64,000 nt of DNA from Propioniciclava flava. Its GTDB lineage: Bacteria; Actinomycetota; Actinomycetes; Propionibacteriales; Propionibacteriaceae. A program made the translations under genes and the position numbers. Below are positions 1 through 64,000 of the stretch, piece after piece. The stretch spans positions 310,001 to 374,000 of the forward strand of contig NZ_PPCV01000002.1 of the NCBI RefSeq assembly GCF_004126535.1. Reading direction: 5' to 3'. The notes under the pieces are model-generated. The model was not told the origin of the DNA. It saw only the letters and a list, made by a program, of their open reading frames with translations, and made no database searches. Position 1 is the stretch's first letter, and each line of letters begins with the position of its first letter.

Positions 1-2087
1 AACTCGCCAATCGTGAGCTGGGTGGGGACTGGACCTCAGACCCCAAGCAGCAACTCCTGCGCGCCGTGAACGCGGTCTTCGCGAGCTGGCTGAACCCGCG
101 CGCCGAGGTGTACCGCAAGTCCCAGGGCATCAGCCGCGATCTCGGGACGGCCGTGAACGTCCAAGAAATGGTCTTCGGCAACCGTGGGGAGACCTCGGCC
201 ACGGGCGTGTGCTTCTCGCGCAACCCCTCCACGGGCGTCAAGGAGCTCTACGGCGAGTTCCTCACCAACGCCCAAGGCGAAGACGTCGTGGCGGGCATTC
301 GGACGCCGCGTCCGCTCGCCGAAATGGAGGGCGTGCTGCCCGAGGCCTTCCACGAACTGCTCGCGACCATGGACGCCTTGGAACTGCACAACAAGGACAT
401 GCAGGACATGGAGTTCACCATCGAGGATGGCAAGCTCTACATGCTGCAAACCCGCAACGGGAAACGGACGGCCGCAGCCACCGTCAAAACCGCCGTCGAC
501 ATGGTGGACGAGGGGCTCATCACGACCGACGAGGCGCTGCTGCGCATCAACCCCGCCGATCTGGACGCCCTCCTGCACCCAGGGATTGATCCCGATCACA
601 CGGCGACACCGATCGTGAAGGGCCTGCCCGCCTCACCCGGCGCAGCGGTCGGGGCGTTGTCCTTCGACGCCGACGACGCCGCCGAGCGCGGCGGACGCGG
701 GGAGCAGATCATCTTGGTGCGCTACGAGACGACCCCCGACGACATTCACGGCGTGATGGTCTCCCAGGGCGTCTTGACCGCTCATGGCGGCATGACCTCG
801 CACGCGGCGGTCGTGGCGCGCGGCATGGGCATCACCTGCGTGGCCGGTGCACCCGGGATCAAGATCGATCCGCTCGGCAAGACGGTCGCCATCGACGGTG
901 TGGTGTACGGCACCGGGGACGTCTTGACCCTCAACGGGTCCACCGGCGAGGTGTTCGCGGGGGCCCTGCCCTTGGTGCCCCCGTCGATCAACGAGGACTT
1001 CGAAAAGGTGGGCCGCTGGGCTGACGCGGTGCGTCGCCTTGGCGTCCGAGCCAACGCGGAGAACTTCGAGGACGCCTCCAAGGCGCGCGAACTGGGCGCC
1101 GAAGGCATCGGGCTGGCGCGCACCGAGCACATGTTCATGGCCGCCGATCGGCTGCCTGCCGTCCGCAAGATGATCCTGGCCGAGAACGAGGATCAACGGG
1201 CGGCCGCGCTGGCGGAGATTCTGCCGATGCAGCAGGTGGACTTCGAGGGCATCTTCACGGCCATGAAGGGCCTCCCGGTGACCGTCAGGCTGTTGGATCC
1301 GCCGCTGCACGAGTTCCTGCCCAACCTGGTTGAGCAGAGCGTGCTGGTGAAGGAGCTTGAGCTGACGGGGGCCGACGAGGCGCGTTTGGCGGCCGAGCGG
1401 GCGACGCTGGCCCAGGTGAAGAAGCTCCACGAGCAAAACCCCATGCTGGGCACCCGCGGTTGCCGCCTGGCGATGCTCTACCCGTCCATCCCCGACATGC
1501 AGGCGCGGGCCATCATCCGGGCTGCGCTGGCGGTGCTGGAGCGCGAAGGGGAGACCGTCGGGGTGGAGATCATGATCCCGCTGGTGGCCTACGAGTCCGA
1601 ACTCAAGGCGCAGCGCGAGATCGTGGTGGCGGCCGTCGAGGACGAGTTCGCCAAGGCGGGCAAGCGGCTGGATTACCTGGTGGGCACCATGATCGAGATC
1701 CCGCGGGCGGCACTGACCGCGGATCAGATCGCCCGCGAGGCGGACTTCTTCAGCTTCGGCACCAACGACCTGACCCAGACCGGCATCGGCATCTCGCGTG
1801 ACGATGCGGAGGCCGGCTTCCTGGGCGCCTACGTGGACACCGAGGTGATCGAGAAGAACCCCTTCGAATCGCTGGATGTCAGCGGTGTGGGGCAACTGGT
1901 CGCCCTGGGTGTGGAGAAGGGGCGCTCGACCAAGCCCACGTTGAAGACCGGGGTGTGCGGTGAGCACGGCGGCGATCCGGCCTCCATCGAGTTCTTCAAC
2001 TCGGTCGGGCTGGACTACGTGTCCTGCTCGCCGTTCCGGGTGCCCGTGGCACGGCTGGCGGCCGCGCGTTCGGTGCTGCTGGGCTGA
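1..2087 (+). CDS. ppdK: Pyruvate, phosphate dikinase, C-terminal part (5' end outside window)
   Basis: The reading frame is open from base 3 and continues upstream of the window, so only about the last 694 residues are present. Seen: the end of the ATP-grasp domain (GTAVNVQEMVFGN, then FSRNPSTG), the phosphohistidine swivel domain with the phospho-acceptor His in GGMTSHAAVVARGMG, and the C-terminal TIM barrel with GTRGCRLA, FGTNDLTQ and the catalytic Cys in VCGEHGG. PPDK interconverts pyruvate, ATP and phosphate with PEP, AMP and pyrophosphate in the cytosol. Next to a lactate-oxidation operon it would feed pyruvate into gluconeogenesis, as in propionibacteria (inference). It is followed by a perfect hairpin shared with the convergent deoC. 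Confidence 0.97.
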   Translation, partial: LANRELGGDWTSDPKQQLLRAVNAVFASWLNPRAEVYRKSQGISRDLGTAVNVQEMVFGNRGETSATGVCFSRNPSTGVKELYGEFLTNAQGEDVVAGIRTPRPLAEMEGVLPEAFHELLATMDALELHNKDMQDMEFTIEDGKLYMLQTRNGKRTAAATVKTAVDMVDEGLITTDEALLRINPADLDALLHPGIDPDHTATPIVKGLPASPGAAVGALSFDADDAAERGGRGEQIILVRYETTPDDIHGVMVSQGVLTAHGGMTSHAAVVARGMGITCVAGAPGIKIDPLGKTVAIDGVVYGTGDVLTLNGSTGEVFAGALPLVPPSINEDFEKVGRWADAVRRLGVRANAENFEDASKARELGAEGIGLARTEHMFMAADRLPAVRKMILAENEDQRAAALAEILPMQQVDFEGIFTAMKGLPVTVRLLDPPLHEFLPNLVEQSVLVKELELTGADEARLAAERATLAQVKKLHEQNPMLGTRGCRLAMLYPSIPDMQARAIIRAALAVLEREGETVGVEIMIPLVAYESELKAQREIVVAAVEDEFAKAGKRLDYLVGTMIEIPRAALTADQIAREADFFSFGTNDLTQTGIGISRDDAEAGFLGAYVDTEVIEKNPFESLDVSGVGQLVALGVEKGRSTKPTLKTGVCGEHGGDPASIEFFNSVGLDYVSCSPFRVPVARLAAARSVLLG

Positions 2088-2097
2088 GCTGGACAAC

Positions 2098-2145
2098 GAC
2101 ACAGAGGTGGGGCCCGGCCGTGTGGCCGGGCCCCACCTCTGTGTC
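2098..2145. terminator. Bidirectional terminator between ppdK and deoC
   Basis: A perfect 22-bp inverted repeat (arms 2098-2119 and 2124-2145) with a 4-base loop GTGT lies 10 bases after the ppdK stop and 24 bases beyond the deoC stop. There is no long T run, which is common in high-GC actinomycetes. The position between convergent genes supports termination from both sides. Confidence 0.85.
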
Positions 2146-2169
2146 GCGATGAGGACGCGGGTGTCGCGC

Positions 2170-2838
2170 TCAGTACCCGGCGGACGTCCCGCCCGCCAGC
2201 ACGGTCGCTGTCCCCGACAGCCCCAGCCGGGAGGCGCCCGCGTCCACCATGGCCTGTGCGGCGTCCCAGTCGCGGATGCCACCGGAGGCCTTCACGCCGA
2301 GACGGTCCCCCACGGTGGCGCGCATCAGAGCCACGGCATGGGTGGAGGCGCCCCCTGCGGGATGGAACCCCGTCGAGGTCTTCACGTAGTCGGCGCCGGC
2401 CGCCTCGGACGCGCGGCACGCCGCGACGATCTCGTCGTCGGTAAGGGCGGCAGCCTCGATGATGACCTTCAGCACCGTGGGGGAGGGGACCGCCGCACGG
2501 ACCGCGCTGATCTCCGCCTCGGTGAAAGCGACGTCGCCTGCCTTGAGGGCGCCGATGTCGATGACCATGTCCACCTCGTCCGCGCCGTGCTCGACAGCTT
2601 CGGCGGCTTCGGCGGCCTTGATCGCCGTCGTGTGCTTGCCCGACGGGAAACCGACCACCGTGGCGACCTTGACGGTCGGGGCGAACGGCAGCGGAAGCAT
2701 GGAGGGCGACACGCAGATCGAGTAGGTGCCCAAAGCGGCGGCCTCCTGCGCCAGCGCCGCCACGTCGGCGATGCTGGCGGTGGGGGCAAGCAGGGTGTGA
2801 TCGACGAGCTGGGCGAGCTCGCGCGGGCTGAGGGTCAT
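2170..2838 (-). CDS. deoC: Deoxyribose-phosphate aldolase
   Basis: 222 residues, usual length for DeoC. It cleaves 2-deoxyribose-5-phosphate to glyceraldehyde-3-phosphate and acetaldehyde in deoxynucleoside catabolism. Seen: LVDHTLLAP near the N terminus, [14 protein letters not shown], and the Schiff-base lysine in DYVKTSTGF, followed by KASGGIRD. The start at 2838 (MTLSPREL) was chosen over an in-frame codon at 2871 because AAAGGAG lies 5 bases upstream of it. No other deo genes are adjacent, so it looks monocistronic. Confidence 0.95.
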
Positions 2839-2906
2839 CGGACTCCTTTGGTCGGCTGCGATGGTTGTCACTGTAGTCCGGATATGGTCTGCGTCCCGGC
2901 GCGCAA

Positions 2907-2935
2907 ACGGCCCGCCTCTGGGGGAGGCGGGCCGT
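2907..2935 (-). terminator. Terminator of the lut operon
   Basis: A 12-bp perfect stem (2907-2918 with 2924-2935) and a 5-base loop lie just beyond the lutC stop. On the minus strand the stem is followed by a short TTT. Confidence 0.65.
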
Positions 2936-2946
2936 CAGCGTGGCGG

Positions 2947-3597
2947 TCAGTCGACCAGAATCACCCACAGGTGGCGGGGTCCGTGGACGCCCTCCACCCG
3001 GCTCAGTTCGATGTCACTGGTCGCCGAACCGCCGCTGAGCCACGTCACCGGACGCCGAGCGCGCAGCGCTGGCGCCAAGCGGGCGATCCCCTCGGGGACG
3101 TCGCTCACAACCTGGTCTGCCCGCACCACGCACACGTGGCAGTCGGGCAGCAGCGACAGGGCGCGTCGCCCCTGTCCCGGGCCATGGTCGAGCGCGATGG
3201 TGCCCGAATCGGCCATCCCCACGGCGGCCGTGGTCACCACCGCAGAGATGAGGTTGAGCTCGCCGTGGCTGAGCTCCGGGTCGTCGCGGAACACCTCGAC
3301 GCCCGCATCGGTGACGGCCTGAACCCACGCTTCGGGGAGGCCGCCTGGCAGAACGGCGCTCCCAGCCTGGAGTCCTGCCAGCGCCTCGACGATGGCCGAC
3401 CCGATGTCTCCTTCGGCCACGCGCACGACGCGGGCCTTGTAATCCTCGACCTTCTCCACGAAGTCGGCCAGGACGTCGGGGGTCTGCAGGGCCTGTCCGT
3501 AGGTCCACTCGACCGGGACGTCGAGGATCGGATCCTTCTCAGCGACGTCGGCGGTGGCGGTACGGATCCGCTGCAGGATCTCCTCGCGAGCGCTCAT
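2947..3597 (-). CDS. lutC: Lactate utilization protein C (LUD domain)
   Basis: 216 residues, matching the LUD (DUF162) fold of LutC/YkgG. In Bacillus, LutABC is needed for L-lactate oxidation to pyruvate. Seen: GMADSGTIALDHGPGQGRRA and LLPDCHVCVVRADQVV, typical of the LUD nucleotide-like pocket. It is the last gene of the operon; its ATG overlaps the lutB stop by four bases (ATGA) with GAGGAGGGG just upstream, so translation is coupled. A longer frame up to 3681 lies inside lutB and has no support. Confidence 0.93.
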   Translation of the reverse strand: MSAREEILQRIRTATADVAEKDPILDVPVEWTYGQALQTPDVLADFVEKVEDYKARVVRVAEGDIGSAIVEALAGLQAGSAVLPGGLPEAWVQAVTDAGVEVFRDDPELSHGELNLISAVVTTAAVGMADSGTIALDHGPGQGRRALSLLPDCHVCVVRADQVVSDVPEGIARLAPALRARRPVTWLSGGSATSDIELSRVEGVHGPRHLWVILVD

Positions 3598-5072
3598 TGC
3601 TTCCCCTCCTCGTGTTCGTTCTTCCACCACTGACGGAACGTCTGCGTGGGGGGTGCCTCGACGTCGCGGGCCTGAACCCAACGATCAACCAGTGGCAACG
3701 GCATGGGGCCGATCCACTTGTTCTTGAAGATGCCGCCCGCTGCGCGCGAGGCGACCTGCACGGTGGCCAGGTGGCTGCCGTCGCTCATGACCCAGGCGGC
3801 GCCCTTCATGAGGCCCTGCTCGATCGTGGGGTGCTTCGAGGTCTTGTACTCGGCCACCTTGTGACGCATGTGGACGAGGATGTCGGTGAACGGGATGCGC
3901 ACCGGGCAGACCTCATTGCACGCACCGCACAAGGTGGAGGCGTACGGCAGGGCACGATCGTTGGCGTTCTCCAGGCCGCGCAACTGCGGTCCGAGGATGG
4001 CGCCGATCGGGCCGGGGTACATCGAGCCGTAGGCGTGGCCGCCGACGCGCTCGTAGACCGGGCACACGTTGAGGCAGGCCGAGCAGCGGATGCACCGCAG
4101 TGCGGCGCGCCCCTCGGGGTCGGACAAGACGTTGGTGCGCCCGTTGTCCAGCAGGACCACGTGGAGGTCCTGCGGGCCGTCGCCCGGCGTCACGCCCGTC
4201 CACAACGAGGTGTAGGGGTTCATCCGCTCGGCGGTGGAGGAGCGGGGCAGGAGCTTGAGGAAGACCTCCAGATCCTCGATCGTCGGCACCAGCTTCTCGA
4301 TGCCCACCACCGAGACCAAGGTCTCCGGCAAGGTGAGGCACATGCGGCCGTTGCCCTCGGACTCGACGATCACCAACGTGCCCGTCTCGGCCACGATGAA
4401 GTTGCCGCCGGAGACGGCCATCTTCGAGCGCAGGAACTTCTCGCGCAGGTGGTTGCGGGCGGCGGCGGTCAGCTCGGCCGGGTTGTCGGAGACGTCCGCC
4501 GGGGCGGGGGCGCCGTAGGTGCCCATCTCCGTGGTGAAGATCTCCCGAACCTCGGAACGGTTGCGGTGGATCGCGGGCACGAGGATGTGGCTGGGCAGGT
4601 CGTGACCCAACTGGACGATGAGTTCGGCCAGGTCCGTCTCCCACGCGGCGATCCCCTCGGCTTCGAGAGCCTCGTTGAGGTCGATCTCCTGGGTGACCAT
4701 CGACTTGATCTTGACGACCTCGTTGACGCCCTTGGCCTTCGCGATGTCCGCGACGATCTTGTTGGCCTCGGCGGCGGTGCTAGCCCAGTGGACGGTGATC
4801 CCGGCGTCCGTCATGGCCTTCTCGGCCTGCACCAGGTAGTCGCCCAGGTGGCGTCCGACGCGATCCTTGATCTGGGCTGCGGCGGTGCGTAGTTCCTCCC
4901 AGTTGGGAACCTCTTGTGCGCGGGTGATGCGCTTTTCGCGGATGGTCCCGGTGGCGTGACGCAGGTTCTTGCGCTGCTCGGCCTTGTTCAGTTCGGTCTT
5001 GACGGCCTGGGGGAACGGGGGGAAGTCCTTCCAGGACGGCGGTTGCGGAGTGAGCCGCTCGTGGGTGGTCAT
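3594..5072 (-). CDS. lutB: Lactate utilization iron-sulfur protein B
   Basis: 492 residues, close to B. subtilis LutB (about 470). An N-terminal LUD-like domain is followed by two ferredoxin-type 4Fe-4S motifs, CIRCSACLNVCPVY and CGACNEVCPVRIP, and a C-terminal LutB tail ending in RQWWKNEHEE. It passes electrons from lactate toward the quinone pool as part of a LutABC complex (family knowledge). ATGA overlaps join it to lutA upstream and lutC downstream. The start at 5072 (MTTHERL) is fixed by the overlap and by GGAGGTGAC upstream; residues encoded before it read out of lutA. Confidence 0.95.
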   Translation of the reverse strand: MTTHERLTPQPPSWKDFPPFPQAVKTELNKAEQRKNLRHATGTIREKRITRAQEVPNWEELRTAAAQIKDRVGRHLGDYLVQAEKAMTDAGITVHWASTAAEANKIVADIAKAKGVNEVVKIKSMVTQEIDLNEALEAEGIAAWETDLAELIVQLGHDLPSHILVPAIHRNRSEVREIFTTEMGTYGAPAPADVSDNPAELTAAARNHLREKFLRSKMAVSGGNFIVAETGTLVIVESEGNGRMCLTLPETLVSVVGIEKLVPTIEDLEVFLKLLPRSSTAERMNPYTSLWTGVTPGDGPQDLHVVLLDNGRTNVLSDPEGRAALRCIRCSACLNVCPVYERVGGHAYGSMYPGPIGAILGPQLRGLENANDRALPYASTLCGACNEVCPVRIPFTDILVHMRHKVAEYKTSKHPTIEQGLMKGAAWVMSDGSHLATVQVASRAAGGIFKNKWIGPMPLPLVDRWVQARDVEAPPTQTFRQWWKNEHEEGKQ

Positions 5073-5821
5073 GCCACCGTCACCTCCTTCTCGGTGCTCG
5101 CGAGGATCTCGGCAATGTGGATCGTCTTGATGCCGGAACGCTGACGGTGCAAGACGCCGCCGATGTTCATCAGGCAGGCCTGGTCGCCCGCCACCAGGTA
5201 CTCCGCGTCCGTGGAGCGCACGTGGCGCGCCTTGTCGGAGGCCATGGCGACCGAGACGTCGGGGTTCTTGATGGAGAACGTGCCGCCGAAGCCGCAGCAC
5301 TGCTCGGCCTTGGGGAGTTCGACCAGGTCGATCCCGTGGACGGCCCGCAGCAGTTGCAGCGGACGGTCGCCCACCTTGGTGATGCGTACCGAGTGGCACG
5401 TCGGGTGGTAGGTGACCCGGTGGGGGAAGTAGGCGCCCACGTCGGTGACCTTGAGCACATCGACCAGGAACTCGGTGAGTTCGTACGTCCGCCCGGCGAC
5501 GGTGGTCGCGGCGGCTTCCAGGCCGGTGTCGCCCGCCCAGTGAGCGAGCATGGCGTGCTGTTCACGCACCGAGCCCACACAGGACCCGGACGGACCGACG
5601 ATGTAGTCGTACCCCTCGAAGGCGCGCACATAGTTGCGCACCGTCGGGAGGGCTTCCTTGTAGTAGCCCGTGTTGGTCATGATCTGCCCACAGCAGGTCT
5701 GCCGCGGCGGGAACTCCACTGTGCAGCCGAGTCGCTCCAAGAGCTTGACGGTTGCGATCGGAATGGACGGTTGCATCGTGTCATTGATGCAGGTAGCGAA
5801 CAGGGCAACGCGAGGGCCCAT
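5069..5821 (-). CDS. lutA: Lactate utilization (Fe-S)-binding protein A
   Basis: 250 residues with two cysteine-rich CCG domains: TCCGQ and GSCVGS in the first half, and QCCGFGGTFS and DQACLMNIGG in the second. These bind Fe-S or heterodisulfide-type centres in LutA/GlpC-like proteins. The start at 5821 (MGPRVALFATC) follows AAAGGAAATCAC; an in-frame upstream codon at 5896 would run into lutP. The gene is 20 bases after lutP and overlaps lutB by ATGA, so lutPABC forms one operon. Confidence 0.95.
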   Translation of the reverse strand: MGPRVALFATCINDTMQPSIPIATVKLLERLGCTVEFPPRQTCCGQIMTNTGYYKEALPTVRNYVRAFEGYDYIVGPSGSCVGSVREQHAMLAHWAGDTGLEAAATTVAGRTYELTEFLVDVLKVTDVGAYFPHRVTYHPTCHSVRITKVGDRPLQLLRAVHGIDLVELPKAEQCCGFGGTFSIKNPDVSVAMASDKARHVRSTDAEYLVAGDQACLMNIGGVLHRQRSGIKTIHIAEILASTEKEVTVA

Positions 5822-5841
5822 GTGATTTCCTTTCGATCCGG

Positions 5842-7536
5842 TCACGGGAGCAACCAACTCAGGACGGGTGTGGACATGAGGCCCGACAGCAGGCACAAGA
5901 GCGCCAGCAGGGCGAAGCTCCAGCCGATGATGCGACGCAGGATCGTGGACTCGGAGCCGGGGATACCGATCGCCGTGGCGGCGATGGTGAGCGATTGCGG
6001 CGAGATCATCTTGCCGACGACACCGCCAGCGGCGTTGGAGCCGACCAGCAGGGCACGCATCTGCTCCACATCCAGGTGGCTGCCGGGCGCGATCTGGGCG
6101 CCGACACCGGACTGCAGGCCGGAGAACAAGATGTTGGCCGAGGTGTCAGAGCCGGTCACATACGTGCCGATCCAGCCCAGGACGGGAGCCACGAACGGGT
6201 AGGCCAGGCCTGCCCCCGCGAAGAACATGCCCAGGGTGAGCGTCTGGCCCGAATCACCCATCACGTAGGCCAGGGCGACGACGGAGCCGATGGTGAGCAT
6301 CGCGAAACGCATCTTCTTCACGTTCGTCCACAGCACGCCGAGGATGGCGGGCAGCGTCATCTTGTAGATGAGGCCGGTCACGATGGCGACCAGCGCCAGC
6401 AGGATGCCGGGGGTGGACGCCCACGCGAACGTGTAGACCTGGTGTGCTGACGCCTTCCCGGCGGAATCCAGCAGGCCCGACAGGCCCGGCCAGGGGATGC
6501 GGACGTCGGTGGAGGCCAAAGCCGCCTTGATCGGCGGCAGAGCCGCGATCGCGAACACGACGATGACCAGCAGGTAGGGAACCACGGCCATGAAGATCCG
6601 CTGCGGGGTCAGGGCGGGAGCGTCGGTATCGGCCTTGACGGCGCCGGTGCCTTCGCCTTCGAGCTTCGAATCGATCGGCACGCCGATGCGGGTGGCAGCC
6701 TCCTCGCCACCGGCGGGGTGCCACAGGCGCAGGAAGACGATCGTCACGACGAGGCTGATGACGGCGGCGAACACTTCGGTCAGGTTGTACAGCGGGGTCG
6801 CGGAGACGATCCACTTGGTGACGCCGAAGCTGGCACCCACGGCGAGGCCGAAGGGCCAGCATTGCTTGAGGCCGCGGCGGCCGTCCATGACCGCCAGCAG
6901 CAGGAAGGGCACGACCAGGCACAGCATGGCAGTGAGGCGTCCGGTGATCGGGGAGATAGCCAAGACGTCCTCGAAGCCACCGGTGCGGGCCGCCATGAGC
7001 ACGGGCAGGCCGACGGCGCCGAAGGCGACCGGGACGGTGTTGGCCAGCAGGGCGATCAGTGCCGAGCGCAGCGGGGAGAACCCGATGGCGACCAGCATCG
7101 CGGCGGTGATCGCCACGGGGGCGCCGAACCCGGCCAAGGCCTCCAACAGGCCGCCGAAGCAGAAGGCGATCAGCAGGCCGAGAATGCGCGGGTCGTCGCT
7201 GATCAGGAAGAACGTGCGCTTGAGGTCGTCAAACCGGCCAGCGGCGACGGTGACCTCGTACATCCAGATCGCCGCGACCAGGATCCAGATGATGGGGAAG
7301 ATGCCGTACACGAAGCCGTGGATGCTGGTGGACAGCGCGAGCAGCGCGGGCATCTTGAAGGCAGTGATGGCAACCAGGAAGGCGACCAGCCACGAGAACG
7401 GGCCGGCCAGATGCGCCTTCCATCGCAGCCCGCCCAAGGTGACGAGCATGGCGATGATGGGCAGTGCCGCGACGAGTGCCGACAACCAGGGAGAACCGAG
7501 GGGGTCAAGCGAGGGTTGGAAGGTCTCCAAAAGCAT
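5842..7536 (-). CDS. lutP: L-lactate permease (LctP family)
   Basis: 564 residues with about 12-14 hydrophobic segments, matching the LctP/LldP proton-lactate symporters. Recognisable stretches are IAFCFGGLLEALAGFGAPVAI and ANTVPVAFGAVGLPV near the N-terminal third, and GSDTSANILFSGLQ with NAAGGVVGKMISPQS near the C terminus. It is the first gene of the lut operon; GATGGAGTTCACCC precedes the ATG. Its promoter lies in the 117-base gap shared with the divergent FCD regulator gene, which holds two operator-like repeats, so lactate-responsive control is expected. Confidence 0.95.
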   Translation of the reverse strand: MLLETFQPSLDPLGSPWLSALVAALPIIAMLVTLGGLRWKAHLAGPFSWLVAFLVAITAFKMPALLALSTSIHGFVYGIFPIIWILVAAIWMYEVTVAAGRFDDLKRTFFLISDDPRILGLLIAFCFGGLLEALAGFGAPVAITAAMLVAIGFSPLRSALIALLANTVPVAFGAVGLPVLMAARTGGFEDVLAISPITGRLTAMLCLVVPFLLLAVMDGRRGLKQCWPFGLAVGASFGVTKWIVSATPLYNLTEVFAAVISLVVTIVFLRLWHPAGGEEAATRIGVPIDSKLEGEGTGAVKADTDAPALTPQRIFMAVVPYLLVIVVFAIAALPPIKAALASTDVRIPWPGLSGLLDSAGKASAHQVYTFAWASTPGILLALVAIVTGLIYKMTLPAILGVLWTNVKKMRFAMLTIGSVVALAYVMGDSGQTLTLGMFFAGAGLAYPFVAPVLGWIGTYVTGSDTSANILFSGLQSGVGAQIAPGSHLDVEQMRALLVGSNAAGGVVGKMISPQSLTIAATAIGIPGSESTILRRIIGWSFALLALLCLLSGLMSTPVLSWLLP

Positions 7537-7557
7537 GGGTGAACTCCATCGTTCGGT

Positions 7558-7589
7558 TGGTCTGACCAGTTGTCGTACCGGTCAGACCA
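7558..7589. promoter_or_regulatory. Tandem GntR/FCD operators between lutP and its regulator
   Basis: Two TGGTNNNACCA-type sites are present: TGGTCTGACCA at 7558-7568 and CGGTCAGACCA at 7579-7589, centres 21 bases apart (two helical turns). Together they also make a 9-bp inverted repeat GGTCTGACC/GGTCAGACC. A weaker match (TTGTCGTACCG, 7570-7580) lies between them. The consensus of lactate and pyruvate regulators LldR and PdhR is of the form TNGTNNNACNA (family knowledge). The sites lie 22 bases upstream of the lutP start. Confidence 0.8.
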
Positions 7590-7653
7590 TAATCCGGCAG
7601 TTCGCGCGCGTCAACCAAGGCTTGCCTACCCCGTGATCGGCAACAATGGGCAC

Positions 7654-8343
7654 ATGTCTGACGCCACCCACGGGTTCGAAGGAGTCCTGGATTACCTCAC
7701 CAACGAGATCCTCGAAGGACGAGTCGTGCCCGGTGATCGGCTGCCCAACGAGCGCATCCTGGCCGCCCAGCTTGGCGCCTCCCGCAGTGCGGTGCGCGAA
7801 GCCATCAAGGTGCTCAACGCGCAGGGGGTCCTCACGTCCTCGGCAGGGCCCGGCGGCGGGACGCGGGTCGCAGCACGTCAGGGGGCGGCGCTCGGTCGGA
7901 TGCTCCGGCTGCATGTGGCCCTGGACGCCATCTCGTTCACCGAGGTCACCGAGACGCGCGTCGTCTTGGAACGGGCCGCCGCGACCGCCGCGGCCGAGCA
8001 GCGCAACGATGCGGGGCTCGCGGACCTGACCGCGATCGTGGCGGCGATGTGGGCCGCGACGGACGCCGCGAGCTTCAACCAACTCGACACGTCGTTCCAC
8101 GTGACCATCGCACGGCTGGGAGCCAACCGCCTGGTCCGTGACGTCACCGTCGCCATCCGCGAGGCGGTGGCTCGGCCCATTCTGCTCGCCGAAGAGCGCC
8201 TGCACGGCTGGGACGCGATGCGCGAGCGCCTCAATCGCGAGCACGAGGGCATCGTCGAGGCGCTCCGGCTGGGTGACGGCGAACTGGCCGCCCAGCGTTG
8301 CGAGGACCACATTCGCTCGGCTCACCGCAGCCTGCTGCCGTGA
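7654..8343 (+). CDS. GntR-family FCD transcriptional regulator (LldR-like)
   Basis: 229 residues. N-terminal winged helix (about 5-70; LPNERILAAQLGASRSAVREAIKVL) and a C-terminal FCD ligand domain with the usual metal-binding His/Asp pattern (DTSFHVTIA, NREHEGIVEAL, CEDHIRSAH). It is divergent from the lutPABC operon with two FCD-type operators between, so it probably represses lactate genes and responds to lactate. The start at 7654 lies 6 bases after AACAAT, a -10-like hexamer, and has no Shine-Dalgarno sequence, suggesting a leaderless mRNA. An in-frame codon at 7570 would place the start inside the operator. Confidence 0.9.
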   Translation: MSDATHGFEGVLDYLTNEILEGRVVPGDRLPNERILAAQLGASRSAVREAIKVLNAQGVLTSSAGPGGGTRVAARQGAALGRMLRLHVALDAISFTEVTETRVVLERAAATAAAEQRNDAGLADLTAIVAAMWAATDAASFNQLDTSFHVTIARLGANRLVRDVTVAIREAVARPILLAEERLHGWDAMRERLNREHEGIVEALRLGDGELAAQRCEDHIRSAHRSLLP

Positions 8344-8379
8344 CCCGGGCTGGGCGCGCCTCAGCCGCGGCGGGGCCTG

Positions 8380-9333
8380 CTAGTGCGGGAGTTCAGAAAC
8401 CAGCACGGTGACGGCGTCGGCTTGCTCGGGCAGCGGGACGTTGGCCCCCGGCAGCAGGACGCACGCAGTTCCGTAGGCGACGGCGCGGGCCAAGGCGTCG
8501 GCGTCCTGTGCGCCGTCGAGGCGGGCGAGGAGATATCCGGCCAAGGCCGAGTCGCCTGCGCCGACCGCGGAGACGACCTTGACCGGCTCGGCGACGGCGT
8601 ACCAGGCACCGTGATCGGTGACCAGGACAGCGCCCAGGGATCCGATCGTGGCCAGGACCCGCGGGATGCCGCGGTCGACCAGCGACTGGGCGGCCGCGAC
8701 GGCGGGGGCGATGTCGCCGCTCAGCAGGCTGGGGATGATCGACATGCCCGAGGCGACCTCGAGTTCGGCGGCATTGGGGGCGAAGACATCGGGCGCGGTG
8801 TCGGGCAGGGCGGCGATGACCGCCAGGAGGGCTTGGCCGTGCGTGTCGACAGCGACAGGGACGTTCACCTCGTGGGCCAACTGGGTCAGGCGCACGAACC
8901 AGTCCGCGGGCGCGCCGGGGGGCAATGAGCCGCACAGGGCCAGCCAGTCCGCGCCGGGCACCGCGGCCATGACGGTGCTAAACAGTGCGGTCACGTTTTC
9001 GGGGGTGAGGGGTTCGCCGGGCTCCACGAACTTCGTCACGGTCCCGTCGGGATGGCTGACCCCCAAGTTGGTGCGGGCGCGCCGACCGACGGGAACGGGC
9101 CGGTTGGGGACGCCACGTTCGCGCAGCGCCTCGGTCAGCGGATCGTCGGGGTCGAGCGGCAGCACCGCCAGCGTGCTGCGACCCGCGTTGTGCAGGGCCC
9201 GGCTCACATTCACACCGCGGCCGGCGGCCTGCGTGCTGACCCCGGCGAGCTGGTTGCGTTGCCCGACCGAGAGCTCGTGCGGCAGGGAGGCTGTCCGATC
9301 CAGACTGGGGTTCGGCGTGAAGGTGATGATCAC
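8380..9333 (-). CDS. 1-phosphofructokinase family hexose kinase (PfkB family)
   Basis: 317 residues. It phosphorylates fructose-1-phosphate, or possibly another phospho-sugar, in the ribokinase/PfkB fold. Seen: the N-terminal strand IITFTPNPSLDRT, the GGxG-like lid AAGRGVNVSRAL, and the C-terminal signature VGAGDSALAGYL with the catalytic Asp. The GTG at 9333 is chosen because the family starts right before IIT and because TACTTT lies exactly 6 bases upstream; a GTG at 9357 adds eight residues without support. No fruA or PTS gene is adjacent, so fructose use is unproven. Confidence 0.85.
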   Translation of the reverse strand: MIITFTPNPSLDRTASLPHELSVGQRNQLAGVSTQAAGRGVNVSRALHNAGRSTLAVLPLDPDDPLTEALRERGVPNRPVPVGRRARTNLGVSHPDGTVTKFVEPGEPLTPENVTALFSTVMAAVPGADWLALCGSLPPGAPADWFVRLTQLAHEVNVPVAVDTHGQALLAVIAALPDTAPDVFAPNAAELEVASGMSIIPSLLSGDIAPAVAAAQSLVDRGIPRVLATIGSLGAVLVTDHGAWYAVAEPVKVVSAVGAGDSALAGYLLARLDGAQDADALARAVAYGTACVLLPGANVPLPEQADAVTVLVSELPH

Positions 9334-9441
9334 GGCCTCAAAGTAGCGCGATGCCACAGTGATGCGCTCATCCCGCCACGGATCGGATGCCGCGCGGCCA
9401 GGGAAGATGATGTGCCTGGATGCCCCTCGCGGGCGGACGGA

Positions 9442-10920
9442 TCAGGGTAGCGGGGCCGGCGGGACGCGCACGATGAAGCGGGTGCGCCCGGGGGCCGATT
9501 CCACCGCGACCGTTCCCTGGTGGGCTGCCACGACGGCAGCGACGATCGCCAGGCCCAACCCCGTCGATTGGACCCCGCCGTGCTGCCGGGCACGGCTGGC
9601 GTCGCCTCGGGTGAAGCGTTCGAAGATCCGATCCACCATCTCGGGTGGGATGCCGGGGCCGTCATCGCTCACGGTGATGACCGCCTGATCCTGGGTGACC
9701 GTCAGCGCCGTCTCCACGTGGGTGCCTGGCGGGGTGTGCGTGCGCGCATTCGCCAACAGGTTGGCCACCACCTGATGGAGTCTGTAGCGATCTCCCCAGG
9801 CGATCACGTCATCGGCAGGCATGACGAGGGACCACTGGTGCTGGGGCCCGGCTGCCCGGGCGTCGGAGACGGCGTCGGCGACGATCTGGTTCAAGGGCGT
9901 CGCCGAGGCGGCCAGGGCAGGGCCCGAGTCGAGGCGGGCCAGCAGGAGGAGGTCTTCCACCAGGCTGGACATGCGCGCCGACTCGGCCTCGATCCGGACG
10001 AGCGCGTGAGCGGTGGTGGGCGGCGCGTCGGAGCGTTCGCGCCGCGTCAGCTCCGCGTAGCCGCGAATGGCAGCGAGCGGATTGCGCAGTTCGTGGCTGG
10101 CGTCCGCGACGAACTGGCGGACCTGAGTCTCGGAACGCTGCCGGGCCGCCAGCGCACCCTCCACATGGTCGAGCATGTGGTTGAACGCGATCCCGACCTG
10201 CCCGACCTCGCTGCGCGGGTCGGCGTCGGCGTCGGGGACGCGCACCGGGACGGCGACCTCGCCCGACCCCAGTTCCAGCGCCGACACCTGGGTGGCGGTG
10301 GTCGCCAACCGGGCCAGCGGGCGCAGACTGCGCTCGACCACGCTGCGGGCGGCCACGAAGGCGATCAGGATGCTGAGCAGGGTCAGGGCGGCGGCAGCGG
10401 CAATGAGGCCCCACATGGATGCGGTGATGGACGCCATGGGCAGCCCGGTGACCACGACCATCGGACCCACCTGGGTGGTCAAGACGCGATACTCCCCGAG
10501 TCGGGGAAGGAACACGTCGGAGGGTTGGTGCGAGGGCGTCAGCGCTTCGAGCGGCTCTGAGACCTCCGAGCCCAGCGACCCGCGGATGTCCTCCACCTGA
10601 ACGAACCCCCCGCTGCCTTGGACGTAATACAGCAGCCCCTGCGCCTGGCCTGGACCGCCGCCGGTGGGCGGGCGCCCCTGGGCGGCGCCTTGCCCGACGA
10701 GCCGTGCGGCCGTGGCTTGCAGTTGGGTGTCGAGTTGGCTCACCAGAATCTGGCGCATCGCCAGCGCGGTCAGCGTGGAGAGGAAGATCGCGACGAGCGC
10801 TACCAAAGCTGTCATGCGCAGCACGAGGCGGCGGCTCATGGTGCCGTGCGCCAACGGTGCCGGGGGTGGAGGAGGCGCGGCGGGCCCGGTCCCCGGCGGA
10901 CGGAAGTCGGGAGCGCTCAT
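9442..10920 (-). CDS. Sensor histidine kinase, OmpR-partner type
   Basis: 492 residues: proline-rich cytoplasmic N terminus, TM1 (about 33-56), an extracytoplasmic loop of about 110 residues, TM2 (about 167-191), HAMP, HisKA with phospho-acceptor His276 in VADASHELRNPLAAIRGY, and HATPase_c with NLLANARTHTP (N box), DDGPGIP (G1) and STGLGLAIV (G2). The stimulus is unknown. It overlaps its response-regulator gene by ATGA, so the two are cotranscribed, regulator first. The layout resembles actinobacterial PhoR/TcrY-type kinases. Confidence 0.93.
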   Translation of the reverse strand: MSAPDFRPPGTGPAAPPPPPAPLAHGTMSRRLVLRMTALVALVAIFLSTLTALAMRQILVSQLDTQLQATAARLVGQGAAQGRPPTGGGPGQAQGLLYYVQGSGGFVQVEDIRGSLGSEVSEPLEALTPSHQPSDVFLPRLGEYRVLTTQVGPMVVVTGLPMASITASMWGLIAAAAALTLLSILIAFVAARSVVERSLRPLARLATTATQVSALELGSGEVAVPVRVPDADADPRSEVGQVGIAFNHMLDHVEGALAARQRSETQVRQFVADASHELRNPLAAIRGYAELTRRERSDAPPTTAHALVRIEAESARMSSLVEDLLLLARLDSGPALAASATPLNQIVADAVSDARAAGPQHQWSLVMPADDVIAWGDRYRLHQVVANLLANARTHTPPGTHVETALTVTQDQAVITVSDDGPGIPPEMVDRIFERFTRGDASRARQHGGVQSTGLGLAIVAAVVAAHQGTVAVESAPGRTRFIVRVPPAPLP

Positions 10921-11648
10921 GCCCGCCCCGGCTTGAGCACGTACCCGGCGCCCCGCAGGGTGTGGATCATGGGCGGGCGACCCGAATCGATCTTCTTGCG
11001 CAGGTAGGAGATGTAGAGCTCGACCACGTTGGCTTGCCCGCCAAAGTCGTAGTTCCAGACGCGATCGAGGATCTGGGCCTTGCTGAGGACGCGGCGCGGG
11101 TTCCGCATGAGGTAGCGCAACAGTTCGAACTCCGTGGCCGTGAGCTGGATGGGTTCGCCGCCGCGGGTCACCTCATGGCTGTCCTCGTCCAGGCTGAGGT
11201 CGCCCACGACGAGTTGAGAGTCGGGGCGCACCGTCGTCGCGCCCGAGCGACGCAGCAGGCCGCGCAGGCGCGCCACCAGTTCCTCCAGGCTAAAGGGCTT
11301 GGTGACGTAGTCGTCTCCACCGGCTGTGAGGCCGTGGACGCGATCATCCACGGCGTCGCGGGCGGTGAGGAAGATCACGGGTACCTGGGGTTGTTCGGTG
11401 CGGATGCGGCGCATGACCTCGAGTCCGTCGAAGTCGGGCAGCATCATGTCGAGCACGATGGCGTCGGGGCGGACGTCACGCGCCGCCTGGACGGCGCTCA
11501 GCCCCGTGTCCGCGGCGGTGACCTCCCATCCCTCATAGCGCAGGGCCATGCCAAGAAGGTCGGTCAGGCTCGCCTCGTCGTCGACGGTGAGGATGCGCAA
11601 CGGGGTGCCGTCGGGGCGGGTGAGGGGGTCACGCTCGGGAGCCTGCAT
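10917..11648 (-). CDS. OmpR/PhoB-type response regulator
   Basis: 243 residues. Receiver domain with acidic pair Asp23/Asp24, phospho-acceptor Asp67 in VLDMMLPDFDG, and Lys in VTKPFS; then a winged-helix DNA-binding domain (LTATEFELLRYLMRNPRRVLSK, ending GAGYVLKPG). It is coupled by ATGA to the kinase gene. CACCCT ends 6 bases before the ATG and no clear ribosome binding site is visible, so the mRNA may be leaderless. Targets cannot be read from the sequence. Confidence 0.94.
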   Translation of the reverse strand: MQAPERDPLTRPDGTPLRILTVDDEASLTDLLGMALRYEGWEVTAADTGLSAVQAARDVRPDAIVLDMMLPDFDGLEVMRRIRTEQPQVPVIFLTARDAVDDRVHGLTAGGDDYVTKPFSLEELVARLRGLLRRSGATTVRPDSQLVVGDLSLDEDSHEVTRGGEPIQLTATEFELLRYLMRNPRRVLSKAQILDRVWNYDFGGQANVVELYISYLRKKIDSGRPPMIHTLRGAGYVLKPGRA

Positions 11649-11717
11649 GATGCCAGGGTGGCACCGAACGGTGACGATGAGCCATGAGTTTCCTGTGACT
11701 GCGCTGTGAAGGGCCGG

Positions 11718-12008
11718 TCACCAGGGGTGGAATCCTGCGGCCCGGGGGCGGGGCGGGTGATGTTCGACCAGGAACCCTGTGGTGTAGCCCGGACGCCGGG
11801 CGCGCGGTCGACGCTCGGTCACCATGTCGATCAGTTCCTGGACCGCCTCGCTGCCGCCCTGGGCCTCGATCTCGACGCGTCCGTCGCTCAGGTTGCGCGC
11901 GTGTCCCACGAGCCCGAGGCGCTCCGCGTGCTGCGTGACCCACCAGCGGTAGCCCACGCCCTGCACGGTGCCCTCGACCCAGATGAGCGCGCGCACCTGA
12001 GTGCTCAC
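11718..12008 (-). CDS. acyP: Acylphosphatase
   Basis: 96 residues, usual size. It hydrolyses acyl phosphates such as carbamoyl or acetyl phosphate in the cytosol. The signature GTVQGVGYRWWV carries the catalytic Arg, and GHARNLSDGRVEIEAQG carries the catalytic Asn. The GTG start overlaps the stop of the CBS gene by four bases (GTGA), so the pair is cotranscribed. Confidence 0.93.
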   Translation of the reverse strand: MSTQVRALIWVEGTVQGVGYRWWVTQHAERLGLVGHARNLSDGRVEIEAQGGSEAVQELIDMVTERRPRARRPGYTTGFLVEHHPPRPRAAGFHPW

Positions 12009-12436
12009 TGGTGCAGATACCCCAAGAGGTGATTGCGCTCGTCGGTGAGCTGGGCGATCCGGGACTTCACTACGTCGCCGATGGACACCAGCCCGTGGAG
12101 TTCGCCCTCGACCACGAGTGGGATGTGGCGGACGCGGCGCGCCGTCATGGTGTGGGCGGTCTCCTCGACGCCGTCCTCGGGCGTGGCCACCACCACCTCG
12201 GCGGTCATGATGGAGGCGACTGTGTGATGCAGCGCGTCGCCGCCGTGTGTGGCCAGGGCCCGCACGACGTCGCGTTCGCTGACGATCCCCTCGATGTGGT
12301 GGCCGTCGGTGGAGACGACGACGGCACCGATGTTGTTGTCAGCCATCACCGTGACGAGTGCGCTCACCGAGGCCTGCGGTGCGATGGTCACCACGGATGC
12401 GGTGCCCTTGGTGCGAATAACATCCTCGAGCTTCAT
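12005..12436 (-). CDS. CBS-domain pair protein
   Basis: 143 residues made of two CBS domains (about 1-60 and 70-125; GIVSERDVVRAL and GLVSIGDVVKSRI), with no catalytic domain. Such stand-alone pairs bind adenine nucleotides and can modulate other proteins. The ATG lies 6 bases after TACCGT (minus strand, 12443-12448) with no Shine-Dalgarno sequence, so it is probably leaderless. It is coupled to acyP; the functional link is unknown. Confidence 0.9.
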   Translation of the reverse strand: MKLEDVIRTKGTASVVTIAPQASVSALVTVMADNNIGAVVVSTDGHHIEGIVSERDVVRALATHGGDALHHTVASIMTAEVVVATPEDGVEETAHTMTARRVRHIPLVVEGELHGLVSIGDVVKSRIAQLTDERNHLLGYLHQ

Positions 12437-12483
12437 GACGAGACGGTACCCGGACGCACTGCGGATGCGCCAGGGCTACGGCC

Positions 12484-12489
12484 TATGAT
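12484..12489 (+). promoter_or_regulatory. -10 box of metB
   Basis: TATGAT, 29 bases upstream of the metB start, is the best sigma70-type -10 hexamer in this gap. No good -35 is visible. Confidence 0.5.
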
Positions 12490-12518
12490 CGTGGCGCCCA
12501 CGAGGGAAGGAAATCGCC

Positions 12519-13685
12519 GTGGAACGAACCATAACGACGGCCGCCGTCAGAACCGGGATCGATTCCGACACTGCCCAGGGGTCGGTCGTTCCTCCCATCT
12601 ACCTCTCCACGAACTACAGCTTCGAGGGGCTGCGCGGACGCCGCGGGTTCGACTACTCCCGTTCCGGGAACCCGACGCGCTCCCTGCTGGCGCAGGCGTT
12701 GGCCGAACTGGAGGGTGCCGCCGGGGCTGTGGTCACCGCGTCCGGAATGGGGGCGATCACCGCCACGCTGTCGGCGCTGGTCGGCCCGGGGGACCTCGTG
12801 GTGGCCCCTCACGACGCCTACGGTGGCACTTGGCGGCTGCTGGATGCGCTGGCCCGCAAGGGTGCCTTCACTCTGGAGCTCACCGACCTCACTGCCCCCG
12901 ATGCCCCAGCGCGGGTGCGGGAGTTGGCGCCGGCGCTGGTGTGGATCGAGACGCCCTCGAACCCCCTGCTGGGCATCAGCGACCTGCAGGCGCTGGCCGA
13001 CGCCGCCCACGCCGGGGGCGGCCTGGCGGTGGCGGACAACACCTTCTGTTCCCCGATCGTGCAGCGGCCCCTCGACTTCGGTGCGGACGCCGTCGTGCAG
13101 TCCTCCACCAAGTACCTCAATGGGCACTCTGACGTGATCGGCGGCGTCGTCACGGCGCGCGAACCCGACCTGGTCGAGCAGGTGGGCTGGTGGGCCAACT
13201 GCCTGGGCCTGACCGGTGGGGCCTTCGATTCCTATCTGACGCTGCGGGGCGTGCGGACGCTGTCGGTGCGGATGGGTCAGCATCTGGCCAACGCGACCGC
13301 GGTCGTGGAGTCCCTTGTGGGCCATCCCGCGATCGAGCGGCTGTTTTACCCTGGCCTGGCCTCCCACCCGGGCCACGATCTGGCTGCCCGGCAGATGGAC
13401 GGCTTCGGCGCGATCGTCTCCTGCGAGATCGTCGGGGGTGAGGCCGGTGTGGCCGCCTTCCTCGACGGTTTGGAGAACTTCAGCCTGGCCGAGTCGCTGG
13501 GGGGCGTGGAATCGCTGGTCTGTCATCCCGGGACGATGACGCATGCCGCCATGCCTGCCGAGGTCCAAGAGGCTGCGGGCCTGCGTCCGGGCCTGGTGCG
13601 CCTGAGTGTGGGGATCGAGGACGCCGACGACTTGGTCGCCGACCTGCATGCCGGGCTGGAGCGGGCCGCACGCTTGCAGGGCTGA
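12519..13685 (+). CDS. metB: Cystathionine gamma-synthase (PLP enzyme)
   Basis: 388 residues. It joins an activated homoserine ester and cysteine to cystathionine in methionine synthesis. Seen: YSRSGNPTR, SGMGAITATL, PHDAYGGTWRL, the PLP aspartate in VADNTF, the Schiff-base Lys in SSTKYLNGHSDVIGG, and AESLGGVESLVCHPGTMTHA. The segment WWANCLGLTGGAFDSYLTLR closely follows the E. coli MetB pattern rather than the mycobacterial one I recall. AAGGAA precedes the GTG start by 7 bases. A gamma-lyase activity cannot be excluded from sequence. Confidence 0.92.
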   Translation: MERTITTAAVRTGIDSDTAQGSVVPPIYLSTNYSFEGLRGRRGFDYSRSGNPTRSLLAQALAELEGAAGAVVTASGMGAITATLSALVGPGDLVVAPHDAYGGTWRLLDALARKGAFTLELTDLTAPDAPARVRELAPALVWIETPSNPLLGISDLQALADAAHAGGGLAVADNTFCSPIVQRPLDFGADAVVQSSTKYLNGHSDVIGGVVTAREPDLVEQVGWWANCLGLTGGAFDSYLTLRGVRTLSVRMGQHLANATAVVESLVGHPAIERLFYPGLASHPGHDLAARQMDGFGAIVSCEIVGGEAGVAAFLDGLENFSLAESLGGVESLVCHPGTMTHAAMPAEVQEAAGLRPGLVRLSVGIEDADDLVADLHAGLERAARLQG

Positions 13686-13714
13686 GCGGGCCCCGCCCGG
13701 GGGCGGGCGCCCGC
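13686..13714. terminator. GC-rich hairpin between metB and the EcsC gene
   Basis: Arms GCGGGC (13686-13691) and GCCCGC (13709-13714) enclose further complementary G/C runs between two convergent genes. There is no T tract, so this is a modest call. Confidence 0.5.
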
Positions 13715-13717
13715 CGC

Positions 13718-14416
13718 CTATCCGGGGAACTCGATCCGCGCCTGGGCTGAGATGCGCCGCATCATCGCGTAGTCGATCACGGCGCCGAAGGCGCCTCCGG
13801 CGAGCGGGATGAGCTTGCCCAGCCGGGTGAAGATCCGCTCGCCGACGCTGCGCAGGATCCGGAAGCCAACCGCCTTCTGGATCACCATCAGGGCCGGGCG
13901 CGGGACGCCGCCGCGCGAGGCGATCTGCAAGGCGGCGTTCGACCCGGTAGCCACACCCGCGTTGGTGAGGATGTCGGCGGCGTTCGAGCCGACCAGTGTC
14001 AGCAGGATCGCCGTCCGGATGCGCTCGTCGTTGACGTCGTAGCCGCGCAGGACGGCGACCGCCGCGGCCATGCGGGTGGCTTGCACATAGAACGAGAAGA
14101 CGTTGACCGGGATGGCGACGATCATCGTCAGGAAGCCGCCCAGGCTGGTCACGAAGCCGCCCGCCGCCGCGCCGCGACCGGCCCACCGTTGGACGCGCCG
14201 CACGGCGGCGTCGACGTCGCCTTTCTCCTTCTCCAGCGCGGAGGCGGCCACGGTGGCGGCGCCGGGGTAGGGGCCAACGCCGTCGATACCGACCGACGTG
14301 AGCCGCTTGATCAGCTTGGTGACGGCGTCATCGGTGCCGTCGTGGGCCTCGGCCTCCTGGAGCGCGGACAGCGTCACGTGACGGTCGGAGGAGGAGAACA
14401 GATCGAACCAGCCCAT
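13718..14416 (-). CDS. EcsC family protein
   Basis: 232 residues matching the EcsC family (GVGPYPGAATVAASAL, hydrophobic GGFVTSLGGFLTMIVAIPVN, GGAFGAVIDYAMMRRI). B. subtilis EcsC is linked to the EcsAB ABC transporter; stand-alone actinobacterial members have no defined role. Moderate hydrophobic stretches suggest membrane association. The start at 14416 (MGWFDLF) is preceded by AAGGAGTACCTC; an upstream in-frame codon at 14467 lacks support. Confidence 0.8.
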   Translation of the reverse strand: MGWFDLFSSSDRHVTLSALQEAEAHDGTDDAVTKLIKRLTSVGIDGVGPYPGAATVAASALEKEKGDVDAAVRRVQRWAGRGAAAGGFVTSLGGFLTMIVAIPVNVFSFYVQATRMAAAVAVLRGYDVNDERIRTAILLTLVGSNAADILTNAGVATGSNAALQIASRGGVPRPALMVIQKAVGFRILRSVGERIFTRLGKLIPLAGGAFGAVIDYAMMRRISAQARIEFPG

Positions 14417-14571
14417 GAGGTACTCCTTGCGTGAGGGCGGCAGGGGGTCGCGTCCCGAGTGTGACACACGGCCTACCCGTGCTGCGACGCGCCCGGCGCG
14501 CCTCCGCCGGGGAGGGGGTGACGTTTCTTAGGCTCGCTGCGCTACTGAAAACCGATCTAAGGGGCTTTTCT

Positions 14572-15945
14572 GTGCGTATGGTGACTTCCCCCGCCTTCGC
14601 CCGTCCCGCGGAACAGGGGCGTCGGCGTCGCCGGTCCCTGACCGCGCTTGTGGCAGCGGCCGTAACCGGCGGCCTCCTGTGCGGCCTGGTGCCGCCCGCG
14701 ATGGCCGACCCGCTGAGTGACCGACACGATCAGATCAAGGAGTCGATCGCCGCAGCCCGCCAGGACGTGGACGAGGGCACCTCGACGTTGCAGTCGGCCA
14801 ACGACGCCCTCGCGGCGTCCCAACAGCAGTTGGACGACGCCCGAGCGACGCTGACCAGGACACAGGCCGACCTTCAAGCGGCCCGGGACAACGATGCGGC
14901 CATCGCCGCGCGGCTGGCGCAGGCCCAGGCGGAACTGGATCGTGCGCGTGCCGCGGTAGCGGCGGCCCAGGCCGATGTTGCGGCGCAGCGGGCCCTCACC
15001 GCGCAGGCGGCGCGCGAGGCTTACCAGGGGCGCGGCGAGGTCTCCAACGTGGTGGGACTCCTCGAGTCGAAGTCGCTGGGCGACCTGCAGCAGCGGCTTC
15101 AGTGGGACACCACGATCTTCGAGTCGACCACCGCGAAGCTGAACAAGCTCCAAGCGCTGGAGGCGCAACTCGCCGCAGCCGAGCAGGCCCAGGCCGCCAT
15201 CGAGGCGCAGATTGCCGCCGATAAGGCGGCCTCAGCCCAGAACGTGGCGAAGATCGCGAAGCTGGAGGCTTCGGCCACCCAGCAGGCGTCTGACCTCTCC
15301 GCCCTGGTTGCGCGCAACGCCGAGTATCAGGCGCAGGCCCAACAGGCCCTGGACGAAGACACGGCGCGTTACAACGGACTCATGGCCGAGGAGCAGTCCA
15401 TCCAGGCGGAGCTCACGCGGCGCGCCGCGGCCGACCTGGCCCGGGGTGGTGGCCGCGACATCGGGGCGCTGGTCGCCGCGGGCACGGTCTGGACCGACCG
15501 CGCCACCTACCCGCTGGTCGCCAACGGCCCGCAGGTGGCGCTCAGCCCCCAGGGGTTCATCCGTCCGGTGGACGCCAAGCCCGGCTCCCCGTTCGGGCGA
15601 CGCTTCCACCCGATTTTGAAGATCTGGCGCATGCACAACGGGACCGACTTCGGCGCCACCTGCGGGATGCCGCTGTATGCAGCGCAATCGGGCACCGTGG
15701 TGACGGCTGGTCGGCAGGGTGGCTTCGGCAACTATGTCGTCGTCGACCACGGCGTCATCGGCGGCGCCTCGCTGATGACCGGCTACGCCCACCAGAGCAA
15801 GATCGCGGTGTCGGTGGGGCAGCACGTCAACGCCGGACAACTGATCGGCTACGTGGGCACCACGGGTCTGTCGACCGGATGCCACCTTCACCTGCAGGTC
15901 TACAAGAACGGGACGCCCGTCGACCCGTTGACCTACATTCCCTGA
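14572..15945 (+). CDS. Secreted M23 peptidoglycan endopeptidase with coiled-coil N domain
   Basis: 457 residues. Signal peptide: basic RRRRRS then a hydrophobic stretch ending PPAMAD. Residues about 45-310 are Ala/Gln-rich and predicted coiled coil (PcsB/NlpD-like regulatory arm). The C-terminal LytM domain has SPFGRRFHP, HNGTDFGA (zinc His and Asp) and CHLHLQV (HxH), so it looks catalytically intact and should cut peptide bridges outside the membrane. The GTG at 14572 has AAGGGG 7 bases upstream; the ATG at 14578 is also possible. A perfect hairpin follows. Confidence 0.92.
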   Translation: MRMVTSPAFARPAEQGRRRRRSLTALVAAAVTGGLLCGLVPPAMADPLSDRHDQIKESIAAARQDVDEGTSTLQSANDALAASQQQLDDARATLTRTQADLQAARDNDAAIAARLAQAQAELDRARAAVAAAQADVAAQRALTAQAAREAYQGRGEVSNVVGLLESKSLGDLQQRLQWDTTIFESTTAKLNKLQALEAQLAAAEQAQAAIEAQIAADKAASAQNVAKIAKLEASATQQASDLSALVARNAEYQAQAQQALDEDTARYNGLMAEEQSIQAELTRRAAADLARGGGRDIGALVAAGTVWTDRATYPLVANGPQVALSPQGFIRPVDAKPGSPFGRRFHPILKIWRMHNGTDFGATCGMPLYAAQSGTVVTAGRQGGFGNYVVVDHGVIGGASLMTGYAHQSKIAVSVGQHVNAGQLIGYVGTTGLSTGCHLHLQVYKNGTPVDPLTYIP

Positions 15946-15988
15946 GGCACCCGCGAGCCTCGCTTGCGATCAGGGTCGGCTCCGCACA

Positions 15989-16031
15989 AAGGTGGGCCCC
16001 GCAACGCGCGATGCGTTGCGGGGCCCACCTT
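15989..16031. terminator. Bidirectional terminator between the M23 and TerC genes
   Basis: Perfect 19-bp stem (15989-16007 with 16013-16031), 5-base loop, placed between convergent stops at 15945 and 16046. Confidence 0.85.
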
Positions 16032-16045
16032 CATGCCCGTGGCGG

Positions 16046-17362
16046 TCAGTCCTCTTGGTCGTGGCCTTCCAAGGCGTCGGGGTTCTGCAGCGCCGTGCGG
16101 TAGGCGTCGGTGTCCAGCCGCGGTTCGTTGCGCATCGGGTCACCGCCGCCAAACGCACCCGGATGCTCGGCGAGGTAGCGATCGTGGGTCGCATGCGCCT
16201 CATCCAGCATGTCGAGGAGTTCTTGCTCGTCGTGGATGAGTTCCTTGTGCTTCTCCGGCAGCGCCAGCAGCGACTGCTCCTCCGCGATCAGCCCCCGGTA
16301 GTTCTTCTCGCGGATGGCCGGATCGGCCTCGAAGCCGATGTCGAGGTACTGCTTGGCGTGACGCCGCGTGTTCTTGATCGTGGTCAGCGCCTTGCCCTTG
16401 GGGGAGGCCAGCGACATGACGATCACGGCCAGCAGGGTCACGACGATGACCGCGAGGCTCAACTCGGTGGTGACCTCCCAGACGTGGACCGGCTCGCCCC
16501 CGTTGATGAACGGCACGTTGTTCTCGTGCAGTGCGTGCAGGATCAGCTTGACGCCGATGAACGCCAAGATGACGGCCAGGCCGTACTTGAGGTAGATGAG
16601 GCGGTCCAGCAGGCCATCGATGAGGAAGTAGAGCTGACGCAGGCCCAGCAGCGAGAACGCCACCGCGGTGAAGACGATGTACGGGTTCTGGGTCAGACCG
16701 AAGATCGCTGGGATCGAGTCGAGGGCGAACATCACGTCGGTACCGCCGATGGCGATCATGACCAGCAGCATCGGCGTCATCGCCTTGCGGCCGTCGACCA
16801 TCGTGAACAGCCTGTCGCCGTCGTAGTAGTCGGTGGTGTGCATGAATCGCTTGGCGATCTTGATGATGAAGTTGTTCGCCTCAGAGGACTCGTCGTCGTC
16901 GCCGTCCTTCTCGGGCTTGACGAGGTTGCCCGCCGTCAGCAGGAGGATGAGGCCGAACACGTAGAACACCCAGGCGAAGCTGTTGATCAGCGCAGTGCCC
17001 AAGAAGATGAAGCCGGTGCGGAAGATGAGCGACACCACGATGCCGAACATCAGCACCTTCTGCTGATCGGCGCGGGGCACCTTGAAGCTGCCCATGATGA
17101 TGAGGAAGACGAACAGGTTGTCCACCGACAAGGACAGTTCGGTGATGTAGCCGGCGTAGTATTCCACGCCCGAGGTCTGCCCCATCTGTAGCCACACGAA
17201 GACGCCGAACAAGATGGCGACGGTGACGTAGATGCCCGTCCAGGTTGCCGATTCCTTGATGGTGGGGATGTGGGCCTTGCGAACGTGGAAGAAGAAGTCG
17301 AACGCCAACAGCCCCACGATTACGACCATCGTCACGATCCATTGGGTGGTTGTTACTTCCAT
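16046..17362 (-). CDS. TerC-family integral membrane protein (Alx-like)
   Basis: 438 residues, about 8-9 TM helices. Family motifs: ELSLSVDNLFVFLIIMGSF and GGTDVMFALDSIPAIFGLTQ with conserved membrane acidic residues, plus LRQLYFLIDGLLDRLIYL. TerC/Alx proteins are linked to manganese export, metal loading of secreted proteins, and tellurite resistance; the substrate here is not shown. The charged C-terminal tail (about 120 residues) is longer than the core. The start at 17362 has AAAGGG 9 bases upstream. A roughly 95-base leader with small hairpins follows a TAGACT box; I could not match it to the manganese riboswitch. Confidence 0.9.
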   Translation of the reverse strand: MEVTTTQWIVTMVVIVGLLAFDFFFHVRKAHIPTIKESATWTGIYVTVAILFGVFVWLQMGQTSGVEYYAGYITELSLSVDNLFVFLIIMGSFKVPRADQQKVLMFGIVVSLIFRTGFIFLGTALINSFAWVFYVFGLILLLTAGNLVKPEKDGDDDESSEANNFIIKIAKRFMHTTDYYDGDRLFTMVDGRKAMTPMLLVMIAIGGTDVMFALDSIPAIFGLTQNPYIVFTAVAFSLLGLRQLYFLIDGLLDRLIYLKYGLAVILAFIGVKLILHALHENNVPFINGGEPVHVWEVTTELSLAVIVVTLLAVIVMSLASPKGKALTTIKNTRRHAKQYLDIGFEADPAIREKNYRGLIAEEQSLLALPEKHKELIHDEQELLDMLDEAHATHDRYLAEHPGAFGGGDPMRNEPRLDTDAYRTALQNPDALEGHDQED

Positions 17363-17523
17363 GAAGTGTGCCCTTTCGGCAGTCTCGTTGCCCGCGGCAC
17401 TGCGTAGGTCGGGCGGGCAGAGTTTCCGCCCTGTGCGCCGGCTCGCCCCCTCGGGGGTCCCGAACAGTCTAATGGTCCGGCTCTGACGCGGCACGTGGGT
17501 GGCAACCGCGCGTGCCTCCCACG

Positions 17524-18207
17524 CTACGCGCTGGGGATCTGCCAGTCGATGGGGGTGGCTCCCTGGGCGAGGAGCGCGGCGTTGGCGCGGCTGAAGGGGC
17601 GGGAGCCGAAGAACCCGGAGCGGGCCGACATGGGGGACGGGTGAGCCGAAGCGATGATCGGGATGGTGCCCAGGCGCGGGGTGAGCGACTGCGCGTCACG
17701 CCCCCACAAGATCGCCACCAGCGGACCGCCCCGAGCTACCAGCGCCTCGATGGCCCGGTCGGTCACGGTCTCCCAGCCGCGTCCCCGATGGGAGGCGGGA
17801 GCCCCGGGGCGTACCGTCAGGCAGCGGTTGAGCAGCAGGATGCCTTGGTTGAACCAGGCCGACAAGTCGCCGTGCTGGGCCGGGGCGATCCCCAGGTCGC
17901 TGGACAGTTCCGCATAAATGTTCTGCAAGGAGCGCGGCAGGGGGCGGACGTCGGGGGCGACGGAGAACGACAGCCCGACGGGATGCCCGACCGTGGGGTA
18001 GGGGTCCTGGCCCACGATGAGCACCCTGACGTCGGCGAGCGGGCGAGAGAACGCGCGCAAAACCTGGTTGCCTGCGGGGAGATAGTGCCGACCGGCGGCG
18101 AGTTCGGCGCGGAGGAAGTCGCCCATGGCGGCGATGGTGGGGGCCACAGGTTCGAGGGCTTGCGCCCAGTCGGGTGCCATCAGGTCGCGCAGAGGACGGG
18201 AGGTCAC
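17524..18207 (-). CDS. ung: Uracil-DNA glycosylase
   Basis: 227 residues, family 1 UDG. It removes uracil from DNA in base-excision repair. Motifs: [18 protein letters not shown] (catalytic Asp and uracil pocket), [23 protein letters not shown], and [18 protein letters not shown] (catalytic His and minor-groove loop). The GTG start at 18207 is the family-length start; no strong ribosome binding site was found. It is divergent from the AI-2E gene. Confidence 0.96.
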
Positions 18208-18276
18208 CGGCCCAGGCTAGCCCTGCCCGGCTGTCGGGGTGGTGGCCGCTAGGCTGGCCGCGGTGAAAGGAGCGTC

Positions 18277-19455
18277 ATGACCCTCAGTAACGCCCTGGCT
18301 CGGCTGTTCTCCCCCCGCGAGGCCGCCGTGTCGGTCCCGCAGCCTCTGGTCGTCCAGGTGGAGCAGCCCGAGCACTCGGAGCCTCACGTCGACCTCGCCC
18401 CCGAGATTCCCGCTGGGCTCACGATCGCGGCCGGATACACCTGGCGCCTCCTCCTGCTCGGGGTGGGGGTGGTGGGCCTGTTCATGGCGCTGGGCTACTT
18501 CTCCCAGCTCACCGTGCCGCTCGCGATCGCGATCCTGCTCGCGGCGATGCTCCACCCGATCGCCGACCGACTCAAGCGCTGGGGCTGGCCCCCCGCCCTG
18601 GCGGCTCTGGCGGCGTTGCTCCTCTTGGTCTTGATCGTCGCTGGCCTGCTGGGGTTCGTCGGGCAGCAAGTGGCAGGCGAGTTCCCCAGCCTGGTGGATC
18701 AGACCAGCGCCGGGTTCTCCTCTCTGGTCGCCTGGCTGGGCACCCTTCCCTTCGGGTTCCAGCCGTCGCAGATGTCGCACTGGATCCAGATGGGCACTCA
18801 GTGGCTGCAGACGCAGGCCGCCTCGCTGGCCGGTGCGGCCGCCGGGGTCGGGGCTGCCTTCGGCAACTTCTTCGCCGGGCTCGCCACCGCCTTGGTTGCT
18901 GCCTTCTTCTTTGCCTTCCAGGGCCGCATGATCTTCACCAACACGGTCAACGTGGTCGTTCCGTCCCACTACCGCGACAAGGTGGATCGGGCGGCGCTGC
19001 GCGGCTGGACGTCCTTGGTGGCCTACATGCGCTCGGCGGTGATCGTGGCTGCGGTCGACGCGGCAGGCGTCGCGCTGGCGGCCTTCTTGCTGGGTGTGCC
19101 GCTGGTGGCAGCGCTGTTCGCGCTCACCTTCTTCTTGTCGTTCATCCCCATCGTCGGCGCGGTGCTTGCCGGGTCCGTGGCCGTCGCTTTGGCGCTCGTG
19201 ACGCACGGGTGGGTGCAGGCGCTCATCATGCTGGGCGCGGTGATCGTCGTCATGCAGACCGAGGGCAACTTCCTCCAGCCGCTGGTGATGGGCAAGGCCG
19301 TCAACGTGCATCCGCTCGCCGTCTTGGTCGGTATCACGGCGGGCGCCATCGTGAGCGGCATCCTCGGTGCGTTGCTGGCTATCCCGGTGCTCGCCTTCAT
19401 GGTGGCGTTCGTCACATCGCTGCGTCACCCTGAGGACGCGATCCCCCACACCTGA
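18277..19455 (+). CDS. AI-2E family transporter
   Basis: 392 residues with about 8 TM helices in the usual 2+1+5 pattern: GYFSQLTVPLAIAILLAAMLHPI near residues 70-90, a soluble loop, and the conserved C-terminal block TEGNFLQPLVMGKAVNVHP with LGALLAIPVLAF. The family exports small molecules or ions (AI-2, Na+/H+ exchange); the substrate cannot be assigned. AAAGGAG lies 5 bases before the ATG. Confidence 0.9.
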   Translation: MTLSNALARLFSPREAAVSVPQPLVVQVEQPEHSEPHVDLAPEIPAGLTIAAGYTWRLLLLGVGVVGLFMALGYFSQLTVPLAIAILLAAMLHPIADRLKRWGWPPALAALAALLLLVLIVAGLLGFVGQQVAGEFPSLVDQTSAGFSSLVAWLGTLPFGFQPSQMSHWIQMGTQWLQTQAASLAGAAAGVGAAFGNFFAGLATALVAAFFFAFQGRMIFTNTVNVVVPSHYRDKVDRAALRGWTSLVAYMRSAVIVAAVDAAGVALAAFLLGVPLVAALFALTFFLSFIPIVGAVLAGSVAVALALVTHGWVQALIMLGAVIVVMQTEGNFLQPLVMGKAVNVHPLAVLVGITAGAIVSGILGALLAIPVLAFMVAFVTSLRHPEDAIPHT

Positions 19456-19492
19456 CCAGGGTTAACACAGGGGGTCCGCCCCTATGTCAGAT

Positions 19493-19512
19493 TGGTAAGC
19501 GCGGTTTACCAT
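19493..19512 (+). promoter_or_regulatory. Palindromic operator overlapping a leaderless promoter
   Basis: TGGTAA-N7-TTACCA (19493-19511) overlaps a -10-like TACCAT (19507-19512), which is 7 bases before the ATG at 19520. A repressor bound here would block the promoter of the following two genes. The DUF2089 helix-turn-helix product of the operon is the natural candidate (inference). Confidence 0.55.
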
Positions 19513-19519
19513 TTGAGTC

Positions 19520-20299
19520 ATGAGTGAGCCTGATCTTTCCGCAATTTTGGCGGACCTGGCGGCGGGGGATATCGATTCGGCCGAGGCCGCCCGCCGTATC
19601 GAAGCGTTGCGCCGCCCAGACGGCGAGGCACAGGACGCGGACGAGCCCGCGGGCCCCACCGGCGTCAAAGGCACCCAGCGCGTCGCGATCCGAGCAGTCG
19701 GACGCCGCGTCACCGTCATCGGGGATCCGTCGGTCGCCACGGCATCGGTGACCGGCGAGCACGTCCTGCGCCGCCAAGGCGAGGTGCTGGAGGTCTCCGC
19801 CGACGGTGAACTGGGGCCCAAGCTGGAAGGCTTCAGCCTGCTGAACCCGCCCAAGAGCTTCGACGACCTGCGCGGCATCACCTTGGCCCGCGGGCTCACC
19901 GTCCGGGTGAACCCGGCCATCGAGGTCGACATCGAACTGACCGCCGGCAGCCTGAATGTCACCGGAGTGCCCTTCCTGGGGCGGGTCCGCGTGACCGCCG
20001 GCGGCATGGCGATCAACGGCGTCCGCCGGATCACCGACGCGCTCGTGCAGGCTGGGTCGGGGACCGTCGAGGGGCCCATCAACACGGGTCGTTCACGGCT
20101 CAAGATCGAGTCGGGTTCTTTGACCGTCGGGCTGGCGCCGCGCTCCTCGGTCACGATGCGCTCCCAAGCCCAGGTCGGGCGGGTGACGTGGCCTGACGAG
20201 GGGGCGGCTGTCGATGAGTACATCGTCGGCAACGGGACGGCGCGGCTCGACCTCGAGGTTGTCATGGGCACCGTCACGGTACGCAAGGTGGAATCGTGA
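19520..20299 (+). CDS. YvlB-like (DUF4097-type) beta-strand repeat protein
   Basis: 259 residues. An N-terminal helical hairpin (residues 9-30, beginning ILADLAAGDIDSAEAARR) resembles the SHOCT-like motif of YvlB proteins. It is followed by a linker and short beta repeats (GRRVTVIG, SGTVEGPI, KIESGSLTVGL, VVMGTVTVRKV) that would build a beta-solenoid. There is no signal peptide or TM segment, so it is probably cytosolic. The stop overlaps the next gene by GTGA. The start is probably leaderless. A link to envelope stress is known only by analogy with Bacillus yvlABCD. Confidence 0.7.
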   Translation: MSEPDLSAILADLAAGDIDSAEAARRIEALRRPDGEAQDADEPAGPTGVKGTQRVAIRAVGRRVTVIGDPSVATASVTGEHVLRRQGEVLEVSADGELGPKLEGFSLLNPPKSFDDLRGITLARGLTVRVNPAIEVDIELTAGSLNVTGVPFLGRVRVTAGGMAINGVRRITDALVQAGSGTVEGPINTGRSRLKIESGSLTVGLAPRSSVTMRSQAQVGRVTWPDEGAAVDEYIVGNGTARLDLEVVMGTVTVRKVES

Positions 20300-20760
20300 G
20301 CGCCACGGCACACCTGCACCGTGCCCCAGCCGACTGCCCCGTGTGCGGTGACCGGCTGGCCGTCTCACGGCTGGGCTGCCCCGGATGCGGCACCGAACTG
20401 GTCGGCTCCTTCGCCACCTGCCCCTACTGCGCGCTCGGTGAAGCCGACCTGGATCTTCTCCGCGTCTTCCTGACGTCGCGGGGCAACATGAAGGAAGTCG
20501 AGAAGCACCTGGGGGTGTCCTACCCGACGGCTCGCTCCCGGTTCAACGACCTGCTCGGGCGTCTGGGCCTGCTGGAGAGCGCCGACGATGAGGCGGAGCC
20601 GGGCACCGCACAGGAGCCCGACCAGCCGATCGCGCGCGAAGAGCCGGTCGAGGCGGCCTCGGCTCCGGTCGGCAACGACGTCCGCGACCAGATCCTGGCG
20701 CAGGTCGCCGCGGGGAGCCTGGCCCCCGACGTCGCCGCGGACCTCCTCGCGCGCTTGTAA
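20296..20760 (+). CDS. DUF2089 zinc-ribbon/helix-turn-helix protein
   Basis: 154 residues. The N-terminal zinc ribbon has CPVCG, CPGCG and CPYC; a sigma-region-4-like helix-turn-helix follows (FLTSRGNMKEVEKHLGVSYPTARSRFNDLL), then an acidic linker. The final 22 residues, starting ILAQVAAGSLAPDVAADLL, are the same kind of hairpin as in the protein encoded just upstream. GTGA overlap means coupled translation. It is probably a DNA-binding regulator that may bind its partner through the shared hairpin (inference). Confidence 0.82.
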   Translation: MSATAHLHRAPADCPVCGDRLAVSRLGCPGCGTELVGSFATCPYCALGEADLDLLRVFLTSRGNMKEVEKHLGVSYPTARSRFNDLLGRLGLLESADDEAEPGTAQEPDQPIAREEPVEAASAPVGNDVRDQILAQVAAGSLAPDVAADLLARL

Positions 20761-20773
20761 CCCCACGAACACG

Positions 20774-20811
20774 GATCGCCCCGGACGCCGAGCGCGGCAT
20801 CCGGGGCGATC
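20774..20811. terminator. Bidirectional terminator between the DUF2089 gene and greA
   Basis: Arms 20774-20784 and 20801-20811 pair perfectly (11 bp), with an inner extension containing one mismatch. It sits between convergent stops. Confidence 0.8.
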
Positions 20812-20823
20812 GAGCGTTGGGGC

Positions 20824-21330
20824 CTAGCCCGAGTAGACGCCGAACTCGAGGATCGTCACATTGATCGTGGAGCCGTTGGGCGCCGCATAGGACACCTTCT
20901 GGCCCTTCTTCGCGCCCACGACCGCGGCGCCGAGGGGGGATTGCGGGCTGAAAACATCCACCGACGTGTCGGTCACGCCGATGAGTTCGCGCGAGCCCAA
21001 CAGGAACGTGTCGGTGTCGTCGGGGTCGTCGTCGTAGGCGATGGTGACGGTCATGCCGGGGGCGACCTTCTTGCTGCCTGCCGGTGCCTCGCCGATCTTT
21101 GCATCGCGCAGCATCGCCTCCAGTTGGCGGATGCGCGCCTCCTGCTGCCCCTGTTCCTCGCGTGCGGCGTGGTAGCCGCCGTTCTCGGAGAGGTCTCCTT
21201 CGTCACGGGCCTGGGCGATCTTCGCCGACACCGTGGTCCGTCCTTCGCCCTTGAGGTATTCAAGCTCTGCGGTGAGCTTGTCGAATGCCTCCTGGGTCAG
21301 CCAAACGGTGGAATTCTGTGTGTCAGACAT
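20824..21330 (-). CDS. greA: Transcription elongation factor GreA
   Basis: 168 residues: N-terminal antiparallel coiled coil with the catalytic acidic tip in DEGDLSENGGYHAAREEQ, and a C-terminal FKBP-like domain (SPLGAAVVGAKKGQKVSY). It rescues backtracked RNA polymerase by stimulating transcript cleavage. The ATG is 6 bases after TAAGCT (minus strand, 21337-21342) with no ribosome binding site, so leaderless. It is part of the actinobacterial greA-DUF4307-mca neighbourhood. Confidence 0.97.
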   Translation of the reverse strand: MSDTQNSTVWLTQEAFDKLTAELEYLKGEGRTTVSAKIAQARDEGDLSENGGYHAAREEQGQQEARIRQLEAMLRDAKIGEAPAGSKKVAPGMTVTIAYDDDPDDTDTFLLGSRELIGVTDTSVDVFSPQSPLGAAVVGAKKGQKVSYAAPNGSTINVTILEFGVYSG

Positions 21331-21394
21331 TGAACGAGCTTATCAGCGGGGGGCGCTGAGGGAGCTAGGGCGTGCCCGATGTTGTGCGCAGACC

Positions 21395-21802
21395 TCAGCG
21401 CGGGGTGCAGTTCTCGATCTTGACCGACGTGGCGCGCTTGAAGGTCCGGATCGTCACGTCGTGATCTTCCAGCTTCTGATCGCTGGGCGGCAGTTCCAGG
21501 GCAAACTGCCCGACGGTGTCGTAGGTGACGGCCTGAGCGGTGAGCGTGCAGACGGCCGGACGCTGGGGGTCGGGGCGCTGCGTCGTGAGGCGCACGTCAA
21601 CTGTCTGGTCGGACGTGACGGTGAAGCTCACCACCCGGGCGCTCACGGGCGGGTTCGCGTTGTAGAGCGCCGACCAGACCAGCCACACTCCGGCGAGGAT
21701 CGCCAGGAGGGCCACCCCCGCCAGCCACAGCCAGCGCGGCGTCCTGGATGGCGGATAGCGGCGGGCGATCCGTTCGGCGTCGGTCTCGGTGGGGGAACTC
21801 AC
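21395..21802 (-). CDS. DUF4307 single-pass membrane protein
   Basis: 135 residues: cytoplasmic N terminus (ARRYPPSRTPRWLWL), one TM helix (about 24-45), and an extracytoplasmic beta domain ending ENCTPR. Its place between greA and mca matches mycobacterial Rv1081c, which supports the family call. The GTG start at 21802 follows CACAAT by 6 bases. A much longer in-frame extension toward 22741 is antisense to mca and is rejected. Function unknown. Confidence 0.85.
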   Translation of the reverse strand: MSSPTETDAERIARRYPPSRTPRWLWLAGVALLAILAGVWLVWSALYNANPPVSARVVSFTVTSDQTVDVRLTTQRPDPQRPAVCTLTAQAVTYDTVGQFALELPPSDQKLEDHDVTIRTFKRATSVKIENCTPR

Positions 21803-21892
21803 CCGTCCATTGTGCCGGGCCAGGCGGGGGCGGATCGCCCTGTGGCCGAGACTGCGCGGGGAGCGCTTGCGTGGGCGGGGAGAATGACGCTC

Positions 21893-22831
21893 ATGTCCGA
21901 TGCTCCCCAGATCCGGGTCGCCGCCGACGGCGAGCCCCTGCGCCTGATGGCCGTGCACGCCCACCCCGACGACGAGTCCAGCAAGGGCGCGGCCACGATG
22001 GCCAAGTACGTCGCTGAGGGCGTCCAGGTGCTCGTGGTGACCGCTACCGGCGGCGAGCGAGGCGACATCCTCAACCCCGCCATGGACACCCCCGAGAACC
22101 AGGCGACCATTCCGGCGCTGCGGCAGGCCGAGATGGCCAAGGCCCGCGAGATCCTCGGCGTCCAGCAGGTGTGGCTGGGATATGTCGACTCGGGCCTGCC
22201 TGAGGGCGATCCGCTGCCGCCGTTGCCGGAGGGGTGCTTCGCGCTGGGGGATGTGGAAGAGGAGTCGAGCGCGCTCGCGCGGATCATTCGCTCCTTCCGA
22301 CCCCACGTCCTGCTGACGTACGACGAGTTCGGTGGGTATCCCCACCCCGACCACATCCGTACCCACGAGATCAGCATGCGGGGCATCGAGATCGCCGCAG
22401 ACCCGAGTGCGCCCGCGTCGCTGGGGGAACCCTGGCAGGTGCTGAAGGTCTATTACCACCAGAACTTCCACCGCGCGCGGGCCGTCGCGCTGGATGCCGT
22501 GATGCACGACCAGGGGCTGGAGTCGCCCTACCGGGAGCGGTTGGCGTCCTGGCCTGAAGACCCAGCCCAAGCCGCCCGTTTGACGACGTTCATCCCCGCG
22601 GCTGACTACTTCGAGGCCCGCGACGACGCGTTGCGTGCGCACGCGACCCAGGTGGACCCGAACGCGTTCTGGTTCGCGGTACCGCTGGCGTTGCAGCGCA
22701 AGGCATGGCCCACCGAGGACTTCCAGTTGGTTGAGTCGCACGTGCCCTCGACGCTGCCCGAGGATGACTTGTTCGCCGGTATCCCGACGCGCACCGTGGA
22801 TAAGGTGGACGCGTGGTACTACACGATTTAG
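21893..22831 (+). CDS. mca: Mycothiol S-conjugate amidase
   Basis: 312 residues, LmbE/PIG-L fold. It cleaves mycothiol S-conjugates to glucosaminyl-inositol and a mercapturic acid for export. Seen: zinc and base motif VHAHPDDESSKGAATMAKY, TATGGERGDILNPAM, VDSGLPEGD, YPHPDHIRTHE, and the Mca-typical RDDALRAHATQVDPNAFWF. This last region and the GDILNP motif favour Mca over MshB. The ATG at 21893 lies 7 bases after GAGAAT (leaderless-like). Mycothiol use confirms an actinomycete. Confidence 0.95.
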   Translation: MSDAPQIRVAADGEPLRLMAVHAHPDDESSKGAATMAKYVAEGVQVLVVTATGGERGDILNPAMDTPENQATIPALRQAEMAKAREILGVQQVWLGYVDSGLPEGDPLPPLPEGCFALGDVEEESSALARIIRSFRPHVLLTYDEFGGYPHPDHIRTHEISMRGIEIAADPSAPASLGEPWQVLKVYYHQNFHRARAVALDAVMHDQGLESPYRERLASWPEDPAQAARLTTFIPAADYFEARDDALRAHATQVDPNAFWFAVPLALQRKAWPTEDFQLVESHVPSTLPEDDLFAGIPTRTVDKVDAWYYTI

Positions 22832-23025
22832 GCGCCCAACAGGCGCCGGGCTGGATGACCCTGGTGCTGGTCGCTGCCCTCCTCGTGGCGCTGGTGCTGT
22901 TGTTCCTCAACATGCGTAAGCATCTGCGCACCGCCGATTACGCCGACCTGCCCTCGTCTGCCGAGGTGCGGGAGAAGCAGGCATCCGAGGAGCGCCGCCC
23001 GGATGCGGGGGGCCGTCAAGGCTGA
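22813..23025 (+). CDS. Small single-pass membrane protein downstream of mca
   Basis: 70 residues with one TM helix (about 14-34, TLVLVAALLVALVLLFLNM) and a charged cytosolic tail (NMRKHLRTADYADLPSS). It starts at a GTG overlapping the end of mca by 19 bases, so translation is coupled. Its position between mca and the DUF255 gene corresponds to mycobacterial Rv1083. Function unknown; a membrane partner of mycothiol detoxification is a guess from position only. Confidence 0.75.
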   Translation: MVLHDLGAQQAPGWMTLVLVAALLVALVLLFLNMRKHLRTADYADLPSSAEVREKQASEERRPDAGGRQG

Positions 23026-23090
23026 GTTCGGCACCGACCGGCGCCGCAGTTGTGGCGTCCGGGGTGGCGTCGGTCTGGCAGGGTTGAGGT

Positions 23091-25226
<2,136 letters not shown>

Positions 25227-25236
25227 CGTCACCTGG

Positions 25237-25279
25237 CTGTGCGCCCCGGACGCCCCTCGCAGGGGGGCCGGGCGCACAG
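25237..25279. terminator. Bidirectional terminator between the DUF255 and YhgE genes
   Basis: Outer arms CTGTGCGCC (from 25237) and GGCGCACAG (to 25279) pair, continuing inward with one bulged C. It is placed between convergent stops at 25226 and 25284. Confidence 0.75.
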
Positions 25280-25283
25280 TCGG

Positions 25284-27437
25284 TTAGCCGAGCGGTGGGT
25301 GCAGGTCCTTGGTGGTGAACTGACGGCGCCGGTGGACGACCAGCACCAGCAGACCCACGCAGGAGACCAGCAGGATCAGCATCAAGACCGCGTCGCGGGC
25401 GAGCTTGCTCATCAGGCCACCCGAGATGCAGATGCGGAAGGCGTCGATCGTGTACGTCATCGGCATGACGTGACCGATGGCGGCGAAGAACGGCGGGAGG
25501 AGTTCGGGGGGATACGTGCCGCCCGAACTGGACAACTGCAGGATCAGCACGATCAGCATCGCGGCGGTCGCCACCAAGCCCAGCGACGTGCGCAGCAGGT
25601 GAGCCACCGCGGAGAACGCCAAGGCCACCAAGGTCACCATCACGATCATGAGCCCTGGATGCACCGGATCAAGCCCCAGCCCGATCCACGCGGCGCCCAG
25701 CATCAGCCAACTCGCCAGCACGGAGATGCCCGCCAGCGGCAGCCAAGCGGTGATCGCGATGCGCAGATCGCCCGCACGCCCGGCGATGACGCGTCCAGTG
25801 ATGGGGCGCACCAGGAAGAATGCGGAGATCCCGAGCACCCACAAGGCGATGGAGAAGAACATCGGCGCCAACCCGCGCCCGTACACGTGGGCCGGGTTCT
25901 CCACCTGCATCGTGACGTCGACGGGCGCTGAAAGCACCTGGACGGCGTTCGTGGTCTGATCGGGGGTCAGCGCGGGAATGCGCGCCGCTCCCTCCGCGAG
26001 CTTGGTGGCGAGTTCGTGCGCGCCGGTGGCGAGTTGCCCCAGCCCGTCGTCGAGGGACGCGGCGCCGTCGGCGAGCTGATGAGTGCCGCTGGCGAGTTGG
26101 GTGGCGCCGTCGCGCAACTGGCCGCTGCCACTGGCGAGCTGGGTCAGGCCGTCCGCGAGCGTGCGGGCCGATGGGGCGGCCTTGTCGAGGCCTTGATCGA
26201 GTTGCTTGGCGCCCCCGGCGACCTGGTGTGCTCCGTCGTTGAGCTGGTCGATCTTCGCCTTGGCCTCGGTGGCCTTGGCGGAGAGATCCCCGGCACCCTG
26301 GATGGCCTTGTTCGCTGCGGCGGCGTCCGCGGCCGCAGCGGTGAGGTCGGTGCTGACGGTGGTCGCCGTGCTGTCGGCATGTTCGAGGGAGTCGCGCAGT
26401 CGTTGGATGCGCGGGTTGCTGGCCAGTTCGGGGTGGTCGGCGATGAGGGCGTCGAGATCGGCGAGGGCGGACGCGGTGTGCCCCGAGATGCTGCTGCTGC
26501 TGCCCTGGGCCAGTTTGTCGGACACGTCCGCGATGGTGGCCGAAGCGCGGGTCACGCGATCTTGGATGGCGGGAAGCTTGTCGGCGGCCATCCCCAGGAT
26601 GGGGTCCAGGGTGTCGGCGAGTTGCTGCGTCCCGCCCGCGACCTGGGTGGCGCCCGAGCTCAGGGTTCCGGCGCCGCTGCTGAGCTGGTCCAGCCCGGAG
26701 GCGAGCTGCTTGGACCCGTCGCGGGCGGTCGCGCTCCCGGTGGCCACCTGCGTGGCGCCCGTGACCAGGGAGTCGGCTCCGGACGCCGCCGTGGCCGTAC
26801 CGGAACGCAACTGAGTGCTGCCCTCGTGCGCGGACGCCAAACCGGTATCGAGTTGTGCCGCGCCATCGGCCGCTTGCGTCATCCCGTCCCGGATGGTGGC
26901 CAGGTTGGCGAACACGGCCTCGAAGTAGCTGCGCACGGCCGTCTCATCGATGGCGCGGGCGATGCTGTTTTGGGCGCTGTTGGTGATCGTGCCGATCACG
27001 AACCCGTTGGCGTCATTGCGTTGCAGCATGATCTGTGCGCGACGCGGGTCGGTGCCTTGACCGCTGACCAGGTCCGTGGAGAAGGACTCCGGCACGGTGA
27101 TCACCAGGTAGTACCGCCCCCGGGAGAGCCCGTCGGCGGCTTCGGTGGCATCGGTGTCGATGAAGTCGAAGGTGTTGGCCCGATGCAGGCTGTCGACGAA
27201 GTCCTTGCCTGCGGCGACGCTGGAATCGTTGACGGTGGTGGGGACGTCGTGGTTGACCACGGCGACGGGCACGCGGTCGAGGCGTCCGTAGGGATCCCAG
27301 TTTCCGGCCAGGTAGATGCAGCCGTACAGCAACGGGATGAGCAAAATGAAGCCGAGCGCGAGGCGGGGCAGCGGGCCCCGGAAGCGCTTCAGCTCGAAGC
27401 GGGCGAGGCTTAACGGGTTGTTGGCCGAATCCCACAT
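25284..27437 (-). CDS. YhgE/Pip family membrane protein (ABC-2-like)
   Basis: 717 residues. One N-terminal TM helix (about 28-48), a large extracytoplasmic region, then about five C-terminal TM helices (ABC-2 permease-like). The outer region holds many repeats of the form QLASG-x-QL-x-GA-x-SL that give the long Pip-type coiled rod. YhgE in lactococci is the phage infection protein; related proteins are ESX/type VII or drug-efflux linked. The stop of the ATPase gene is one base before this ATG (TGA-C-ATG), so they are cotranscribed. A TetR regulator is divergent. Confidence 0.9.
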   Translation of the reverse strand: MWDSANNPLSLARFELKRFRGPLPRLALGFILLIPLLYGCIYLAGNWDPYGRLDRVPVAVVNHDVPTTVNDSSVAAGKDFVDSLHRANTFDFIDTDATEAADGLSRGRYYLVITVPESFSTDLVSGQGTDPRRAQIMLQRNDANGFVIGTITNSAQNSIARAIDETAVRSYFEAVFANLATIRDGMTQAADGAAQLDTGLASAHEGSTQLRSGTATAASGADSLVTGATQVATGSATARDGSKQLASGLDQLSSGAGTLSSGATQVAGGTQQLADTLDPILGMAADKLPAIQDRVTRASATIADVSDKLAQGSSSSISGHTASALADLDALIADHPELASNPRIQRLRDSLEHADSTATTVSTDLTAAAADAAAANKAIQGAGDLSAKATEAKAKIDQLNDGAHQVAGGAKQLDQGLDKAAPSARTLADGLTQLASGSGQLRDGATQLASGTHQLADGAASLDDGLGQLATGAHELATKLAEGAARIPALTPDQTTNAVQVLSAPVDVTMQVENPAHVYGRGLAPMFFSIALWVLGISAFFLVRPITGRVIAGRAGDLRIAITAWLPLAGISVLASWLMLGAAWIGLGLDPVHPGLMIVMVTLVALAFSAVAHLLRTSLGLVATAAMLIVLILQLSSSGGTYPPELLPPFFAAIGHVMPMTYTIDAFRICISGGLMSKLARDAVLMLILLVSCVGLLVLVVHRRRQFTTKDLHPPLG

Positions 27438-27438
27438 G

Positions 27439-28281
27439 TCAGGCCTCCGGTTCCAAGTCGATGATGAGGGCGTCGTCGGGGATGACGGTTCGTTCAGTGG
27501 TGGACGCGATGACGGGTTGGCCGTCAGCGGTGAGGGCGGCGATTCCCGCCCAGAGGGCTCGCTGGTCCTCCAAGGTGGCATCGTCGTCGAGGTCGTCCAA
27601 CGCGACGATGGTGGCGGGCCGGACGCACGCCAGGGCGAGCGCTGCTCGCGTCTGGTCCAGCGGAGGCAGATCGCCGAAGAAGGTGGTGACGGGCGCTTTG
27701 AGCCCTAGGAGCCGTGCGGCATGCAGATAGAGCGCCATGCGTGAGCGGGCCCGCGCGCCGTCGAACAGTGTGCGTTCGGTCAGGCAGTCCTCCAGCGTCA
27801 AGGAGGGCTCCGGCTCGATCAGACCGAGGACGCGCGCCACCGACGTCATGCGCCTCACCTGGCCGGGATGCTTGCGGGCATCCACGCCACCGATCCGCAG
27901 TTCGCCGGTCACGGGACGCATCCGTGCGGTAAGGGCGAGCAACAGGGTTGACTTTCCGGCCCCCGCATGGCCGACGACGGCAGCGAACTGACCGGCGGGC
28001 AGCGTGATGTCGAGCCCCGCAAAGGCCGGGTCGTGCGAAGCCATGCCGAAGTTGCGGGCGTGAATGATGTCCGGGGCGGGGCGGGCGTTCGACTCGTCGG
28101 CGTCCGCGATCACCCTGGCAGGGGCCGACTCTTCCGGCGGTGCCGACGGGGCCGGCTCGGCCACGTCCTGCGCGGGGGTGTCGGCTGCGACGCGTGGGGC
28201 AGCCGGGGTGCTCGGCGCCGGGAGGGCGTCGTCTGGTGCGGAGGTGACGGGTGACTCAGACACATGTATGAGGATACTCAT
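27439..28281 (-). CDS. Degenerate ABC-type ATP-binding protein paired with YhgE
   Basis: 280 residues. The first about 70 residues are Pro/Ala/Glu-rich and probably disordered. Walker A is intact (GHAGAGKST, 104-112), but the LSGGQ signature is replaced by DLPPLDQTR, the Walker B catalytic Glu is Asp (ALDDLDD), and the H-loop His is absent (VIASTTERTV). It may bind but hardly hydrolyse ATP in the usual way. The start at 28281 is uncertain: it lies inside the putative TetR operator, and the GTG at 28263 is an alternative. Confidence 0.82.
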   Translation of the reverse strand: MSILIHVSESPVTSAPDDALPAPSTPAAPRVAADTPAQDVAEPAPSAPPEESAPARVIADADESNARPAPDIIHARNFGMASHDPAFAGLDITLPAGQFAAVVGHAGAGKSTLLLALTARMRPVTGELRIGGVDARKHPGQVRRMTSVARVLGLIEPEPSLTLEDCLTERTLFDGARARSRMALYLHAARLLGLKAPVTTFFGDLPPLDQTRAALALACVRPATIVALDDLDDDATLEDQRALWAGIAALTADGQPVIASTTERTVIPDDALIIDLEPEA

Positions 28282-28297
28282 TGTTGAGTGAACTCAA
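28276..28297. promoter_or_regulatory. TetR-type operator between the ABC/YhgE operon and its regulator
   Basis: ACTCA-TTGT-TGAGT-GA-ACTCA reads as two overlapping inverted repeats; the core TTGAGT-GA-ACTCAA (28284-28297) is a perfect 6-bp palindrome. It overlaps the annotated ATPase start and lies 20 bases before the TetR ATG, so binding could silence both directions. Confidence 0.7.
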
Positions 28298-28317
28298 AAT
28301 TCGTCTAAGGTGTGGAC

Positions 28318-28926
28318 ATGCCATCCGCCGGATTGTTGGGCCGCCGCGAGCGCAACAAGGCCGAGAAGCGTCGCCGCATCGCCGAGGCCGCCGCCACGCT
28401 CTTCGCCGAGAACGGGTATGCCCGCACCACGACGCAACAGGTGGCGGCCGCCGCTGACGTCGCCGACGGCACGATCTTCCGCTATGCGGGGACGAAGCCC
28501 GAGTTGCTGCTGATGGTCCTCAACGAGCAGGTTGCCGACCTGCTGGAGCACGGACGCATCGCGGCGGCGTCGGCCCCCACGGTCGCCGACGCGGTGGTGG
28601 CGCTGATCGGACCACTGGTGGCCCTGGTGCGCGCCCAGCCCGACAATGCCGCCCCTTACCTGCGCGAGGTTCTGTTCGGTGAGGCTGGGCCGCACCGGGA
28701 TGAGGCGCTGGCCGTGGTGGACGGTGCCGTGGAGCAGTTGGCGCAGATCCTGGCGCCGACGCTGGATGTGGAGCAGGTGGGGCTGTCGCTGGAGGACTCG
28801 GCCCGATTCGTCTTCTCGACGCTGGTCAACGAGGTTCTGCGGGGCGTCATGCGGTGCGTGCCGGTCAGCCTCGAAGCGCTGAGTGTGCGCGTGGGAATCC
28901 TGCTGCGTGGCCTGGGGGTGGCCTGA
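28318..28926 (+). CDS. TetR-family transcriptional regulator
   Basis: 202 residues. N-terminal helix-turn-helix (about 13-60; RIAEAAATLFAENGYARTTTQQVAAAADVADGTIFRYAGTK) and a divergent ligand-binding helical domain. It is divergent from the ABC/YhgE pair with a palindrome between, so it probably represses that operon. AAGG lies 7 bases before the ATG; a GTG at 28312 is an alternative. The ligand is unknown. Confidence 0.92.
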   Translation: MPSAGLLGRRERNKAEKRRRIAEAAATLFAENGYARTTTQQVAAAADVADGTIFRYAGTKPELLLMVLNEQVADLLEHGRIAAASAPTVADAVVALIGPLVALVRAQPDNAAPYLREVLFGEAGPHRDEALAVVDGAVEQLAQILAPTLDVEQVGLSLEDSARFVFSTLVNEVLRGVMRCVPVSLEALSVRVGILLRGLGVA

Positions 28927-28930
28927 TCGC

Positions 28931-29575
28931 CTAGGCGAGGGTCGCCAGCGTGATGGCGATGAAGTGGCAGACCGCGGCCACGACGGTGCAGGCGTGGAAG
29001 ATCTCATGGAAGCCAAACCAGGTCGGGGAGGGGTTGGGTGCCTTGCGGGCGTACACCACGGCTCCGAAGGTGTAGATCAGCCCTCCCGCCAGGAGCAGGA
29101 GGACGACGGCGGGGCCCCCTGTCATCCAGAAAGCGGGCAGCCAGGCGACTGCCGCCCAGCCCATGGCTACATAGAGGGCCGTGTAGAGCCAGCGGGGTGC
29201 CGTCATCCACGTGAGCTTGAAGGTGATCCCGGCTGCGGCGACGCCCCACACGATCGCCAGCAACAGGGTGGCGTTGGGGGCGTCCAGCATCGTCAGGGCC
29301 AGTGGGGTGTAGGTGGCGGCGATGAACACGAAGATGTTGGCGTGGTCCATCCGGCGCAGAACGGCTTCGCTGCGCGTGGTCCAGTGCCCTCGGTGGTACA
29401 CCGCGGAGGTGCCGAACAGCAGAGTCGCCCCGAGAAGGTAGATGGCGACGCCGATACGGGCGTGGAGGCTGTCGGTGGCCACCAGGAGCGTCAGGCAGGC
29501 CACCTGCATGATCGGGGCCATGCCCAGGTGGAGCCAGCCGCGCAGTCGCGGCTTGGCTGCTGGGGAGTTACCCAC
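28931..29575 (-). CDS. Hemolysin III family membrane protein (PAQR-like)
   Basis: 214 residues, seven TM helices. Family metal-site motifs: GTSAVYHRGHW with SxxxH, RMDHANIFVFIAATYTP, and FHEIFHACTVVAAVCHF near the C terminus. Bacterial members lack a defined hemolytic role; eukaryotic relatives are adiponectin/progestin receptors with ceramidase activity. Synteny matches Rv1085c. The GTG at 29575 has AGGGGG 6 bases upstream and gives the family-typical start (KPRLRGWLHLG); an ATG at 29638 would add 21 residues. Confidence 0.88.
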   Translation of the reverse strand: MGNSPAAKPRLRGWLHLGMAPIMQVACLTLLVATDSLHARIGVAIYLLGATLLFGTSAVYHRGHWTTRSEAVLRRMDHANIFVFIAATYTPLALTMLDAPNATLLLAIVWGVAAAGITFKLTWMTAPRWLYTALYVAMGWAAVAWLPAFWMTGGPAVVLLLLAGGLIYTFGAVVYARKAPNPSPTWFGFHEIFHACTVVAAVCHFIAITLATLA

Positions 29576-29679
29576 GGCGCGCCCCCTACTTGACGAAGCG
29601 TAAGTTACGGTCACGTAGGTAAGGTTAGGTGCGTCCATCGCGACGCGCAACAGCCGCAACCCCCGATACCGTGGGCGGC

Positions 29680-30624
29680 GTGAAGATTCTTGCCACCACT
29701 AATGCCCCGTTCGAGTTCGAGGCCCCCGAGGGCGTCGAGGTTGTGTCGATCGACGAAGATCAGCCCATCCCGGCCGAGCACCTCGACGCCGATGGCGCCA
29801 TCGTCCAGGGCTGGACGTCCCCCGCGGTCACGCAGCTTGCCCGTGAGGCCACGCACCTGCGGTGGGTCCAGACGCTGGCCGCAGGCCCCGACGGTGTCTT
29901 GGCCGCCAACTTCCCCGCGCAGGTCACCATCACCAACGGGCGTGGCCTGCACAACCTCACCGTCGCCGAGACGGCCCTCACACTCGCACTGACCGGGATC
30001 CGCCAGGTACCCGAGATGCTCACGGCCCAGCGCGAGCAGCGCTGGGAGCACGACGCCTACGGCGCGTGGCGCACGCTCCGCCCCGAAGGTCGCCTGGGCT
30101 CGGTCATCGATACCAACGTCTTGGTGTGGGGCTTTGGCGCCATCGGGCAGCAGATCGCCCGCAACTTCACCGCCATGCACGCCCATGTGAAGGGCGTGGC
30201 CAACAGCGCAGGGGAGCGCGCCGGCTTCCAGGTGTTCACCGACGCCGACCTGCCGACGCTCCTGCCCGAGACCGACATCCTCATCATGGTGCTGCCGAGT
30301 TCGGCCGACACCCGTCACGCCTTGTCTGCCGAGCGGATCGCCTTGCTGCCCAACCATGCGTGGGTCGTCAACGTTGGCCGCGGCGTCACCGTCGATCAGG
30401 ACGCCCTCGTCGCCGCGCTGAACGCGGGCGAACTCGGTGGTGCGGCGCTCGATGTGACCGATCCCGAGCCCTACCCGGTGGACGGGCCGCTGTGGAGCAC
30501 GCCCAACACCATCGTGTTCCCGCACGTGGCCGGCGGTGTGGCCTACGGCTCCAACGAACTGTTCAACGACAACCTCGCTCGCCTGCGCGCAGGCGAGACG
30601 CTGCGCAACGTCGTGGCCCGCTAG
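29680..30624 (+). CDS. D-isomer-specific 2-hydroxyacid dehydrogenase family protein
   Basis: 314 residues. NAD-binding Rossmann motif VWGFGAIGQQIA, catalytic Arg in VVNVGRGVTVD, acidic residue in DVTDPEPYPVDGPLW, and His in VFPHVAGG. It reduces a 2-keto acid or acts as a phosphoglycerate-dehydrogenase-like enzyme; the substrate cannot be read. The GTG at 29680 is 7 bases after TACCGT, a leaderless arrangement. It interrupts the hemolysin III/prenyl synthase pair seen in mycobacteria. Confidence 0.88.
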   Translation: MKILATTNAPFEFEAPEGVEVVSIDEDQPIPAEHLDADGAIVQGWTSPAVTQLAREATHLRWVQTLAAGPDGVLAANFPAQVTITNGRGLHNLTVAETALTLALTGIRQVPEMLTAQREQRWEHDAYGAWRTLRPEGRLGSVIDTNVLVWGFGAIGQQIARNFTAMHAHVKGVANSAGERAGFQVFTDADLPTLLPETDILIMVLPSSADTRHALSAERIALLPNHAWVVNVGRGVTVDQDALVAALNAGELGGAALDVTDPEPYPVDGPLWSTPNTIVFPHVAGGVAYGSNELFNDNLARLRAGETLRNVVAR

Positions 30625-30631
30625 CCGCCAT

Positions 30632-30637
30632 TACGCT
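30632..30637 (+). promoter_or_regulatory. -10 box of a leaderless prenyl synthase mRNA
   Basis: TACGCT, 6 bases before the ATG at 30644, with no Shine-Dalgarno sequence between. It is the clearest example of the leaderless pattern in the window. Confidence 0.65.
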
Positions 30638-30643
30638 GGCGCT

Positions 30644-31450
30644 ATGGCATGGGGGGAACGCGTCCGGGAGTGGGTGGACCGGCTTCACCCGGCGGGGCTG
30701 CTGTACTCGACGTACGAGCAGCGGCTCTTCGCCGAACTTGATCGCTCCCGGCTCCCGGGACACGTCGCCGTCCTCGCGGACGGGAATCGTCGCTGGGCGC
30801 GGCTGAACGCGCCCGGCGGCCCTCTCGTGGCCGGGTATCAGGCGGGCGCCGACAAGCTGAAGTCGTTCGTCGGCTGGTGCGACGAGGTCGGCATCCAGGT
30901 GGTCACGCTGTGGGTGCTGTCCACCGAGAACCTGACCAGGAACCCCAGCGATGTGGGCCCCCTGCTGGGCGTCATCGAGAAGCTGTTCGTGGACTTGGCC
31001 TCCACCGGGCGGTGGCGTGTCAAATGTGTGGGGGACGCCTCGCTGCTTCCCCCCGACATCGCGCGTTCCCTCGAGCGCGCGGAGGCGGCCAGCGCGAACA
31101 ACCCCGGCATGCAGGTCAACGTGGCGATCGCCTATGGCGGTCGTTACGAACTGCGTGACGCCGTCCGCAAGCTCCTGCGCACCGAGGCCGAAAAAGGCAC
31201 CGATCTGGCCGAACTGGCCGACACGTTGGAGATCGACGACATCTCCGAGCACGTCTACACCGCAGGCCAGCCCGACCCCGACCTCATCATCCGCACCTCC
31301 GGCGAGCAGCGCCTGTCGGGCTTCATGATGTGGCAGTCGGCGCACAGCGAGTTCTATTTCTGCGAGGCGCTGTGGCCCGACTTCCGCCGCGTCGACTTCC
31401 TGCGGGCACTGCGCAGCTACACCAGCCGCGAGCGCCGCTACGGACGCTGA
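30644..31450 (+). CDS. Short-chain Z-isoprenyl diphosphate synthase (UPP synthase family)
   Basis: 268 residues, cis-prenyltransferase fold. Catalytic Asp in VAVLADGNRRWAR, GYQAGADKL, TLWVLSTENLTR, and the C-terminal RTSGEQRLSGFMMWQS with ALWPDF. It condenses isopentenyl diphosphate onto an allylic primer. The position next to the hemolysin III gene matches Rv1086, a Z,E-farnesyl diphosphate synthase that feeds polyprenyl phosphate synthesis. A full-length undecaprenyl synthase role is possible if no other copy exists. Confidence 0.92.
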   Translation: MAWGERVREWVDRLHPAGLLYSTYEQRLFAELDRSRLPGHVAVLADGNRRWARLNAPGGPLVAGYQAGADKLKSFVGWCDEVGIQVVTLWVLSTENLTRNPSDVGPLLGVIEKLFVDLASTGRWRVKCVGDASLLPPDIARSLERAEAASANNPGMQVNVAIAYGGRYELRDAVRKLLRTEAEKGTDLAELADTLEIDDISEHVYTAGQPDPDLIIRTSGEQRLSGFMMWQSAHSEFYFCEALWPDFRRVDFLRALRSYTSRERRYGR

Positions 31451-31452
31451 GA

Positions 31453-31470
31453 GGCCCCGGGGGCGGGGCC
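31453..31470. terminator. Hairpin between the prenyl synthase and GH31 genes
   Basis: GGCCCC (31453-31458) and GGGGCC (31465-31470) with a 6-base loop lie between convergent stops. Short and without a T tract. Confidence 0.5.
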
Positions 31471-31478
31471 GCGCCTAC

Positions 31479-33845
31479 CTACAGGCGAGCCAGCAACACC
31501 TCAGCGATCACGGGTTTGATGTCCTCGGCGATCGGCAAGGCCGCCAGTCCCGCGACCCGGCGCGCCGGATCCGGGTTCTGGCTCAGGAACGCCCAGAGCG
31601 CATGCTTGTCGGGGTAGCCCACCTGCAATTGCGTGATCAGTGCGAACAGGCGTGCGTCCGCATCCGGGACGAACGGCGCCGGCGGCGCCGCCAACCGCAC
31701 CGTGGTGCCGACAGCCGGATCCACGGCGCCCACCTCGACGCGGAGCGTCCCGGTGGCTGCGTCGTAGCTGCCCGGGTGGGAGGCGGCCTCCACGGGGGCC
31801 ACCCCGACCAGTTCCAGCGTCCAGGAACGGCCCTGCGGTAGCACGGCGGCGTCCCCCTCGACGGGGGCGATGGTGAAGGTGCCCGACGCCTGATCCCAGG
31901 CCAAAGGCGTCCGCGCGCAGACCGGGGCGGCGGCGTCGTCGTCCTCGTACAAGGTGAAGGCGCCGTCGGCGCCCGCGAACACGCGAACCGTCAGCGCGGA
32001 CGGGTTGGTGGTGCTGAGGTCCTCCCCGCCCACCAGCGGGACGATCGCGCCCACCCTGGCCAGGACGGGGTACCGCTCCAGCGTCCGGTGCAGCGTCACG
32101 AAACGGCCCCCCGAGTAGGGGGTGCCGTCGAAGAAGTCGACCCAGGTGCCCTCGGGAAGCCAGGCGGTGGTGGCGGCCCGCAGCGTGCGCCGATCCCGCG
32201 CAGTCGTGACGGGCGCGACGAGGAGTTCAGTGCCGAACAGGAACGTGTTGAGTGAGGAGAACGCCGTCTCCTCACGCGGATCGGCGTGATACAGCGGACG
32301 CACCAGCGGCGTCCCCGTCCGGTGAGCCACCTCGTTCATCGTGTAGAGGTACGGCACCAGGCGGTGACGCAGTCGCAGCGCCTCCGTCATGACCGTGCGC
32401 GCCTCGACGCCGAACATCCACGGCTCCTTGCCCATGAACGGGCTCGCCGTCGAATGCAGGCGGTTGATGGGGGAGAAGGTGCCCAACTGGAACCAGCGGG
32501 CCACCATTTCATCGTCGCGGGTGCCGAACATGTGGCCGCCGATGTCGTGGCTCCACCAGCCGTACCCGATGTTGGACGCCGTCGCGGTGAAGTACGGCTG
32601 GAAGTCGAGCGAGGCCCATGAGGTGACGGTGTCGCCGGAAAAGCCGACGGGGTAGCGGTGCGAGCCGGGGCCCGCGTAGCGGCTGAACGTGAGGGGACGC
32701 TTGCCTTCGCGCGCCGAATCGAAGTAGTGGGCATGGTTGAGCAGCCACAGCGGATCCAGGCCCGGCAGGGCCGAGGCCGTGCCCTGCTGCCAGTCCAGCC
32801 ACCAGAAGTCGACCCCGGCGTCCTCCATCGGGTGCAAGACGGTGTCGAAGTAGGCCGCCATGAACTCGGGATCGGCGACCGCGAACTCGATCACCTCTCC
32901 GCTTTCCGGGTCGCGTCCCAGGCGGCGCGCCAACGCCGGGTAGGCGTCCTCGAAGGAACGCACGCCGTCAGCGGGATGCAGGTTGAGCGAGACCTTGAGC
33001 CCACGCTCGTGCAGGCCATCAAGGAAGGCGTCCGGATCCGGGAACAGGTCGGTATTCCACGAGAAGCCCGTCCAGCCCGAACCGTGCCCGTTCGCCAGTT
33101 CGACCCAGTGCCAGTCCATGTCGATGACGGCTACCGAGAAGGGCATCCCCTCGGCGGAGAAACGGTCCATCAACCCGGTGTATTCGGACGCCGAGTAGGG
33201 GTGGTAACGGCTCCACCAGTTGCCAAGCGCCCAGCGAGGCAGCAGGGGCTGCGGGCCGGTGATGGCATAGAAGTCGCGGACGGCGCCTGCGCTGTCGTGC
33301 CCGTGGCCGAAGAAGTACAAATCCTTGGTGCCGGTGCGGGGGGTGGGCCAGCCGTCCTCGTCCAGGGCGAGGGAGGCGGAGTCGTCCAGGGTCGCCCAGC
33401 CGAGCGCGCTCACGACGCCGGTGCCCAGGTCGATGGCCCCATCGACCTCATCGAGGGTGCGGGCGGTCCCGCCCATGTTCCCGCGCGTCGGACGCACGAC
33501 CGGTTCGGGATCGCCGTAGTGCCACACGGTGTGGTGGCCTTGGGAGGAATGCTGGTGAACGGTCAGGCCCGCGGCCGAGAAGGGCAGGCCGTCGTAGTCC
33601 AGGCGCAGGGCATCGGTTTCGACGCGAACGCCCGCACCATACGGGGTCGCCGTGAACCGGGCAGCAGGCAGGTCGCGGTGCCACACCACCTGGGTGGGGC
33701 GGTCCTCGAACGATCCCGAATCCGACCACTCCAGGCGCAGCAACCGCGGCGTCAGTACCGTGACCCGCCAATGCTCGCCGGTGACGATCTGGTCGGGACG
33801 CGCGAGCGGATGTGTCAGGGGACGAAAACGCGGTGTCTGCGGCAT
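31479..33845 (-). CDS. Glycoside hydrolase family 31 alpha-glucosidase/xylosidase
   Basis: 788 residues. N-terminal beta-sandwich, then the (beta/alpha)8 barrel with FFGHGHD, NWWSRYHPYSASEY, VIDMDWHW (nucleophile region), WLDWQQG, FSRYAGPGSHRYPVGFSGDT, and DIGGHMFG; C-terminal beta domains follow. It removes non-reducing alpha-linked sugars; exact specificity is not fixed by sequence. No signal peptide, so cytosolic. The ATG at 33845 is 7 bases after TACGGT (leaderless-like). It lies divergent to phoH. Confidence 0.93.
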   Translation of the reverse strand: MPQTPRFRPLTHPLARPDQIVTGEHWRVTVLTPRLLRLEWSDSGSFEDRPTQVVWHRDLPAARFTATPYGAGVRVETDALRLDYDGLPFSAAGLTVHQHSSQGHHTVWHYGDPEPVVRPTRGNMGGTARTLDEVDGAIDLGTGVVSALGWATLDDSASLALDEDGWPTPRTGTKDLYFFGHGHDSAGAVRDFYAITGPQPLLPRWALGNWWSRYHPYSASEYTGLMDRFSAEGMPFSVAVIDMDWHWVELANGHGSGWTGFSWNTDLFPDPDAFLDGLHERGLKVSLNLHPADGVRSFEDAYPALARRLGRDPESGEVIEFAVADPEFMAAYFDTVLHPMEDAGVDFWWLDWQQGTASALPGLDPLWLLNHAHYFDSAREGKRPLTFSRYAGPGSHRYPVGFSGDTVTSWASLDFQPYFTATASNIGYGWWSHDIGGHMFGTRDDEMVARWFQLGTFSPINRLHSTASPFMGKEPWMFGVEARTVMTEALRLRHRLVPYLYTMNEVAHRTGTPLVRPLYHADPREETAFSSLNTFLFGTELLVAPVTTARDRRTLRAATTAWLPEGTWVDFFDGTPYSGGRFVTLHRTLERYPVLARVGAIVPLVGGEDLSTTNPSALTVRVFAGADGAFTLYEDDDAAAPVCARTPLAWDQASGTFTIAPVEGDAAVLPQGRSWTLELVGVAPVEAASHPGSYDAATGTLRVEVGAVDPAVGTTVRLAAPPAPFVPDADARLFALITQLQVGYPDKHALWAFLSQNPDPARRVAGLAALPIAEDIKPVIAEVLLARL

Positions 33846-33922
33846 GCGCACGACCGTATTACGCCACGTGAACATTCGGGGAACGTAGCCGTGTGTTGTG
33901 CCGGATTCGTCCCCCTTCGGGT

Positions 33923-34064
33923 TACCGTCGCCTCAGGACGTCTCGGGTGGGCGTCCACGAGAGGAATCCGGATGCGACTCCTTCCCCGACGGGATGCTCT
34001 CGGCTGAGATACCGCGGCCGAGAGGGACACACCGCTCGCTCGGCCCCGATTGGAAGGGACCGAT
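33923..34064 (+). promoter_or_regulatory. phoH 5' leader with short ORF and hairpin
   Basis: A TACCGT -10 box (33923-33928) predicts a start of transcription near 33935 and a leader of about 130 bases. It holds an 11-codon ORF and a perfect 8-bp stem (33997-34004 with 34017-34024) whose left arm covers the end of that ORF and whose 12-base loop holds its stop codon. The phoH ribosome binding site follows 26 bases later. This looks like a translation-responsive leader, class unknown. Confidence 0.45.
33972..34007 (+). CDS. Putative leader peptide upstream of phoH
   Basis: Eleven codons (MRLLPRRDALG) with AGAGGA 6 bases upstream of the ATG, so it has a good ribosome binding site. Three of eleven residues are Arg. 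Its stop falls in the loop of a hairpin. It is far shorter than the antitoxin-like PhoAT ORF described before mycobacterial phoH2. It may be a regulatory uORF; coding is not proven. Confidence 0.4.
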   Translation: MRLLPRRDALG

Positions 34065-35393
34065 GTGACCCAGCCCGCTACCAGCCTCCAGCACCAGCGC
34101 GCGGCGACCCGCGTGCGTAGCTACGTCATCGACACGTCTGTACTGCTGTCCGACCCGAACGCCCTGCTGCACTTCGCCGAGCACGAGGTCATCGTCCCCG
34201 TCGTGGTCGTGACGGAACTCGAGGCGAAACGTCACCACCCCGAACTCGGTTTCTTCGCCCGCAAGGCGCTGCGCTTCCTCGACGACGTACGCGCCAGCTA
34301 CGGACGCCTCGACCAACCGGTGCCCATCAACGACGCCGGGGGTGTCTTGCACGTCGAACTCAACCACACCGACCCCGGCGTTCTGCCTGCGGGTTTCCGC
34401 CTGGGCGACAACGATGCCCGGATCCTGGCGGTGGCCGCGAACTACGCCCACGAGGGGCGCGAGGTCGTGTTGGTCAGCAAGGATCTGCCCTTGCGGATCA
34501 AAGCCGCTGCGGTAGGGCTCATGGCGCAGGAGTACCGCCACGAGCAGCCAGCGCACACGGGCTGGTCGGGCATGGCGGAGATCGAGGTGGACGCCGCCGC
34601 CCTGGAGAGCTTGTATGCCCAGGGCGTCCTTGGTGCGCCGCAGGGGCTGGAGTGCCATACCGGCGTGGTGGTGCACGCGGGAGCGTCCTCGGCGCTCACG
34701 CGGTGCCATCCGGACCAGACGTTGCGGCTGATTCCTTCCGAACGCGACGTCTTCGGCCTGCGGGGGCGCGCCGCGGAGCAGCGCGTCGGGCTCGACCTCC
34801 TCACCGATCCCGACGTCGGGATCGTGTCCCTGGGCGGGCGCGCCGGTACCGGGAAGTCAGCGCTGGCCCTGGCCGCCGGGCTGGAAGCGGTGATGGAGCG
34901 ACGCCAGCACGACAAGGTGATCGTGTTCCGTCCCCTGTACGCCGTCGGCGGGCAGGAACTGGGCTTCCTGCCGGGGGCCGAGCAGGAGAAGATGGCGCCC
35001 TGGGCGCAGGCCGTCTACGACGCGCTGGGCTCGATCCTCCACAAGACGGTGATGGAGGAAGTGCTGGCACGCGACCTCATCGAGGTGCTGCCCTTGACCC
35101 ACATCCGCGGACGTTCGCTGCATCGGGCGTTCGTGATCGTCGATGAGGCGCAATCGCTGGAACGCAATGTGCTGTTGACGGTGCTCTCGCGGATGGGGCA
35201 GGCCAGCAAGGTGGTGCTCACTCACGACGTGGCTCAGCGCGACAACCTGCGGGTGGGGCGCCACGACGGAGTGGCGGCCGTGGTGGAGAAGCTTCGGGGG
35301 CATCCGTTGTTCGGGCACGTCACCTTGACTCGGTCGGAGCGCTCGCCGATCGCCGCTTTGGTGACCGACATGCTGGAAGACGCGGCCTGGTGA
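34065..35393 (+). CDS. phoH2: PIN domain-PhoH ATPase fusion (PhoH2)
   Basis: 442 residues. N-terminal PIN nuclease domain (about 17-150) with acidic residues in [22 protein letters not shown] and [11 protein letters not shown], and a C-terminal PhoH ATPase with Walker [16 protein letters not shown] and Walker [13 protein letters not shown]. Mycobacterial PhoH2 is an ATP-dependent RNA helicase/RNase. The GTG at 34065 has GGAAGGG 7 bases upstream. It sits in the same gene order as Rv1095 relative to Rv1086, with the GH31 gene inserted. Confidence 0.93.
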
Positions 35394-35700
35394 GGTGAGG
35401 GCGGCCTAGTCGGCGGCACGCTGGGATCGAATCCGGACGACTTTTTCACATGGGAGAAAAAGTGAAAGGTGGGTTGACTTGGTGTCATCCCCACGGGTGA
35501 CACCAAGGTGGTGCTGTGGTCTGCCTCGCGAGGGCGCAGAGCGGTGACCGTCGGGCGGTGAACCTTGCTACCTTGCTGGAAGAGCCCCCTCGTCACCCCA
35601 GGGTTCGGGGCGGCTCTCAGGCTCATTCCCCGCGGTGTGAACCTGGCAAGGGACACGATCGCCGAGCGAGTTACTCGCCCCCTCGGAAGGCATCTCCGGT
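35394..35700 (+). promoter_or_regulatory. Long structured leader before the DUF1800 gene
   Basis: This 307-base gap has no convincing gene. It contains several inverted repeats: ACTTTTTC/GAAAAAGT (35440-35447, 35456-35463), a 10-bp perfect pair at 35478-35487 and 35498-35507, and a multistem arrangement closed by CCTTGC (35571-35576) and GCAAGG (35646-35651) around AGAGCC/GGCTCT (35581-35586, 35612-35617). GGAAGG lies 10 bases before the ATG at 35701. It could be a riboswitch or an untranslated leader; no known class was matched. Confidence 0.45.
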
Positions 35701-37281
35701 ATGGAAGATGAAGCACATTCTCACGTCCACCTCGGCGTGGGCTCACGCCGGGGTGGTCTGCGCGTGGCGAACGCCGGGTTCCGCTTCGACGGGCCGGCCT
35801 CGACTCATCATGACGCGTCCGCGCCTGCTGACGACTATCGCCTCCCGGGGGTGCCGATGCGTGCGGTCAGTGGCATGAGGCTCCCCGTCGCCGACACGGA
35901 GCGGACACGCAACCACCTCCTGCGCCGGGCCGGATTGGGTGTGGGGGCCGCCCAGCAGACCGTGATTGCGGCCCAGGGTTTGGAGAACTGGCTCGCCGAC
36001 CAACTCGAGCCCGATCTGTACGACCCCAGTGCCGTCGTCATCAACCGGTGGTTCCCCTTGGCTGTGGCCGACATCCAGCAGACGCGACGGTCGGTGGAAA
36101 AGTACGCCTGGGACGGCCAGACCGAATACGCGCAGGCCACCCTCGCGCGGCAACTGTTCAGCGTCCGCCAGGTGTATGAGGTCGTCGTCGACGTCTTCAG
36201 CAACTTGCTCCACGTTCCTACCCCGTCTGACCGGGCGTGGGACACCGGCGCCGACTACGGCAACCAGGTGATCCGGGCGCACGCCCTGGGTCGCTACGCC
36301 GACATGCTTCACGCGGCGGCCCGGCATCCGGCCATGCTGCGCTCCCTGCACAACGACGAATCGCGCGGGGGCGTCGTCAACGTCGACTATGCGCGCGCTT
36401 TGCTCGAACTGCACACGGTTCGTGCCTGCACCGAGGGGGATGTTCGCGCAGCCGCGATGCTCCTGTCGGGGCGTGGCTATGACGCGTCCACGGGCCGGTT
36501 CAGCTACGGCGCGACCAACCATGCCGTCGGTCGGGTGGTCGTGCTCGGGTTCGAGTCGCTGAACTCCAGCTATCTCGATGGCCTTGAGGTGGGCGACGCC
36601 TTCATCGCGCACTTGGCCCGGCTCCCCGAGACGGCGCGCAACGTCGCCAGCCGCCTCGCGGTCCGGTTCATTTCCGACTCGCCCAGCGATGCCATCGTCG
36701 ACCATCTGGCTCGGGTCTACCTGGCTCACGACACCGACATCCGCGAGGTACTGATCGAACTGTTCCGCAGTGACGAGTTCTGGCGATCCACCGCATCCAA
36801 GGTGCGGCGTCCGTTGGAAGACATCGTCGGGACAGTCAGGGCCGCCTGCGTCACGCCAGCGACCGCGTCGCGTGAGGGCGTGGCGGATCTGTACTGGACG
36901 CTGCGCAAGATGGGGCACGCCCCCCTGGGGTGGGATCAGCCAGACGGTTACCCCGATGTCGCTTCGGCGTGGCGCTCCACCGGGCATCTGGGTGCGCGCT
37001 GGAACCTGCACCGCGCCATCGTCAGCGGCTGGCGCAAGGGGCTGACGCCTTCCAGTGAGTTCTCGCAGGCCGTGATTCCTGTCGAGGGCATGACGGTGGA
37101 CGCGTGGGTCACTGAGTTGGCGTGGCTGACGTTGGGCCAAGAGCCCACAGACCAGATCCGGCAGGCCGCCTATGCGTTCTTGGGCCTGGCTGGCTATGAC
37201 ATGGTGCCCCCTGCCTTGACGCCGCTGGCGGCGCGCATGGCCGCCATGATGTTCAACTCGCACGCCTACGTTGTGCGGTGA
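35701..37281 (+). CDS. DUF1800 domain protein
   Basis: 526 residues. Residues about 62-526 follow DUF1800: TRNHLLRRAGLGVGAAQ, RQLFSVRQVYEVVVDVFSNL, RSLHNDESRGGVVNVDYARALLELHTV, GRGYDASTGRF, ESLNSSYLDG, and the tail LAARMAAMMFNSHAYVVR. The first 55 residues are His-rich (HSHVHLG) and not part of the domain; an ATG at 35857 could be the true start. No signal peptide and no neighbouring DUF1501 gene, though the two are often paired. Function of the family is unknown. Confidence 0.88.
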   Translation: MEDEAHSHVHLGVGSRRGGLRVANAGFRFDGPASTHHDASAPADDYRLPGVPMRAVSGMRLPVADTERTRNHLLRRAGLGVGAAQQTVIAAQGLENWLADQLEPDLYDPSAVVINRWFPLAVADIQQTRRSVEKYAWDGQTEYAQATLARQLFSVRQVYEVVVDVFSNLLHVPTPSDRAWDTGADYGNQVIRAHALGRYADMLHAAARHPAMLRSLHNDESRGGVVNVDYARALLELHTVRACTEGDVRAAAMLLSGRGYDASTGRFSYGATNHAVGRVVVLGFESLNSSYLDGLEVGDAFIAHLARLPETARNVASRLAVRFISDSPSDAIVDHLARVYLAHDTDIREVLIELFRSDEFWRSTASKVRRPLEDIVGTVRAACVTPATASREGVADLYWTLRKMGHAPLGWDQPDGYPDVASAWRSTGHLGARWNLHRAIVSGWRKGLTPSSEFSQAVIPVEGMTVDAWVTELAWLTLGQEPTDQIRQAAYAFLGLAGYDMVPPALTPLAARMAAMMFNSHAYVVR

Positions 37282-37379
37282 TCGCAGGGTGACCTCGTCG
37301 TCCGCGCACATGATCCCCGGCGGGGGCTGTGGGCGTGGGCGGTCGAGGCGTGAGGCGCGGGTCTGAGAGAATCCCGGGC

Positions 37380-37931
37380 ATGGCACGTCAGCAGCGAAAC
37401 TCGACCGCGACTCACATGATCGTGGCGATGGGTGTCTTGATGGTGCCGATCGCTCTCATCGTCGCGTTCTTCACGCGCACACCCGAGCCGGTCGTCCAGC
37501 ACCTCGATTACGCACCGGTCGCGCGCCTGGCGGCGGGGGAGGCGACCTTCCCTGTCCTCGTGCCGGCACATTTGCCGCAGGGGTGGACCGCGACGCGTGC
37601 CCGGTGGACGCCCGAGGGTAAGCCGAACGTCAACGGCGAGCCGGCCGCGGGCAACACATGGCAGTTGGGGATGCTGTCGCCGGAGCGGTCCTACGTGGCG
37701 GTGGAGCAGCGGGACGCGTCCCAGGAGTTGTTCATCCAGCAGGTGACGCGCGGTGGCGTTGCTCAGGGGACCTCGACGATCGAGGGTGCGGTGTGGCAGC
37801 GCTACCTGTCAGAGGACGGCAGGACTCGCTCCCTCGTCCAGCGCGGGGTGGCGGCCACCATTGTGAGTGGGGATCTGGAGTATGAGGCCTTGGAGGCGTT
37901 TGCGTCGACGCTAACGGCGGCGACACCGTAG
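37380..37931 (+). CDS. DUF4245 membrane-anchored protein
   Basis: 183 residues: an N-terminal TM helix (about 14-32, VAMGVLMVPIALIVAFFT) and an extracytoplasmic domain with HLDYAPVARLA, FPVLVPAHLPQGWTATRARW and RSYVAVEQRDAS, as in actinobacterial DUF4245. The ATG lies 7 bases after GAGAAT (leaderless-like, same hexamer and spacing as mca). The family lies near phoH in mycobacteria too. Function unknown. Confidence 0.85.
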   Translation: MARQQRNSTATHMIVAMGVLMVPIALIVAFFTRTPEPVVQHLDYAPVARLAAGEATFPVLVPAHLPQGWTATRARWTPEGKPNVNGEPAAGNTWQLGMLSPERSYVAVEQRDASQELFIQQVTRGGVAQGTSTIEGAVWQRYLSEDGRTRSLVQRGVAATIVSGDLEYEALEAFASTLTAATP

Positions 37932-37959
37932 TCGCGGCCTCGAACCGTACAAAGAAAAG

Positions 37960-37993
37960 GAAGCCATCACGACCGCGTTGTCGTGACGGCTTC
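37960..37993 (-). terminator. Terminator of the micro-ORF transcript
   Basis: Stem of 14 pairs with one mismatch (37960-37973 with 37980-37993) and a 6-base loop. On the minus strand it is followed by CCTTTTCTTT, the best T tract of any terminator in the window. It may also act on plus-strand transcripts of the DUF4245 gene. Confidence 0.75.
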
Positions 37994-38007
37994 AGGGAAA
38001 CGTTAAC

Positions 38008-38076
38008 TCAGGTGAGGTGAGCTCGGGTCAGGTTCTCACTGACCTGATTCCACATCCTGATCACGCGACGCAGCAT
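38008..38076 (-). CDS. 22-residue micro-ORF with strong ribosome binding site
   Basis: A minus-strand ORF starting MLRRVIRM, then WNQVSE, and ending NLTRAHLT before TGA. AGGAAGGAGGG lies 5 bases before the ATG, the strongest Shine-Dalgarno sequence here. A TAAACT -10 box (plus 38110-38115) lies upstream and an intrinsic terminator (37960-37993) 15 bases downstream, so the whole transcript would be about 145 bases. The N-terminal half is basic and amphipathic. I do not recognise the peptide; it could also be a dual-function small RNA. Confidence 0.6.
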   Translation of the reverse strand: MLRRVIRMWNQVSENLTRAHLT

Positions 38077-38109
38077 GGTGTCCCTCCTTCCTGGTAGCCG
38101 ACAGGCACC

Positions 38110-38115
38110 AGTTTA
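38110..38115 (-). promoter_or_regulatory. -10 box for the micro-ORF
   Basis: TAAACT on the minus strand, 34 bases upstream of the micro-ORF start, preceded by AT-richer sequence than its surroundings. Confidence 0.45.
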
Positions 38116-38168
38116 GGTCAAGGCGACTAATAGAACGATCAAAGGTGTGGCAACTTTCCATCACAGCC

Positions 38169-38204
38169 GTCGGGGGTCGCGCCGTGTGTGGCGCGACCCC
38201 CGAC
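38169..38204 (-). terminator. Terminator of the SH3b/peptidase gene
   Basis: Perfect 15-bp stem (38169-38183 with 38190-38204), 6-base loop, 26 bases past the stop at 38230 on the minus strand. Confidence 0.75.
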
Positions 38205-38229
38205 GTTGCTGGCTGGGCTGTGGTGAGGC

Positions 38230-39609
38230 TTACGGCTTCACCGAGATGTGCACGTGATCGTAGTGATTCTCCGTCGCGCTGCCGCGGTCCTCCATCGCGC
38301 GCCAGCCGCGCGAGGGGTAGGCGGCGTTGTACTGCTTTTGGCGATAGATGATGTAGGAGACGTTGTAGCTGCTCGCGTTGGTGGCGAAGTAGTTGGCGAT
38401 CTGCCAGCCCAGATCGATGCTGCCCTGGTGGGACCAGTTGCGGATCATCACGTCGACGGCCCGGCCGTTGGGGTGGTCGGAGGACCAGTTGGAGGAGGCC
38501 CGCCAGCCGTAGATCGTCCGGATCTGCGGGTAGCTGGCGACGACCCGGTTGAAGACCGCCTTGGCGTTGCTGGTGAGCTGTGAGATGCCTGAGGTGGTCA
38601 ACCCCGACGGGATCGTGACCGACCCGCCATCGACCAGGGACGCCGACCCGCCGCCCGCGCTCGTGTAGGCCTGGAAGACCCACCGTGCAGCGCCTTGGTA
38701 GATGACCTGGAGGCGGTCCCCGCTGGTGACGCCGGTCGTCTGCAGGGTCGTCCCGCGATAAACGGTCGCCACGACGTTGCCGTTGGCAGCCGAGGTGGAG
38801 CGGATGTACAGCGAGCCCACGGTGACCGTTACCGATCCGCTGGCCTGGGGGGCGCTCGGTGCTGCCGGGCCGCTACTCCCCACGGCCGTGGTGTAGCGGG
38901 TAGCGATCCAGCGGTTGGCGCCCTTGTACACGATCTCGGTGTAGTCGGCGGTCGTCCTGCCGGTCGTGTCGACGACCGACTTGGCAGGCAGCAGGCCATC
39001 GGGGGCGTCGGACAGGGAGCCCCCGGTGCGGAGGTACAGGCTGGCCGTCGTCTGGACCTGTCCGGTCACGGCACTGGTCGAGGCCGAGCCGCGGGTGAGG
39101 TAGTTGCTGGAGATCCAGCGGTTGGCGCCCTGCCACACCACCTCGGTCCAGCCGCCGGACGTCTTCCCGGTGAGGGGGATGCTCGCGCCGCGGGCAGCGA
39201 CGCCGACCACGCCGGAGTTCGTGCTGGGGGAGGTGCGCACGTTGACCGCGGAGCTGACGGTCGCAGAGCCCGATGCGCCAGCGGTCGAGGCGGGCCTCGA
39301 CGAGGAACCGGAAGATCTGCCGGTGGCCTTGAGGTAGGTCTTGTAGACCCAGCCGGTGAGCCCCGCCGAGGTGGTGACCTTGTACCAACCGCCCTGCGAC
39401 GAGGAGGAGGTCACGCTTTGGGAGGGGCTCAGGGTGCCGAGCACCCGGTAGGAACTGCCCGGGCCGGAGCGCACGTTCACCCAGGTCGTCGCACTCAGTG
39501 TTTGGGTCGCCCACGCGCCAGCGGACAGCACCACGCCGCTCGCGCCCAATACCGAAAGGGCCATGCAGGTCGCTACGACCTTGCTCTTGAGTCGTCCCGC
39601 GCGTCGCAC
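38230..39609 (-). CDS. Secreted protein with four SH3b domains and a C-terminal LAS-type peptidase-like domain
   Basis: 459 residues. Signal peptide ending SAGAWA (about 35). Four bacterial SH3 repeats follow (about 36-93, 113-171, 182-240, 257-318; each with VNVRSGPG-like or YLRTGG cores and GW/RW endings) that bind peptidoglycan. The C-terminal domain (about 335-459) has WSSDHPNGRAVDVMI and HYDHVHISV, the His/Asp/His pattern of D-Ala-D-Ala-type (M15/LAS) metal sites. It is probably a wall hydrolase. The GTG start has AAGGAA 7 bases upstream, but that site is inside a hairpin. Confidence 0.88.
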   Translation of the reverse strand: MRRAGRLKSKVVATCMALSVLGASGVVLSAGAWATQTLSATTWVNVRSGPGSSYRVLGTLSPSQSVTSSSSQGGWYKVTTSAGLTGWVYKTYLKATGRSSGSSSRPASTAGASGSATVSSAVNVRTSPSTNSGVVGVAARGASIPLTGKTSGGWTEVVWQGANRWISSNYLTRGSASTSAVTGQVQTTASLYLRTGGSLSDAPDGLLPAKSVVDTTGRTTADYTEIVYKGANRWIATRYTTAVGSSGPAAPSAPQASGSVTVTVGSLYIRSTSAANGNVVATVYRGTTLQTTGVTSGDRLQVIYQGAARWVFQAYTSAGGGSASLVDGGSVTIPSGLTTSGISQLTSNAKAVFNRVVASYPQIRTIYGWRASSNWSSDHPNGRAVDVMIRNWSHQGSIDLGWQIANYFATNASSYNVSYIIYRQKQYNAAYPSRGWRAMEDRGSATENHYDHVHISVKP

Positions 39610-39685
39610 CGTGATGTTCCTTCCCCAGGGGTCGCCAAGGAGGCGACCACGTGTGTCGGTCGTGGGCCTTGGGGAAGGTAAGACC
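39610..39685 (-). promoter_or_regulatory. RBS-sequestering leader hairpin
   Basis: A 9-bp perfect stem (39619-39627 with 39670-39678) includes GGAAGG of the ribosome binding site of the SH3b gene. Inside it is a second perfect 7-bp hairpin (39630-39636 with 39642-39648). Upstream, TTGAAT and TGTACT spaced about 18 suggest a promoter starting transcription near 39680, so the hairpin is nearly the whole leader. Confidence 0.6.
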
Positions 39686-39964
39686 CGTTTCAGTACAGCC
39701 TGAGGATGAGCCCCGATTCAACTCAGGTCTGAGAATTGGCGGCGTCGAGGTGGCCTCGGCTCCGTCGCTGGGCGCAGGGACCCTGGGGGCGTGAGGGGTG
39801 GTGATATCCCTAGTGGGGGCGGAGTTGTATGGGGCGAGTGGGGGAGCGGAAACAGTGTCCGGGGCTCGCGTGCTGGGAACAGTGTCCCTCGAGGGAGGGT
39901 CGAGAGTTGAGGTGTGAAGCCCGCGCCCCTGCGCCTACAGGGGGATCAGTGCAGGGAGTGGGAA
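39686..39964. other. Intergenic stretch with a direct repeat, no gene seen
   Basis: After the SH3b promoter this region shows a direct repeat AACAGTGTCC (39851-39860 and 39879-39888) and a small hairpin CCCCTG/CAGGGG (39926-39931 with 39938-39943) just past the end of the GroEL-apical-like gene, possibly its terminator. No ORF with a ribosome binding site was found. Confidence 0.5.
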
Positions 39965-40612
39965 TCAGGCGGGCAGCACGATCCAGGAGCGCTGCGCGTC
40001 GGCCACCCAGGCCTCCGCGGAGCCCCACGCTCCCGACGGAAGCCAGCCCGCGCGCCAGTCCTGCTCGGTGAGCGGCAGCGCGCAGGTGAGTTCGCTGAGT
40101 TGCGCGATGACCTCGCTGGACGCCGTGAGTGGCACCGTGATGATGCGTCCGGTGCGAGCGTTGGCGTCGAGGGTGTCCAGCACGGCCGCGCCCAGGGTGT
40201 GCGCCACCAGGACGAGGGGGCGATCCTCGTCGCGGGCGTGACGCAAGGCGGGGACAAGCGCAACGGGATCGTTCAGGTCGGCGTCGGCCAGGAGCACGAG
40301 GGGGTGCTCTGCGACGGCGATGCGGCCCTCGAGGGACGGCGGGCCGACGTGCCCGGGCGGAACGCTCGCGGTCAAGACCGTCCCTGCGGCGCCGGTGGGG
40401 ACGCTGACCGCGTCCGATAGGCGGGCCAAGACGGCGAGGAGGTGTTCGGCGTCCGGTGCGTGGCCGTGAGTGGCCGCGTCAATCTCTGATTGAGGGGTGT
40501 AGCCCGCTGTGGCACGGGCGGTGGCGCGCCGGTCAGCCCACCAGCCGTACCAGACCACCGCGATCCCCACGACGAGGACGACGGGGATGCCCCACAGCGG
40601 AGGGATGATCAT
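39965..40612 (-). CDS. Membrane-anchored protein resembling an isolated GroEL apical domain
   Basis: 215 residues. One N-terminal TM helix (about 6-25), a linker, and from about residue 75 a domain that I can align by eye to the GroEL apical domain: PLVLLAD (104-110; GroEL PFILLAD), VPALRHARDEDRPLVLVAH (120-138; LPVLEAVAKAGKPLLIIAE), GAAVLDTLDANARTG (141-155; GEALATLVVNTMRG) and WGSAEAWVADAQRSWIVL (196-213; LGQAKRVVINKDTTTII). No equatorial or intermediate domain is present. It lies 10 bases after a DoxX-like gene. The role is unknown; substrate binding at the membrane is a guess. Confidence 0.6.
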   Translation of the reverse strand: MIIPPLWGIPVVLVVGIAVVWYGWWADRRATARATAGYTPQSEIDAATHGHAPDAEHLLAVLARLSDAVSVPTGAAGTVLTASVPPGHVGPPSLEGRIAVAEHPLVLLADADLNDPVALVPALRHARDEDRPLVLVAHTLGAAVLDTLDANARTGRIITVPLTASSEVIAQLSELTCALPLTEQDWRAGWLPSGAWGSAEAWVADAQRSWIVLPA

Positions 40613-40622
40613 GGCGGGTCTT

Positions 40623-41183
40623 TCAGGGGCCCGGGTCGGGGCGGGGGGCTTCGTCAGGGGACGCCCCCTGATCGTCGGCGGGCGGCACGGTTCGCAGGCG
40701 CCGCCCCAGGAGTAGGAGAACTGCGGCGAACACGCCCAAGCCGAGAAGCCAGGCCACGACGGCGGGGTCGAAGAGCCGGACGACCGGCGAGATGAGATCG
40801 AGGGAATCCACGAGGGCGACGACGCTCACCCCGGCCATGCCGATCTGGACCCATGCTTGGGTTCCTGAGGCGCGATCCCCAGTGTCAGGACGCTTGGAGG
40901 AGCGGTAGTTGCGTACCGTGACCCAGGCATAGATCGCGACGAGCAGCATGGCCAGGTATGCGGCGAGCATGCCGCCCGGTGCGGGCAGCAAGAAGACTCC
41001 GACGCCAAGGGCGACCTCCACTATGCCGAGGACCGCCGACCAGGGAAAGCTCACGCGCGGCGCCCCCAGCGTGGTGAATCCGGTGGCGCGGCCACTGAGG
41101 AATCGGCCGATGCCGGTAGCGACGAAGTAACTCGTCACGAGGAGTGAACTGAGCAGCATCAGCGCGCTCACCAAGGCGTCCAC
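40623..41183 (-). CDS. DoxX/MauE-like four-helix membrane protein
   Basis: 186 residues with four main TM helices (LMLLSSLLVTSYFVATGIGRF, AVLGIVEVALGVGVFLLPAPGG, AAYLAMLLVAIYAWVTVRNY, AVVAWLLGLGVFAAVLLLLG) and a cytosolic acidic tail. GIGRF and the helix arrangement suggest the DoxX/MauE superfamily, some of which serve redox maturation of secreted proteins. No cysteine pair is visible. The GTG start has GAGGAG 8 bases upstream. First gene of a two-gene operon with the GroEL-apical-like gene. Confidence 0.65.
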   Translation of the reverse strand: MDALVSALMLLSSLLVTSYFVATGIGRFLSGRATGFTTLGAPRVSFPWSAVLGIVEVALGVGVFLLPAPGGMLAAYLAMLLVAIYAWVTVRNYRSSKRPDTGDRASGTQAWVQIGMAGVSVVALVDSLDLISPVVRLFDPAVVAWLLGLGVFAAVLLLLGRRLRTVPPADDQGASPDEAPRPDPGP

Positions 41184-41323
41184 CGCATCTCTCCTCGGAT
41201 CGTTGGGGCAGGTCGTTCCCAGTCTAGGGACTCGGGGAAACGCCGCGCCGCTCGGTCTGCCGGAGACGGAAGCAGGATGCGGGGAGGCGTCAGCGTCCGT
41301 TGGGGCACTAGACTCCCCACTCG

Positions 41324-41396
41324 GGGCCTATAGCTCAACTGGCAGAGCAGCGGACTTTTAATCCGCGGGTTCTGGGTTCGATTCCCAGTGGGCCCA
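41324..41396 (+). tRNA. tRNA-Lys (anticodon TTT)
   Basis: 73 bases. Acceptor GGGCCTA (41324-41330) pairs with TGGGCCC (41389-41395, one G-U). D arm GCTC...GAGC, anticodon stem GCGGA/TCCGC with loop CTTTTAA, T arm CTGGG-TTCGATT-CCCAG. Discriminator A at 41396; the 3' CCA is not encoded. Confidence 0.97.
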
Positions 41397-41407
41397 CCCC
41401 TGACAGG

Positions 41408-41833
41408 TCAGTCGAGAAACGCGCGCGCCGATTCTGGTACCGGACGCGGACGCCCGGTCTCGTCGATGGCGACGTAGTGGAACACGGCCTCGGCGGCGAA
41501 GGCGCGGTCAGCCTCGTAGTTGTGGACGAGGTCCCGGGCCCAGACCTGGAGGGCGATCTCCATCGAGGTGCGCCCGATCTTCACCAGGTGCGCGTAAATG
41601 CAGATGGTTTGACCCACGGCTACGGGCCGGTGGAACACCACCGTGTTCACGGCGACCGTAGTGGCGCGCCCTTCGGATACTTCCCCGGCCATCAGCCCTG
41701 CTGCGATGTCCATCTGGGACATCACCCAGCCGCCGAACACGTCGCCCCACGGGTTGGTGTCGCGCGGCATGGCCAGGGTGCGCAGCACCATCATCCCGGT
41801 CGGTGAAGACGGCTGGTGTGGGCTGCGGGCCAT
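41408..41833 (-). CDS. Hotdog-fold acyl-CoA thioesterase (YciA-like)
   Basis: 141 residues. Family signature DTNPWGDVFGGWVMSQMDIAAGLMA with the catalytic Asp, then TVAVNTVVFHRPVAVGQ and GRTSMEIALQVWARD. It hydrolyses acyl-CoA thioesters; chain-length preference is not evident. The ATG at 41833 follows AAGAGGAACC; a longer frame upstream to 41989 is not supported. Convergent with the tRNA gene. Confidence 0.9.
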   Translation of the reverse strand: MARSPHQPSSPTGMMVLRTLAMPRDTNPWGDVFGGWVMSQMDIAAGLMAGEVSEGRATTVAVNTVVFHRPVAVGQTICIYAHLVKIGRTSMEIALQVWARDLVHNYEADRAFAAEAVFHYVAIDETGRPRPVPESARAFLD

Positions 41834-41958
41834 GGTTCCTCTTTCGCTGTTCGTCCTCAGTGGGAGCACCACGATCCTAGGCCTGAGCGCGCATCGCGGC
41901 GACAGCGAAGTGCCCGCCACAAGCCGCGGACGTTCCGCGCGTCCTCTAGGTTGGCAGC

Positions 41959-42864
41959 GTGGACCAACCGGATGCTCCTCTCGCGCCAACTCCCGACACG
42001 CCCGTCTCGCGGCGCATGAAGCTGCGGTACGCGGGTGCGTGTGCGCGCTGCGGCACCACGATCGAGGCGGGGGTGACAGCCGACTATGTCCGTGCGACCC
42101 GCAGCGTCACCTGCGTCGAATGTCCACCTCAACGCGCAGCCCAGGAGGAAGCCGGGGTGGCGACGGCAGCGCCACGCCGGGCCGCTGAACCGGTGCTGAC
42201 CTTGGAGCATGTCGACGGTGAGGCGGGCGCCTCGGCGGTGCGGGAGTTCGAGCGGCGCCATGACGCGCGACGTGAGCGCGTCATCGGCGCTCACCCCAAG
42301 GTGGGACGGTTCCTGTTGGCGGTGTTCGACGATCCCCAGTCCACGACGGCATGGTCGACGGGGGCGGCGGGGGAGCAGCGCCTCGGACAAGCGCTCAGCA
42401 AGGTCGCGGGCCCACGCCTGCGCGTCCTCAACGACCGGCGCATCCCGAAGACGCGCGCGAACATCGACCATCTCATCGTGTGCCCCACCGGGGTGTTTGT
42501 CGTGGACGCGAAGCGCTACCGCAACGCACGACCCAGCTTCAAGGTCGAGGGCGGCTTGTTCGAGAAGCGGCGCCGCGTGCTCACCGTGGGCGGGCGAGAC
42601 AGGACGCCGCTGATCGAGGGCATGCACAAGCAACTCGGGCTGGTACGTGAGGCGCTGGCTGGCGACGACGTTCCCTTGCAGGGGTGCCTCTGCTTCCTCG
42701 ACGCCGACTGGCCCCTGTTTCCTGACCCCTTCACGGTGGCGGACGTGGGGATCGTGTGGCTCAAACGGCTCATCACCATCTTGACCAAAACAGGTCCCCT
42801 CGATGAGGCCCGGATCGAGGACCTCCAATGGCGTCTCCACGAGGCCTTTCCGCGTCAGAACTAG
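41959..42864 (+). CDS. NERD-domain protein with N-terminal zinc ribbon
   Basis: 301 residues. N-terminal four-cysteine ribbon (CARCGTTIEAG with CVEC, about 31-55). The NERD (nuclease-related) domain spans about 130-260: GAAGEQRLGQAL, DRRIPKTRANIDHLIVCPTGVFVVDAKRY, with acidic and Lys residues of a PD-(D/E)XK-like site (Asp in IDHL, DAK). It is probably a DNA- or RNA-acting protein; stand-alone NERD proteins have no set role. The GTG is 6 bases after TAGGTT (leaderless-like). Confidence 0.85.
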   Translation: MDQPDAPLAPTPDTPVSRRMKLRYAGACARCGTTIEAGVTADYVRATRSVTCVECPPQRAAQEEAGVATAAPRRAAEPVLTLEHVDGEAGASAVREFERRHDARRERVIGAHPKVGRFLLAVFDDPQSTTAWSTGAAGEQRLGQALSKVAGPRLRVLNDRRIPKTRANIDHLIVCPTGVFVVDAKRYRNARPSFKVEGGLFEKRRRVLTVGGRDRTPLIEGMHKQLGLVREALAGDDVPLQGCLCFLDADWPLFPDPFTVADVGIVWLKRLITILTKTGPLDEARIEDLQWRLHEAFPRQN

Positions 42865-42979
42865 GCAATGCTCGGCATCCTCGTGGAATGTCACGCATCT
42901 GCTGGCCTGGCGTCGCCGGCTCCGGTTGACTGGGGGGAGCATCCGGACCAGGGGAGTTCCGGCTCGGGTGAGGCTGGCG

Positions 42980-45046
42980 ATGATTGACGCAATGAGAGAG
43001 AGCGACCCGATGCGCGCATGGAACGACGAGGTGGACGGCCTCGCCTACGGCGGCGACTACAACCCCGAGCAGTGGCCCCGCGAAGTGTGGGACGAAGACA
43101 TCACGCTGATGCAGGAGGCCGGGGTCAACCTGGTGAGCCTGGGGATCTTCTCGTGGGCGAGCATCGAACCGCGCGAGGGGGAATTCCACTGGGAGTGGCT
43201 CGATGAGATCGTCGACAAGCTGCATGCGGGCGGCATCGGGATCTGCCTGGCCACGGCGACCGCGTCCCCGCCGCCGTGGCTCACGCGCAAGCATCCCGAG
43301 ATTCTGCCTCAGCGCGAAGACGGCACCGTCTTGAACCAGGGAGCCCGGCAGTCGTATGCGATCAGTTCGCCGGTGTATCGCCGCTACGCGACCGTGATGG
43401 CCTCGCGGATGGCCCAGCGTTACGCCAGCCACCCAGCCGTGCGCCTGTGGCACATCGACAACGAGATCGGCTGCCACGTCCCGCAGGATTACTCCGACAA
43501 CGCCATCCCCGCGTTCCGCGCCTGGCTGACGCAGCGCTACGGCACCATTGAGGCCCTCAACGAGGCCTGGGGAGCCGCCTTCTGGTCGCAGCGTTATGGA
43601 CGCTTCGACGACGTCCTGCCACCCCGGTCGGCACCCACCTACGCCAACCCGACCCAGCAACTGGACTTCATGCGGTTCAACTCCGACGCCGGGCTGAGCT
43701 ACTACTCGGCCCTGGCCGCAGCCGTCCACGCGGTCGATGCGAGCATCCCGGCGACCACCAACTTCATGTGTTCGGCCGGAAGCAAGGGCGTGGACTACTT
43801 CGCGTGGGGGCCGCACATGTCCGTCGTCTCCAATGACCACTACACGCGTGCGCACGATCCGGAGCGGCACATCGAGTTGGCGTTCTCGGCGGATCTCACG
43901 CGAGGAACCGCCCAGGGGGAGCCCTGGCTGCTCATGGAGCACTCCAGCTCGGCGGTCAACTGGCAGCACGTCAACCGGGCCAAAGACCCCGGCGAAATGG
44001 TCCGCAACTCCCTCGCGCACGTCGCACGCGGGGCCGACGGGGCGCTGTTCTTCCAGTGGCGCGCCAGCCGGGCCGGGGCCGAGAAGTTCCACTCGGCTTT
44101 GGTGCCGCACGCCGGGACGGACTCGCTGGTGTGGCGCTCCACGGTCGAACTCGGCCGATGCCTGCGGGCCCTGGCGCCGGTCAAGGGATCGCGGTTGGTC
44201 TCCCGGGCCGCTCTTGTGTTCGACTACTCCGCCTGGTGGGGTCTGGAACTCGACAGCCACCCCAACAACACGTTGTCCTACCCCGACCTCGTCCTCGATT
44301 GGTACAAGGCCTTGTGGTACGAGGGTATTGCCGTCGACATCGTCGCGCCCGACGCCGATCTGAGCGGCTACTCCCTGGTGGTCGCGCCGAACCTGTACAT
44401 CACTGCCCCGAACGCTGCAGCCCACCTGGCGGGGGTCGCTGAGCGCGGCGGAGTCCTGGCGACCACCTGGTTGTCCGGGATCGTGGACGCCGACGACCAC
44501 ATCATTCTGGGGGGTTACCCGGGAGCCTTCCGTGATGTTTTGGGGATCCGGGTGGAAGAGTTCCACCCGCTCCAGGCAGGCGAGAGTCATGCGGTGAGGC
44601 TGTGGGACGAACCCACCACGGCGTCCACCTGGACCGAACGCCTCGACCTGCGCGGCGCACAGGCCCACGGGGTGCTGGAGGACGGCGTCCTGACCGGGAC
44701 GCCGGTCGTCACCGAGCACACGCTGGAATCCGGCGGGCACGCCTGGTACGTCGCCGCCGACCTTCCCGTGGACGCCAAGCGCGCGCTCGTCCGGGCGTGG
44801 GCGGACCAAGCGGGCATCGTGCCGGTGGTGGTGGCCCCTGAGGGGGTAGAGGCCGTGGTGCGTCACGGGGAGGGCGCGGACTTCATGTTCCTGCTCAACC
44901 ACACCGCGGACTCGGTGACGCTCGAGGTGACGGGGACCGACCTGCTCAGCGGCCACGACGCGGACGGATCGCTGACGCTTCCCGCGGGCGCAGTGGCCGT
45001 GCTCCGCACGCCTGCGGACGCTCAGCCGTCGGACGAGCGCGACTGA
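42980..45046 (+). CDS. Beta-galactosidase, GH42 family
   Basis: 688 residues. TIM barrel start LAYGGDYNPEQWP, acid/base Glu in LWHIDNEIG, nucleophile Glu in WLLMEHSSSAVNW, then trimerisation and C-terminal beta domains (GVLATTWLSGIVD, LLNHTADSVTLEV). It hydrolyses terminal beta-galactosides; GH42 enzymes often take oligosaccharides rather than lactose. No signal peptide. The ATG at 42980 has GAGG 7 bases upstream; ATGs at 42992 and 43010 are alternatives. No transporter or regulator is adjacent. Confidence 0.94.
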   Translation: MIDAMRESDPMRAWNDEVDGLAYGGDYNPEQWPREVWDEDITLMQEAGVNLVSLGIFSWASIEPREGEFHWEWLDEIVDKLHAGGIGICLATATASPPPWLTRKHPEILPQREDGTVLNQGARQSYAISSPVYRRYATVMASRMAQRYASHPAVRLWHIDNEIGCHVPQDYSDNAIPAFRAWLTQRYGTIEALNEAWGAAFWSQRYGRFDDVLPPRSAPTYANPTQQLDFMRFNSDAGLSYYSALAAAVHAVDASIPATTNFMCSAGSKGVDYFAWGPHMSVVSNDHYTRAHDPERHIELAFSADLTRGTAQGEPWLLMEHSSSAVNWQHVNRAKDPGEMVRNSLAHVARGADGALFFQWRASRAGAEKFHSALVPHAGTDSLVWRSTVELGRCLRALAPVKGSRLVSRAALVFDYSAWWGLELDSHPNNTLSYPDLVLDWYKALWYEGIAVDIVAPDADLSGYSLVVAPNLYITAPNAAAHLAGVAERGGVLATTWLSGIVDADDHIILGGYPGAFRDVLGIRVEEFHPLQAGESHAVRLWDEPTTASTWTERLDLRGAQAHGVLEDGVLTGTPVVTEHTLESGGHAWYVAADLPVDAKRALVRAWADQAGIVPVVVAPEGVEAVVRHGEGADFMFLLNHTADSVTLEVTGTDLLSGHDADGSLTLPAGAVAVLRTPADAQPSDERD

Positions 45047-45059
45047 CGCCGACCCCCAG

Positions 45060-45091
45060 GGTGCCGGTTCCCGATCGGAGGAATCGGCACC
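45060..45091. terminator. Terminator between the GH42 gene and the glu operon
   Basis: 12-bp stem with one G-U pair (45060-45071 with 45080-45091), 8-base loop, between convergent stops at 45046 and 45092. Confidence 0.75.
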
Positions 45092-45951
45092 TCACTGAGC
45101 GGCGGCAGGCTCCGCGACCCGGGCTGCAGGGTTGGCCGTCGCCTTGCGGGTGCTGCGCGCCTGCAGCCACGAGGCCACCTTGGTCAGCAGGTAGTTCAAG
45201 ACGACATAGAGGACCGAGATCGCCAAGAAGGTCTGGATCAGATACCCGTAGTAGGCGGTCACGGTGCGGCCCTGCTGCATGAGTTCGGGGTAGCTGACCA
45301 CGTAGCCGAGGGTGGAGTCCTTCAGCAGCGACACCAGCCCGGTCAGCAGGGCGGGCAAGACGATGCGGAACGCCTGAGGCAAGATCACCAGGCGCATGAG
45401 CGTCCGGCGGGTCATGCCCAACGATTCGGCGGCTTCCCATTGCCCGCGATCGATCGCCTTGATGCCCGCACGGAACACCTCGGCGGTCGTCGCGCTGCTC
45501 ACCAGGATCATCGGGATGACCAGCATCCAAAACACCGGCAGCGCCAGCGCCGGGGTCAGGCGGGGCAGCGCGAGCAGGAACGCGTACACCACCAGCAGCA
45601 GGGGATGGCTCGGAAGAACTCGATCCATCCGGCGCACACTGCCGAAAGCCAGCGGCGCTGCGCCATACGCCCCAATGCCAGCAGTAGCCCGAGCGGATAG
45701 GCGGCCAGCGCGGCGACGCCGGTGGCCACGAACGTGTTGCGGACGCCCTCGCCGAGGAAGGCGACGATGCCGGGATTGAGCAGGAAGCCCCACCGCTCGG
45801 GGGCAAGTTGGCCGTGCGAGTCGAACTGGATCACCGCCGCCCACACCAGCGCGGCGACGACGATAGCGACGACGACCGACCAGATCACGATCATGACCTT
45901 GCCGCGGGGGCCCGGCTCGTCGAACAGGACGCGGGTGGCGTTGTCGCTCAT
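45092..45951 (-). pseudogene. gluD: Amino-acid ABC transporter permease, GluD-type, frameshifted
   Basis: Two frames together make one complete permease. The first part (from 45951; MSDNATRVLFDEP to WIEFFRAIP, about 117 residues) reads out of frame at a G4 run at 45601-45604 (CCCC on the coding strand). The rest (LLLVVYAFLLALP to the end at 45092) continues in the next frame, with the EAA-type loop GQWEAAESLGMTRRTLMRLVILPQAF. One missing C would restore the frame as IPLLLVV. It may be a true pseudogene, phase variation at the C run, or a sequencing error. ATGA overlap with gluC. Confidence 0.85.
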
Positions 45952-46622
45952 CGGGACACCGCCTTGCCACCGGCGATACGCGAGCGACCCAGGCGTCGCT
46001 CCACGGCGCTACCCGCCCCGCCGACACCCAAGCCCAAGATCAGGTAGACCGCGCCGGAGAGCAGAAAGAGGAACACTGCTTCGGCGTAGCGAATGTTGAG
46101 TTGCTGGGTGACGTTCGTGATGTCGGAGACACCCACGGCGGCGACCAAGGAAGAGCCGATGAGGACGCCGATGAACACGTTGGCTAACGGCTGGACCATG
46201 GTGCGGAACGCCTGGGGCAGGATCACCAAGGCGAGCTGCTGCGTAAACGACATCCCCAAAGCCCGGGAGGCCTCCGACTGGCCGATCGAGATGGTGTTGA
46301 TGCCGGAGCGGACCGTCTCACACACGAAGGCCGACCCCGACAAGATCAGCGACACGGCCCCGCACCAAAACAGCGGCAGCAAGACGCCGATGTCGGGCAG
46401 GCCGAAGGTGACGAGCACCAGCAGGCTGAGCAGGGGAATGTTGCGGAAGAACTCGACGTAGGCGGAGCCGACCAGGCGCAACGGAACCACGGGGCTGACC
46501 CGGAAGATCGCGGCGATCGTGCCCACGATCAGCGACCCCAAGAACCCGACGATCGTCAGGCCCACGGTCGTGGCCACCCCGCTGAGCAGGAACGCCCAGT
46601 TGTCGGTCAGGATCTCGACCAT
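45948..46622 (-). CDS. gluC: Amino-acid ABC transporter permease, GluC-type
   Basis: 224 residues, five TM helices, HisM-type permease. The cytoplasmic EAA loop GQSEASRALGMSFTQQLALVILPQAFR contacts the ATPase. Gene order ATPase-binding protein-permease-permease equals C. glutamicum gluABCD. ATGA overlap with gluD. Because gluD is broken, the heterodimer may not form unless this permease can act alone. Confidence 0.92.
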   Translation of the reverse strand: MVEILTDNWAFLLSGVATTVGLTIVGFLGSLIVGTIAAIFRVSPVVPLRLVGSAYVEFFRNIPLLSLLVLVTFGLPDIGVLLPLFWCGAVSLILSGSAFVCETVRSGINTISIGQSEASRALGMSFTQQLALVILPQAFRTMVQPLANVFIGVLIGSSLVAAVGVSDITNVTQQLNIRYAEAVFLFLLSGAVYLILGLGVGGAGSAVERRLGRSRIAGGKAVSR

Positions 46623-46640
46623 CTCACCTCCCCGCTCGGG

Positions 46641-46675
46641 GGCGTCCCCCTCCCGCAGGGCAGGAAGGGGACGCC
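46641..46675 (-). other. Intercistronic hairpin between gluB and gluC
   Basis: A perfect 9-bp stem (46641-46649 with 46667-46675) with a 17-base loop lies in the 60-base gap after the binding-protein gene. In binding-protein operons such hairpins often stabilise the upstream mRNA or partly terminate, giving more binding protein than permease (general knowledge). Confidence 0.6.
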
Positions 46676-46682
46676 GTCTCGA

Positions 46683-47663
46683 CTAGCTGCCCTCGACCGA
46701 ACCGATGGCCGGCGGGGTGGGGGCCGTCTCCAGGAAGCGCCCCACAGTGCCCTTCCACAGGTTCAGCCACACGCCCGAGTCGTAGATGGTCTGCAGGAAC
46801 GCGTTGACGAACGCCTTGGCGTCCGTCGCGTCCTTGTTGAGGCCGATCCCGTACGGGTCGGTGGTGAACGGGTTGCCGACGACCTTCACCTGCGAGTTGC
46901 GCACGGCGTTGCTGAGCAGGATCGACTGATCCAGCACGTAGGCGTCGGCGCGGCCCTGAATCAGGGCGGCGATGCAGGAATCGTTGTCGGCCAGGAGCAG
47001 CTTCTGGGCGTTCTTGACGTTCGCGTCGACCGCGGTGATGCCGGTCGAGTTGGTCTGCGTCACGACCGTCTTGCCCTCCAGGTCGGCCACCGAATGGATG
47101 GTCGTGTTGTCGGACTTCACCTGGATGGAGGCGCCCGAGGAGTAGTAGGGCCCGGCGAACGTGATCTTCTCGGCGCGCTGCGGCGTGATCGAGTAGGTCG
47201 CAATGACGGTGTCGACCGTCTTGTTCTGCAGCACCGTCTCACGGGTGTCGGAGGTGACCTGGGTCAACTGCGACAGCTTCGCGACATCCTGACCGCCCGT
47301 GATGTAGCGCGACAGCAGGTCGCCAAGGCCCGCGTCGAAGCCGGTGACCCGGCCCGTCGTCGGATCCTTGAGGGAGAAGATGGCGCTCGTCTCGGCGCCA
47401 CCGCGACGCAAGAACCCCTGCGCCTTGATCGCCTGAGCCCACGGGCTGGCCGCGATGACGGCGTCCGAGGCCACGGGCCCGGCGAGGATGAGGGCGTCGT
47501 AGGCCTGCGGGGTCAACGGCGCGGCGGCGGTCGGCTGACCGGGGGCCGCCGAGGTGGAGACGCTGGGCAGGCTCGTGTTGCTGGAGCAGGCGCTCAGTGC
47601 GGCGAAGGCGCCGACGCCGAGCGTCGTGGTCAGCAGCGTCCTACGGGTGAACTGGTTGGGCAT
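46683..47663 (-). CDS. gluB: Amino-acid ABC transporter substrate-binding lipoprotein, GluB-type
   Basis: 326 residues. N terminus NQFTRRTLLTTTLGVGAFAALSAC combines a twin-arginine-like motif with a lipobox (LSAC), so it is probably a lipid-anchored protein. The SBP_bac_3 fold is seen in FDAGLGDLLSRYI, VDTVIATYSITPQRAEKITFAGPYYSSGAS, and GRADAYVLDQSIL. It should bind glutamate or a related amino acid and deliver it to GluCD. AGGAG lies 6 bases before the ATG. Confidence 0.9.
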   Translation of the reverse strand: MPNQFTRRTLLTTTLGVGAFAALSACSSNTSLPSVSTSAAPGQPTAAAPLTPQAYDALILAGPVASDAVIAASPWAQAIKAQGFLRRGGAETSAIFSLKDPTTGRVTGFDAGLGDLLSRYITGGQDVAKLSQLTQVTSDTRETVLQNKTVDTVIATYSITPQRAEKITFAGPYYSSGASIQVKSDNTTIHSVADLEGKTVVTQTNSTGITAVDANVKNAQKLLLADNDSCIAALIQGRADAYVLDQSILLSNAVRNSQVKVVGNPFTTDPYGIGLNKDATDAKAFVNAFLQTIYDSGVWLNLWKGTVGRFLETAPTPPAIGSVEGS

Positions 47664-47677
47664 GGCTCTCCTAGCGG

Positions 47678-48433
47678 TCAGTGGTCGAGGATCTTGGACA
47701 AGAAGTCCTTGGCACGGTCGGTTTGCGGGCGGGTGAAGAACCCCTCCGGGGTCCCCTGCTCGACGATGCGACCGGCGTCCATGAAACAGACGCGGTCGCA
47801 GGCGTGACGCGCGAACCCCATCTCGTGGGTGACGACGAGCATCGTCATCCCCGACTCGGCGAGTTCGGTCATCACGTCGAGAACTTCCTTGATCATCTCG
47901 GGATCGAGAGCCGAGGTGGGTTCGTCGAACAAGAGAACGTGGGGTTGCATGGCGAGGGCGCGCGCGATGGCGACCCGCTGCTGCTGACCACCGGAGAGTT
48001 CGGCCGGGTAACTATCGGCTTTGTCGGCCAGGCCCACGCGCGCCAGGAGGTCCCGCGCCTGCGCGGTCGCCTCCGCCTTCGGCACCTTCCGCACGTGGAT
48101 CGGGCTCAAGGCGATGTTCTCCAGGACCGTGTAGTGCGGAAACAGGTTGAACGACTGGAACACCATGCCGACCTCGGCGCGCATCGCCGCCAGCGCCTTG
48201 CCCTCCTGGGGCAGAGGCCGTCCCTCGATCATGATCGTGCCCTCGGTGGCCTTCTCGATGCGGTTGATGCAGCGGCACAGCGTGGACTTGCCCGACCCGG
48301 AGGCGCCCAGCAGCGCCACCTTCTCGCCTTTGGCGATGTCGAGATCGACGTGGTCGAGCGCCCTGAAGTCCCCGAAGTACTTCGTGACACCGCGCAGTTG
48401 GACCAGCGGTGCGGTGGTCTGCGACTCCAGCAT
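47678..48433 (-). CDS. gluA: Amino-acid ABC transporter ATPase, GluA-type
   Basis: 251 residues with all ATPase motifs: Walker [11 protein letters not shown]-loop [18 protein letters not shown] signature, Walker [15 protein letters not shown], and H-loop [10 protein letters not shown]. It powers the GluBCD importer at the membrane. The sequence is close to C. glutamicum GluA as I remember it ([29 protein letters not shown]). The ATG is 7 bases after TAGCCT, suggesting a leaderless mRNA. First gene of the operon. Confidence 0.95.
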
Positions 48434-48578
48434 GCGCGTCAGGCTACGTGACTCTCCCCGGTATTAGAGGACGCGTCCACTATCTGCTTCTTCGCGGCCT
48501 TGGCCCATCGAGGAAACGCGCTCACGTGCGGGCTCAGCGACCGGTAGCGTGGCAGCGGATTCAGGAAGGGGCGCACCG

Positions 48579-49376
48579 ATGCGCATCGTCACCGAGCAGA
48601 TCACGTCCACCGCGACCATCACGGGCTACGTCCAAGACAGCCACCCCGACAACATCGGGTCATGCCAGCGGGCGGCCGTCGTCATCTTTCCGGGCGGGGG
48701 CTACTTCTTCTGCTCCCCGCGGGAGGCCGAGCCGGTGGCTCTGGGCTACCTGGCCGAAGGGTTCAACGCGTTCGTGGTGGATTACGCCGTGGGGGAGCAC
48801 CCCGCCGAGACCGCGCGCCTCGACGGCGTCGCTGCCCTGACGTGGGTGCGGCAGCACGCCGGGGAGTTCCACACCGATCCCGCCAAGATCGCGGTGGTCG
48901 GGTTCTCAGCAGGCGGCCATCTGGCGGCCAGCCTCGGCGTCACCGCCTCGCCGCGTCCCAGCGCGGTCGTGCTGGGCTACCCCGTGACCCGCCCCACGCT
49001 GGGTCCGCTCCTGGGCAAGGACCTGCTCGACGTCGTGGAGGCCGTCGACGCCGAGACCCCGCCGAGTTTCGTGTTCACCACCCAGGGCGACGAACTGGTG
49101 CCCAGCACCGAAACACTGGAGTATTGCCTCGCCTTGGCGCGTCACGGCATCCCCTATGAGACGCACGTGCACCTGAAGGGCCCGCACGGGATGAGCCTGG
49201 CTAAGCCACTCACCGCGGCGGGTCGCGCCGACATGGTCGACGAGGCGGTGGCGTCGTGGCTGCCCGAGAGCGTCCGTTTCCTGCGGACAATCCTGGGTGA
49301 CTTCCCCATCGAGGGCGCTCCCGCCGACTATCGCCGTTCTCGGGCCCTACACGACGCTGAACCTGAGGCGGACTAA
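48579..49376 (+). CDS. Alpha/beta hydrolase, carboxylesterase-like
   Basis: 265 residues. Oxyanion-hole GGGYFFCS, nucleophile elbow GFSAGGHLAASLG, Asp in TTQGDELVPS, and catalytic His in GPHGMSL. It belongs to the esterase/BD-FAE-like branch that removes acyl groups, including from sugars; the substrate is unknown. No signal peptide. AAGGGG lies 8 bases before the ATG at 48579, so codons upstream of it are not used. Confidence 0.88.
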   Translation: MRIVTEQITSTATITGYVQDSHPDNIGSCQRAAVVIFPGGGYFFCSPREAEPVALGYLAEGFNAFVVDYAVGEHPAETARLDGVAALTWVRQHAGEFHTDPAKIAVVGFSAGGHLAASLGVTASPRPSAVVLGYPVTRPTLGPLLGKDLLDVVEAVDAETPPSFVFTTQGDELVPSTETLEYCLALARHGIPYETHVHLKGPHGMSLAKPLTAAGRADMVDEAVASWLPESVRFLRTILGDFPIEGAPADYRRSRALHDAEPEAD

Positions 49377-49392
49377 CACACTCGCAGGCAGA

Positions 49393-49426
49393 TTTCTCCC
49401 GGTCCAGCAACGATGACCGGGAGAAA
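49393..49426 (+). terminator. Terminator after the esterase gene
   Basis: Perfect 12-bp stem (49393-49404 with 49415-49426), 10-base loop, 16 bases after the stop at 49376. Confidence 0.7.
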
Positions 49427-49504
49427 AACCCCTGGCCAGGCGCGCTAGCCTCGGCGCGCCGGTTCGCGCCCGCGAGGCCGCGCACGACGAGGCAAGGAGT
49501 AGGC

Positions 49505-51172
49505 GTGAGGATCCCGGACCACATCCGGAGGCACCTGGTCACGCTCCTGCCGGGGCGCGAGGACGTCCAAGCGCTGCCGCGCACCTGGCGCCGCGACGTG
49601 CTAGCTGGGCTCACCGTCGGGGTCGTCGCGTTGCCGCTGGCGCTCGCATTCGGCGTCTCTTCGGGCATGGGGGCGGCGGCCGGGCTCGTGACGGCGATCG
49701 TCGCGGGCATCGTGGCCGCCATCTTCGGCGGCTCCCACGTGCAGGTGTCGGGGCCCACCGGCGCCATGGCCGTCATCTTGGCGCCCATCGTCGCCGTGCA
49801 CGGCCCGCACGCGGTCGTCGTCATCTCCATGCTGGCCGGGCTGATCCTGGTGGCGGCAGGCGTCCTGCGGTTGGGGCGTGTGGCGGTCTACATTCCCTGG
49901 CCGGTCATCGAGGGTTTCACTGCGGGCATCGCGGTGATCATCGCGCTGCAGCAAATCCCGTTCGCCCTCGACGTGCGCACGCCGGCCGGGCATTCCCCGC
50001 TCATCGCCGCCGGTGAAGCCATCGCCGCGGCACGGTTCCCGGAGGCGGCGATCGCCCTCGGAATGACCGTTGCGGTCATTGTCGTGATCGAAGCGCTCCG
50101 TGCCTGGAAAGCCACCCTCCCCGGTGCCCTGATCGCCGTGGTGGCAGCCACCATCGTGGCCGAGGTGAGCGGCCTGAGTATCGCCCGCATTGGCGTGCTG
50201 CCCGACTCCCTGCCGGCCCCCTCCATCCCGCTCGTCTCCTGGTCGGTGCTCCCCACCCTGGTCAGCCCGGCGCTGGCAGTAGCCGTCCTTGCCGCGATCG
50301 AATCGCTCCTCTCGGCCCGGGTGGCCGCCGGGATGGCCCCCACCGGACGCGTCCTCCCCGACCGCGAAGTGTTCGGGCAGGGGCTGGCGTCCATCGCCTC
50401 GGGCATCTTCGGCGGCATGCCCGCCACGGGGGCCATCGCGCGCACGGCTGTTGCGGTACGGGCGGGTGCCCGGACGCGGCTGGCGGCGGTGGTCCATGCG
50501 CTGCTCCTGGCCGGGGTTGTCGCGTTCGGGTCCGGGCTGGCCGGACGCATCCCGATGGCTGCTCTGGCCGGGGTCCTGCTGGCGACGACGTTGCACATGG
50601 TGGACGTGGGTCAGGTGCGGGAACTGCTGCGCATCTCGCGCGGGACGGCGATCACGTTCGCTGTCACGATCGTGTGCACCGTCGCACTCGACCTCATCAC
50701 CGCCGTCGAGGTCGGGGTCGTGCTCGCCGCCTTCTTCGCGTTGCGGGCGCTCGCTGCCACCACCTCGGTCACGCGCGAGGCGCTACCGGAGCCTGCTCAG
50801 GTGGGCGACGATCACATCGCAGTGCTGCGGCTGGAAGGTTCCCTGTTCTTTGGTGCCGCCGACAAGGTGATGGAGGACATCGCGGGCTCCGAGGCGTGGG
50901 TGGTCGTCCTGCGGTTCTCCAAGCTGGAAATGCTCGATCCCACCGGCGCGCATCGCCTCACCGAACTCATCGACATGCTGGAAGCCCGCGGCGCGACCGT
51001 CATCATCAAGGGGCTGCGCGGGCGTCACGGTCGCGTGGCCGAACGGGCAGGAATGCTGGACGCCCTGCGGGACCCCGAGCACGTGTTCTCCGACCTGCCT
51101 GCCGCCGTCGCGCATGCGCGCAGCCACGTCGCGCGGCAGTTGGCCGGGGAACCTGTCCCCACTCGCTCCTGA
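49505..51172 (+). CDS. SulP-family anion transporter with STAS domain
   Basis: 555 residues: 12-14 TM helices (GLTVGVVALPLALAFGVSSGM, SGPTGAMAVILAPIV, IEGFTAGIAVIIALQQIPFALD) and a C-terminal STAS domain (about 430-545; LEGSLFFGAADKVM, RFSKLEMLDPTGAHRLTEL). SulP members carry sulfate, bicarbonate or other anions; no carbonic anhydrase or sulfate gene is adjacent to choose between them. AAGGAG precedes the GTG by 6 bases. Confidence 0.92.
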   Translation: MRIPDHIRRHLVTLLPGREDVQALPRTWRRDVLAGLTVGVVALPLALAFGVSSGMGAAAGLVTAIVAGIVAAIFGGSHVQVSGPTGAMAVILAPIVAVHGPHAVVVISMLAGLILVAAGVLRLGRVAVYIPWPVIEGFTAGIAVIIALQQIPFALDVRTPAGHSPLIAAGEAIAAARFPEAAIALGMTVAVIVVIEALRAWKATLPGALIAVVAATIVAEVSGLSIARIGVLPDSLPAPSIPLVSWSVLPTLVSPALAVAVLAAIESLLSARVAAGMAPTGRVLPDREVFGQGLASIASGIFGGMPATGAIARTAVAVRAGARTRLAAVVHALLLAGVVAFGSGLAGRIPMAALAGVLLATTLHMVDVGQVRELLRISRGTAITFAVTIVCTVALDLITAVEVGVVLAAFFALRALAATTSVTREALPEPAQVGDDHIAVLRLEGSLFFGAADKVMEDIAGSEAWVVVLRFSKLEMLDPTGAHRLTELIDMLEARGATVIIKGLRGRHGRVAERAGMLDALRDPEHVFSDLPAAVAHARSHVARQLAGEPVPTRS

Positions 51173-51180
51173 CGGGGTGG

Positions 51181-53181
51181 TCACCCCTGGGCGATGACCT
51201 CCAGTACGGCGCGACCGTAGGATTCCTTCTTCTTGGCGCCGATCCCGCTGATCGCGTCCAGGTCAGCCAGGCTGGCCGGACGCGCGGCAGCCAACGCCCG
51301 CAAGGTGGCATCCGCAAACACGACATAGGCCGGGACGCCCTGCTCGCGGGCTACTCGCGTCCGCCACGCCCGCAGCGCCTCGAAGAGCGCCGCGTCGCCT
51401 TCGGGTAGATCCACCGGTGCGGACGCCTTCCGCGTGCGTGCGCCCGTGCCGGTGGCCACGTCACGACGCAGCGGGACGGGCGTCTCCCCGCGCAGGACGC
51501 CCGCGCTCGCCTCGGTCACGGCGAGGGTGCCGTACTCGCCCACGGCCTGCAACAGGTCGCGGGCCAGCAATTGGCGCACCACCGAGCGCCACTCCTGGTC
51601 CGACAGGTCAGCACCGATGCCGTAGGTGCTGAGCTGATCGTGGCGCTGCGAGCGGATCCTCTCGGTGCCCGCCCCGCGCAGAATGTCGATGAGGTGCCCG
51701 GCCCCGAACGCCTGATTGCGTTCACGCTGCAAGCGCACGATCGTCGAAAGCAGCTTCTGAGCTGGGATCAGCCCATCCCACGTCGGGGGCGGCTCCAGAC
51801 ACGTGTCGCAGTTGCCGCACGGCTCGGAGGCCTGACCGAAGTAGGCGAGCAGGTTCTGGCGGCGGCACGTGACCGTCTCGCACAGGGCCAGCATGGCGTC
51901 CAGGTGCTGCTGCTGGCGCTGCTTGTGCGCGCGGTCGCCTTCGCCTGCATCGATGAGGCGGCGCTGCTGCACCACGTCGCTGAGACCGTACGTCATCCAT
52001 GCGACGGCCGGTTCCCCGTCGCGCCCGGCGCGGCCGGTCTCCTGGTAGTACCCCTCAACGGACTTGGGTAGATCGATGTGGGCGACGAAGCGCACGTCAG
52101 GTTTGTCGATGCCCATCCCGAAGGCGATCGTGGCGACCATGACCACCCCGTCCTCGCGCAGGAACCGGGCTTGATGCTCGGCGCGCATCGAGGCGGGCAG
52201 CCCCGCGTGATAGGGGAGCGCGTCGATGCCCTTGCTCCGCAGGAACGTGGCGGTCTGCTCGACCTGCTTGCGGCTGAGGGCATACACGATGCCCGCCACG
52301 CCCTCAGGTTGGGCGGTGATGAAGTCGACGAGTTGGCGGCGCGGATCGGCCTTGACGACGATGCGATAGGTGATGTTGGGGCGGTCGAAGCTTGCTACGA
52401 AGTGGCGCGCGTCGGAGAGGTGAAGCCGCTGGGTGATCTCCCGGTGGGTCTCCTCGGTGGCGGTGGCGGTCAACGCCACCCGCGGGACGCCCGTGAAGGC
52501 CTCGGCGAGATCGCCCAACGCGAGATAGTCGGGCCGGAAATCGTGGCCCCAGTGCGAGACGCAGTGCGCCTCGTCGATGGCGATGACCGACAGCGTTCCC
52601 CGGGCCAGCAGGGAGCGGGTGCCTTGCCCTGAGAGGCGCTCGGGGGCCACATACAGCAGATCAAGTTCGCCGCCCAGGTAGGCCCGTTCGACCGCCGCGC
52701 GCTCGGAAGCATCCTGCGTCGAGTTCAGGTAGGCAGCCTGGACGCCGTTGGCGCGTAACGCGTCCACCTGGTCGTGCATGAGGGCGATCAGCGGGGAGAC
52801 CACCAGCCCGGTGCCTTCGCGGACCAGAGCCGGTATCTGGTAGCAGACGCTCTTGCCGCCGCCGGTCGGCATCAAGACGATGGCGTCACCGCCAGCGATG
52901 ACCTGATCCACCACGGCGGCCTGATCGCCCCGGAAAGCATCAAACCCGTAGACCGACCGCAACGCGTCGAGGGCGGTGCGGAACTGGGGGGCGCGGGCCG
53001 CGCGCGCGCATCCGCCCGCCCGAATCGGCTGGGGGGACACGGGGGCGGCGTCCTCGTAGGGATCGTCAGGCGGTTCGTCCCAGGGATCCTCGGGGGGCTC
53101 CGCCTGCGGATCGAACCAGGCGGCGTCCGCGTGCGACACGCCACGGGGTGGCCGAGGGGCGGAGGCGTCGGAGCGGGGCAC
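51181..53181 (-). CDS. recQ: ATP-dependent DNA helicase RecQ
   Basis: 666 residues. An acidic, proline-rich N-terminal extension (EPPEDPWDEPPDDPYED) is followed by the helicase core: MPTGGGKSVCYQIPAL (Walker A), AIDEAHCVSHWGHDFRPDY, ALTATATEETH, IAFGMGIDKPDVRFV, QETGRAGRDG. The RecQ-Ct zinc site has CETVTC and CGNCDTC; a winged helix and a C-terminal HRDC-like domain follow. It unwinds DNA in recombination repair. The start at 53181 is preferred because TAGACT lies 7 bases upstream; a GTG at 53211 lacks a spaced ribosome binding site. Confidence 0.95.
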   Translation of the reverse strand: MPRSDASAPRPPRGVSHADAAWFDPQAEPPEDPWDEPPDDPYEDAAPVSPQPIRAGGCARAARAPQFRTALDALRSVYGFDAFRGDQAAVVDQVIAGGDAIVLMPTGGGKSVCYQIPALVREGTGLVVSPLIALMHDQVDALRANGVQAAYLNSTQDASERAAVERAYLGGELDLLYVAPERLSGQGTRSLLARGTLSVIAIDEAHCVSHWGHDFRPDYLALGDLAEAFTGVPRVALTATATEETHREITQRLHLSDARHFVASFDRPNITYRIVVKADPRRQLVDFITAQPEGVAGIVYALSRKQVEQTATFLRSKGIDALPYHAGLPASMRAEHQARFLREDGVVMVATIAFGMGIDKPDVRFVAHIDLPKSVEGYYQETGRAGRDGEPAVAWMTYGLSDVVQQRRLIDAGEGDRAHKQRQQQHLDAMLALCETVTCRRQNLLAYFGQASEPCGNCDTCLEPPPTWDGLIPAQKLLSTIVRLQRERNQAFGAGHLIDILRGAGTERIRSQRHDQLSTYGIGADLSDQEWRSVVRQLLARDLLQAVGEYGTLAVTEASAGVLRGETPVPLRRDVATGTGARTRKASAPVDLPEGDAALFEALRAWRTRVAREQGVPAYVVFADATLRALAAARPASLADLDAISGIGAKKKESYGRAVLEVIAQG

Positions 53182-53223
53182 GACGGCGAGTCTAACGCCG
53201 CACTCCGACACCTCCCGCGGTGG

Positions 53224-54243
53224 TCAGGGACGCAAGAGCACCTTGGTGGCGCGGCGCTCATCCATCGCCTGATACCCCTCGGCGGCCCGCTCCAGGGGGA
53301 GCGTCAGGTCGAACACGACGCCCGGGTCGATCTCGCGATCCCAGATCAACGAGATGAGTTCCGGGAGGAACTGCCGCACGGGGGCTGGGCCGCCCATGAG
53401 GTGAACCTCGGCAGGGAACAGGACCCGGCCCGGGATCGACACCCCATGGCTGACGCCCACGAAACCGACATGGCCACCCGGACGTGTGCTGGCGATGGCC
53501 TGCAGCATCGATTCCTGGGTGCCGACCGCCTCGATCGTGCTGTGCGCACCGAGGCCGTCGGTGAGTTCCTTGATCTTCGCGACGCCCTCCTCGCCCCGCT
53601 CCTCGACGATGTCGGTGGCGCCGAACCGGCGCGCCAACGCCTGGCGGTCCGCATGGCGCGACATCGCGATGATGCGCGCGGCACCCAGGTGCTTGGCGGC
53701 CAAGATGCCGAGGAGCCCGACCGCCCCGTCCCCGACGACCACCACGGTCTTGCCGGGGCCAGCTTCGGCCGCCACGGCGGCGAACCAGCCCGTCCCCAAG
53801 ACGTCCGAGGCAGCCAGGAGGGACGGGATGATCTCCTCATCGGGGTACCCCGGGGTCGCCACGAGCGTGCCGTCGGCCAGCGGGATGCGGACGCGCTCCG
53901 CCTGCGTCCCCAGGGGGCCCATCGGCACGGCGTGGACGCAACGCGACTGGTAACCGGCGACGCAGATCGGGCACGTGTTGTCGGAGGCGAAGAACGATCC
54001 GACGACGAAGTCGCCGACCTTGATGTGGGTGACGTCCTCGCCGACCTGCTCGACCACCCCGACGTACTCGTGACCCATCGGCTGATCGTGGACGCGATCC
54101 TCGCCGCGATAGGGCCACAGGTCCGATCCGCAAATGCAGGTCGCGACGGTGCGGATGATCGCATCGGTGGGCTCTTCGATCACGGGATCGGGGCGATCCT
54201 CGACCCGCACATCGCGGGGTGCGTGCATGATGACGCCGCGCAT
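53224..54243 (-). CDS. Zinc-dependent alcohol dehydrogenase family protein
   Basis: 339 residues, MDR superfamily. Catalytic zinc: CICGSDLWPY and GHEYVG; structural zinc lobe is reduced (NTCPICVAGYQSRCVH). NAD(P) motif VVVVGDGAVGLLGIL. It oxidises an alcohol or reduces an aldehyde; the family is common in actinomycetes without a firm substrate. AAGGAG lies 7 bases before the ATG at 54243. Codons upstream to 54360 are not supported. Confidence 0.9.
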   Translation of the reverse strand: MRGVIMHAPRDVRVEDRPDPVIEEPTDAIIRTVATCICGSDLWPYRGEDRVHDQPMGHEYVGVVEQVGEDVTHIKVGDFVVGSFFASDNTCPICVAGYQSRCVHAVPMGPLGTQAERVRIPLADGTLVATPGYPDEEIIPSLLAASDVLGTGWFAAVAAEAGPGKTVVVVGDGAVGLLGILAAKHLGAARIIAMSRHADRQALARRFGATDIVEERGEEGVAKIKELTDGLGAHSTIEAVGTQESMLQAIASTRPGGHVGFVGVSHGVSIPGRVLFPAEVHLMGGPAPVRQFLPELISLIWDREIDPGVVFDLTLPLERAAEGYQAMDERRATKVLLRP

Positions 54244-54455
54244 GAACAACTCCTTCGGCTGGACTTCACCACTATTGTGGCGCGCCCCCCGAACTCCTCG
54301 GCGGGCCGCACGCGGGGACCAGGGTTCGTGAGGCGCCCGCCGAATAAGGTAGGAGGGCATCGACCCTGGTGATCGCCGAGATTTTCCCGCAGGAACCCGA
54401 CGATCCCGGGGTGTGCCCGGCGGCTGCCCTGTCCGTCGGACTCAGAAAGGACCAG

Positions 54456-54944
54456 GTGACCCCCATGGACACGACCCCTCACACGGACGCGACGCCCGCC
54501 CCTCCCCAGCCCCTTCCCGCAACCTCCGACGCACCGCGTGTGGGGCAAGGGTGGACGGTCATCGACCGGATCGGCATCCCCCAGGTGCGCGAGGGTGCGC
54601 AACCCGGAAAGCCGGACGTTCGCGTCCTGGGACGCGGCGACGGCGTCACGGTCGTGGCGCTGACCTTCCGGGCCGGTGACGTGATGGACGACCACCGGGC
54701 AGCATCCCCGATCCTCGTGATCGCCGAGTCCGGGGTGATCGACTTCGGCGTCGACGGCCAGACCCTGACGCTCACGCCCGGGCAGGCCATCAACGTTGCC
54801 GCCCGCGTCCCCCATCGACTCGAGGCGACCGGGGATGCGGTCGCGACGTTGCTGGTTCTCACGGGGGGTCCGGCGACGCAGACGACGCCCGAACCGGTGA
54901 GTTTCGTGGGCCGCCTGCCCTGGGTGCTTCCCGAGCGCGCATGA
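54456..54944 (+). CDS. Cupin-domain protein
   Basis: 162 residues with a single cupin barrel (about 60-150): MDDHRAASPILVIAESGVIDFGVDG and TPGQAINVAARVPHRLEA, giving a His-poor metal site with one His in each motif. The N-terminal 40 residues are Pro/Thr-rich. The GTG at 54456 sits 4 bases after AAAGGA; the ATG at 54465 is 13 bases away and is an alternative start. A TAAGGT box at 54348-54353 is a possible promoter. Function unknown. Confidence 0.75.
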   Translation: MTPMDTTPHTDATPAPPQPLPATSDAPRVGQGWTVIDRIGIPQVREGAQPGKPDVRVLGRGDGVTVVALTFRAGDVMDDHRAASPILVIAESGVIDFGVDGQTLTLTPGQAINVAARVPHRLEATGDAVATLLVLTGGPATQTTPEPVSFVGRLPWVLPERA

Positions 54945-55007
54945 AAACAGTGCTCGTACGCGGCAACGCGCTGCCGCGCGCGAGCACCTCGGCTAGGGTG
55001 GCGCGCG

Positions 55008-55823
55008 ATGGGGGCACAACGTACCGGGCGGAACCTGGCCTGCCTCGTCGGCGTGCTGTTCGCCGCGGCAGGCTGTTCTGTTCTGCCTGCCCCCGTGGTC
55101 GTGGGCCCCGCGGCGGTGTCCACCGCTGAAGCCCCCGGTTCCTCCGCTTTGAGTTCAGCCGTCTCGGAGCAGTGGGCGACCGGGCTGGGGCTGGACGGAG
55201 TGCACGTCCCGGCCGACCTCGAACCCGACTGGATCGAGGTCGCTTCCCACGGCAACGGGTTCGCCTACATCAACGTCTCGGAGGGGAATCGTCGGCTGAA
55301 CGCGTCCTTCGCGGACCAGGCTGCCGAGGCGCGAGCCGCCGGGTTGCTCGTCGGCGGCTGGCATGTGGCGCGTCCCGACCAGTCCTCCGGGAAGACGCAG
55401 GGCCGCCTGTTCGCGTCCTCGGGCGGCGGCTGGAAGCCGGATGGGCGCACGTTGCCTGGCATCGTCGAGTTCGGCGGGGGCGAGGCGCGCGACTGTTCGG
55501 GGCTCGAACCGGCCGCGATGATCACCTGGGTGAGCGAGTTCGCCGCGGAGTACCGGCGCTTCAGCGGGCGCGTGCCCGTGCTGGCGACCAGCGCGTCCTG
55601 GTGGGCCACGTGTGTGGGCTCCGACGAGCGGTTGTCCGACTTGAACCTCGCGTTGCGTGCCGAACCGGGAGAACCCGCAGAGTCGCCCACCGTCCCGGCG
55701 TTGCCGACCGGGTGGACGCAACCCACGTTGTGGCTGCAGGAAAAGGCCGACGGGGCATGCGGCGTCACGTTCTTCGGCACGACCGAGGATCTGGACCGCT
55801 GGGCCGTCAGCGCGCAGCGCTAG
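55008..55823 (+). CDS. GH25-like lipoprotein with altered catalytic residues
   Basis: 271 residues. Lipobox AAAGC after a hydrophobic signal (CLVGVLFAAAGC). From about 60 it follows GH25 lysozymes: GLDGVHVPADL, GFAYINVSEGNRRLNASFADQ, AGLLVGGWHVARPDQ, FSGRVPVLATSASWWATCVG. The GVDVS Asp is His here (GVHVP), and the LDIE catalytic pair reads VEFGG, so muramidase activity is doubtful. It may be a wall-binding protein. TAGGGT lies 8 bases before the ATG, with no ribosome binding site. Confidence 0.8.
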   Translation: MGAQRTGRNLACLVGVLFAAAGCSVLPAPVVVGPAAVSTAEAPGSSALSSAVSEQWATGLGLDGVHVPADLEPDWIEVASHGNGFAYINVSEGNRRLNASFADQAAEARAAGLLVGGWHVARPDQSSGKTQGRLFASSGGGWKPDGRTLPGIVEFGGGEARDCSGLEPAAMITWVSEFAAEYRRFSGRVPVLATSASWWATCVGSDERLSDLNLALRAEPGEPAESPTVPALPTGWTQPTLWLQEKADGACGVTFFGTTEDLDRWAVSAQR

Positions 55824-55856
55824 TCCGGCACTGGGGTAGAGTCAACCCGAACACAG

Positions 55857-55984
55857 ACGTGCTCCGGGGTCGGTGTAATTCCGAACCGGCGGTGACAGTC
55901 CGCGACCCGATCGCCTCGGCGGTCGGTTGATCTGGTGAAACTCCAGGACCGACGGTGAAAGTCCGGAGGGGAGGCAGCACGCAC
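55857..55984 (+). promoter_or_regulatory. FMN riboswitch (RFN element)
   Basis: Conserved core blocks are all present: GGTGTAATTCCGAACCGGCGG, GACAGTCCGCGACCCG, GGTTGATCTGGTG, GACCGACGGTGAAAGTC and the closing GGAGG with GCAGCACG, pairing back to CGTGCTCC at the 5' side. It lies 70 bases before ribX. A 7-bp hairpin (55986-55992 with 56006-56012) follows and may be the expression platform, acting just before the ribosome binding site AAGGGAGG. Confidence 0.95.
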
Positions 55985-56053
55985 TGGTGGCGTGCCGTCC
56001 TGGCCCGCCACCTGTTGCTGCGTCCCGTGCCCCGCTCGTAAAGGGAGGCAAGG

Positions 56054-56848
56054 GTGCAGCGCATCCGTCACCGTCGCTTAAGCCCCGCCGCGCGCTCGCT
56101 TGCGCCGTGGCTTTTCCTGGTGTGCCTGCTGGCGGGCTGGTCGTTGACGGTGACGCTGGCGCGTCCCCCCGCCTACTTCTTGCCTTCACCGTCTGCGGTG
56201 GCGATCAAGCTAGGTGCCTTGCTGACCAAGCCGTCCTTTTGGCCCGCGTTCGGTGTGACGTTCGCCGAGGCGCTGGGCGGGTGCCTGCTGGGGTTCGCGG
56301 TGGCGCTGCCGTTGGCGGTGCTGATTCACCGCGTCGGGATCCTGCGGGCTGCGATCTCGCCGTTCCTGGGTGCCACGCAGGCCATCCCGGCGATCGCCGT
56401 CGCCCCGCTGCTGGCCATCTGGGTCGGGTACGGCATCGGCCCCATCGCCTTGCTCTGCGCGCTCATGGTGTTCTTCCCCATCCTGGTGGCCTCGGTGTTG
56501 GGCCTGAGGCTCGTCGACCCGCTCGTCGTGGACGCCGCCTTGATGGACGGCGCTGGCTCCTTCTCGCTGTTGGTGTCCATCGAGTTGCCCCTCGCCCTGC
56601 CGTCGATCCTCGCCGGGCTCCGCAACGGGTTCGCCTTGTCGGTGACGGGCGCCGTCGTGGGGGAGATGGTCATGGGCGGGCAGGGTCTGGGGCAGTTGCT
56701 CACCCTCCAGCGCGACTCCGTCGACACGGCGGGCATGTTCGGCACCATCCTCGTGCTGTGCGCCATGGCGTCAGCGCTGTACGGGGTCATCTCGGTCATC
56801 GAGCGACGTTCCGCCACCGTCGCCGACCTCACGGGGGAGGCCCCGTGA
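56054..56848 (+). CDS. ribX: Riboflavin ABC transporter permease
   Basis: 264 residues, six TM helices, BPD_transp_1 permease with the EAA loop DAALMDGAGSFSLLVSIELPLALPSI. The FMN riboswitch immediately upstream and the following binding-protein gene point to the RibXY riboflavin importer. The GTG start has AAGGGAGG upstream. No ATPase gene lies in the locus, so a shared ATPase or one encoded elsewhere is needed. Confidence 0.88.
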   Translation: MQRIRHRRLSPAARSLAPWLFLVCLLAGWSLTVTLARPPAYFLPSPSAVAIKLGALLTKPSFWPAFGVTFAEALGGCLLGFAVALPLAVLIHRVGILRAAISPFLGATQAIPAIAVAPLLAIWVGYGIGPIALLCALMVFFPILVASVLGLRLVDPLVVDAALMDGAGSFSLLVSIELPLALPSILAGLRNGFALSVTGAVVGEMVMGGQGLGQLLTLQRDSVDTAGMFGTILVLCAMASALYGVISVIERRSATVADLTGEAP

Positions 56849-56883
56849 GCCTCATGGTCAGCCACCTGAAGAAAGGTCACATT

Positions 56884-57894
56884 ATGCGTCGATTCCTCGC
56901 GATGATCGGGATGATCGGTCTCCTGCTGGGATTGTCCCTTAGCGGCTGCGCCCGCGCCCCGCAGAGCCCGTCGGGCGGCTCGGGGCGTGTCACGCTGGGC
57001 ATGAGCTACATTCCGGACATCCAGTTCGCCCCGTTCTATGTCGCCGAGTCGAACGGGCTGTTCACCCAAGCCGGGGTCGACGCCCACCTGCGCCATCACG
57101 GCTCGAACGAGGGCCTGTTCACGGCCCTGCTCGCTGGCGAGGAGGACTACGTCCTGGCGGGTGGCGACGAGGTCGTCCAGGCCCGCTCGGAGGGCATGGA
57201 TGTGGTGGCCATCGGCCAGTACTACCGCACCTACCCGATCACGATCATCGTGCCGGAGAACTCCGACATCCACTCCGCAGCCGACCTGGCCGGGCGCAGC
57301 ATCGGCGTCCCAGGACGCTTCGGGGAGAGTTGGTTCGGCCTGCTGGTCGCTTTGTCTCAGGCCGGATTGTCGCAGTCGGATGTGTCGATCGTGGAGATCG
57401 GCTACACGCAACGCGCAGCCCTCACCACGGGGCGCGTAGAAGCGATCATTGGGTTCTCCAACAACGATCAGGTGCAGTTCGCTGCGGCGGGCATCCCCAC
57501 CCGGACCGTTCCGCTCACCGCCAGTGGCACGGTGCCGCTGCAAAGCACGGTCCTGGTGACGACGTCCCAGCGTCTGGCGACGCATCAAGACGAAGCCAAG
57601 CGCGTGGTCGCGGGCATGACCGAAGGCATCCGTGCCACCATCGCAGCCCCCGCATCGGCCGTCACCGCGGCCCAGAAGTTCATCCCCACGCTGGCCGATC
57701 AAGGCGGCGAATCCGCCGCTTCTGCCACGTTGAAGGCGACTATTCCCCTGTGGACGCACCCGGACGGTACGGTGAGCGCAGACATGGACGAAGAGGCGTG
57801 GGTGGCCATGTGCTCCTTCATGCTCCAGCAGGGGATCATCACCTCGGCCGTCGAGGCCAAGGATGCGATGAATAACACCGCTACGACGCCCTAG
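56884..57894 (+). CDS. ribY: Riboflavin-binding lipoprotein of the RibXY importer
   Basis: 336 residues. Lipobox LSGC at about residue 22, then an NMT1/THI5-like binding domain: LGMSYIPDIQFAPFYVAESNGLF, LLAGEEDYVLAGGDEVVQARSEG, GRSIGVPGRFGESWFGLLVAL. NMT1-like folds serve thiamine-precursor, nitrate or riboflavin uptake; the FMN riboswitch favours riboflavin. AAAGG lies 8 bases before the ATG. An open frame continues upstream of 56884 in a different frame from ribX; it is not used. Confidence 0.88.
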   Translation: MRRFLAMIGMIGLLLGLSLSGCARAPQSPSGGSGRVTLGMSYIPDIQFAPFYVAESNGLFTQAGVDAHLRHHGSNEGLFTALLAGEEDYVLAGGDEVVQARSEGMDVVAIGQYYRTYPITIIVPENSDIHSAADLAGRSIGVPGRFGESWFGLLVALSQAGLSQSDVSIVEIGYTQRAALTTGRVEAIIGFSNNDQVQFAAAGIPTRTVPLTASGTVPLQSTVLVTTSQRLATHQDEAKRVVAGMTEGIRATIAAPASAVTAAQKFIPTLADQGGESAASATLKATIPLWTHPDGTVSADMDEEAWVAMCSFMLQQGIITSAVEAKDAMNNTATTP

Positions 57895-57918
57895 GTGCAT
57901 GCGGAGGGAAGGAGTTGA

Positions 57919-58368
57919 GTGGGCGAGAAAGTGACCGTCCCGGACTGGGACGACTACTTTTTGGGCATCGCCAACGCCGTCTCTCGGCGAGCCCAGTGCA
58001 CGCGGCGGCGCGTGGGAGCCGTGCTCGTCCTTGATCGGCGCATCATCGCGACGGGGTACAACGGCGCAGCCTCAGGCCAGCCCAGTTGCCTGGAGGGCGC
58101 CTGCCCGCGCGGAGCGCTCGACTACGACCAAGTCCCGGGGCTGGGGGACTACGACCGCCCCGGGACGCCCGGATTCTGCATTGCGATCCATGCCGAGGTG
58201 AACGCGTTGCTGTTTGCGACCCGGGACACGTCGGGGGCCAGCGCCTACATCACCGATCAGCCCTGTCCGGGATGCCGGAAAGCGCTCGCCGCGGCGGGAA
58301 TCGTCCGTGCCGTGTGGCCAGCGGGAGTGCTGGATGCCGAAGGTCTGCTCGACTGGACCGTGAGCTGA
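57919..58368 (+). CDS. dCMP/cytidine deaminase family protein (ComEB-like)
   Basis: 149 residues. Zinc ligands: IHAEVNAL (HxE) and PCPGCRKAL (PCxxC); other family blocks are RRRVGAVLVLDRRIIATGYNGA and CLEGACPRG. It deaminates dCMP to dUMP in thymidylate supply; other cytidine-deaminase roles are possible. AAGGAG lies 6 bases before the GTG. It overlaps nothing but is 7 bases from the next gene, so they may share a transcript. Confidence 0.88.
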   Translation: MGEKVTVPDWDDYFLGIANAVSRRAQCTRRRVGAVLVLDRRIIATGYNGAASGQPSCLEGACPRGALDYDQVPGLGDYDRPGTPGFCIAIHAEVNALLFATRDTSGASAYITDQPCPGCRKALAAAGIVRAVWPAGVLDAEGLLDWTVS

Positions 58369-58375
58369 CGCCCCG

Positions 58376-60637
58376 ATGACCAGGCTCGCCGCCGATCCAA
58401 CCCCCGCAAAGCAGCCCGTACCTGCACGCCCGCGCCGGGGGTCGGGTTTGGCGCAGGCAGGATTCCTGGGGTGGACCGACCGGGTCGGCGCGCTGATCAC
58501 GATGGCGACCAGCCTGGGGGCGATGGCGTTCGCCGCGGGGCAGTTGGGCCAGCTCAACGTCATGTGGCTGTCGATCATCGGTGGGGCCCTGGCCGGGACC
58601 AGCGCGCTCATGCCGATCTATGCCTGGGGCCAGCGTGGGGTGAAGGTTCCGGCCATGCTCTTCGCCCTCGCCGTCACCGCAGGGTTGATCACCTGGCCGT
58701 TCGCCTGGCAGGGCGGCCCCACCACCGAGGCCCCCTGGTTTTGGCCGTGCATCGGCGCTGCCGCCGTGGTGCTGTGCATCGGGTGGAACACAGCCGTCGC
58801 GATCGTGGCGAGCACCCTGATGTCGCTCGCGTTCATCGCCGTCCGGGTCTCCCCCAGTGGGGGAGAAGTCGCGGCCATGGTGGCGGTGCAGGACGCGCTC
58901 CTGGTCGGCGTCCAGCCCCTGCTGACCGTGTTGCTGTTCGCGCACATGCGGCGCCAGGCAGCGCTGGTCGACGCGCGTGTGAACGAGGCCCGCAGGCTCG
59001 AATCTGAGGCGGCCATCCAGACCACGCTGGAAGCGCAGCGCAGCCAGTTGGACGCCGTCATCCACGACCACGTCATGACCACGCTGGTGGGGGCCGCGCG
59101 CAGTGCGGGCTCTCACGATCCCCATGTGACGGAACTGGCCAACCACGCCATCGCGCGCCTCCAGGCTCACGTCGTCGGTGATGACGGCGCGGTGTCCTTC
59201 GCCCCGATCCACGTCGAGCAGCTCATCGGCGAGGCGGCCCTGGCGACGAGTCCGCTGGTGCGCGTCTCGGGGACGGTGGAATCGGGCGCGAGCGCGATCC
59301 CTGCCGAAGCGGTCCGTGCCCTCGCCCAGGCCACCCGTGAGGCCGTCCTCAACGGCGATAAGCATGCGCGCGCGAACGTGATCGCGGTCACCACCACCAT
59401 CGGCATGACCGAGGGGCGAGTGATGGTCAGAGTGGAGATCGTGGACGATGGGGTCGGTTTCGACACCGCGAAAGTGCCCGAGCGACGCCTGGGGATCCGG
59501 CTGTCCCTGCGCGAGCGCATGCGCACCTCGGGCGGTGACGCGACGATCACCAGCGAGCCCGGAGTCGGCACGGCGGTCGTGCTGGAGTGGATCGCCGACG
59601 AAGCCGACGACGCCGACGCGCTTGGGGGAACCCTTCCGCCCATCCTGGCGGCCATCACCTTGGGGCCCATGGGGTGGGTCCTTGGCTTCAGTGTTCTCGT
59701 GAGTTCGGTCGGCGGCCTGCTGGCGTCGTTCCCGGCCGCTCCCGTGCCCACCGCTATCGCTGCTGGGTGCCTGCTTGTTTCTGCATGGGTGGCGCTCCTG
59801 CGCTTCGGGCAGCCGTTCACGAGGGCGCGCACCGTCGTGGTGGTGGGGCTGGGGTTGGGGGCCACCGTCTGCGGGTTGCTGACCTCGTCCGCGCCGTGGT
59901 CGATCCACCAAGCGTGGCTCGCCGGGGGCATCTCGGTGATCGCCGTCCTGCTCCTGGTCGGTGGCCAGCGATTCGCCGCGTGGCTGCTCGCGCTCACGGG
60001 GGCAGTGTTGCTGGTCGCTTCGGCGATCCTGGCGGCCGTCCCGATCTGGCCCGAACTCGTCATCGCAGCCGAGCCCAGCGCCTGGCTCCTCGTCGCCGAG
60101 ATGCTGCTGGGATGGATGGTGCACGTTCAAGGAGACCTGGACGCCGCCCGTCGCCAAAGCGAGAGCGCGGCCGCGGCGACCGCCGAAGCGTTCGCGGCGT
60201 TGGTGTTGCGTGAAGTGTGGCTGGCGGACATGCGCGATGAGTTCGGAGGAATGCTGGAGAAACTGCGCGATCCGAGCTATCCGATCACGCAGGAGGATCG
60301 TGAGGAATGCCTTGCCTTGGAAGGGCGCCTGCGCGACGGCATTAAATCAAGCAACCTGTCGGCCCCCGCGTTGTCGGCGGCGGTCATGGCGGCACGGCTT
60401 CGCGGCATCGATGTGACGCTCATCGACAATCGTGGTTCGTCGCTGGGAGAAGCGGTGCGCCGAGCCGCTGTCCGGCATCTGGTGGACATGGTCACCAACG
60501 CCACATCGGGCCGTATCGTGGCCCGTACGGCGCCAGAGGGATACGACGAAGCCGTCACTATTGTGCAAGCGGACGCAAACGGCTCTACGCTGACAAAGGT
60601 CCTCAACGACGGAACGATTGTGGTGAGCCAGACATGA
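58376..60637 (+). CDS. Two-module membrane sensor kinase, NarL-partner type
   Basis: 753 residues in an unusual order: TM block 1 (about 35-185), a kinase core with His230 in DAVIHDHVMTTLVGAARS, N box REAVLNGDKHA (about 322-332), G1 DDGVGFD (357) and RLGIRLSLRERM, then a second TM block (about 423-580), then a cytosolic domain (about 585-753) that looks like a worn second kinase half without N or G boxes (VWLADMRDEFGGMLEKL; ending AVTIVQADANG). The response regulator overlaps by ATGA. The stimulus is unknown. Confidence 0.82.
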   Translation: MTRLAADPTPAKQPVPARPRRGSGLAQAGFLGWTDRVGALITMATSLGAMAFAAGQLGQLNVMWLSIIGGALAGTSALMPIYAWGQRGVKVPAMLFALAVTAGLITWPFAWQGGPTTEAPWFWPCIGAAAVVLCIGWNTAVAIVASTLMSLAFIAVRVSPSGGEVAAMVAVQDALLVGVQPLLTVLLFAHMRRQAALVDARVNEARRLESEAAIQTTLEAQRSQLDAVIHDHVMTTLVGAARSAGSHDPHVTELANHAIARLQAHVVGDDGAVSFAPIHVEQLIGEAALATSPLVRVSGTVESGASAIPAEAVRALAQATREAVLNGDKHARANVIAVTTTIGMTEGRVMVRVEIVDDGVGFDTAKVPERRLGIRLSLRERMRTSGGDATITSEPGVGTAVVLEWIADEADDADALGGTLPPILAAITLGPMGWVLGFSVLVSSVGGLLASFPAAPVPTAIAAGCLLVSAWVALLRFGQPFTRARTVVVVGLGLGATVCGLLTSSAPWSIHQAWLAGGISVIAVLLLVGGQRFAAWLLALTGAVLLVASAILAAVPIWPELVIAAEPSAWLLVAEMLLGWMVHVQGDLDAARRQSESAAAATAEAFAALVLREVWLADMRDEFGGMLEKLRDPSYPITQEDREECLALEGRLRDGIKSSNLSAPALSAAVMAARLRGIDVTLIDNRGSSLGEAVRRAAVRHLVDMVTNATSGRIVARTAPEGYDEAVTIVQADANGSTLTKVLNDGTIVVSQT

Positions 60638-61311
60638 GTTATGCCCCCGAGATTGTGGTGGCGATCATCGACGACCATGAGGCCATTCGCGTGGGCATGT
60701 CAGCCGCGCTGCGGGCCAGTGGGCGCTTTGTCGGGGTGCGCGAGGGGGCTGCCACCGTCGGCGAGTTCCTGGCGTGCGGATCTTCCTCGACCGAGCCCCA
60801 CATTGCCGATGTCGTGCTGCTGGATCTGAACTTGGGTGACGAGTCCGACCCGAAGGAGAACGCGGAGGCGCTCCGGGCCGAGGGGTACCGCGTCTTGGTC
60901 TATTCGATCGCCGACAACGTCCGCTTGCTGCGGCGCGCGTTGGCCGGCGGCGCGGACGGGGTGTGCCGTAAAGCCGATCCCATCGCGGACACGGTGGAGG
61001 CCATCGTCGCCGTCGCCCATGGCCGCCAGGTCATCAGCCAGGAGATCTTGGCCGCGATCGAGGGCGATGCGGGCTATGTGGCTGCCGCGCTGGGGCCGCG
61101 GGAACGCGAAGTGCTCAGCTTGTACGCCGCGGGGCTGGAGATCCCGCAGATCGGGCGGACCCTCTACATCACCGAAAACTCCGTCAAGGAGTACCTCAAG
61201 CGCATTCGCGCCAAGTACACCCAGGTCGACCGCCCTGCGGCGTCCAAGCTGGACCTGTTCCGGCGAGCGGTCGAGGACGGCATCGTCCCCCCGGTCGAGC
61301 CGCGCGTCTGA
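60634..61311 (+). CDS. NarL/FixJ-type response regulator
   Basis: 225 residues. Receiver with Asp13/Asp14 and phospho-acceptor Asp64 in VVLLDLNLGD, and Lys in VCRKADP; LuxR-type helix-turn-helix at the C terminus (LGPREREVLSLYAAGLEIPQIGRTL, ENSVKEYLKRIRAKY). The kinase gene upstream overlaps by ATGA. Neighbouring genes offer no clue to its targets. Confidence 0.93.
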   Translation: MSYAPEIVVAIIDDHEAIRVGMSAALRASGRFVGVREGAATVGEFLACGSSSTEPHIADVVLLDLNLGDESDPKENAEALRAEGYRVLVYSIADNVRLLRRALAGGADGVCRKADPIADTVEAIVAVAHGRQVISQEILAAIEGDAGYVAAALGPREREVLSLYAAGLEIPQIGRTLYITENSVKEYLKRIRAKYTQVDRPAASKLDLFRRAVEDGIVPPVEPRV

Positions 61312-61323
61312 TCCGGCAGGAGT

Positions 61324-61575
61324 TCACAGGCGCCGCAGGAAGTCCGGATCGTCGTCGGGAGCGATCGGACGCCGGGGCGCACCACCGCTTCCGCGTCGCG
61401 GGGGACGCCCCACGACGAGCCAGCCCAGCGCTCCGATCCCGGGCAGGAGCACGATCGCTACGATCCACAGCCAGCGCGGCATCAGCCGGACGCGATCTCC
61501 GTCGGCTTGGATCGCCTCAATCAGGGCGTAGAGGATCACGGCGATCACAGCGATCACGAGAAGGACGCGGGGCAT
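61324..61575 (-). CDS. PLDc_N-type small membrane protein
   Basis: 83 residues with two TM helices (VLLVIAVIAVILYALIEAI and WLWIVAIVLLPGIGALGWLVVG) and a basic tail, matching the N-terminal domain found on cardiolipin synthases (PLDc_N), here alone. WLWIVAIVLLPGIGALGWL is typical. TAGATT lies 6 bases before the ATG (leaderless). Function unknown. Confidence 0.85.
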   Translation of the reverse strand: MPRVLLVIAVIAVILYALIEAIQADGDRVRLMPRWLWIVAIVLLPGIGALGWLVVGRPPRRGSGGAPRRPIAPDDDPDFLRRL

Positions 61576-61660
61576 AGGGCCAATCTACCCAGGCCGCGTG
61601 GAAGGATGGGGGCGTCGCGCGCGGTGATCCGAACCGGCTCGGCACGTGAGGGGAGTGTTG

Positions 61661-62539
61661 GTGGCGAGCACGGCCGAGTGGATCGAGGGGGCGCGGTTGC
61701 GCACCCTTCCGGCAGCGATAGCCCCGGTGTTGGCGGGCACGGCCGTTGCGGTCGCTGAGGGCACCCCGCATCCCCTCCGAGCGGGTTTGGCGCTGGTGGT
61801 CGCGCTTGCCTTGCAGGTCGGGGTCAATTTCGCCAACGACTACTCCGACGGCGTGCGGGGAACAGACGACGACCGTGTGGGTCCGATGCGACTCGTGGGT
61901 TCACGAGCCGCGACCCCGGGCGCCGTGAAGGGTGCAGCGTTCGGGTCCTTCGGTGTTGCCGGTGTTGCCGGACTCGTCCTCGTGGTGCTGACGGCCCAAT
62001 GGTGGCTGCTCGCCGTGGGGATCGCCTGTGTGGTGGCGGCCTGGTATTACACGGGCGGGCGTCGCCCCTACGGCTATGCCGGCTTGGGTGAAGCGTTTGT
62101 GTTCGTGTTCTTCGGGCTGGTCGCCACCGTCGGGACAACGTACGTCCAGACGCTGACCGGTCCGCCTGCAGCGTGGGCGGCCGGTGTCTTCACCGGTTCT
62201 TTAGCCTCCGCTGTGCTGGTGACCAACAACCTTCGTGATCGCGCTGGCGATGAGCGTGCCGGGAAACGGACCCTCGCGGTGCGCTTGGGCGAGCGGGGCA
62301 CCCGGGGGCTGTACGTGGGCCTGACGGTGCTGGGTGCGCTCGGCGTCATCGCGTGCGCGGCGTGGACCACCGGATGGATGCTGGTGGGCTTGGTGGGCTT
62401 CGGGTTTCTCGTGCGTCCGGTGGTTGCGGTGCTCCAAGGGGCGCAGGGACGCGCGTTGATCCCGATCCTGAAGGCCACCGGGATCGCGGAGTTGGCGTGC
62501 GCGATCCTCATGCTCGTCGGGGCGGTGGTGAGCGCATGA
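61661..62539 (+). CDS. menA: 1,4-dihydroxy-2-naphthoate polyprenyltransferase
   Basis: 292 residues, UbiA superfamily, eight to nine TM helices. First Asp motif NFANDYSDGVRGTDDDR and second DRAGDERAGKRTLAVRLG. It attaches the polyprenyl tail in menaquinone synthesis at the membrane. The start GTG at 61661 has GAGGGGA 6 bases upstream; GTGs at 61646 and 61655 are alternatives. ATGA overlap with the next gene. Confidence 0.93.
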   Translation: MASTAEWIEGARLRTLPAAIAPVLAGTAVAVAEGTPHPLRAGLALVVALALQVGVNFANDYSDGVRGTDDDRVGPMRLVGSRAATPGAVKGAAFGSFGVAGVAGLVLVVLTAQWWLLAVGIACVVAAWYYTGGRRPYGYAGLGEAFVFVFFGLVATVGTTYVQTLTGPPAAWAAGVFTGSLASAVLVTNNLRDRAGDERAGKRTLAVRLGERGTRGLYVGLTVLGALGVIACAAWTTGWMLVGLVGFGFLVRPVVAVLQGAQGRALIPILKATGIAELACAILMLVGAVVSA

Positions 62540-62988
62540 AACGAACGATGCTGGTCGGCCCCATGGTGTGGGTCACGGCGGCCTTGTGTGTGGTGTGGAT
62601 CGGTGTCGGCGCAGCCAGTTTCCTCCTGTTGCGCCCTCCCTCGGGAATGGTCCTGGCGGGGGTCTGCCTGGCGGGAACCTCCGGGACGGCCTGGCTGGCG
62701 CTCAGCATGGTCGTCCGGCACGGCCCATTCAGCGTCCATCTGCCCGGTCACGGCGAGGTGCCGTGGAGCGATATCGCCTCGATTGAGTTGCAGCCAGGCC
62801 TGTTGAGTGTTCCCACGGTGAGCGTGCGTCAGGGGCGCGCCCTCAGCGAGGTCGAACTCGGTGGCCTTGCCTGGTTCGGGCGCCGGACATCGCAGCGCCT
62901 GGCTGAACGGCTCGCCGAAGCCGGGGGGCTGGGTGAGGTCGTCGTGCGAGGGCGGACAGCCGCCCCAGGGCGACGCGCGGCCGACTAG
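62536..62988 (+). CDS. Small membrane protein with PH-like domain
   Basis: 150 residues: two TM helices (about 10-32 and 38-58) and a soluble part (about 60-150; FSVHLPGHGEVPWSDIASIELQP) that resembles the PH-like fold of actinobacterial membrane proteins. It overlaps menA by ATGA, so it is cotranscribed. Function unknown. Confidence 0.65.
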   Translation: MKRTMLVGPMVWVTAALCVVWIGVGAASFLLLRPPSGMVLAGVCLAGTSGTAWLALSMVVRHGPFSVHLPGHGEVPWSDIASIELQPGLLSVPTVSVRQGRALSEVELGGLAWFGRRTSQRLAERLAEAGGLGEVVVRGRTAAPGRRAAD

Positions 62989-62997
62989 CGCAGCGTC

Positions 62998-64000
62998 CTA
63001 CCCCTGGGTTCGCAGCCAACGACGCAGATGCCAGGTGGCCCGGACATCGTCCTCGTTGTACTCCAACACCCGGACGCGCGCCTGCTCGCGGGCGATCTCA
63101 TCGCGTGCGTGGACGGCATCGGCAAACCATGATTGAGAGTTAAGCCCGCCCGGATCCTCGTCGCGCCAGGCGAAACCGGCCACGGCCGAGGCGACCACCT
63201 TCAAACCGAGCCCGTTCGCGCCGAAATAGTTCTGCCGCACGACCGTGAAGAGATCCACAAAGTGTTCCGAGGCCCACTCTTGAGCCCACACCCCGAGGTC
63301 ACCCAAGTGCCCGGCGAGGCGTCCCAGCCGCACCACCTCGTAGTCGGAGTAGTGGTAGACCGCCGCGTCACGACCGGTGACCAACTCAGCCAGCCACGCC
63401 ATCGCCTCGCCGGCCAGCGCCTGCTCCCCGGCGGCGTCCAAGTCTTCGAAGGCGGCGAACTGACGCGCATACGATGCGCCGCTGGTGTGGTCGTCGACCC
63501 AAAAACCCCACAGATACACCCGGTCCTCGGCGGAGGTTTCGATGTCGACGTCGATCTCCAGGTCGTGCCGGGGCAGGGGGAGTGGGCCCGACGTCTCGCG
63601 TTCCAGTTCGACACCTGCCGCGAGCAGGCAGGCGCGATGGTGGGCACGGCGGATGCGGCTCTCGGCGTCGTCACGATGACTCACCCGCGGGAGGTAGGAC
63701 GGCAAGAGCGTGTCGAGGTCGACGGCGGCGAGGGCCGTCACGGTGCCCAGCCCCAAAGCGCGCAACGTGGTGATCTCGTGCCCATCCAGCGGGGACTTCG
63801 TGATGCGAACGCTCACGTCATCGGGATCCAGCACGGCCGTGCAGCGAGGCAGCCATACGCACCCCCGGCATTCCGACGTGATGACGGGTAACAGCGGAGG
63901 GGGCGCCGCGGCGGACGCCGTGAGCGCACCCTCGGCCAACGCGACGCGCACAGCGAAATCGTCGTCGTAGCGCTGCAGGGTGCTGATGGGTGCGGCCTCG
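62998..64000 (-). CDS. TM0106-family RecB-like nuclease, C-terminal part
   Basis: 334 residues in the window; the frame is open through base 64000, so the N terminus is outside. Seen: a cysteine motif CRGCVWLPRC (Fe-S-type end of a RecB-like domain), a helix-hairpin-like stretch (LRALGLGTVTALAAVDLDTL), and an RNase H-like 3'-5' exonuclease domain with IDVDIETS, WGFWVDD, YHYSDYEVVRL, and NEDDVRATWHLRRWL. This is the layout of the TM0106 nuclease family; its cell role is unknown. Confidence 0.85.
   Translation of the reverse strand, partial: EAAPISTLQRYDDDFAVRVALAEGALTASAAAPPPLLPVITSECRGCVWLPRCTAVLDPDDVSVRITKSPLDGHEITTLRALGLGTVTALAAVDLDTLLPSYLPRVSHRDDAESRIRRAHHRACLLAAGVELERETSGPLPLPRHDLEIDVDIETSAEDRVYLWGFWVDDHTSGASYARQFAAFEDLDAAGEQALAGEAMAWLAELVTGRDAAVYHYSDYEVVRLGRLAGHLGDLGVWAQEWASEHFVDLFTVVRQNYFGANGLGLKVVASAVAGFAWRDEDPGGLNSQSWFADAVHARDEIAREQARVRVLEYNEDDVRATWHLRRWLRTQG

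Follow-up and report, generated by a model that had tools for sequence, protein, structure and literature searches.

A 22-codon reading frame in Propioniciclava flava as a probable diverged member of a genus-restricted family of small peptides

The minus-strand unit and its neighbours

Between a gene for an SH3-domain, peptidase-like protein and a convergent DUF4245 gene, the 64,000-nucleotide stretch of DNA analysed here (the window) carries, alone in the gap, a minus-strand unit in which a −10 box, a very strong Shine-Dalgarno sequence, a 22-codon ORF and a hairpin with a T-rich tail lie within about 170 bases. The succession of these signals is present as the original prediction had claimed, and its features are listed here from upstream to downstream.

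38230-39609, minus strand: SH3-domain, peptidase-like gene, upstream of the peptide unit
38138..38154, minus strand: GTTGCCACACCTTTGAT, GTTGCC-N5-TTTGAT, apparently akin to a direct repeat, GTTGCC, that the relatives have upstream of their dyad
38114..38129, minus strand: TAGTCGCCTTGACCTA, a diverged, operator-like dyad copy (TAGTC-N5-GACCTA; perfect TAGTC-N5-GACTA in the relatives at the narK/ABC-F site)
38110..38115, minus strand: −10 box TAAACT (TAAATT, TAAGTT, TAAAGT or TAGACT at the equivalent place in relatives)
38083..38092, minus strand: Shine-Dalgarno sequence AGGAAGGAGG, 6 nt before the ATG, −16.7 kcal/mol
38008..38076, minus strand: 22-codon ORF MLRRVIRMWNQVSENLTRAHLT, ATG to TGA, assigned by translation, homologues and a coding test
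37960..37993, minus strand: 14-bp hairpin GAAGCCGTCACGAC-AACGCG-GTCGTGATGGCTTC, with loop and stem similar to those of the relatives' hairpins
37950..37959, minus strand: T-rich terminator tail CTTTTCTTTG, directly behind the hairpin
37329-37931, opposite strand: DUF4245 gene, convergent to the peptide unit

Given that no sigma-70 −35/−10 pair passed a consensus scan, and that 1 terminator-like site was observed in 3 kb against 1.7 expected from shuffles, promoter and terminator signals alone do not rise above chance. The evidence that goes beyond chance is comparative, and consists of homologues in congeners with equal architecture. The ribosome binding site, said earlier to be the strongest in the window, ranks fifth among 5132 possible starts and second among 1411 ATGs, and that superlative has to be dropped. 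Behind the SH3-peptidase gene, between it and the peptide unit, the minus strand also holds a long GC-rich inverted repeat, GTCGGGGGTCGCGCC...GGCGCGACCCCCGAC (38155-38219), which is probably the terminator of that gene.

Homologues and the case for coding

At the nucleotide level, a 200-bp piece of window DNA matched none of the other genomes of the genus. By contrast, when the peptide was searched as a single sequence in 148 family genomes, the best matches lay in the window's own genus, and the link between window and family was made by this search, ahead of any profile containing the window sequence. The homologues, of 23 amino acids with the consensus MKLSDIVEMWNEISEDMxQAHQL and with invariant W, N, S, E, A and H positions, occur in five other genomes of the genus: MKLSDIVEMWNEISEEMAQAHQL in G007, MKITDIVEMWNEISEDMFQAHQL and MNIKDIIEKWNEVSELMADAHQL in G006, MKLSEIIDLWNEVSEDMVQAHQL in G009, MKLNDIVQIWNNVSEEMAQAHQL in G003, all laid out as in the window, and MKLNDIVEMWNEISEDMVQAHQL and MKFSEIAQMWNEISEDMIQAHQL in tandem on two near-identical contigs of G011. 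A profile of eight sequences, run against 199 family genomes, returned 10 matches in 6 of the 13 genomes of the genus with E values from 6e-16 to 3.4e-12, the next match standing at 0.099. The window copy fits this profile, of which its own sequence is part, over all positions (48.6 bits, E 3.4e-12), and its score against the other seven copies exceeds that of all shuffles. It is the most divergent copy (36-45% identity), has lost most of the acidic residues, and represents a version of the peptide found in one genome only. No close homologue could be detected in seven of the 13 genomes of the genus, several congener genomes being metagenome-assembled and incomplete.

A scan of the order (393 genomes) yielded two partial, noise-level matches only (E 0.02-0.04), both inside long ORFs, and a scan of the class (395 genomes) yielded none. 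A core-pattern scan of 84,980 species returned 4 contigs only, from 3 genomes already among the six, all of them MAGs of this group. Searches of NCBIfam, PHROGs and PDB with the peptide gave no match and one of Pfam gave single weak hits only, and a literature search on such peptides in this genus found none. As far as searched, the family appears confined to one genus of Propionibacteriaceae. Two other ideas were considered and set aside, namely that the peptide mimics a known protein helix (PDB gave no match, and Pfam nothing beyond the weak hits) and that it is phage or plasmid cargo (IMG/VR, plasmids and phages gave no match).

The substitutions between copies are like those of a protein-coding sequence. 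When the nucleotide changes separating the window from each homologue were redistributed randomly over the ORF and protein similarity was scored, the observed placement gave p values of 0.0005-0.002, and 39-46% of the redistributed versions contained a stop codon. No homologous copy carries a stop or a frameshift, the one indel being a single in-frame codon, so the check on codon conservation in relatives proposed with the original prediction came out in favour of coding. Among the other seven copies, third positions vary most and second positions least, with 13 of 23 columns variable at position 3, 9 at position 1 and 5 at position 2. The second proposed check, for disrupted frames beside conserved flanking genes, gave the same answer: G006 has kept both the DUF4245 and the peptidase gene, and the homologous ORF that they flank is undisrupted. 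Conservation in the four copies that compare best amounts to 86% in the ORF, 95% in the hairpin and 78% in the dyad, with 52-68% in the spacers. The G011 locus has duplicated its ORF while promoter and hairpin remain single, and this ORF-only duplication suggests that the product is the peptide. The two G011 contigs concerned (G011:C194 and G011:C225; L060, L061) each place the tandem ORFs in one transcript and differ in the DNA downstream; the pair may be strain variants.

Homology, conservation of the frame, of the promoter and of the hairpin, and the phyletic limits are all apparent from the compared sequences. The suggestion of a complete short unit for a 22-residue peptide thus finds support in intact homologous ORFs of congeners, and we hold with high confidence that the 22-codon ORF is a real, previously unannotated coding unit. 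A reading frame picked out by eye would then be a conserved gene.

Genomic sites, operator-like dyad and hairpin

The copies occupy several chromosomal sites that are unrelated to each other. One ORF of G006 lies at the site equivalent to that of the window, between the DUF4245 gene and the convergent peptidase gene, in a gap of 295 nt compared with 298 nt in the window. This gap is very short in G007 and in G009, where it measures 30 nt; both genomes lack the ORF there and carry the gene elsewhere. A second site, between narK and an ABC-F gene, is occupied in G003, G006 and G007, while the G009 copy adjoins ABC-F alone and the G011 copy adjoins narK. The two sites have no gene in common, so the unit is autonomous. 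A partner in nitrate respiration was considered, with narK adjacent in four genomes and narG present in all six peptide genomes, but rejected: the window and G009 copies lie off the nar loci, and 4 narG genomes lack the close family. The narK adjacency is probably incidental. In L058, L062 and L064, a cluster narG - HTH regulator - narK1 - narK2 directly adjoins the peptide gene, and narG itself was found in 10 of the 13 genomes of the genus.

A perfect dyad, TAGTC-N5-GACTA, lies over the −10 box in all five genomes with a copy of the narK/ABC-F type, and in each genome it is the sole zero-mismatch site of the searched pattern. Upstream of it the relatives carry a repeat, GTTG.C....[GT]TTGC, with a 10-bp period; the GTTGCC-N5-TTTGAT of the window stands nearer to its dyad than the GTTGCC repeat of the relatives does. 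Six exact dyads were found in 268 kb of genus DNA and all six precede small-peptide ORFs, four of them coming from loci chosen for the peptide, so that the independent cases are the two in G002. Sites with two mismatches in other genomes look like noise except in G002. The dyad is degenerate in the window and also at locus B of G006; its perfect form is therefore a feature of the copies at the narK/ABC-F site and of the G002 units, not of every member. Because the dyad is common to most units and overlaps the −10 box, co-regulation of the units by one DNA-binding protein is likely, and the dyad would be a handle for finding that regulator.

The hairpin also links the window to its relatives. 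Compared with the other hairpins, that of the window shows compensatory changes in both members of 6 of 15 pairs, a result reached by 0 of 500 shuffles; this statistic, from six sequences and a structure specified by the analyst, supports rather than proves homology of the hairpins. The window hairpin carries the AANGCG loop and scores 54.2 bits in a covariance model that includes the window sequence. A T-rich tail follows the window terminator, whereas the narK/ABC-F copies lack one. No Rfam covariance model matched the window unit.

Searching 198 family genomes with the hairpin covariance model gave, as the best non-training matches within the genus, G005 and G002, with a weaker match in G004, and all three fall in predicted transcripts with two small ORFs. 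Matches in other genera were rejected as family units, as neither a small ORF with a W codon nor a dyad lies upstream of them, and they look like ordinary terminators. The two-ORF units are as follows.

G002:C2, ~155.37k (L168 3368): MSFKNVMSKLADSWLEGAESVASVYYGRYIDRTDRESLF and MFNFFSIWTPANSEFHEEGIELKYRDDR, 28+28 aa, perfect dyad, found by the hairpin
G002:C3, ~1242.85k (L169 4847): MFNIFNERQKAMELQADAEERIGRSDIN and MFNFIDEWQKAMQLQADAEERIGRSDIN in tandem, 39+28 aa, found via the dyad
G004:C54, ~110.5k (L173): MSFLNDVTRSLALLGLATAPATAGNYQMMRDLLEGNEDAEI and MKFFGYVVESWKELAELELKAKGLL, one-mismatch dyad, GTTGCC repeat
G005:C93, ~33.0k (L167): fragment VEEFKKGWQLMAEAEDKLGR and MIVSQDWTEAFRPPADYWAESAGTDH, at a contig end, promoter beyond the sequence

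Both G002 units combine the perfect TAGTC-N5-GACTA dyad with two tandem ORFs and related terminators. The second G004 peptide, MKFFGYVVESWKELAELELKAKGLL, aligns with the window family above all 1000 shuffles and is a clear relative, and the first G005 peptide matches a G002 peptide (p 0.0005); the remaining peptides of the two-ORF units gave no confident alignment with the family. Units of this general kind are present in 9 of the 13 genomes of the genus. We regard it as an evenly balanced question whether they together form a set of co-regulated small-peptide transcripts at several chromosomal sites, with a common operator and terminator hairpin and fast diversification of the peptides (single or tandem ORFs, 20-41 aa). 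If true, the set would amount to a peptide system not described before, with a possible role in signalling or in modulating the cell machinery, that gene callers do not see.

Proposed action and alternative readings

The original prediction described the peptide as basic and amphipathic at its N terminus. The description fits the window copy, which has a charge of +3 and a helical moment of 0.65 equalled by 0.16% of shuffles, and fails as a family trait, the relatives being acidic (charge −2 to −4) and weakly amphipathic with helical moments marginally above shuffles (p ~0.05). Such variation in charge would be unexpected if the peptides acted on membranes by electrostatics alone, and it favours a specific partner, which may have changed for the window copy.

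The reading that we favour, and consider probable, is that of an autonomous small-protein gene whose product has diverged within a family of leaderless helical peptides; the family would be restricted to the genus and co-regulated, and its peptides would act on a partner. A putative regulator reading the dyad would control the unit's own promoter; the strong ribosome site would give a high output of a leaderless 22-residue peptide made on demand; and transcription would be ended by the dedicated hairpin. The peptide would fold as a helix on contact with its partner, which could be another protein or the surface of a membrane, through the conserved face W-N-x2-S-E-x-[ML]-x2-A-H, whose invariant positions offer testable residues. 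The effector step taken by itself, a small helical peptide acting on a partner, is held more tentatively, at somewhat less than an even chance. Expression, co-regulation, helix and partner binding are predictions from sequence. The family would add a regulon-like set of peptides to an environmental actinobacterial genus, absent from the protein-family libraries searched.

Two alternatives, both unlikely and to the same degree, deserve most weight. In one, the transcript would be a dual-function RNA like SgrS/SgrT and RNAIII/delta-toxin: its conserved 3' part would do the work of a small regulatory RNA, and the peptide would be made in addition. The 3' hairpin of the narK/ABC-F copies, at 95% identity, is better conserved than the ORF and accompanies each peptide unit in one copy, and the 3' UTR of these copies (L062 8440-8590 and homologues) folds into two extra stems with a near-invariant stretch before the hairpin. 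Both DUF4245-site copies, however, lack the extra stems, only the ORF was duplicated in G011, and a terminator hairpin suffices to explain the pairing. The window unit resembles SgrS/SgrT, SR1/SR1P and RNAIII in its short transcript, small ORF and conserved 3' hairpin, but differs in having no Rfam match and no known seed region or target.

The other holds that the product is a leaderless secreted peptide, that is, a surfactant, bacteriocin or signal like the phenol-soluble modulins or leaderless bacteriocins. Phenol-soluble modulins and delta-toxin of staphylococci are leaderless helical peptides of 20-45 aa, encoded by tandem ORFs in one transcript under a dedicated regulator. The family described here is similar in its short leaderless peptides (helical by prediction), tandem ORFs and putative regulator, and the size range of 20-41 aa without a signal peptide, the fast divergence between species and the strongly amphipathic, basic window copy would all suit secretion. 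It differs in having no sequence match to the modulins in Pfam, NCBIfam or PDB, in its acidic and less hydrophobic relatives, in the lack of a visible export system and in its restriction to an actinobacterial genus; and W, N, S, E, A and H have stayed invariant despite the changes in charge. Leaderless peptides have been reported from Propionibacteriaceae, among them several core peptides encoded by a single operon of Propioniciclava (Brevilactibacter), and the leaderless bacteriocins of Arachnia are tryptophan-rich, 52 aa long and clustered with other genes (PMC11580447). By contrast, the present units encode mostly acidic peptides of 22-41 aa and stand alone. Leaderless bacteriocins would be cationic and hydrophobic with transport or immunity genes nearby; no such gene was recognised at the sites examined, where the neighbours are DUF4245, SH3-peptidase, narK and ABC-F genes.

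A type I toxin or other growth-inhibiting small protein would also come as a small autonomous unit with an operator-like site, but it is very improbable here, as the peptide has no hydrophobic transmembrane stretch and no promoter-like site was found on the opposite strand. Still less credible is a leader peptide attenuating a downstream gene. ABC-F genes are often controlled by attenuation, the ABC-F gene starts ~130-170 nt past the peptide stop in G003, G006, G007 and G009, and a short ORF followed by a terminator hairpin is also the arrangement of leader-peptide attenuators of ABC-F genes and amino-acid operons. In the window and at locus B of G006, however, the next gene is the convergent DUF4245 gene on the opposite strand, which leaves the window unit nothing downstream to attenuate; the ABC-F genes of G000 and G001 lack such a leader, and the peptide keeps its sequence with or without an ABC-F gene behind it. 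That the frame is open by chance, with an ordinary promoter and terminator around it, agrees with individual signals at shuffle level but is the least plausible of all and in practice refuted by conservation: homologous ORFs occur in five other genomes, profile E values go down to 6e-16 and the substitutions preserve the frame.

Elsewhere in the window, a hairpin behind a peptidase-like gene (15986-16034) is weakly similar to the unit's hairpin (23 bits) and resembles an ordinary terminator, and an FMN riboswitch lies at 55856-55983 (Rfam RF00050, 95 bits).
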